Source: a virus
DNA length: 21,067 nt
Reading direction: 5' to 3' (one strand)
IMG/VR virus record: IMGVR_UViG_3300023172_000240
Span: 1-21,067 of that record
The first letter of the stretch is position 1. Each line of letters begins with the position of its first letter. Both the position numbers and the translations under genes were made by a program. Positions 1 through 21,067 of this stretch are shown in pieces. A model generated the notes under the pieces. That model was given only the letters and a program-made list of their open reading frames with translations. It had not been told where the DNA came from and searched no databases.

Positions 1-1
1 T

Positions 2-658
2 CTAGTCGGTATTCGTCCTTACAATGCAATCGCGTTTTCTGGTCCAATTGCTGTCTTTGTGTCTGTTTTTCTCATGTATCCTCTCGGACAGTCCTCGTGG
101 TTCTTTGCGCCGAGTTTTGGTGTTGCAGCGATTTTTAGGTTCCTCCTATTCCTCCAAGGTTTCCACAACTGGACGCTCAACCCCTTCCACATGATGGGTG
201 TTGCTGGTATCCTGGGTGGAGCATTGCTCTCTGCAATCCATGGTGTAACAGTTGAGAATACTCTGTATGAAGATGGTGAACAAGCAAACACCTTTAAGGC
301 ATTTGATACAACTCAGGAAGAAGAAACTTATTCAATGGTTACGGCTAATCGTTTTTGGTCACAAATTTTCGGTATTGCGTTTAGCAATAAGCGTTGGTTG
401 CATTTTTTCATGCTGTTTGTTCCTGTTATGGGTCTCTGGACATCTTCCATCGGAATCATCGGTCTTGCACTCAACCTTCGTGCATACGATTTTGTGAGTC
501 AAGAAGTTAGAGCAGCAGAAGACCCTGAGTTCGAGACGTTCTATACTAAGAACATTCTTCTGAATGAAGGACTTCGTGCATGGATGGCACCAGTTGACCA
601 ACCTCATGAGAACTTCGTGTTCCCTGAAGAAGTCTTGCCAAGAGGCAACGCACTCTGA
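2..658 (+). CDS. psbD: Photosystem II reaction-centre protein D2, C-terminal part (5' end outside the window)
   Basis: The reading frame is open from base 2 and gives 218 residues that read as the end of a D2 protein. If numbered to the usual D2 length of 352, window residue 1 is D2 residue 135. Known D2 positions then fall into place: the redox tyrosine Y160 (in MYPLGQ), H189 (GFHNW), H197, the chlorophyll ligand (NPFHMMG), H214, the iron/QA ligand (AIHG), and H268 (KRWLHFF). The C-terminus PRGNAL is the standard one. D2 pairs with D1 in the thylakoid membrane. Cyanophage copies are thought to maintain photochemistry while host D1 and D2 turn over during infection. No broken or missing key residue is visible. 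The gene ends in TGA followed directly by a late-promoter-like box and a terminator. Cyanophage psbD often follows psbA, which would lie upstream of this window. Identification is very secure. Confidence 0.98.
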
Positions 659-665
659 ATAAATA
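658..665 (+). promoter_or_regulatory. T4-type late promoter box AATAAATA inside the psbD stop/terminator junction
   Basis: The octamer AATAAATA matches the T4 late consensus TATAAATA at seven of eight positions and overlaps the last base of the psbD stop codon. T4 late transcripts start about six bases after the box, here near 671. That is the end of the 5' arm of the terminator stem, so a transcript starting there would lack that arm and would not be stopped by the hairpin. It would serve the gene starting at 690. The box is seen; its use is inferred. Confidence 0.55.
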
Positions 666-689
666 GAGGGGTTAACGCCCCTCTTTTTT
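665..689 (+). terminator. Rho-independent terminator after psbD
   Basis: AGAGGGG (665-671) pairs with CCCCTCT (678-684) as a seven-base-pair GC-rich stem, with an extra T-G pair closing a four-base loop, and a run of Ts follows to 689. It ends psbD transcripts. The next gene's ATG begins at 690, directly after the T-run, so the terminator occupies the place where a ribosome-binding site would be. Confidence 0.9.
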
Positions 690-1325
690 ATGCAAATTCA
701 TGAAGCGTTTAGCATACCAGTTGCTAAGTTCTTGTACTCTGGACATGACGAGTTCAAGAGAAAGATTTTAGATTGGTATAAGTCTGAAGAACGTAGCACT
801 ACATCACATGGTTCTGACGACCTATATCAATACAGGTCTAATAAAGAGAATGAAAGTTTGTTGGACTCTGCACCTCCAGAAATTATTGCAGACTTCAAAG
901 ACTTTTTGGAAATACAATACACCAACTACTACAATCATGTGCTAGGGTGGGCAGGAGAAGGTTGTAAAATTGTTGACTGTTGGCTGAATGAAGGTAAGGA
1001 TGGATGCTATCAGGACTTCCACTACCATGCAAACTCCTGGGTTTCTGGTTGCTACTATCTCAATTTCAAAAAAGAACATTCTCCACTTACATTTCAGAAT
1101 CCTTTCTGGTCTACACCTATCACACCTTCCTTTGTTGGGGAAGTATTGAGGGAGACACCGTATAGTGCCACTACATTTACTGCTGAGGTAGAGGAGGGAG
1201 AACTTCTTATGTTCCCCTCAAACCTTGTACATGGTTATAGTAAGTCATCTGGCAATAGGATTACCATTGCGATGAACTTCCTCCCTGCTGGATTGGGTCA
1301 GGGTAATTCTACAGTGTATCTCTAA
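690..1325 (+). CDS. Predicted 2OG-Fe(II) oxygenase-like protein
   Basis: The 211-residue protein has the pattern of the phage family of putative 2-oxoglutarate/Fe(II) oxygenases (TIGR02466 type). It has a short N-terminal opening MQIHEAFSIPVAKF. A metal-site region DFHYHANSWVSGCYYL carries H111 and H113 just before the conserved SGxYYL strand. A distal histidine H181 lies in MFPSNLVHGY, followed by R190 (GNRITIAMNF), which would bind 2-oxoglutarate. The first ligand pair reads H-x-H, as often in this family, and not the textbook H-x-D. Such enzymes hydroxylate proteins or small molecules; the substrate here is unknown. There is no Shine-Dalgarno site, because the start codon sits right behind the psbD terminator; no other in-frame start fits the family opening better. 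Family assignment is fair, enzymatic activity inferred. Confidence 0.65.
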   Translation: MQIHEAFSIPVAKFLYSGHDEFKRKILDWYKSEERSTTSHGSDDLYQYRSNKENESLLDSAPPEIIADFKDFLEIQYTNYYNHVLGWAGEGCKIVDCWLNEGKDGCYQDFHYHANSWVSGCYYLNFKKEHSPLTFQNPFWSTPITPSFVGEVLRETPYSATTFTAEVEEGELLMFPSNLVHGYSKSSGNRITIAMNFLPAGLGQGNSTVYL

Positions 1326-1328
1326 ATA
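1322..1328 (+). promoter_or_regulatory. Late promoter box CTAAATA over a stop codon
   Basis: CTAAATA contains the TAA stop (1323-1325) of the oxygenase-like gene and lies 20 bases before the start of the 1179-residue gene. A start about six bases downstream would give a leader of roughly 14 bases. The same stop-plus-box arrangement recurs at 16282 and 17877. Confidence 0.55.
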
Positions 1329-1347
1329 ATAAGAAAGACTTTGTTCA

Positions 1348-4300
1348 ATGTCCATCCCCTACTTTCCTGAAGGTGATTTTGGTCCTGTATGCGATACTCT
1401 AGTACCGTTCGTATCTTCGGGAAACCCGTCTGGTGTTGGAGAACCTGTTGATGCTCCACCAGCAAAACCAACTTGTCCGATTGTTGATGTCATCAGTCAG
1501 TACAGACCTGTAGGAATGATGGGTCCTATTTGTGATATCAGTTGGCCTGACATTGACCCGAATTGTTTGAGTGGAGACCCCAAAGACCCACCATCAGAAG
1601 AAAGAGTAGAGTTAGTTAATATCCCCAATATGCCTTTTGATGACCCCACTCCTGAGGGGTCTGATAAAGATATTAAATTCTGGCAACCCACAATTTTTGG
1701 AACCAGATGTAAGTACGATGCTGAGACTGGAGTTTATTACGACTGTAAGGTAACGAACTGGCCATGGGACCCTTGTGTCATTCACTATGGTAAGAACAAG
1801 GGACTGAATATTTGTGACCTGCTCGAAAAAGATTTTGGACAACCACCTACTTTTAGGTATGCAAAACCACCTTGGAATCCTAGGTATTGTGTTGACTTCG
1901 ACCCACCAGAGAACCTCATTGAGTTTGACAATGCAGGTAACCCAACACGGTACATAGTCTATCCCAGGTCCGAACCTACAACTTATGGTGTACAAAGTAT
2001 GCACTGGCATAGGGATGTTAACAACTATGCTGTCTGGGTTAACCCCATGATTTGTAACCTTCATGGTGCAACTCAAATTATTGAGTACAAAGAACGCAAT
2101 AAAATTAACTTCCCAGCTGGTACGGGTACGGTTATGCAACCTAAATCCAATCCAGAATCTTTTGCTGTAGAGCATCCAGCATGGTCTAATTGGTTAAATG
2201 ATTATGCTGTATTCATTGAACCTGGAAACACCAGCACTAATTGGAATGGTAGTACCTGGGAACTACAATGGGTTGTTGACTTTGGTGCTGGTGGCGCACA
2301 CATATTCAGGTTTGCGGCAGACAATACTGCACAACTGTATCTGAACAACAGTCCTATTGGGCAGCAGTTCCACGTTGCTTCTGGATGTAGTGGTACTTCA
2401 TGCTGGAACTATGAACAGTTTGGTGCTACTGCCCCCTCAGGTAAATCCATATTGAAGGCAAGGGTTACTAACTATAACGATGGTCCTGAGTGGCAGAGCA
2501 ATCCAACCTGTATTGGTATTGAAATACTTACCATGGGTTCTGCTCAACTCTGGCATAGTAGAATGGGTATTGGTAAAACTTCTGTAACTACAGGAGACAC
2601 ATATACCATGCTTGTTGCTGCTGATGATGATATTCAGGTTTTAATTGACGGAGACAATAAAATAACTTCTACAGGTTGTAGTGCATGCCACAACTATGAT
2701 GGTAACGTCCCCGCTTCTATGCAAGGTATCCCAACATCACTACAAATCTGGGACCCGATTACAAGCACTTGGGAGAATGCCACCACTGGTGTGTATCCTC
2801 TGATAACTACAACCAATACCCACTACTACGACTCTACTTTATCTCAGTGGCACACATTCTTTACTGCAAACCCCAGTAAGACATTCATCGAATGCCTATG
2901 TGTTATGGGACCTGCTAGACAGAATGCTAGTGGAAATGATTATGAAGCAATTTCTGCTGGTGCTAGAGGTCTTTATATCTGTAACGGTTGCACCTTAGAC
3001 AGTTATGATATGACCACTATTAATACTGGTTCGCGAGGAACTGGTCTTAACGGTAAGGTAACTGTACGTGCAGATAGAATTTTGAATGCTGATGGTACAT
3101 GGGGTGCAAGAGTTTACCTGAGTTACTGGTCAACATTTGGATACAACTATCGTGTTGGTGATGTGTATCAACTCATCTACACAGATGCTGATGGCAATGA
3201 TATCAGTATGGGATACTGTAAGGTTACTTCTACAACAGAAGATAGTTTTAATATTAGAAACTCTGTTGATAATTATATTACGGTTGACCTTCCTGAAGTA
3301 GGAGCAGGTGCTCATGATATGGAAGTTCAGGTTCTGAACGTTGGTGGATTCGCAGACAATTGGAAATCATTCTACCCATCAAATAATCTGGGTGAGTATG
3401 ACCTTCAGGGTATGTCTGTTGTTGCTGCTAACGGTGGACCAGTACAAAATAGTGATGAACTTCGTGGATTTGATATCCCTGGTGATGGTTGGAGATATCT
3501 AATGACAGGTACATATGATGCAAACTTTGTTGCAAATAGGTCTGCAAAGTTTGCACTCAACACTGTAGGCAGCCCACAGATTCGTATCTGGGCACGAGCA
3601 GGCAACGACTCCAATGGGCATGAGAGACCCAATGAAAGTAATGAAGGTCTTAAGTTGGAGATTGATGCTGGTACTGGTATCAAGAGAGAAGTTCAGTTGC
3701 TTCCTTCGTGGAAAGGTTCTGGTAAAGATAGTGCAACATACGATAGTGCTTATGGTGGTTGGACAACTTACACAACAGACCTGAATTCTGATGAGCAAGT
3801 TGGTAACTGTATATTTACCGTGAAAAGTAAGGCAGATAATCCCCCAGAATTCAAAACAGCAGGAACATCTGTTTCATTTAATGCTCAAGGTGATGTTATT
3901 GTTACTGGTGATGGTGAGGTTAGAGTTACTTTCACGTATGACCAAAACGACGACCCCAATGCTCATGGAACTGCTCTTTCTGGAACTGGGTATAGATTGT
4001 TTGACCCTGATACAAATGCCGTGAAATTGCAATTTACTCAAGGTCCAAGTACGAAGAAGTATGATGAATATACAATCACACTTCAAGGTGGTAAAACGTA
4101 TCCAGCAGACATTGTTATTGGTTGGAACCCTGCTCCTGGACAACCTGCTTGGGAGAACAGTAATAACAAACTGTGTCTTTATGACTCTCATGAAACGGAT
4201 TGTAATGTCTCAATTAGAATTGCAAATGTCGATACAATTTCTCAGTCTTCTGCATATGAAACTATCTACGCCAACGCAGGTGATATCTATGGCATCTATC

Positions 4301-4887
4301 GTGTAGACCTTGGTGGTAGTTTGTCCTCCTGGGTTGGTGACCAGCCAAGTAACTGGGCAACAAACCCTGCCTGCTGGGCAATCAAACTATACAAGGGTGA
4401 GTATTATTATTCTCCTCCTAAGACTAAAGTATTAGCACTTGGCATCCACCAGTTTCATCCAAACAGACAGTCTAGTAGAAACATCATGTATAGAGATGGT
4501 CAGTGGAATGGTTCATTTATTGAGCATGAACATGGCAACGATGTCTTCACTACTACAGCAGCAACTAATGGTACATGCTATGAACAAGACTTTACTCTTG
4601 GAGAGGGAGGATTGAAGATTCGTGTACGGTGTTGTGCAAGGTGCGGAAACTCTAACTGTAGTGAAGCAGACTCCAAGCTTGCGATTATAGATATCCTAGA
4701 ACAAGGTTACGGTTATGTTGAAGGCGATGAGTTCCCTCTGACCTGGAGCACAGGTGATAAGAGTGGTTCATTCAGTGACTGGTCAGTCTACATTGCAGAG
4801 GTTGAACTGGATGCCGAAGACACAGGTAATATGTTCTGGCATACGAGGAAAGCAACTGGTTACGATAAGGTGCTAGATGCCTCATAG
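1348..4887 (+). CDS. Large Cys/Gly/Asn/Thr-rich protein of unknown function, possible virion surface protein
   Basis: This 1179-residue protein is the largest complete one here and I cannot assign it to a family with certainty. The first 120 residues are rich in Pro, Cys and Asp. The rest is rich in Gly, Thr, Asn, Tyr and Trp, with alternating hydrophobic and polar stretches typical of beta-sandwich or adhesin-like folds. There is no signal peptide and no membrane segment. Cysteines are unusually frequent for a phage protein and include pairs C444-x2-C447, C545-x2-C548 and a cluster CC-x2-C-x4-C at 1095-1104. Near the C-terminus a segment EQGYGYVEGDEFPL resembles short Gly/Tyr motifs seen in cyanophage structural proteins. 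Position after a late-promoter box fits late expression. A tail-fibre or adhesin role is a guess from size, composition and context. Only a weak purine run (AAGAAAG) precedes the ATG. Confidence 0.9.
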   Translation: MSIPYFPEGDFGPVCDTLVPFVSSGNPSGVGEPVDAPPAKPTCPIVDVISQYRPVGMMGPICDISWPDIDPNCLSGDPKDPPSEERVELVNIPNMPFDDPTPEGSDKDIKFWQPTIFGTRCKYDAETGVYYDCKVTNWPWDPCVIHYGKNKGLNICDLLEKDFGQPPTFRYAKPPWNPRYCVDFDPPENLIEFDNAGNPTRYIVYPRSEPTTYGVQSMHWHRDVNNYAVWVNPMICNLHGATQIIEYKERNKINFPAGTGTVMQPKSNPESFAVEHPAWSNWLNDYAVFIEPGNTSTNWNGSTWELQWVVDFGAGGAHIFRFAADNTAQLYLNNSPIGQQFHVASGCSGTSCWNYEQFGATAPSGKSILKARVTNYNDGPEWQSNPTCIGIEILTMGSAQLWHSRMGIGKTSVTTGDTYTMLVAADDDIQVLIDGDNKITSTGCSACHNYDGNVPASMQGIPTSLQIWDPITSTWENATTGVYPLITTTNTHYYDSTLSQWHTFFTANPSKTFIECLCVMGPARQNASGNDYEAISAGARGLYICNGCTLDSYDMTTINTGSRGTGLNGKVTVRADRILNADGTWGARVYLSYWSTFGYNYRVGDVYQLIYTDADGNDISMGYCKVTSTTEDSFNIRNSVDNYITVDLPEVGAGAHDMEVQVLNVGGFADNWKSFYPSNNLGEYDLQGMSVVAANGGPVQNSDELRGFDIPGDGWRYLMTGTYDANFVANRSAKFALNTVGSPQIRIWARAGNDSNGHERPNESNEGLKLEIDAGTGIKREVQLLPSWKGSGKDSATYDSAYGGWTTYTTDLNSDEQVGNCIFTVKSKADNPPEFKTAGTSVSFNAQGDVIVTGDGEVRVTFTYDQNDDPNAHGTALSGTGYRLFDPDTNAVKLQFTQGPSTKKYDEYTITLQGGKTYPADIVIGWNPAPGQPAWENSNNKLCLYDSHETDCNVSIRIANVDTISQSSAYETIYANAGDIYGIYRVDLGGSLSSWVGDQPSNWATNPACWAIKLYKGEYYYSPPKTKVLALGIHQFHPNRQSSRNIMYRDGQWNGSFIEHEHGNDVFTTTAATNGTCYEQDFTLGEGGLKIRVRCCARCGNSNCSEADSKLAIIDILEQGYGYVEGDEFPLTWSTGDKSGSFSDWSVYIAEVELDAEDTGNMFWHTRKATGYDKVLDAS

Positions 4888-4889
4888 TG

Positions 4890-4898
4890 TGCTATAAT
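4890..4898 (+). promoter_or_regulatory. Extended -10 promoter TGCTATAAT
   Basis: TGC followed by a perfect TATAAT sits 24 bases before the ATG at 4922, right after the stop of the 1179-residue gene. No TTGACA-like -35 is visible at the usual distance, so this would be an extended -10 site read by the host housekeeping sigma factor. It would start the small-gene unit 4922-5423. Confidence 0.6.
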
Positions 4899-4921
4899 AT
4901 TCTGGTACTGGAGATTCAGTA

Positions 4922-5248
4922 ATGGTAAATGTCCAATGGGATGACTTGCCCCCTGATATTAGGGAAAAGTTTGACCCTGATGAAGAACTTGAAGTTGAAA
5001 TGCTCGATGAAGAAACTCAAGACCTGATTGAAAAGGAGCTAGAGTTTCGTAAGTCCGCACGTCAAAAACGTGCTGAGCGTTTGCTTAAGCGTACTCAGGT
5101 AGAAGTCGATGCTCTTACTAAGATTATCGATAAACTAGAAGACAAACCAAATGAACGTCGTCGTGCTATGAAAAAAGCACAACGGTATCATAAGTCTTCC
5201 TTATTTGAAGTACGCATGCTAGATAAGGAGAAAAACAATGGTGTATGA
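4922..5248 (+). CDS. Hypothetical charged helical protein
   Basis: This 108-residue protein is not recognised. The first 40 residues are acidic (PDEELEVEMLDEETQD). The middle and end are strongly basic with heptad-like spacing (KSARQKRAERLLKRTQVEVD), so it is probably a long helix or coiled coil. A GGAG site precedes the ATG by about ten bases, and an extended -10 promoter lies just upstream. It overlaps the next gene by 11 bases, which points to coupled translation. Possibly a small early protein acting on host nucleic acid or protein, but nothing in the sequence shows this. Confidence 0.8.
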   Translation: MVNVQWDDLPPDIREKFDPDEELEVEMLDEETQDLIEKELEFRKSARQKRAERLLKRTQVEVDALTKIIDKLEDKPNERRRAMKKAQRYHKSSLFEVRMLDKEKNNGV

Positions 5249-5423
5249 GAACATGAACGAACTGGAAAAGGGACTTCGGGACTTTGGCACCAGAGTTGAT
5301 GTCATTTGCGCTATGGAAATGGCAGGTAAAATCTCCGAAGAGGATGCGTACCAAGAAATCAAGTCTCTTTGTAAAGAACTAAAACAGATTAGGAAATCTT
5401 ATCGCAAGAATCACGAATCCTAA
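5238..5423 (+). CDS. Hypothetical small helical protein
   Basis: This 61-residue protein is not recognised. It is mostly helical and charged, with an EEDAYQEIKSLCKELKQ segment and two internal cysteines. AAGGAG at 5226-5231 lies at good spacing before the ATG at 5238, inside the end of the preceding gene, so the two are probably co-translated. After its stop there is no terminator; the next promoter starts eight bases further on. Confidence 0.75.
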   Translation: MVYENMNELEKGLRDFGTRVDVICAMEMAGKISEEDAYQEIKSLCKELKQIRKSYRKNHES

Positions 5424-5430
5424 TCGACGC

Positions 5431-5459
5431 TTGACGAAAATTCCAGTACATGCTACAAT
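5431..5459 (+). promoter_or_regulatory. Sigma-70 type promoter of the porin-like gene
   Basis: TTGACG (5431-5436), a 17-base spacer, and TACAAT (5454-5459) preceded by TGC make a near-consensus promoter with an extended -10. Transcription would start near 5466 and give a leader of about 90 bases before the ATG at 5557. Confidence 0.8.
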
Positions 5460-5464
5460 AAATA
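5457..5464 (+). promoter_or_regulatory. Late promoter box AATAAATA overlapping the early promoter
   Basis: AATAAATA overlaps the last three bases of the TACAAT -10 element. Early and late forms of RNA polymerase could thus start almost the same transcript (about 5466 and 5470), allowing expression through the whole infection. The two elements are seen; the dual use is inferred. Confidence 0.5.
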
Positions 5465-5487
5465 TCTCGTTCAGCAATGGACGACGC

Positions 5488-5532
5488 GAGGTTAGTCGAA
5501 AACCTCCTTCATCTGCGGGTAACCATTCCGCA
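5488..5532 (+). promoter_or_regulatory. Two-hairpin 5' leader of the porin-like gene
   Basis: GAGGTT (5488-5493) pairs with AACCTC (5501-5506), and TGCGG (5514-5518) pairs with CCGCA (5528-5532). Both lie in the roughly 90-base leader ahead of 5557. The leader then becomes AT-rich and unpaired, with AAAGG about ten bases before the ATG. Such hairpins may stabilise the messenger or control translation. No known riboswitch is recognised. Confidence 0.4.
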
Positions 5533-5556
5533 AGTAAATTCTAAAGGTAAACAACT

Positions 5557-5928
5557 ATGATTAAATCTGTAATCGCAGCTGCCGCTGCTGCTCCTCTTTT
5601 CGCTGGCGCTGCCCTTGCAGGCCCCTACGTTAATGTAGAGGCGAACAGCGGTTGGACTGGTTCTAACTACGGTGGTACTGCCATCGACACCCATGTGGGC
5701 TACGAAGGTGCTCTGGGTGAGTCTGCTTCTTACTACGTCCAAGCTGGTGCTACCACCAAGCTCCCCGACGCTGGTACTGCTGACACCGTTCCTTCGGGTA
5801 AGGCAGGTCTGGGCGTTGCTCTGACCGATGACCTCGGCGCATACGGCGAAGTTTCGTTCGTTGGTTCGGGCGTTGCTGGTGTTGACCGTGGTTACGGCAC
5901 CAAATTCGGTCTGAAGTATAGCTTCTGA
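5557..5928 (+). CDS. Secreted small beta-barrel-like (porin-like) protein
   Basis: The 123-residue product begins with a clear signal peptide: MIKS, a hydrophobic Ala-rich core, and an ALA cleavage site after residue 21. The mature part is 102 residues of alternating polar and aromatic strands with Gly turns (YVNVEANSGWTGSNYG, ASYYVQAGATTKL, GAYGEVSFVG) and ends in YSF. A terminal Phe is typical of outer-membrane beta-barrels. The family opening GPYVNVE seems familiar from marine picocyanobacteria and their phages, but I cannot confirm that here. The coding DNA is visibly richer in GC and in host-like codons than its neighbours, which suggests a host origin or very high expression. It forms its own unit with two promoters, a structured leader and a terminator. 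It might alter the envelope of the infected cell or be a virion component; neither is shown. Confidence 0.85.
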   Translation: MIKSVIAAAAAAPLFAGAALAGPYVNVEANSGWTGSNYGGTAIDTHVGYEGALGESASYYVQAGATTKLPDAGTADTVPSGKAGLGVALTDDLGAYGEVSFVGSGVAGVDRGYGTKFGLKYSF

Positions 5929-5931
5929 ACC

Positions 5932-5939
5932 GATAAATA
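5932..5939 (+). promoter_or_regulatory. Late promoter box GATAAATA before a terminator
   Basis: GATAAATA matches the late consensus at seven of eight positions and follows the stop of the porin-like gene by three bases. The predicted start, near 5945, is the first base of a hairpin, and a strong terminator ends at 6010. This would make a short RNA, or a read-through message for the glutaredoxin gene at 6047. Confidence 0.5.
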
Positions 5940-5944
5940 AGTAC

Positions 5945-6010
5945 GAGACCTTTCGTGCGGTCTCTACAAAAGTCGGAACACCCAATGGGACTCTTCGGAG
6001 TCCCTTTTTT
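5945..6010 (+). ncRNA. Candidate small RNA of about 66 bases
   Basis: The stretch between the GATAAATA box and the T-run has a 5' hairpin (GAGACC 5945-5950 with GGTCTC 5959-5964, 8-base loop), a 22-base unpaired linker, and a 3' terminator hairpin. That is the usual build of a bacterial small RNA. It holds no ORF with a start site. It could equally be just a double 3' end for the porin-like message. Expression is inferred only. Confidence 0.35.
5987..6010 (+). terminator. Rho-independent terminator with TTCG loop
   Basis: GGGACTC (5987-5993) pairs with GAGTCCC (5998-6004) around a TTCG tetraloop, and six Ts follow. It is a textbook strong terminator ending the porin-like transcription unit. 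Confidence 0.93.
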
Positions 6011-6046
6011 ATTCGTATAAGTATTAGTAAGTGTTGTTATTCACTC

Positions 6047-6298
6047 ATGGACCTTAAAATTTACACACGCTCCCAGTGTTCTTTCTGTGAAAAACTGAAG
6101 ACTGTTCTAACCATGAACAATATTGGTTTTACTGAGTACCGATTGGGTTCTCATTTCACCCGTGAACAATTTCTTGCAGAATTTGGTAAGAATTCCACCT
6201 TCCCAAGAGTCATCAAAGATGGTAAACTTATTGGTGGATGCACCGAAACTCTTCGCCTTCTCCTCAGCGAGGGAGTGATTAAAAAAGAACGTATCTAA
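6047..6298 (+). CDS. Glutaredoxin
   Basis: The 83-residue protein has the full glutaredoxin pattern. A first strand (LKIYTRSQ) leads to the dithiol active site C11-S-F-C14. It is followed by the cis-proline motif T51-F52-P53 (TFPRV) and the glutathione-binding GG63-64 (LIGGCTE). It would reduce disulphides using glutathione; in phages such proteins commonly serve ribonucleotide reductase. It begins 37 bases after a strong terminator and has no clear ribosome-binding site. A paralogue that lacks the first active-site cysteine lies at 17003-17242; the two align without gaps over the active site and proline motif. Confidence 0.93.
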   Translation: MDLKIYTRSQCSFCEKLKTVLTMNNIGFTEYRLGSHFTREQFLAEFGKNSTFPRVIKDGKLIGGCTETLRLLLSEGVIKKERI

Positions 6299-6304
6299 TG
6301 TGTT

Positions 6305-6312
6305 GATAAATA
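6305..6312 (+). promoter_or_regulatory. Late promoter box GATAAATA
   Basis: GATAAATA lies six bases after the glutaredoxin stop and 62 bases before the ATG at 6375. A start near 6318 would give a leader of about 57 bases for the membrane-protein gene and those after it. Confidence 0.5.
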
Positions 6313-6374
6313 CACATATGTAACGTTTGGGAGGGAGAGGTTTCCAATTACAAACAGTAACATACGGGGGAACC

Positions 6375-6608
6375 ATGCTAGAAATCTTGACTGTGTTTGT
6401 TATTATTGGGGCATTCATGTTGGGAGTGATTGGTACATGGTTGGCAAAAGGTTACGTTGAAGATTTTATCGAAAACGCTGCTTATGCTAAGTCAGTTACC
6501 CATCCCGAGATGCTCGATGAGAACGGTAACATCCTACACGATGATTTAATTTACCTCAGAACAGATTCACAATACTGGACTGAGTTTGAAGAAGACGATG
6601 ACGAATGA
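6375..6608 (+). CDS. Small single-pass membrane protein, unknown function
   Basis: This start gives 77 residues, chosen because GGGGGA at 6366-6371 is well placed before the ATG; an upstream in-frame start at 6327 would cover a purine-rich leader. Residues 1-24 form one membrane helix (MLEILTVFVIIGAFMLGVIG), followed by a soluble acidic tail ending in EFEEDDDE. Not recognised beyond that. The next gene starts 15 bases after its stop. Confidence 0.75.
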   Translation: MLEILTVFVIIGAFMLGVIGTWLAKGYVEDFIENAAYAKSVTHPEMLDENGNILHDDLIYLRTDSQYWTEFEEDDDE

Positions 6609-6623
6609 TTTGGAGTTTTAATC

Positions 6624-7085
6624 ATGCCAAGAACATTAGATGCAAGCAATCCTCAACTTCTGGTGAGTGAGGTACTTCGTAAGGCGTCCAACGCCAAAAC
6701 AAAAGCGGAGAAAATTGCCATCCTACAAAAACATAATCACCAGGCGTTGCGCTCTATCCTCATCTGGAATTTTGACGAGACTGTAATCTCGGCAATTCCT
6801 GAGGGTGAAGTTCCTTATACACCTAATGATGCACCCGAGGGTACAGAACATACCTCACTGTGGAAGGAAGCATCTAAGTTATACTATTACGTCAAAGGCG
6901 GTGCAGACAGACTCCCTTCATTGAAGAGGGAATCTATGTTCGTTCAACTTTTGGAGGGGCTGCATCAGTCTGACGCAGAAGTTATCTGTCTTGTTAAGGA
7001 CAAGAAACTTCAAGATAAGTATCGAATTACATTAGCAGTAGTTAAAGAAGCATTTCCCCAGATTCAATGGGGAGGTCGCTCTTAA
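6624..7085 (+). CDS. Conserved phage protein, DUF6433-like
   Basis: The 153-residue protein reads like a family conserved in T4-like phages (DUF6433). It has an N-terminal helical segment (KAEKIAILQKHNHQALRSIL), the segment WNFDETV, and GEVPYTPNDAPEGTEHTSL. A region KLYYYVKGGADRL and QLLEGLHQSDAEV follow, then a C-terminal YRITLAVVKEAFPQIQW. The family has no established function. It starts a chain of closely packed genes: its TAA shares a base with the next ATG. Confidence 0.75.
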   Translation: MPRTLDASNPQLLVSEVLRKASNAKTKAEKIAILQKHNHQALRSILIWNFDETVISAIPEGEVPYTPNDAPEGTEHTSLWKEASKLYYYVKGGADRLPSLKRESMFVQLLEGLHQSDAEVICLVKDKKLQDKYRITLAVVKEAFPQIQWGGRS

Positions 7086-7366
7086 TGTTCGATAAACAAC
7101 AATTAGAAAACACAAGCAGGTACAGCGTCAGAGTCATAAAGGCAAACTGCAATATGTTTGACGCTGCAGATACTTCTTTACCAAGAAATTCTTATATTGT
7201 CACAGCAATACACTATGATGGCAGTATATGGTATGATATTGTTCAGGGAAAGTTGTCAGACATCTTTGATTTCTATCACGACAACCTTCCTGGATGCATT
7301 CAAAAGTATGAATGGACTGAAGGTAAAATTAATCCTAAACTATGGACGCCGCCAAAAGGAAAATGA
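7085..7366 (+). CDS. Hypothetical protein
   Basis: The chosen start, at the TAATG overlap with the preceding stop, gives 93 residues; an in-frame ATG at 7067 would lie inside the previous gene. Mixed alpha/beta composition with aromatic residues (SIWYDIVQGKLSDIFDFYHD) and a Pro/Lys-rich end. Not recognised. It overlaps the next gene by four bases. Confidence 0.75.
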   Translation: MFDKQQLENTSRYSVRVIKANCNMFDAADTSLPRNSYIVTAIHYDGSIWYDIVQGKLSDIFDFYHDNLPGCIQKYEWTEGKINPKLWTPPKGK

Positions 7367-7626
7367 GTATCTTTCTTACGCAACCTAATCCTGAGGTAGA
7401 GGAACCTACCCCAGAAGAACTTGCTGAGATAGAGCAGGAACAGAACAAAGCACTAGCAAGGAAAGCAACAGCCGAACTCCTAGGTTTTTTTGTCAAACCT
7501 GTGGTTATTATGCTATTATGGAACTGGTTGATGCCAGGACTATTCGGACTAGCAACTATAGGATACTTTAAGTCCCTAGGACTGTACGCTCTATCATCCC
7601 TGCTGTTTAAGAACACTAATGACTGA
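7363..7626 (+). CDS. Small membrane protein, unknown function
   Basis: The start at 7363 (ATGA overlap, with AAAGGA just upstream) gives 87 residues; ATG 7342 is also in frame but lacks a site. Residues 10-36 are acidic and helical (PEVEEPTPEELAEIEQEQNK), followed by two hydrophobic segments (VVIMLLWNWLMPGLFGLATI and SLGLYALSSLLF). It probably sits in the membrane with its acidic tail in the cytoplasm. It overlaps thyX by eight bases. A possible thyX promoter lies inside it. Confidence 0.75.
   Translation: MSIFLTQPNPEVEEPTPEELAEIEQEQNKALARKATAELLGFFVKPVVIMLLWNWLMPGLFGLATIGYFKSLGLYALSSLLFKNTND
7490..7519 (+). promoter_or_regulatory. Possible internal promoter ahead of thyX
   Basis: TTGTCA (7490-7495), an 18-base spacer, and TATTAT (7514-7519) preceded by TGC resemble the other extended -10 sites in the window. 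It lies inside the coding region of the membrane protein, 100 bases before the thyX start, so chance cannot be excluded. Confidence 0.35.
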
Positions 7627-8323
7627 ACAAATTAAACTTGTATCTGTAACCCCAAATGCAGAACAACTGATGGGGTACGTTGCTCGTGTGAGCAACCCTG
7701 CAAACCAGGAGAACCCTAAGGTTGCAGGTCTCTTGTCCTACTGCATCAAACATGGACACTGGAGCGTCTTTGAGCAGGCGTTCATGACCTTGGAAATTAA
7801 TACCACCAGGGCAATCGCAGCTCAAATTTTGCGTCACCGTTCGTTCACCTATCAAGAATTTTCACAACGGTATGCTTCTACCAACCTCCTTGGTACTGAC
7901 ATCCCTCTACCTGAACTTCGTCGTCAAGATACGAAGAATCGTCAGAACTCCATCAATGACATCGATGAGTTGACCCAGGCACGCTTCCATGCAAAGATTG
8001 AAGAGCATTTCTATCAAGCACAACATCTTTACAATGAGATGCTAGAGGCTGGCATTGCAAAGGAATGTGCTAGAATGGTATTGCCACTCTCCGCTCCGAC
8101 CAGAATCTACATGACGGGTTCAGTTCGGTCTTGGATTCATTACATCTCTTTGCGCTCTGCTAATGGAACTCAAAAAGAACACATGGATATTGCATTGGGT
8201 GCTAAGAGGGTCTTTACTTGCACGTTCCCAACCGTCGCTACTGCACTGGACTGGCGTTGTCCTGATGACGACTGTCGGTGTGAAGAAATCGAATCAATCC
8301 AACCCTCGCTTAGAATAGACTAA
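7619..8323 (+). CDS. thyX: Flavin-dependent thymidylate synthase ThyX
   Basis: The 234-residue enzyme carries the ThyX signature RHR-x7-S: R72-H73-R74, then SFTYQEF and S82-Q-R84-Y85. The conserved HGHWSVFEQA segment (46-55) comes before it. The C-terminal substrate region runs from ARMVLPLSAPTRIYMTG to SLRSANGTQKEHMDIA. It makes dTMP from dUMP using FAD, NADPH and methylene-tetrahydrofolate, feeding phage DNA synthesis. Length is normal for the family. The C-terminus has extra cysteines (RCPDDDCRCEE) of unknown meaning. It is tightly packed: eight bases overlap upstream and a shared base downstream. Confidence 0.95.
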   Translation: MTEQIKLVSVTPNAEQLMGYVARVSNPANQENPKVAGLLSYCIKHGHWSVFEQAFMTLEINTTRAIAAQILRHRSFTYQEFSQRYASTNLLGTDIPLPELRRQDTKNRQNSINDIDELTQARFHAKIEEHFYQAQHLYNEMLEAGIAKECARMVLPLSAPTRIYMTGSVRSWIHYISLRSANGTQKEHMDIALGAKRVFTCTFPTVATALDWRCPDDDCRCEEIESIQPSLRID

Positions 8324-8553
8324 TGCCTTCTTACCCTGTAATAAATAAGACCACAGGAGAGAAACAAACTCTCTACATGAGTATGTCAGAATACTCTGCA
8401 TGGCGTGAATCCAATCCCGATTGGGATAAAGACTGGATGGAAGGATGCGGTGGGGTAACCTACGGCAAACCCAAACAGGACCAAGGTTTCAAAGAAGTTA
8501 TGCAAAAAGTACAGTCGGAGCATCCTCGCGCAAATCTGAGTCGATTCACCTAA
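8323..8553 (+). CDS. Small conserved phage protein, unknown function
   Basis: This 76-residue protein opens with a short beta-like segment (MPSYPVINKTTGEKQTLYMS), followed by an acidic/aromatic centre (WRESNPDWDKDWMEGCGG). It looks like a family common in phages beside phoH, which in places is annotated as FmdB-like. The cysteine pairs of a zinc ribbon are missing here (one Cys only), so that label is not supported. Start shares a base with the thyX stop; phoH starts four bases after its end. Confidence 0.7.
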   Translation: MPSYPVINKTTGEKQTLYMSMSEYSAWRESNPDWDKDWMEGCGGVTYGKPKQDQGFKEVMQKVQSEHPRANLSRFT

Positions 8554-8556
8554 ACT

Positions 8557-9318
8557 ATGGCAAGAGCACGTAAGCGCAACACATCCTCACCCCCAGTCCC
8601 CCCAGGTATGTCTGCAAAACAAATCCGAAGGAAGAAACCCATTGACAGTTCGTATCTAACTGCTGTCAATCCTGTCACTCCTAACCAGGAGGTTGCGTTC
8701 CAACAGTATGCTCTCGGACAGAACCTTCTTCTCCATGGTGCTGCTGGTACTGGTAAAACTTTTATTAGTCTCTACATGGCACTTCAAGAAGTGCTTGACG
8801 AGAATACACCTTACGATAAAATTTACATCGTAAGGTCTCTTGTACCTACCAGAGAGATTGGTTTCCTTCCTGGAGACCACGAAGACAAGTCTGCTTTGTA
8901 TCAGATTCCGTATAAGAACATGGTTCGATACATGTTCAGTATGCCTGATGACAATTCTTTCGACATGCTTTATGATAATCTTCGAGCACAAGAAACTATT
9001 TCTTTTTGGAGTACTTCTTTTATCCGTGGAGTCACTCTTGATAATGCGATTGTTATTGTTGATGAATTTTCCAACCTGAACTTCCACGAACTTGATTCTA
9101 TGATTACTCGCATTGGCGAGGACTCCAAGATTATTTTCTGTGGTGACATCACTCAGTCTGACTTGGTGAAAGAGAATGAGAAGACAGGTATCCATGACTT
9201 CATTCGTATCCTCCAGTCCATGAAAGAGTTTTCATGCATCGAGTTTGATGTTGAAGACATTGTTCGTTCTGGTCTTGTTAAATCCTATCTGCTTGCTAAG
9301 TACAGCCTTAATTTGTGA
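8557..9318 (+). CDS. phoH: PhoH-like P-loop ATPase
   Basis: The 253-residue protein has a basic N-terminus (MARARKRN) and Walker A G61-AAGTGK-T68. Walker B is IVIVDE (165-170), read as VDEFSN where the family usually has DEAQN. A sensor-like GDITQSDL (197-204) and a C-terminal arginine segment (DIVRSGLVK) follow. PhoH proteins are predicted RNA-linked ATPases or helicases; many marine phages carry one, and the earlier link with phosphate starvation is weak for phages. Its TGA overlaps the next start (TGATG). Confidence 0.93.
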   Translation: MARARKRNTSSPPVPPGMSAKQIRRKKPIDSSYLTAVNPVTPNQEVAFQQYALGQNLLLHGAAGTGKTFISLYMALQEVLDENTPYDKIYIVRSLVPTREIGFLPGDHEDKSALYQIPYKNMVRYMFSMPDDNSFDMLYDNLRAQETISFWSTSFIRGVTLDNAIVIVDEFSNLNFHELDSMITRIGEDSKIIFCGDITQSDLVKENEKTGIHDFIRILQSMKEFSCIEFDVEDIVRSGLVKSYLLAKYSLNL

Positions 9319-9986
9319 TGTTTGAATTTGCTACTGTTCCCCATCTCCCTTCAGAACCTCAGGTTGTGGAGAAAGATGGGAAGCGTTTATATAAATTTCC
9401 GACTCACGATAAATATTATCCAAGTGTTACCACTGTCACTGGTATCCACTCCAAGAAATCAATTATGGAATGGAGACAACGTGTTGGTGAAGACACTGCA
9501 AACAAAATCAGTTCACGAGCAACCTCGCGTGGAAACGCATTTCATGCTATAGTAGAAGAGTATTTCAAAGGTACTCTAGACCTACAGAAATATAGCAACA
9601 ACCCTCTCGCTCAAAACCTGTTTCGGTGTGCTAAGACTACTCTTAATCGGATTTCTGACATACATTGTTTGGAAACCCCTCTCTACTCTGACCTCTTCTG
9701 TCTTGCTGGTCGCGTGGACTGCATTGCTCGTTTCGATAATGAGCTTGCTGTCATAGACTTCAAGACCTCTACGAAAGAAAAGAAAGAGTCATGGATTGAG
9801 AACTATTTCGTTCAAGAGACCGCTTATGCCGCCATGTTTTATGAACTAACAGGTATTAAGGTAAAGAAAATTGTCACACTCATTGCCACTGAAGAGGGCT
9901 CTACTCAAATTATTCAGAAGTACAATATTGATGACTATCTACAAGTACTTAAACGTTACATCCGAGAGTACAATGCCCAAAACTGA
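9318..9986 (+). CDS. PD-(D/E)XK exonuclease, RecB/Cas4-like fold
   Basis: The start at ATG 9318 (TGATG overlap with phoH) gives 222 residues. The motif series of RecB-family nucleases is present. G72-NAFHAIVE80 gives the GxxxHxxxE motif and E119 follows. G131-RVD134 and the core I146-D147-F-K149 (IDFKTS) hold the metal ligands and lysine. VQETAYA (165-171) gives the QxxxY motif. It probably digests single-strand or flap DNA in recombination or turnover of host DNA. Cyanophage genomes commonly place such a gene near phoH. Its end overlaps gp33 by 14 bases. Confidence 0.85.
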   Translation: MFEFATVPHLPSEPQVVEKDGKRLYKFPTHDKYYPSVTTVTGIHSKKSIMEWRQRVGEDTANKISSRATSRGNAFHAIVEEYFKGTLDLQKYSNNPLAQNLFRCAKTTLNRISDIHCLETPLYSDLFCLAGRVDCIARFDNELAVIDFKTSTKEKKESWIENYFVQETAYAAMFYELTGIKVKKIVTLIATEEGSTQIIQKYNIDDYLQVLKRYIREYNAQN

Positions 9987-10227
9987 AGACCCATCAGCAA
10001 AGTTCCTCACAACGGCAAAGTTCTCGGAAGCAATCGAAAACCTTGTTAAGGAATCCAACGGTCTCCTCAATTACATTGAGGCGGTGGTAACCTATTGTGA
10101 GGAGAACGATATTGAACTAGACAATATCAATAAACTCCTCTCTAAACCATTGAAAGAACGCATCAAGTTTGATGCTGCTAGACTGAACTACATTAAACCC
10201 TCAAGCAAAGGTATCCTCCCACTATGA
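9973..10227 (+). CDS. 33: Late-promoter transcription accessory protein, gp33-like
   Basis: The start at ATG 9973 gives 84 residues. Upstream in-frame starts would lie far inside the nuclease gene. The core resembles T4 gp33: FSEAIENLVKESNGLLNYIE then AVVTYCEENDIELDNINKLL and LKERIKFDAARLNYIK, matching gp33's pattern of a conserved helical region (EKMVEEFG, EATTAFLEENSI). The C-terminus ends GILPL, hydrophobic like the T4 gp33 tail that touches the sliding clamp. In T4, gp33 and sigma gp55 direct RNA polymerase to late promoters. That fits the TAAATA boxes in the window. Shorter than T4 gp33 (112 residues). Confidence 0.8.
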   Translation: MPKTEDPSAKFLTTAKFSEAIENLVKESNGLLNYIEAVVTYCEENDIELDNINKLLSKPLKERIKFDAARLNYIKPSSKGILPL

Positions 10228-10826
10228 CTGGTTACGAAGTGTACCAAACCTACCTCGCTGTAAGGTCACACTTCACACGTCCAGAGTACGACTTCTTCAA
10301 GTTTCGGGGGAAGACTAAGGCATCCGTTTCCTCTTTTGAGAAGAGGAAGGATGTCTATTTCTTTAAGAAACTGGCGTCTAAACTCACGACCAGGGATGAT
10401 GTCCTTTACTACATGGTATCCAACTTTATTTCTGACAACAAAGGATACATTAGAAGTTTCTCTCACGATGTCTATGCCAAGTGGAAGGCGAAGCAAGAGT
10501 CATTCACTTATAAATTTATACAGGACATCGACAACCTCCTCAATGCTATTGAAGCACCTTACGAACAAAACTTTGATATAATCTTCAATGCTGAGAAGGG
10601 AAGACACCCTATTTTACTAAGAAAATATTTTGGTCAGGAAGTTAGCCTTGAAACTCTAGTTGTTTTGGAGCACTGCCTTGGATTTGTGCAAAGGTTTGAC
10701 AAGGAATTGTCTGACCCCATTTGGACAGAGACTAGAAACGTTGTTGTGAAATATCAACCCTTCCTGAATATTGATTGTAAGAAATATAAGAAGGTCATTT
10801 TAGAAACGGTGCAGAAAAAACTATGA
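10224..10826 (+). CDS. 59: Helicase loader gp59
   Basis: The 200-residue protein aligns by eye with T4 gp59 over its length. The opening YEVYQTYLAVRSHFTRPEYD leads to KFRGKTKAS and KRKDVYFFKKLASKL (T4: RRDKYFFQKLSEK). The C-terminus FLNIDCKKYKKVILETV matches T4 ILNIDSQKAKNVFIETV. It loads the gp41 helicase onto gp32-coated forked DNA at the start of replication and recombination. It lies between gp33 and a DUF1825 gene, with four-base overlaps on both sides, in the block that ends in gp32. Confidence 0.92.
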   Translation: MTGYEVYQTYLAVRSHFTRPEYDFFKFRGKTKASVSSFEKRKDVYFFKKLASKLTTRDDVLYYMVSNFISDNKGYIRSFSHDVYAKWKAKQESFTYKFIQDIDNLLNAIEAPYEQNFDIIFNAEKGRHPILLRKYFGQEVSLETLVVLEHCLGFVQRFDKELSDPIWTETRNVVVKYQPFLNIDCKKYKKVILETVQKKL

Positions 10827-11146
10827 GTTTTTTTAAGTCGGAGGTTGTACAAAAAAACCTCCAAGAAATTTTTGAAACCTACCAAGAAATATCTTCGTCA
10901 CAATACTGGTTGCCCAGGATGACGCAGAAAGAACGGGTAGACCACATTGAAAGAACAAGAGAACTAATTGATAAACAGAAGTTATTTTATTTCAGACTCA
11001 CTCTTGCCGCGAACGAGGGAGACAAAGAAGCAGCAGAGATGAAAGACCGCATCACACAGTTGGTTCAGACCTTCGGGTACAAGGACCTACCACATTGTCT
11101 TGAATCCCTGTTAGAGACCCTGGAGCGGGCACTAGGGGGTGCTTGA
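10823..11146 (+). CDS. DUF1825 family protein
   Basis: The 107-residue protein opens MSFFKSEVVQKNLQEIFETY, which matches the opening of the cyanobacterial DUF1825 family, followed by helices with an acidic/basic heptad look (HIERTRELIDKQKLFYFRL). The family has no known function and is shared between cyanobacteria and their phages, so a host origin is likely. Start overlaps the gp59 stop by four bases. Between this gene and gp32 lies the gp32 promoter, whose -35 element overlaps the end of this gene. Confidence 0.8.
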   Translation: MSFFKSEVVQKNLQEIFETYQEISSSQYWLPRMTQKERVDHIERTRELIDKQKLFYFRLTLAANEGDKEAAEMKDRITQLVQTFGYKDLPHCLESLLETLERALGGA

Positions 11147-11171
11147 CCCCTTATACATACTATGCTATGAT
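11143..11171 (+). promoter_or_regulatory. Promoter of gene 32
   Basis: TTGACC (11143-11148), a 17-base spacer and TATGAT (11166-11171) preceded by TGC form a good sigma-70 type promoter. The start would be near 11178, 53 bases ahead of the gp32 ATG. An AGGGG/CCCCT inverted repeat (11134-11138, 11147-11151) overlaps the -35 element but lacks a T-run. Confidence 0.8.
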
Positions 11172-11182
11172 ACCTCTGTCGA

Positions 11183-11205
11183 GTGCAGGGGGTCTTGCAC
11201 AGACC
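11183..11205 (+). promoter_or_regulatory. Gene 32 leader with two competing hairpins
   Basis: GTGCA (11183-11187) can pair with TGCAC (11196-11200). GGTCT (11191-11195) can pair with AGACC (11201-11205) around that same TGCAC. The two hairpins exclude each other and sit at the very 5' end of the expected transcript. The rest of the leader is unpaired, with no Shine-Dalgarno site. T4 gp32 represses its own translation by binding a structured leader, so this could be an analogous operator; that is inference. Confidence 0.4.
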
Positions 11206-11230
11206 AAATCCTAACCTAATACGTACACAC

Positions 11231-12163
11231 ATGTCTTTCGCATCTCTTAAGAAACAATCCAATTCCATCTTCGACAAACTGAATCAAGAACTTGAGAAGC
11301 AATCTACTGCTTCCAAGGGAGGCGCTGATGACCGTCTCTGGAAACCCGAACTGGACAAGTCTGGTAACGGGTATGCCGTCATCCGATTCCTGCCTGCTCC
11401 TGAGGGTGAAGACCTCCCTTGGGCAAAGATTTGGAGTCACGCTTTCCAAGACAAAGGTGGTTGGTACATCGAGAATTCCCTTACCACTATCGGTAAGAAG
11501 GACCCTGTTGGTGAACTGAACCGTGAACTGTGGAACAGCGGTAACAAGAGCGACCAAGAAGTCGCACGTAAGCAGAAGCGTAAGCTCTCTTACTACAGTA
11601 ACATCTATGTTGTGAGCGACCCTGCTCACCCTGAGAACGAAGGCAAGGTCTTCCTCTACAAGTTTGGCAAGAAAATCTTTGACAAGCTGATGGAAGCAAT
11701 GCAACCTGCTTTCGCTGACGAGACCCCCATCAATCCTTTTGATTTCTGGGAAGGTGCCGACTTCAAACTGAAGATTCGGAAGGTTGAAGGTTTCTGGAAC
11801 TACGACAAGTCTGAGTTCGCTGGTACTTCTACCCTTGGTGGTTTTGATGACAGTGAACTGGAGAAGATTTACAAGCAAGAGTATTCGCTTGCAGACTTCA
11901 CTGCACCTAGCAACTTTAAGACCTATGAAGAACTGGAGAACCGCCTGAACATTGTTCTGGGTAAGGTTGCTTCTGCTCCTCGCATTGACCGTGAGACCAT
12001 GGAAGATGAGGAGTCTGACTTCTCTGCTCCTGAGTCTAACAAACCTGAGTGGGGTCAAGAGGTTTCTGAGTTCCGTCAGAAGGTTGCTGCATCTCCTGTG
12101 TCCTCGTCTGATGATGACGACACCTTGTCTTATTTCGCTCGCCTTGCTGAGGAGGATAACTGA
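11231..12163 (+). CDS. 32: Single-stranded DNA-binding protein gp32
   Basis: The start at ATG 11231 gives 310 residues (T4: 301). The N-terminal segment SFASLKKQSNSIFDKLNQEL carries the cooperative self-interaction domain. The core contains KRKLSYYSNIYVVSDPAHPE and NEGKVFLYKFGKKIFDKL (T4: RKTSYWANILVVKDPA, KVFKYRFGKKIWDKI). The C-terminal tail is acidic (SSDDDDTLSYFARLAEEDN), used to contact replication proteins. T4's zinc site residues (H64, C77, C87, C90) are not there: the matching stretch reads ENSLTTIGKKDPVGELN and the whole protein has no cysteine. It coats single strands during replication, repair and recombination. Confidence 0.96.
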   Translation: MSFASLKKQSNSIFDKLNQELEKQSTASKGGADDRLWKPELDKSGNGYAVIRFLPAPEGEDLPWAKIWSHAFQDKGGWYIENSLTTIGKKDPVGELNRELWNSGNKSDQEVARKQKRKLSYYSNIYVVSDPAHPENEGKVFLYKFGKKIFDKLMEAMQPAFADETPINPFDFWEGADFKLKIRKVEGFWNYDKSEFAGTSTLGGFDDSELEKIYKQEYSLADFTAPSNFKTYEELENRLNIVLGKVASAPRIDRETMEDEESDFSAPESNKPEWGQEVSEFRQKVAASPVSSSDDDDTLSYFARLAEEDN

Positions 12164-12339
12164 TGGCTGCCCGTGGTACTACCATCTCCATGTATTTTGG
12201 AGAGAAGCATACCGATACTCTGAAACGACTTGACTCTCTGGCAGATGAATACCGTCTGTCTCGTACTCAAGTCATTGAGTTTCTTCTTCGTCACTACGAA
12301 AAGACTACACCCATTGCACAATCCTTTGCTATTAAATAA
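12163..12339 (+). CDS. Small ribbon-helix-helix DNA-binding protein
   Basis: The 58-residue protein starts with an ATG that overlaps the gp32 stop (TGATG) and has GAGGAGG at 12150-12156 upstream. Residues 6-12 (TTISMYF) look like the DNA-reading strand. Residues 16-29 (HTDTLKRLDSLADE) and 33-47 (SRTQVIEFLLRHYEK) look like the two helices of a ribbon-helix-helix (Arc/MetJ type) repressor, with SRTQVIEFLL being the typical start of the second helix. It probably forms a dimer that regulates phage or host promoters. Which ones is not visible. Confidence 0.8.
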   Translation: MAARGTTISMYFGEKHTDTLKRLDSLADEYRLSRTQVIEFLLRHYEKTTPIAQSFAIK

Positions 12340-12351
12340 CGAGGAAGACTG

Positions 12352-12471
12352 ATGGGTGAAGCAGTACACGCTTGGAACACCATGACCTATGCTGAGGGAG
12401 CACTATTCTCCCTCTGGGTTATCGGAATGTACTATATAAAGTTACGAATGGATAGGAGATTCGGACGATGA
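12352..12471 (+). CDS. Tiny single-pass membrane protein
   Basis: The 39-residue ORF has GAGGAAG before its ATG and ends in an ATGA overlap with the next gene. Residues 15-29 are hydrophobic (EGALFSLWVIGMYYI), followed by a basic end (KLRMDRRFGR), the charge pattern of a one-helix inner-membrane protein. Its good ribosome-binding site and tight packing argue that it is a real gene. Not recognised. Confidence 0.6.
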   Translation: MGEAVHAWNTMTYAEGALFSLWVIGMYYIKLRMDRRFGR

Positions 12472-12875
12472 AATTTGCACTCGCTGCTCTGATGATGCTC
12501 TCTGCTCTGCCTGTTAGTGCAGAGAGCATTGGTGACCGTAGTAATCGTCAAGCATACGAATCCCAAGGAGGTTATGCTCGTGAGGAAAAGTGTTATCGGA
12601 ATGAATATCGTGAAGAGTATGTTCCTGGCACGTCATCTTCTCCTGGATATGTGAAGTCACACAGAGAGCGAGTTGCAGTTCCTTGTCAGCGTTATCATGC
12701 TCCGCAAAAACCGCATCAAGAAGACAGTAATTCCTGCATTGAAGGTTCTATTCTTGGAGGAATTGCTGGTGGTGGAGCAGGTGCTGCACTGTCCAGAGGT
12801 AATGGACGTTACTGGGCAATCCCTCTTGGTATCGTAGGTGGTGCCATGGTTGGATGCCAAATTGATGGGGGTTGA
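12468..12875 (+). CDS. Secreted glycine-zipper protein
   Basis: The 135-residue protein has a signal peptide (MKFALAALMMLSALPVSA, cut after residue 18) and a polar Tyr/Arg-rich middle. A glycine-zipper segment from about 93 to 130 (SILGGIAGGGAGAAL then IPLGIVGGAMVGC) resembles the 17-kDa surface antigen / glycine zipper 2TM family. Four cysteines (42, 73, 90, 130) remain after cleavage, so it may hold disulphides in the periplasm. GATAGGAG precedes the ATG. It may act in the envelope, for example in lysis or in blocking other phages, but nothing here proves it. Last rightward gene before the convergent terminator. Confidence 0.8.
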   Translation: MKFALAALMMLSALPVSAESIGDRSNRQAYESQGGYAREEKCYRNEYREEYVPGTSSSPGYVKSHRERVAVPCQRYHAPQKPHQEDSNSCIEGSILGGIAGGGAGAALSRGNGRYWAIPLGIVGGAMVGCQIDGG

Positions 12876-12899
12876 TTAGACCCCCCCAAACCAAAATCG

Positions 12900-12962
12900 A
12901 CCTTAGGTTACCAGGAAAGCGGAAAAAAAATCCCGCCAAAAAATGGGTCCCTAAGGTTTTTT
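12900..12962. terminator. Terminator between convergent genes
   Basis: ACCTTAGG (12900-12907) pairs with CCTAAGGT (12950-12957). A further ACC (12910-12912) pairs with GGT (12946-12948), and an inner GCGG/CCGC hairpin (12919-12936) fills the loop. Six Ts follow on the plus strand and run into the gp53 stop codon. On the minus strand the inner loop gives T-runs of six and eight, and a short TTTT follows the outer stem. It probably stops transcription from both sides. Confidence 0.75.
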
Positions 12963-13881
12963 AGTATCCGTAACCACTGCTACCAGAACTTGAAGAAGAG
13001 CTGGAAGAAGAACTTGAAGACGAACTACTAGAAGTGCTAGTAGTGCTGGTGGTCGTAGTTGTGGTGCTGCTAGACTCACTGACCGCAGTTGTTGCTGCTG
13101 TTGTACTTGCACCAGTGTAACTTACAACTGTTGTGCCTGCTCCCGCTGTATTTCTACCTGTGTATGCTGCAATATCATCTTTGTGTCTAGCACTAAAGGA
13201 ACCACTCTTAGATTGTAGAGCACCGACGAAGTAATCGATGATATCAATCGAATTTGTTTTTTCTTTAGAACTTTCAGTGTACTGGTCCTCATCATAGGAA
13301 ACGAGGTCGTCAAATTCTCTCTTGAATTGTTCAATCAGTTCACTACGAGGTAAGAAAATTTGCCTCTTCAGTTCATTGAGATAGTATTCATGTTCATAGT
13401 TTGAGATTGGTTCTCTAGACCCAGCAAATGAGTATGTTCTGTTGTTTGCAGTGACTACCCAGTCATCATTTACCCAAACACCAGCAGGAACAATCACGTT
13501 ACCACTAACGTCATCTACAATTTCAATACTTTCGTAATGGTGTACACCATCAGTAGCACCACTCAGAGCATATTTTTCTTCCACCATTCTTTGCAGTTGT
13601 GCCCTGCTTAGAGGCCAGTCTCTCCAGACATCATAGATTTCATTTGTTAGGAGGATTACCCAATCAAGGTCCTCGTCACCGTATGCACGGTAAGCAATCT
13701 GCCAAGGGAGTTCTCCATCTTCAATTTCATATGCCTCAAAGACCTGAGTGTATCTCAACAGGTCTTCTCTTGCACGAACACGTCTGAAGAGGTTCTTGAC
13801 AGAAATCTGTTGAAGTCTTCTGTCAAGACGATTTACTCTGTGAGCAATCTGTACGTTTGGTAGGTAAGAGAAGTACTGCAT
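12961..13881 (-). CDS. 53: Baseplate wedge subunit gp53 with Ser/Thr-rich tail
   Basis: Of the 306 residues, the first part resembles T4 gp53. It has a short N-terminus (MQYFSYLPNVQIAHRVNRLD), a segment PWQIAYRAYGDEDLDWVILL, and TNEIYDVWRDWPLS (T4: LANAIYGNPQLYWVLLMCND, NYDPYYGW). It helps form the baseplate wedge. After about residue 235 there is an unusual low-complexity tail of Ala, Thr and Ser ending in 16 serines in a row and GSSGYGY; T4 gp53 (196 residues) has nothing like it. All six serine codons are used in the run. The TAATG junction with gp48 (one-base overlap) shows co-translation. Confidence 0.85.
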   Translation of the reverse strand: MQYFSYLPNVQIAHRVNRLDRRLQQISVKNLFRRVRAREDLLRYTQVFEAYEIEDGELPWQIAYRAYGDEDLDWVILLTNEIYDVWRDWPLSRAQLQRMVEEKYALSGATDGVHHYESIEIVDDVSGNVIVPAGVWVNDDWVVTANNRTYSFAGSREPISNYEHEYYLNELKRQIFLPRSELIEQFKREFDDLVSYDEDQYTESSKEKTNSIDIIDYFVGALQSKSGSFSARHKDDIAAYTGRNTAGAGTTVVSYTGASTTAATTAVSESSSTTTTTTSTTSTSSSSSSSSSSSSSSSSGSSGYGY

Positions 13882-14885
13882 TAGTAACCTGCTACTGCTT
13901 TCTGTGCTGTCATGATAGAGGATTCTGTAAATGATACAGACATGTTGACGGCAGGTACGAATACTTTATCTGCTCGTCTGCCCTCTGGAGTTTCACCTTC
14001 CATACCCTGTCCAGTAGGACTGATAGCAACGTATTGACCATCGGGGGTATAGTTCACGCTCAAGTTTGTTAATACACAAAGGTCCATTTTGAAGTGAGGT
14101 AGTTCTATAAGTTTACCTCCATTCTCTGCCATTCTATGGAATGAGATAAGAAATCTATTTGGCACAGTCAAGAACCTGTCTGCCGATACATTATTTGAGA
14201 AGTTAGCTGCGGCAGCGCCTATGCTGCTCCCAGAATCATCAGCTCCAGAAAAACTGGGGAGTGAGTTGACCTTCATCAGGGTGATGATGCTTTGAATTAC
14301 CTTTGCTTCTTGGGAATTGCGAGCAACCATCTTAAAGTCAAAGGAGAATGTTCTAAATCCAATTCCAGAAAAGACTTGTTCTTGGAATGGGTTAAAAATT
14401 TTACCTGCGGCGATAGACATTAGTGTATTGCCGTCAATATTAGCACCACCAAGACCAAGAGCAGAGTTGATATTAGTTCCAAGACTTGCAATGGTGTTAT
14501 AAATCATTTCACCACCAGCATTGCCTGCAAATGATTGAAGTTCATCTGCAATGCTAGATGCAGACCCATCTCCACCCAAGGCACCAGCAATAGCACCACC
14601 CATCAACCCAATATTTTGCTGATTATATTGAGGTGAGTAAGTTACGCTTAAGTTATTGGGCATGTAGAGAAAAATCGCTGGTCCCGATTTTTGTCTGTTG
14701 CCGTAGTCCTTGTTATCTCTGAGAGCGCGGTTAAATCTGCCTGCGTTTTGTACGTTATAGTTCGTTGAGTAGGCTTGAAATTTTATATAATCTATATGAC
14801 CTGTGGGGAACATATTTCCTGGGTCTTCACTAGCGCCGCCAGGTACAGGGACCGAATACGGATATCTTAGGATTGATTCGGACAT
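13881..14885 (-). CDS. 48: Baseplate tail-tube cap protein, gp48-like
   Basis: The 334-residue protein has a short N-terminus with YPYSVPVPGG. A Gly/Ala-rich insert (MGGAIAGALGGDGS) precedes the tube-like part with SGIGFRTFSFDFKMVARNSQ, then FLISFHRMAENGGKLIELPH and LCVLTNLSVNYTPDGQYVAI. The FRTFSFDFKM / VNYTPDGQY pattern is that of the tube-fold proteins gp48 and gp54. In T4, gp48 and gp54 start and cap the tail tube on the baseplate. I assign gp48 and not gp54 from its partner at 15347 and the order beside gp53. AGGTGA precedes its ATG. It shares a base with gp53. Confidence 0.7.
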   Translation of the reverse strand: MSESILRYPYSVPVPGGASEDPGNMFPTGHIDYIKFQAYSTNYNVQNAGRFNRALRDNKDYGNRQKSGPAIFLYMPNNLSVTYSPQYNQQNIGLMGGAIAGALGGDGSASSIADELQSFAGNAGGEMIYNTIASLGTNINSALGLGGANIDGNTLMSIAAGKIFNPFQEQVFSGIGFRTFSFDFKMVARNSQEAKVIQSIITLMKVNSLPSFSGADDSGSSIGAAAANFSNNVSADRFLTVPNRFLISFHRMAENGGKLIELPHFKMDLCVLTNLSVNYTPDGQYVAISPTGQGMEGETPEGRRADKVFVPAVNMSVSFTESSIMTAQKAVAGY

Positions 14886-14895
14886 GTATTGGTCA

Positions 14896-14903
14896 CCTAA
14901 ATA
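14896..14903 (+). promoter_or_regulatory. Late promoter box CCTAAATA for gene 4
   Basis: CCTAAATA reads rightward with a predicted start near 14909 and a leader of about 19 bases before the gp4 ATG at 14928. It lies inside the 5' leader of the divergent gp48 gene and overlaps that gene's Shine-Dalgarno site. Confidence 0.6.
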
Positions 14904-14922
14904 GAGTATGTGCCAGTATTTT

Positions 14923-14930
14923 TATTTATG
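14923..14930 (-). promoter_or_regulatory. Late promoter box CATAAATA for gp48-gp53
   Basis: On the minus strand CATAAATA gives a start near 14917 and a leader of about 32 bases before the gp48 ATG. The CAT of the box is the complement of the gp4 start codon at 14928-14930, so the two divergent units share sequence. Confidence 0.65.
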
Positions 14931-15347
14931 AGGTATCAGGGACGCTATACCCCGTCGTTTCCACATAAGTACAAAGGTGACTGGAGGAATGTAATTTATC
15001 GCTCCTCTTGGGAGTACAAGTTTATGAAATGGTGTGATGTCACACCATCTGTGCAAGAATGGGGCAGTGAAGAGATTATCATTCCCTACATATCCCCTGT
15101 CGATGGTAAAAGGCACCGTTACTTCCCAGATTTTTACATTAAAGTAGAAGGTAGGAAGTATATGATTGAGGTCAAACCGTTTAAGCAAACGATGGAACCT
15201 CAAACACAAAAAAGATTGACTAAAAGATATATAAATGAAGTAGTGACGTGGAGTGTTAACCAAGCAAAGTGGAAAGCAGCACGAGAGTTCTGTAAAGATA
15301 ATGGTTGGGAATTCAAACTTATAACTGAAAAGGAACTTAAGGTCTGA
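14928..15347 (+). CDS. 4: Head completion protein gp4
   Basis: The start at ATG 14928 gives 139 residues; an in-frame GTG at 14910 lies before the family opening. It reads like T4 gp4: MRYQGRYTPSFPHKYKGDWR, then IYRSSWEYKFMKWCD and EWGSEEIIIPYISPVDGKRH, RYFPDFYIKVEGRKYMIEVK. The W-E...DF...E-x-K arrangement (HRYFPDF, MIEVKP) looks like an endonuclease-type fold. Gp4 is added to filled heads before tail joining in T4. Its TGA overlaps the gp54 start. Confidence 0.92.
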   Translation: MRYQGRYTPSFPHKYKGDWRNVIYRSSWEYKFMKWCDVTPSVQEWGSEEIIIPYISPVDGKRHRYFPDFYIKVEGRKYMIEVKPFKQTMEPQTQKRLTKRYINEVVTWSVNQAKWKAAREFCKDNGWEFKLITEKELKV

Positions 15348-16285
15348 TGGCAACTAACTCAGAATACGATAAGCAGAATAGTGTACAAAACTTTATCTCT
15401 ACGATAAAGAAGAATTCAATGCACCCTACGGGGAGCAATCTGTATGCTGTCGAATTTGGTCAAGTGCCTATCCTTGCCAACTCTCCACATAAATGGTTGA
15501 ATCCAAATAGTGCAGGGAGTGAAATGAAAGAACTCCTTTCCTATTTCGCTACAGAGATTTCAACCCCGAGTAGAAATATCAACACCTCGAACCAGAACGC
15601 TGTTGGTACGATGTATCGCTACGGTACTAGCACATCGTTCAGTTCATTTAACATTCAGTTTATTCTTCCCAAGAGTATGCTGACACTCACCTTATTTGAA
15701 CGGTGGATGCAGTATATCTCCAATGATGCTAACCAGTACGCTGGTTTCTATGATGAGTATTGCTGCCCTGCAATGCGGATTTATAAAATGGAAAGAGGTG
15801 GCGGTGGGTATCAAATGCGACCGTCAAGCGAGAAGAACTTGCGCTATAGTATACCTCTAAGTAATGGTAGATGGTTCTCCCAGAGAGCTGGTGTACCACA
15901 GTACAACTCTGTCAGTGGATACTGGTATCTTAAGAACGTATTCCCGTTCAATGTCAGTACTTTTACACTTAGTAACGGACCCACACAATTGGTCCAAATT
16001 AATGTACAATTCTATTATGAGAGATATCGTTGGATTAGCATTATCGATGGTGGTACTGCCGCTAACGCTTCTAAAAAAACTACACAAGGTTCTCTCAATG
16101 AGATGAAGTTTGATGCTAATTTCTACACAGAGAATAGTCCAGACTTTGTGACTGCATTTAACATTGATGCATCTGTATTCTCACAACCCATTTCCAGTTT
16201 CTCTGGTGTAGACTGGTCAAACGCAACCGAGTTCTCTCTTGGTGCAGACATCCCATCCTTTGGTGCCAATGTTTTTGGCAACTAA
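15347..16285 (+). CDS. 54: Baseplate tail-tube initiator, gp54-like
   Basis: The 312-residue protein has the tube-initiator layout. A polar N-terminus (EYDKQNSVQNFISTIKKNSM) leads to an early strand NLYAVEFGQVP and a motif ISTPSRNINTSNQNAVGTMY. RWMQYISNDANQYAGFYDEY follows, and then VFPFNVSTFTLSNGPTQLVQ and VQFYYERYRW. The last two match T4 gp54's MQDWVNSVQD and the FTGCVPMSVSSPEL...FDVTFAYR end. It would start the tail tube on the baseplate together with gp48. Its stop TAA lies inside the next late-promoter box. Gp48 versus gp54 could be swapped. Confidence 0.7.
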   Translation: MATNSEYDKQNSVQNFISTIKKNSMHPTGSNLYAVEFGQVPILANSPHKWLNPNSAGSEMKELLSYFATEISTPSRNINTSNQNAVGTMYRYGTSTSFSSFNIQFILPKSMLTLTLFERWMQYISNDANQYAGFYDEYCCPAMRIYKMERGGGGYQMRPSSEKNLRYSIPLSNGRWFSQRAGVPQYNSVSGYWYLKNVFPFNVSTFTLSNGPTQLVQINVQFYYERYRWISIIDGGTAANASKKTTQGSLNEMKFDANFYTENSPDFVTAFNIDASVFSQPISSFSGVDWSNATEFSLGADIPSFGANVFGN

Positions 16286-16288
16286 ATA
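16282..16288 (+). promoter_or_regulatory. Late promoter box CTAAATA over the gp54 stop codon
   Basis: CTAAATA contains the gp54 stop (16283-16285). Start near 16294 gives an 18-base leader for 16312, and the transcript could run through the small genes, the glutaredoxin-like gene and pebS up to the next box at 17877. Confidence 0.55.
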
Positions 16289-16311
16289 ATTTTGCTTCAC
16301 CCCCTTTCATC

Positions 16312-16506
16312 ATGCATTACAAACCATACTCACCTGAGTGGCATAGGTATCGCTACCTTAAAGAAGCTATCGATAAGTACCTTGACGACGGGGTGGACCC
16401 TAGTTATATTGTTGACGACATCCGAGATGTCTTACATATTCGGTCGGAGACTGCATATGATGAGTTTCAACGAATCAATCAACTAGAACACTATCTCACG
16501 GAATAG
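16312..16506 (+). CDS. Hypothetical small helical protein
   Basis: This 64-residue protein is acidic and mostly helical (EWHRYRYLKEAIDKYLDDGV then VDDIRDVLHIRSETAYDEFQ), without signal or membrane segments. It is not recognised. It opens the small-gene set between gp54 and gp26 behind the CTAAATA box. No clear ribosome-binding site precedes it. The next gene begins four bases after its end. Confidence 0.7.
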   Translation: MHYKPYSPEWHRYRYLKEAIDKYLDDGVDPSYIVDDIRDVLHIRSETAYDEFQRINQLEHYLTE

Positions 16507-16510
16507 TCTT

Positions 16511-16822
16511 ATGCTGTCAACTCAATACAGACTCCGACTGGAGTTCATCTGTAAGAAGATTGCCAACAATGAAGAAGTCAAATTAGAGGACATGATTTGG
16601 GCAGAAAAAATTGCCAAGTCATATACAACTGCTAGAGATTGGTTGAACAAAGCACGTCGCCAATCCACTGGAATTGAAGAAGGCAGTATGGATGATTTTA
16701 TGAATAGGATGGGACTAGGTGACCCCGACCCATCCAATCACAGAACGGGGTTCGGTTCTGCAGATGAAATTGTAGACTGGTTCAAACAAGACAAACCTGA
16801 TGATTGGAGGCAACGTGATTGA
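16511..16822 (+). CDS. Conserved cyanophage hypothetical protein
   Basis: The 103-residue protein has a helical N-terminal half (STQYRLRLEFICKKIANNEE, LEDMIWAEKIAKSYTTARDW). A conserved-looking C-terminus reads GLGDPDPSNHRTGFGSADEI, ending DDWRQRD. I believe it is a family found repeatedly beside tail genes in T4-like cyanophages, but its function is unknown. It contains the ribosome-binding site of the next gene near its end. Confidence 0.75.
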   Translation: MLSTQYRLRLEFICKKIANNEEVKLEDMIWAEKIAKSYTTARDWLNKARRQSTGIEEGSMDDFMNRMGLGDPDPSNHRTGFGSADEIVDWFKQDKPDDWRQRD

Positions 16823-16997
16823 CAACGAAACCCAAGATGATAAGTTCAATAGAGGACTAGACTTGTTCATTGAGTCTGTTTTGAAACCTGACAATAAACT
16901 TCGTCAGTGTGCCCATAATCAAAAATGCTATAATGAGTTGATGTATATTCGTTCATATGTGCTAGACTATCTAAGAACACTTCGTAGACATACCTAA
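16815..16997 (+). CDS. Hypothetical small protein, GTG start
   Basis: Choosing GTG 16815 gives 60 residues; GGAGG at 16806-16810 sits at good spacing, whereas the in-frame ATG at 16800 lacks a site. The start overlaps the end of the preceding gene. It is charged and helical (FNRGLDLFIESVLKPDNKLR) with two nearby cysteines (CAHNQKC). Not recognised. Confidence 0.65.
   Translation: MIDNETQDDKFNRGLDLFIESVLKPDNKLRQCAHNQKCYNELMYIRSYVLDYLRTLRRHT
16926..16934 (+). promoter_or_regulatory. Possible extended -10 site TGCTATAAT
   Basis: A perfect TGC-TATAAT lies inside the 60-residue gene, 69 bases ahead of the glutaredoxin-like gene and upstream of pebS. There is no -35 hexamer at 17 bases. It has the same nine bases as the site at 4890, but being inside a gene it may be chance. 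Confidence 0.3.
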
Positions 16998-17002
16998 GAC
17001 AA

Positions 17003-17242
17003 ATGACAACAGCAGTAATCTATAGTAACGGCAGTCAAGAATGTGAACGCATTGCTTCTCTCCTGAGGTCTCTTGGTGGCGAGTTTCTAGAGTATAAACT
17101 TAATTGTCATTTTTCTCAGAGGGGTTTTGAGTCTGAGTTTGGGAAAGACGCAGAGTACCCCCAAATTAATATTGGATTCAAGCACATTGGTGGTATGAAA
17201 GAAACCTTACAGTATCTAAAGAATGAGGGAGCATTTGAGTGA
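17003..17242 (+). CDS. Glutaredoxin-like protein lacking the first active-site cysteine
   Basis: This 79-residue protein aligns without gaps with the glutaredoxin at 6047 over the key places. S11-Q-E-C14 stands where that protein has C11-S-F-C14. E51-Y52-P53 matches the cis-proline motif and GG63-64 the glutathione site (HIGGMKET). The usual nucleophilic first cysteine is therefore a serine and only the second is left, so normal thiol-disulphide exchange is unlikely. It might bind glutathione or a partner protein, or have become a structural part. It sits just before pebS with a GTGA overlap, amid tail genes. Confidence 0.8.
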   Translation: MTTAVIYSNGSQECERIASLLRSLGGEFLEYKLNCHFSQRGFESEFGKDAEYPQINIGFKHIGGMKETLQYLKNEGAFE

Positions 17243-17880
17243 GTTGGATTGGTTATCGTGATTTTCTAGTAGACACTCTAAAACTTACAGCAAAAGAACG
17301 CACACATAAAGTAGGTAAAGAGGGTGCTCTACTGGAATCGACTTTATATACAGGACCGCACATCTTAAAGTCTAGAGAGACTATCATTAGGCAAGGTCCT
17401 ACAGACATCTATAACAATATAGTATATCCAAAGACAGGTGAAGATATGCCCTGTCTTGGTATGGACTTGATGTGTTTCTTTGAGAAGAAGGTCATTATTG
17501 TTTTTGACTTTCAGCACCCCACCCCACATAAAGATTTCAATCATCCATTCATTCTATATTTGCTGAGTGACATGGTTGATAACACCAACAAAGATATTAG
17601 ATTCTTCGAGCCAGGAAATCATTTCTCTCGATACATTTATGTGCGGCAGTGTACTGTAGATGATATTCCATCACACTTGAATTCTTTCAAGAGATACGTC
17701 CGAGCATATGAAGAGTATCTAAACTTTGCCAAACCTATAGGTAAGGATGAGTCTATATACAAAGAGTTTGACAAGTACATGCTAGAACTAGACCCTGTTG
17801 CTGGATTTATGAGCAATAAGTTTGGAAAAGAATTTGCTGATACATATGTCAGAGATTTCCTGTTCTCGTATGCCGACTAA
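17239..17880 (+). CDS. pebS: Ferredoxin-dependent bilin reductase, PebS-like (phycoerythrobilin synthase)
   Basis: The 213-residue protein reads as a bilin reductase closest to phage PebS. TGPHILKSRETIIRQGPTDI is followed by NNIVYPKTGEDMPCLGMDLM and KKVIIVFDFQHP, then RFFEPGNHFSRYIYVRQC, FDKYMLELDPVAGFMSNKFG and VRDFLFSY. The two catalytic aspartates of PebS fall at D76 (GMDLM) and D185 (LDPV). The protein is about 20 residues shorter than PebS of phage P-SSM2 at the N-terminus, with a longer loop near residues 98-118. PebS takes biliverdin IXalpha through two reductions to phycoerythrobilin, using host or phage ferredoxin. PcyA/PcyX or PebA activity cannot be fully excluded without assay. 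It uses a GTG start overlapping the previous stop, and its own stop lies in a late box. Confidence 0.88.
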   Translation: MSWIGYRDFLVDTLKLTAKERTHKVGKEGALLESTLYTGPHILKSRETIIRQGPTDIYNNIVYPKTGEDMPCLGMDLMCFFEKKVIIVFDFQHPTPHKDFNHPFILYLLSDMVDNTNKDIRFFEPGNHFSRYIYVRQCTVDDIPSHLNSFKRYVRAYEEYLNFAKPIGKDESIYKEFDKYMLELDPVAGFMSNKFGKEFADTYVRDFLFSYAD

Positions 17881-17883
17881 ATA
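17877..17883 (+). promoter_or_regulatory. Late promoter box CTAAATA over the pebS stop codon
   Basis: CTAAATA contains the pebS stop (17878-17880). A start near 17889 gives a 17-base leader before the gp26 ATG at 17906, where no Shine-Dalgarno site is visible. Confidence 0.55.
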
Positions 17884-17905
17884 CTTCTAATGAATTGATT
17901 TTACT

Positions 17906-18619
17906 ATGGCACTACCAAAGATTGCTACTCCAAAGCATCGCCTGAAATTGCATTCTGGTAAAGAAATCAGTTTCCGTCCTTTCCTTGTGAAAGAAGAGAA
18001 ACTTCTCTTACTTGCTATGGAATCAGAAGATGAAACTAACATCGTTGATACCATCACCCAGGTGGTGTCTAGTTGTACAGGTATGACTGAGGCAGAGGTA
18101 ACAAAACTCTCTACCTTCGACATCGAACTTTTGTTCCTGAACATCCGCGCCAAGTCTGTGGGTGAATCTGTTGATGTTAAAGTTACCTGTTCTGATGATG
18201 GTACGACTGAAGTCCCCTTGTCTATTCCACTGGACAAGATTAAGTTGACAACCAGTCCTAATCATGACATGAATATTATGTTGACCGACACAGTTGGTTG
18301 TTTGATGAAGTATCCTGCAATGGATACTTTTGTGAAGGTTAACTTCAGTGGCGAGAGCCCTTCGGTTGACCAGATTTTTGAACTTGCAGGTAGTTGCATC
18401 GATAAAATCTATGAGGGTGAACAGATTCATGACGCAAGTGATTCTACTAGCGATGAACTCCAAGAATTCCTGGGGCAACTGAACAGTGAGCAGTTTGGTA
18501 AGTTCCAAACATTCTTTGAAACTATGCCTAAGTTGTCTTACAGAACTAAGGTAACCAATCCTAATACAGGAAAGAAAGTTGATGTTGTACTTGAGGGTCT
18601 AGCATCTTTTTTCGGATAG
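17906..18619 (+). CDS. 26: Baseplate hub/tail assembly protein gp26-like
   Basis: The 237-residue protein opens MALPKIATPKHRLKLHSGKE and continues ISFRPFLVKEEKLLLLAMES, the opening of the T4 gp26 baseplate family (PF12322). This is followed by FDIELLFLNIRAKSVGESVD and a C-terminal SEQFGKFQTFFETMPKLSYR, then KKVDVVLEGLASFFG. T4 gp26 (208 residues) is needed to build the baseplate hub. The small ORF behind it and the slippery site at its end suggest it is the long-lived half of a tail-assembly chaperone pair. Confidence 0.85.
   Translation: MALPKIATPKHRLKLHSGKEISFRPFLVKEEKLLLLAMESEDETNIVDTITQVVSSCTGMTEAEVTKLSTFDIELLFLNIRAKSVGESVDVKVTCSDDGTTEVPLSIPLDKIKLTTSPNHDMNIMLTDTVGCLMKYPAMDTFVKVNFSGESPSVDQIFELAGSCIDKIYEGEQIHDASDSTSDELQEFLGQLNSEQFGKFQTFFETMPKLSYRTKVTNPNTGKKVDVVLEGLASFFG
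18607..18613 (+). other. Predicted -1 ribosomal frameshift site T TTT TTC at the end of gp26
   Basis: The heptamer T TTT TTC lies in gp26 phase (X XXY YYZ), with the stop codon TAG at 18617 only three bases on. Slipping back one base moves ribosomes into the frame of the 60-residue ORF at 18622, which has no in-frame stop before it. The product would be 299 residues: 236 of gp26 plus 63. A seven-base-pair stem (ACCTGAA 18635-18641 with TTCAGGT 18650-18656) follows, 21 bases downstream, farther than usual for a stimulator. The sequence is seen; frameshifting is inferred. Confidence 0.65.
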
Positions 18620-18621
18620 CG

Positions 18622-18804
18622 ATGATGTACAATAACCTGAACAATTACATTCAGGTCAATTTTGCACTGATGCATCATCATAAGTGGAGTTTAACTGAGA
18701 TTGAAAGTCTTATGCCTTGGGAACGAGACGTTTATGTCTCCCTGCTGTCAGCACACCTCAAGGAAGAAGAAAGGAAATACAGAGAACAAAACGCACTTAA
18801 ATGA
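18622..18804 (+). CDS. Small tail-assembly partner ORF (gp26 -1 frameshift extension, or separate gene)
   Basis: This 60-residue ORF opens MMYNNLNNYIQVNFALMHHH and contains KWSLTEIESLMPWERDVYVS. The pattern histidine, Trp-S-x-x-E-I-E-x-(M/L)-P-W-E-R is that of the short second products of tail-assembly chaperone pairs in contractile-tail phages (P2 gpE' / DUF6760 type). In cyanophage genomes the ORF at this place is sometimes named gp51; the similarity to T4 gp51 is not evident to me. No Shine-Dalgarno site precedes its ATG, so it may be made only by frameshifting from gp26 or by coupling. It ends in an ATGA overlap with the next gene. Confidence 0.75.
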   Translation: MMYNNLNNYIQVNFALMHHHKWSLTEIESLMPWERDVYVSLLSAHLKEEERKYREQNALK

Positions 18805-21067
18805 CCGTATTAAAATCACATAAGTTTATTAACCCCAATGTTACGGGAAGGAAGACCACCGTAACAATGATGGGGTCTAAACTTTTGTTGGCACAAAATA
18901 GAATTGGTGCCACAGTTTTTAGTATCGGTGAGCAATTCAAAGATGCTAAGGAAACTCAGATAGCAAGAAAGAAATGGTTGCTTGCTCAGGATAGAAAGGC
19001 AGACCAAGATTATAGATTCCGCCGCGACCAGCAGGCAGAGAATCAGATGGAGGGCGTTAAAGAAGCTGATAGTGCTTCCAAGCAGGATAAGGAGAAGGCA
19101 ATAAAAGGCGATGGGAAGACTGAGAAGAAAGCTAAGGGTTGGTTAGAAAAACTATTGGGTCCTTTCCTGGGAATCTTAGAAAGTATTATTAAACTTGGTG
19201 TTGTACTACCTGCACTTAAATGGATATCTGAACCAGGAAATAAAGAAACAGTAGAACGATTTGTTGAAGCAGCAAAGGTAGTCTTTGGTAAGATATACGA
19301 ATTTGCAAGTGGAAGCGTAGGTCTTCTCTTGGATGGCATCTCTGCCATGTTTGATAAGGACAAGAGTGCATGGGATAGATTCAAAGGATTCTTGAAGGTA
19401 CTTGCAGGTGTTGCAGGACTTATTGCATTGAAAGCATTGTTCAATCCTATAGGATTGATGACCACATTGTTTGATGCTATCGGTGGTCTATTTGATATGC
19501 TGACCGACAGGTTAAATACGGAGAAACCAAAGAAACCACAAGATGATGTAGAAAGGAATCGTCAGCAGAATGCCAAAGCACGGGAGCAGATGAATGCTAC
19601 CCAGAAACTTCGGGATGATATGAAGGCGAGGTATAAATTTAAGAACGATGAACAGTTAGACGAGTTTATTAAAAGAGCACGAGAACTCAAGCGTCAAACT
19701 GGACAAGCACCAACAAAGAAGCAGTTACAGTCACTGAGTAAGTCTGTACTGGATGACCTTCCTGCAACTGCCTTGGGTAAGTTGAAGAAGGAGGCACTGA
19801 AAAAGTTGGGTCAACTCGATGACCTCCGTAAGAAAGCAGTTGCCGAAGCAGTTAGACTGGGTAAACAAGCAGTTGACTTTGGACTGGAACAAGGTGCTCG
19901 TGCCAAGAGAGCAGTAACCAACTGGGCAGCAGACCAGTGGAAGAATATGATGAAGGGTGCCAGCACTGTTGCAGAGAAGTGGAAGGTAACTCAAGCAGCA
20001 ATGGGAGACCTTGCTGGTAAAGCATGGAACGCAACAAAAGATGAGTTTCTTAAGAGAGCAGAGCAACTTGGTGGACCTCTTCAAAAAGTAATCAAGGCAC
20101 TGAAGGGTCCTGTTGGCGAGAGAATCATGAAGTACATCCCCTATCTTGGGGACATACTGATGTTCGGTATGGATGTCATCAATGGCATTGATTGGAGACG
20201 TGCTCTCATTCGTAGTATTGCTGGTGCTGCTATTGATGCTGGTGCCACGGCACTTATTGGTGCATTGGTTGCTGCTACGCCATTGACTGGTGGTGCATCA
20301 ACAGCACTTGCAATTGCATTGACTGCTGCATACATGGGAGCAGATGCTGTTGGGGACTTCCGTACTATGTTCGGTGACCCGATTGCAGATAAGTTAGGGT
20401 TCCCTATGTTCTCTGGAGAGAAGGGAAAAACATCACAGACTGAACCCAACATTACACCTGCTTCGGAAGCGGCAATTGCAGAAGAGCAAGCGAAGATTAT
20501 TTCGGGCATTAACCCCGATGCAATAGCAAAAGTCCAGGCTTTGTCCGAGCAGGCAAAACTACAAGGACTAGAGGCAGGCGGTGTGCTGTCTGGCAACGCT
20601 GCTAAGTGGGCAGAGTTTTATGACTATGGTAAGACCGCAGGTGCAAAGTTCCCTGAGGTTGTCTCTGCACAGTTTGCATTGGAGTCTGGGTGGGGTAAGC
20701 ACCTGGCTGCAAAGAACAATTTCTTTGGTCTGAAGGGTACTGCTGGTATGGATGTGACAGTATCAAATACCAGAGAAGTCTATGGTGGTCAGGAAACTTA
20801 CGTCGATGCTGCCTTTGTAAACTTTGACACTCCCCTGGATTCTGTTAAGTATCTCGCCAAATTGTGGTACAAGGATTATAAGGGGTATAAGGGTATTAAC
20901 AATGCGGGCAATGCTATCCAAGCAGCAGCAATGTTGAAGCAACAGGGATATGCTACCGACCCCGTATATGCTGAAAGTCTGCAACGTCTGATAAGAGAGA
21001 ACAAGAAGACTACAGAAAAAGTTGCGAAGGGTAGTGTTACTTATCCCGAAGGAACCTATATGTCACC
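18801..21067 (+). CDS. Large tail/baseplate-hub protein with glucosaminidase-like domain (3' end outside the window)
   Basis: The frame stays open from ATG 18801 to the window end (755 codons seen). Residues 60-105 are charged and coiled-coil-like. Hydrophobic segments (GPFLGILESIIKLGVVLPAL; LAGVAGLIALKALF; AAIDAGATALIGALVAATPL) and long helical stretches resemble a tape-measure or hub protein. From about residue 605 a FlgJ/LytG-type N-acetylglucosaminidase domain is readable: PEVVSAQFALESGWGKHLAA, then KNNFFGLKG and YVDAAFVNFDT, with the likely catalytic Glu at 628 (ALESGWG). It would cut peptidoglycan during DNA injection. T4 has its tail lysozyme in gp5 and its tape measure in gp29; this combines features of both, which fits its place behind gp26. 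It overlaps the preceding ORF by four bases. Confidence 0.8.
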   Translation, partial: MTVLKSHKFINPNVTGRKTTVTMMGSKLLLAQNRIGATVFSIGEQFKDAKETQIARKKWLLAQDRKADQDYRFRRDQQAENQMEGVKEADSASKQDKEKAIKGDGKTEKKAKGWLEKLLGPFLGILESIIKLGVVLPALKWISEPGNKETVERFVEAAKVVFGKIYEFASGSVGLLLDGISAMFDKDKSAWDRFKGFLKVLAGVAGLIALKALFNPIGLMTTLFDAIGGLFDMLTDRLNTEKPKKPQDDVERNRQQNAKAREQMNATQKLRDDMKARYKFKNDEQLDEFIKRARELKRQTGQAPTKKQLQSLSKSVLDDLPATALGKLKKEALKKLGQLDDLRKKAVAEAVRLGKQAVDFGLEQGARAKRAVTNWAADQWKNMMKGASTVAEKWKVTQAAMGDLAGKAWNATKDEFLKRAEQLGGPLQKVIKALKGPVGERIMKYIPYLGDILMFGMDVINGIDWRRALIRSIAGAAIDAGATALIGALVAATPLTGGASTALAIALTAAYMGADAVGDFRTMFGDPIADKLGFPMFSGEKGKTSQTEPNITPASEAAIAEEQAKIISGINPDAIAKVQALSEQAKLQGLEAGGVLSGNAAKWAEFYDYGKTAGAKFPEVVSAQFALESGWGKHLAAKNNFFGLKGTAGMDVTVSNTREVYGGQETYVDAAFVNFDTPLDSVKYLAKLWYKDYKGYKGINNAGNAIQAAAMLKQQGYATDPVYAESLQRLIRENKKTTEKVAKGSVTYPEGTYMS

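Follow-up and report, generated by a model that had tools for sequence, protein, structure and literature searches.

The window, as we call the whole stretch of DNA analyzed here, comprises 21,067 nt (positions 1 to 21,067 of the IMG/VR virus record IMGVR_UViG_3300023172_000240). In DNA comparisons it matches phages of Synechococcus and Prochlorococcus best, and from its sequence the source is evidently a T4-like cyanomyovirus. T4-like cyanophages count among the most abundant viruses in the sea. The features at the locus studied are as follows:

17906 to 18619, + strand: gp26, putative short tail-assembly chaperone (TAC-N), 237 aa, frame 0 (PF12322, E=7.6e-66; phrog_150, E=2.8e-73)
18593 to 18597, + strand: GAGGG, Shine-Dalgarno-like, likely 5' stimulator, 9 nt 5' of the slip site (sequence and conservation)
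18607 to 18613, + strand: slippery heptamer T TTT TTC in gp26 phase (in phase, as TTTTTTC or TTTTTTT, in 179 of 179 relatives outside the Ackermannviridae)
18617 to 18619, + strand: gp26 stop TAG, read in the -1 frame within ATA GCG (sequence)
18620 to 18679, + strand: predicted downstream RNA structure, a long stem around a 7-bp hairpin, likely 3' stimulator (MFE -16.0 kcal/mol, z -3.43)
18613 to 18804, + strand: predicted -1 frame extension (TAC-C), 63 codons plus stop, annotated in relatives as gp51 from ATG 18622 (phrog_634, E=1.7e-26; C-terminal part of phrog_150)
18801 to 21065, + strand: next gene, a long protein with a glucosaminidase domain (PF01832, E=7.4e-19), candidate tape measure, running past the window end

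The gene at 18801 to 21065 may encode the tape measure protein; in HTVC008M, a gene annotated as a putative tail tape measure is found near the equivalent place, one gene further on. Immediately 5' of gp26 on the same strand lies a ferredoxin-dependent bilin reductase gene (17239 to 17880; PF05996, E=7e-20), an auxiliary metabolic gene adjoining tail genes. The window also holds two similar small glutaredoxin/thioredoxin-like ORFs (6047 to 6298 and 17003 to 17242), whose likeness was judged by eye and the second of which belongs to phrog_22.

The 3' end of gp26 reads GAG GGT CTA GCA TCT TTT TTC GGA TAG. Consistent with a preliminary description of this DNA, the T TTT TTC at 18607 to 18613 is in gp26 phase and three bases 5' of the stop, followed by GGA and then TAG, and a -1 slip there enters the 60-residue ORF with no intervening stop (CGG ATA GCG ATG ATG TAC..., stop at 18802 to 18804). 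The product sizes predicted in that description, 237 and 299 residues, are likewise correct, the fused product being 236 + 63 residues. The rarity of the heptamer was dropped as evidence, as it is common in AT-rich DNA and was found 7 times in the window against 5.9 expected; because the heptamer alone is common, what counts is its phase, its position and its conservation.

The check proposed in the preliminary description, whether cyanomyoviruses keep a T-rich heptamer and the -1 relation, was run and gave zero exceptions in 80 of 80 close and 179 of 179 wider relatives. Among the 80 viral-contig relatives (48-56% protein identity), TTTTTTC is always separated from the gp26 stop by three bases, whereas the codons on either side of it and the stop itself (TAG, TAA or TGA) are all variable, and gp51 is in the -1 frame in all 79 that were testable. 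The wider set, extended with loci related to Pelagibacter, Sinorhizobium, Stenotrophomonas, Vibrio and Aeromonas phages, consists of 179 loci outside the Ackermannviridae, forming 48 clusters at 70% identity; the Vibrio query against viral contigs returned zero relatives. Here the in-phase heptamer is T TTT TTC at 151 of the 179 loci and T TTT TTT at the other 28, and the gp51 domain is in the -1 frame for every relative whose sequence extends that far. The distance from heptamer to stop ranges from 0 to 24 nt (e.g. 0, 6, 9, 24), and a -1 slip still reaches the gp51 domain. At L107, L133, L152, L153, L155 and L167, the gp26 stop lies 24 nt past the heptamer, giving a longer frame overlap with the -1 relation kept.

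Codon choice points the same way. The residue before Phe-Phe may be S, N, A, D, T, G or H, and its codon ends in T in 179 of 179 loci (104 expected), with the first Phe codon being TTT at every one of them. From codon usage alone, the probability of these two features together is ~1e-74 over loci and ~1e-19 over the 48 clusters, the cluster figure being the fairer because the loci are related, with locus counts not independent and the clusters themselves not fully so. LASFFG at the gp26 end also forms a codon-conservation peak second to that at the gp26 start. The phase of the heptamer, its placement at the end of gp26 and its conservation are far beyond chance.

The 60-aa ORF (18622 to 18804) matches phrog_634, the gp51 family named "baseplate hub assembly catalyst", at positions 60-117 of 121; it also matches the final 43 positions of phrog_150, the family of gp26, implying that part of the gp26 family already has this domain fused. 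The C part is predicted to fold as a segment of three helices (pLDDT 80). In the window, gp51 has an ATG ATG two bases past the gp26 stop and, as described previously, the small ORF has no ribosome-binding site, with no Shine-Dalgarno sequence of use 5' of ATG 18622. Across relatives, 57 of 178 loci (23 of 47 clusters) offer no ATG, GTG or TTG from the slip site to the gp51 core, and in 32 further relatives of the 178 the start is limited to GTG or TTG; an ATG with an SD-like sequence precedes the core at a single locus of the 178. Where gp51 lacks any start codon, frameshifting is its sole plausible route of expression. The residues conserved in the -1 frame, R-[ILV]-[AGS]-x-x-H-x-x-L, moreover begin before or at the gp26 stop, and they start 5' of any possible start codon.

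Likely stimulators of slippage flank the heptamer on both sides. An SD-like sequence lies upstream in 164 of 179 loci and 42 of 48 clusters, compared with 11% of control windows, and the Glu codon at this position is GAG in 123 of 144 cases versus 29% elsewhere in gp26 (Fisher p ~2e-43; 7e-7 on clusters). At loci with GAA instead, the next Gly codon is mostly GGA or GGG, also able to pair with 16S rRNA. The spacing of GAGGG in the window, 9 nt, falls inside the range of 9-14 nt given for SD-like stimulators of -1 frameshifting (PMC5009743). Downstream, the 7-bp stem-loop noted previously is present (ACCTGAA/TTCAGGT, 18635-18641 with 18650-18656), and a 60-nt fold starting 6 nt past the heptamer has a z score against shuffles of -3.4 in the window and a mean of -1.9 over 47 clusters, whereas control offsets gave -0.4 to 0.0. 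The 107-nt downstream fold in the window is not unusual (z -0.10). A single conserved downstream RNA structure was ruled out, as none of hairpins A, B and C fits more than a minority; the hairpins are lineage-specific, 54 of 92 thinned sequences fit none of the three, and the downstream structure had no Rfam match. Within the hairpin A group (ATGGC...GTCA), offsets 13 and 27 pair as T-A in 16 sequences, G-C in 9, A-T in 5 and other in 2, which are compensatory changes involving a synonymous wobble base. Together, the SD-like element, the heptamer and the downstream folding look like a dnaX-type cassette.

We consider it very probable that gp26 and the 60-residue ORF together form a single tail-assembly-chaperone gene, with the long form made via a -1 frameshift. 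We infer from sequence the occurrence of slippage, its rate, the products, their binding partners and the chaperone role, and decoding might proceed as follows. Most ribosomes would end at the gp26 stop and yield the short TAC-N of 237 aa. On some, the P- and A-site Phe tRNAs would re-pair one base back at T TTT TTC (TTT TTC to TTT TTT), a slip that may be aided by pairing of GAGGG with 16S rRNA 9 nt 5' and by the hairpin beginning ~7 nt 3' of the heptamer, and this slipped fraction would go on in the -1 frame to produce the long TAC-NC of 299 aa. If lambda gpG/gpGT is a guide, binding of the tape measure protein would fall to the N part and recruitment of tail tube subunits to the helical C part.

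T4 appears to carry the same pair in another arrangement. In T4 gp51 (249 aa), the PF12322 match covers residues 1-201 and that to phrog_634 (gp51/TAC-C) residues 147-246, and hhalign places the gp51/TAC-C profile at residues 207-244 (E=2e-5). Because T4 gp51 is a gp26-like domain plus TAC-C, the cyanophage "gp51" corresponds to only the C-terminal part of T4 gp51. Our gp26 is homologous to T4 gp26 throughout (hhalign E=1.7e-19); when the gp26 profile was aligned with T4 gp51 by single-sequence hhalign, only a short off-register stretch was returned, and the gp26-to-T4 gp51 homology is therefore taken from Pfam and PHROGs. On sequence grounds, T4 gp26 is the short form and T4 gp51 the fused long form as its own gene, and the window, whose gp51 ORF is a 60-aa extension only, unlike T4's two full-length genes, seems to belong to the frameshifting branch of the gp26/gp51 family (PF12322, phrog_150, phrog_634). 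At the end of T4 gp26 (L090:4803-5429), Phe-Phe is kept as TTC TTT; in T4, which has a separate gene for the long form, the heptamer has thus disappeared. This agrees with the earlier remark that T4 itself is not known to frameshift here. A 58%-identical relative (L206) has G TTT TTT at its gp26 end, perhaps a slip-site remnant. In the Ackermannviridae (L088; L185-L199), the heptamer is absent and only U_UUC is seen, inside GAR ATT TTC ATT TAA; a gp51-like domain (phrog_9633; phrog_634, E=0.0028) is found in the -1 frame directly past gp26, unannotated in L088 (3226-3402), and ATTTTCATTTAATTTTTGAAATTGATTTA is invariant among the relatives listed, down to 70% protein identity.

Two other explanations of the locus were weighed. 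Separate proteins could be made if gp51 were translated by termination-reinitiation at ATG 18622, with GAGGG holding the ribosome on the message. The ATG ATG right past the gp26 stop makes such coupling possible at this one locus, SD-like sequences near gene ends can serve it (PMC5009743), and gp51 is annotated in public records as a gene in its own right. Coupling nevertheless gives the heptamer no reason to persist and has no start to use in the 57 relatives without one (and GTG or TTG at best in the 32 others), and it sits poorly with a -1 relation that is kept as the stop shifts by 0-24 nt, with the conservation of -1 frame residues 5' of the ATG, and with T4 making the fused protein from one gene; we regard it as very unlikely. 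Still less credible is transcriptional slippage at the T run, by which mRNAs of varying U number would give the fused protein through normal translation. A homopolymer of six or seven T is the kind of signal this calls for, but the bacterial runs cited are of 9 A or T (PMC5009743), the run here is of six followed by C in 151 of 179 loci, codon phase is strictly kept, and an SD-like element with downstream hairpins suits slipping of the ribosome rather than of the polymerase.

Given a ribosomal -1 frameshift, what its products do is a further question, and they could be structural baseplate-hub subunits rather than tail-assembly chaperones. Annotations mostly name gp26 as baseplate hub, genetic work placed gp26 in the T4 hub (PMC3004832), and a significant match to a solved chaperone is absent, a profile search of solved structures having given no match. 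Direct homology to lambda gpG or T was not detected by hhalign. The AlphaFold2 model of gp26 (pLDDT 88.9) matches mainly other gp26 proteins among viral structures. The HK97 tail-assembly chaperone 2OB9 is in the list of fold matches with both chains, one of them having the highest probability in the PDB matches listed (0.44; TM 0.51 on target), at E=2.8, which is not significant. The same source that reviews the genetics, however, counts gp26 and gp51 with the hub assembly chaperones as well, T4 gp51 being needed for assembly and absent from the final particle (PMC3004832). The short/long two-form arrangement beside a candidate tape measure gene, the HK97 chaperone among the fold matches, though not significant, and the assignment of the T4-like chaperones by Vladimirov et al. 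(2022), known to us through papers citing it, also speak against hub subunits, an alternative that we consider unlikely. The best reading is that gp26 acts as the short tail-assembly chaperone and that the frameshift gives the long form, mainly because of the two-form arrangement, the assembly-only role of T4 gp51 (PMC3004832) and the published assignment.

Sampled public records split this gene in two, shorten its second part or omit it. None of 13 phage records examined (T4 and lambda not among them) annotates a joined gp26+gp51 CDS; gp51 is omitted in those of ACG-2014b and ORM_20, its start is annotated too late in those of HTVC008M, Sf-CH8 and Melnitz, and other records list it as a gene of its own. 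The finding would settle the identity of "gp51" in these cyanophage genomes and offers a clear comparison with T4, where the same long protein comes from a separate gene.

How far the locus departs from what has been described can be judged from earlier work. The 2022 abstract of Vladimirov and colleagues reportedly describes frameshifting as retained by several T4-like groups and names genes 26 and 51 as those used in T4. Later papers credit Vladimirov, Gautam & Davidson 2022 (Virology 566:9-15) with identifying the T4-like phage chaperones; one such paper refers to poly-T signals known in the TAC-N genes of these phages and another to a separate fusion gene used by some of them (PMC12846349, PMC10885494). 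In 2016, G-T frameshifting had been called widespread "except T4" (PMC5009743). The preliminary description's proposal of a T4-family version of the frameshifted chaperone is thus supported by conservation and domains, with chaperone function deduced, but such frameshifts in T4-like phages were already published in 2022, and the window locus is, on its sequence, a well-supported further case. In the literature searched, where the 2022 study was represented by citing papers, we found no mention of the SD-like element, the lineage-swapped hairpins or the Kyanoviridae counts. A wider picture is tentative, and we would put it at somewhat below even chances: Kyanoviridae and allies may rely on a complete dnaX-type cassette (comprising an SD-like element, T TTT TTC and a hairpin swapped between lineages with its place kept), perhaps making far more long form than lambda's 30:1, the Ackermannviridae may have lost the heptamer and may frameshift at a bare U_UUC tetramer, and T4 may have turned to gene duplication, for three decoding solutions for one chaperone pair in one related phage group.

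Among known systems, the T4-like chaperones identified in 2022, as far as citing papers describe them, are the closest, sharing the gene family, the poly-T -1 frameshift and, in some, the separate-gene solution. T4 itself has a homologous gp26 and a gp51 co-linear with the fused product, and differs in its two separate genes, on opposite strands and without the heptamer. Lambda gpG/gpGT, like the pair here, is a short chaperone with a -1 frameshifted long form, lambda's lying directly before the tape measure and made at a short:long ratio of about 30:1 (PMC5009743), but there is no detectable sequence similarity, and slip site and extension are both different. E. coli dnaX shares the 5' SD-like element, the homopolymeric heptamer and the 3' hairpin; its signal is A AAA AAG with a stem-loop and its product is shortened, whereas here the product would be lengthened and the hairpins are lineage-specific. 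Finally, the Vandenendeviridae/Andersonviridae TAC locus of phage Adele also has a conserved T-rich -1 site at the TAC-N 3' end and a C part mis-annotated as a separate gene, though its motif is GTTTTT and its phage lineage a different one (PMC12846349).
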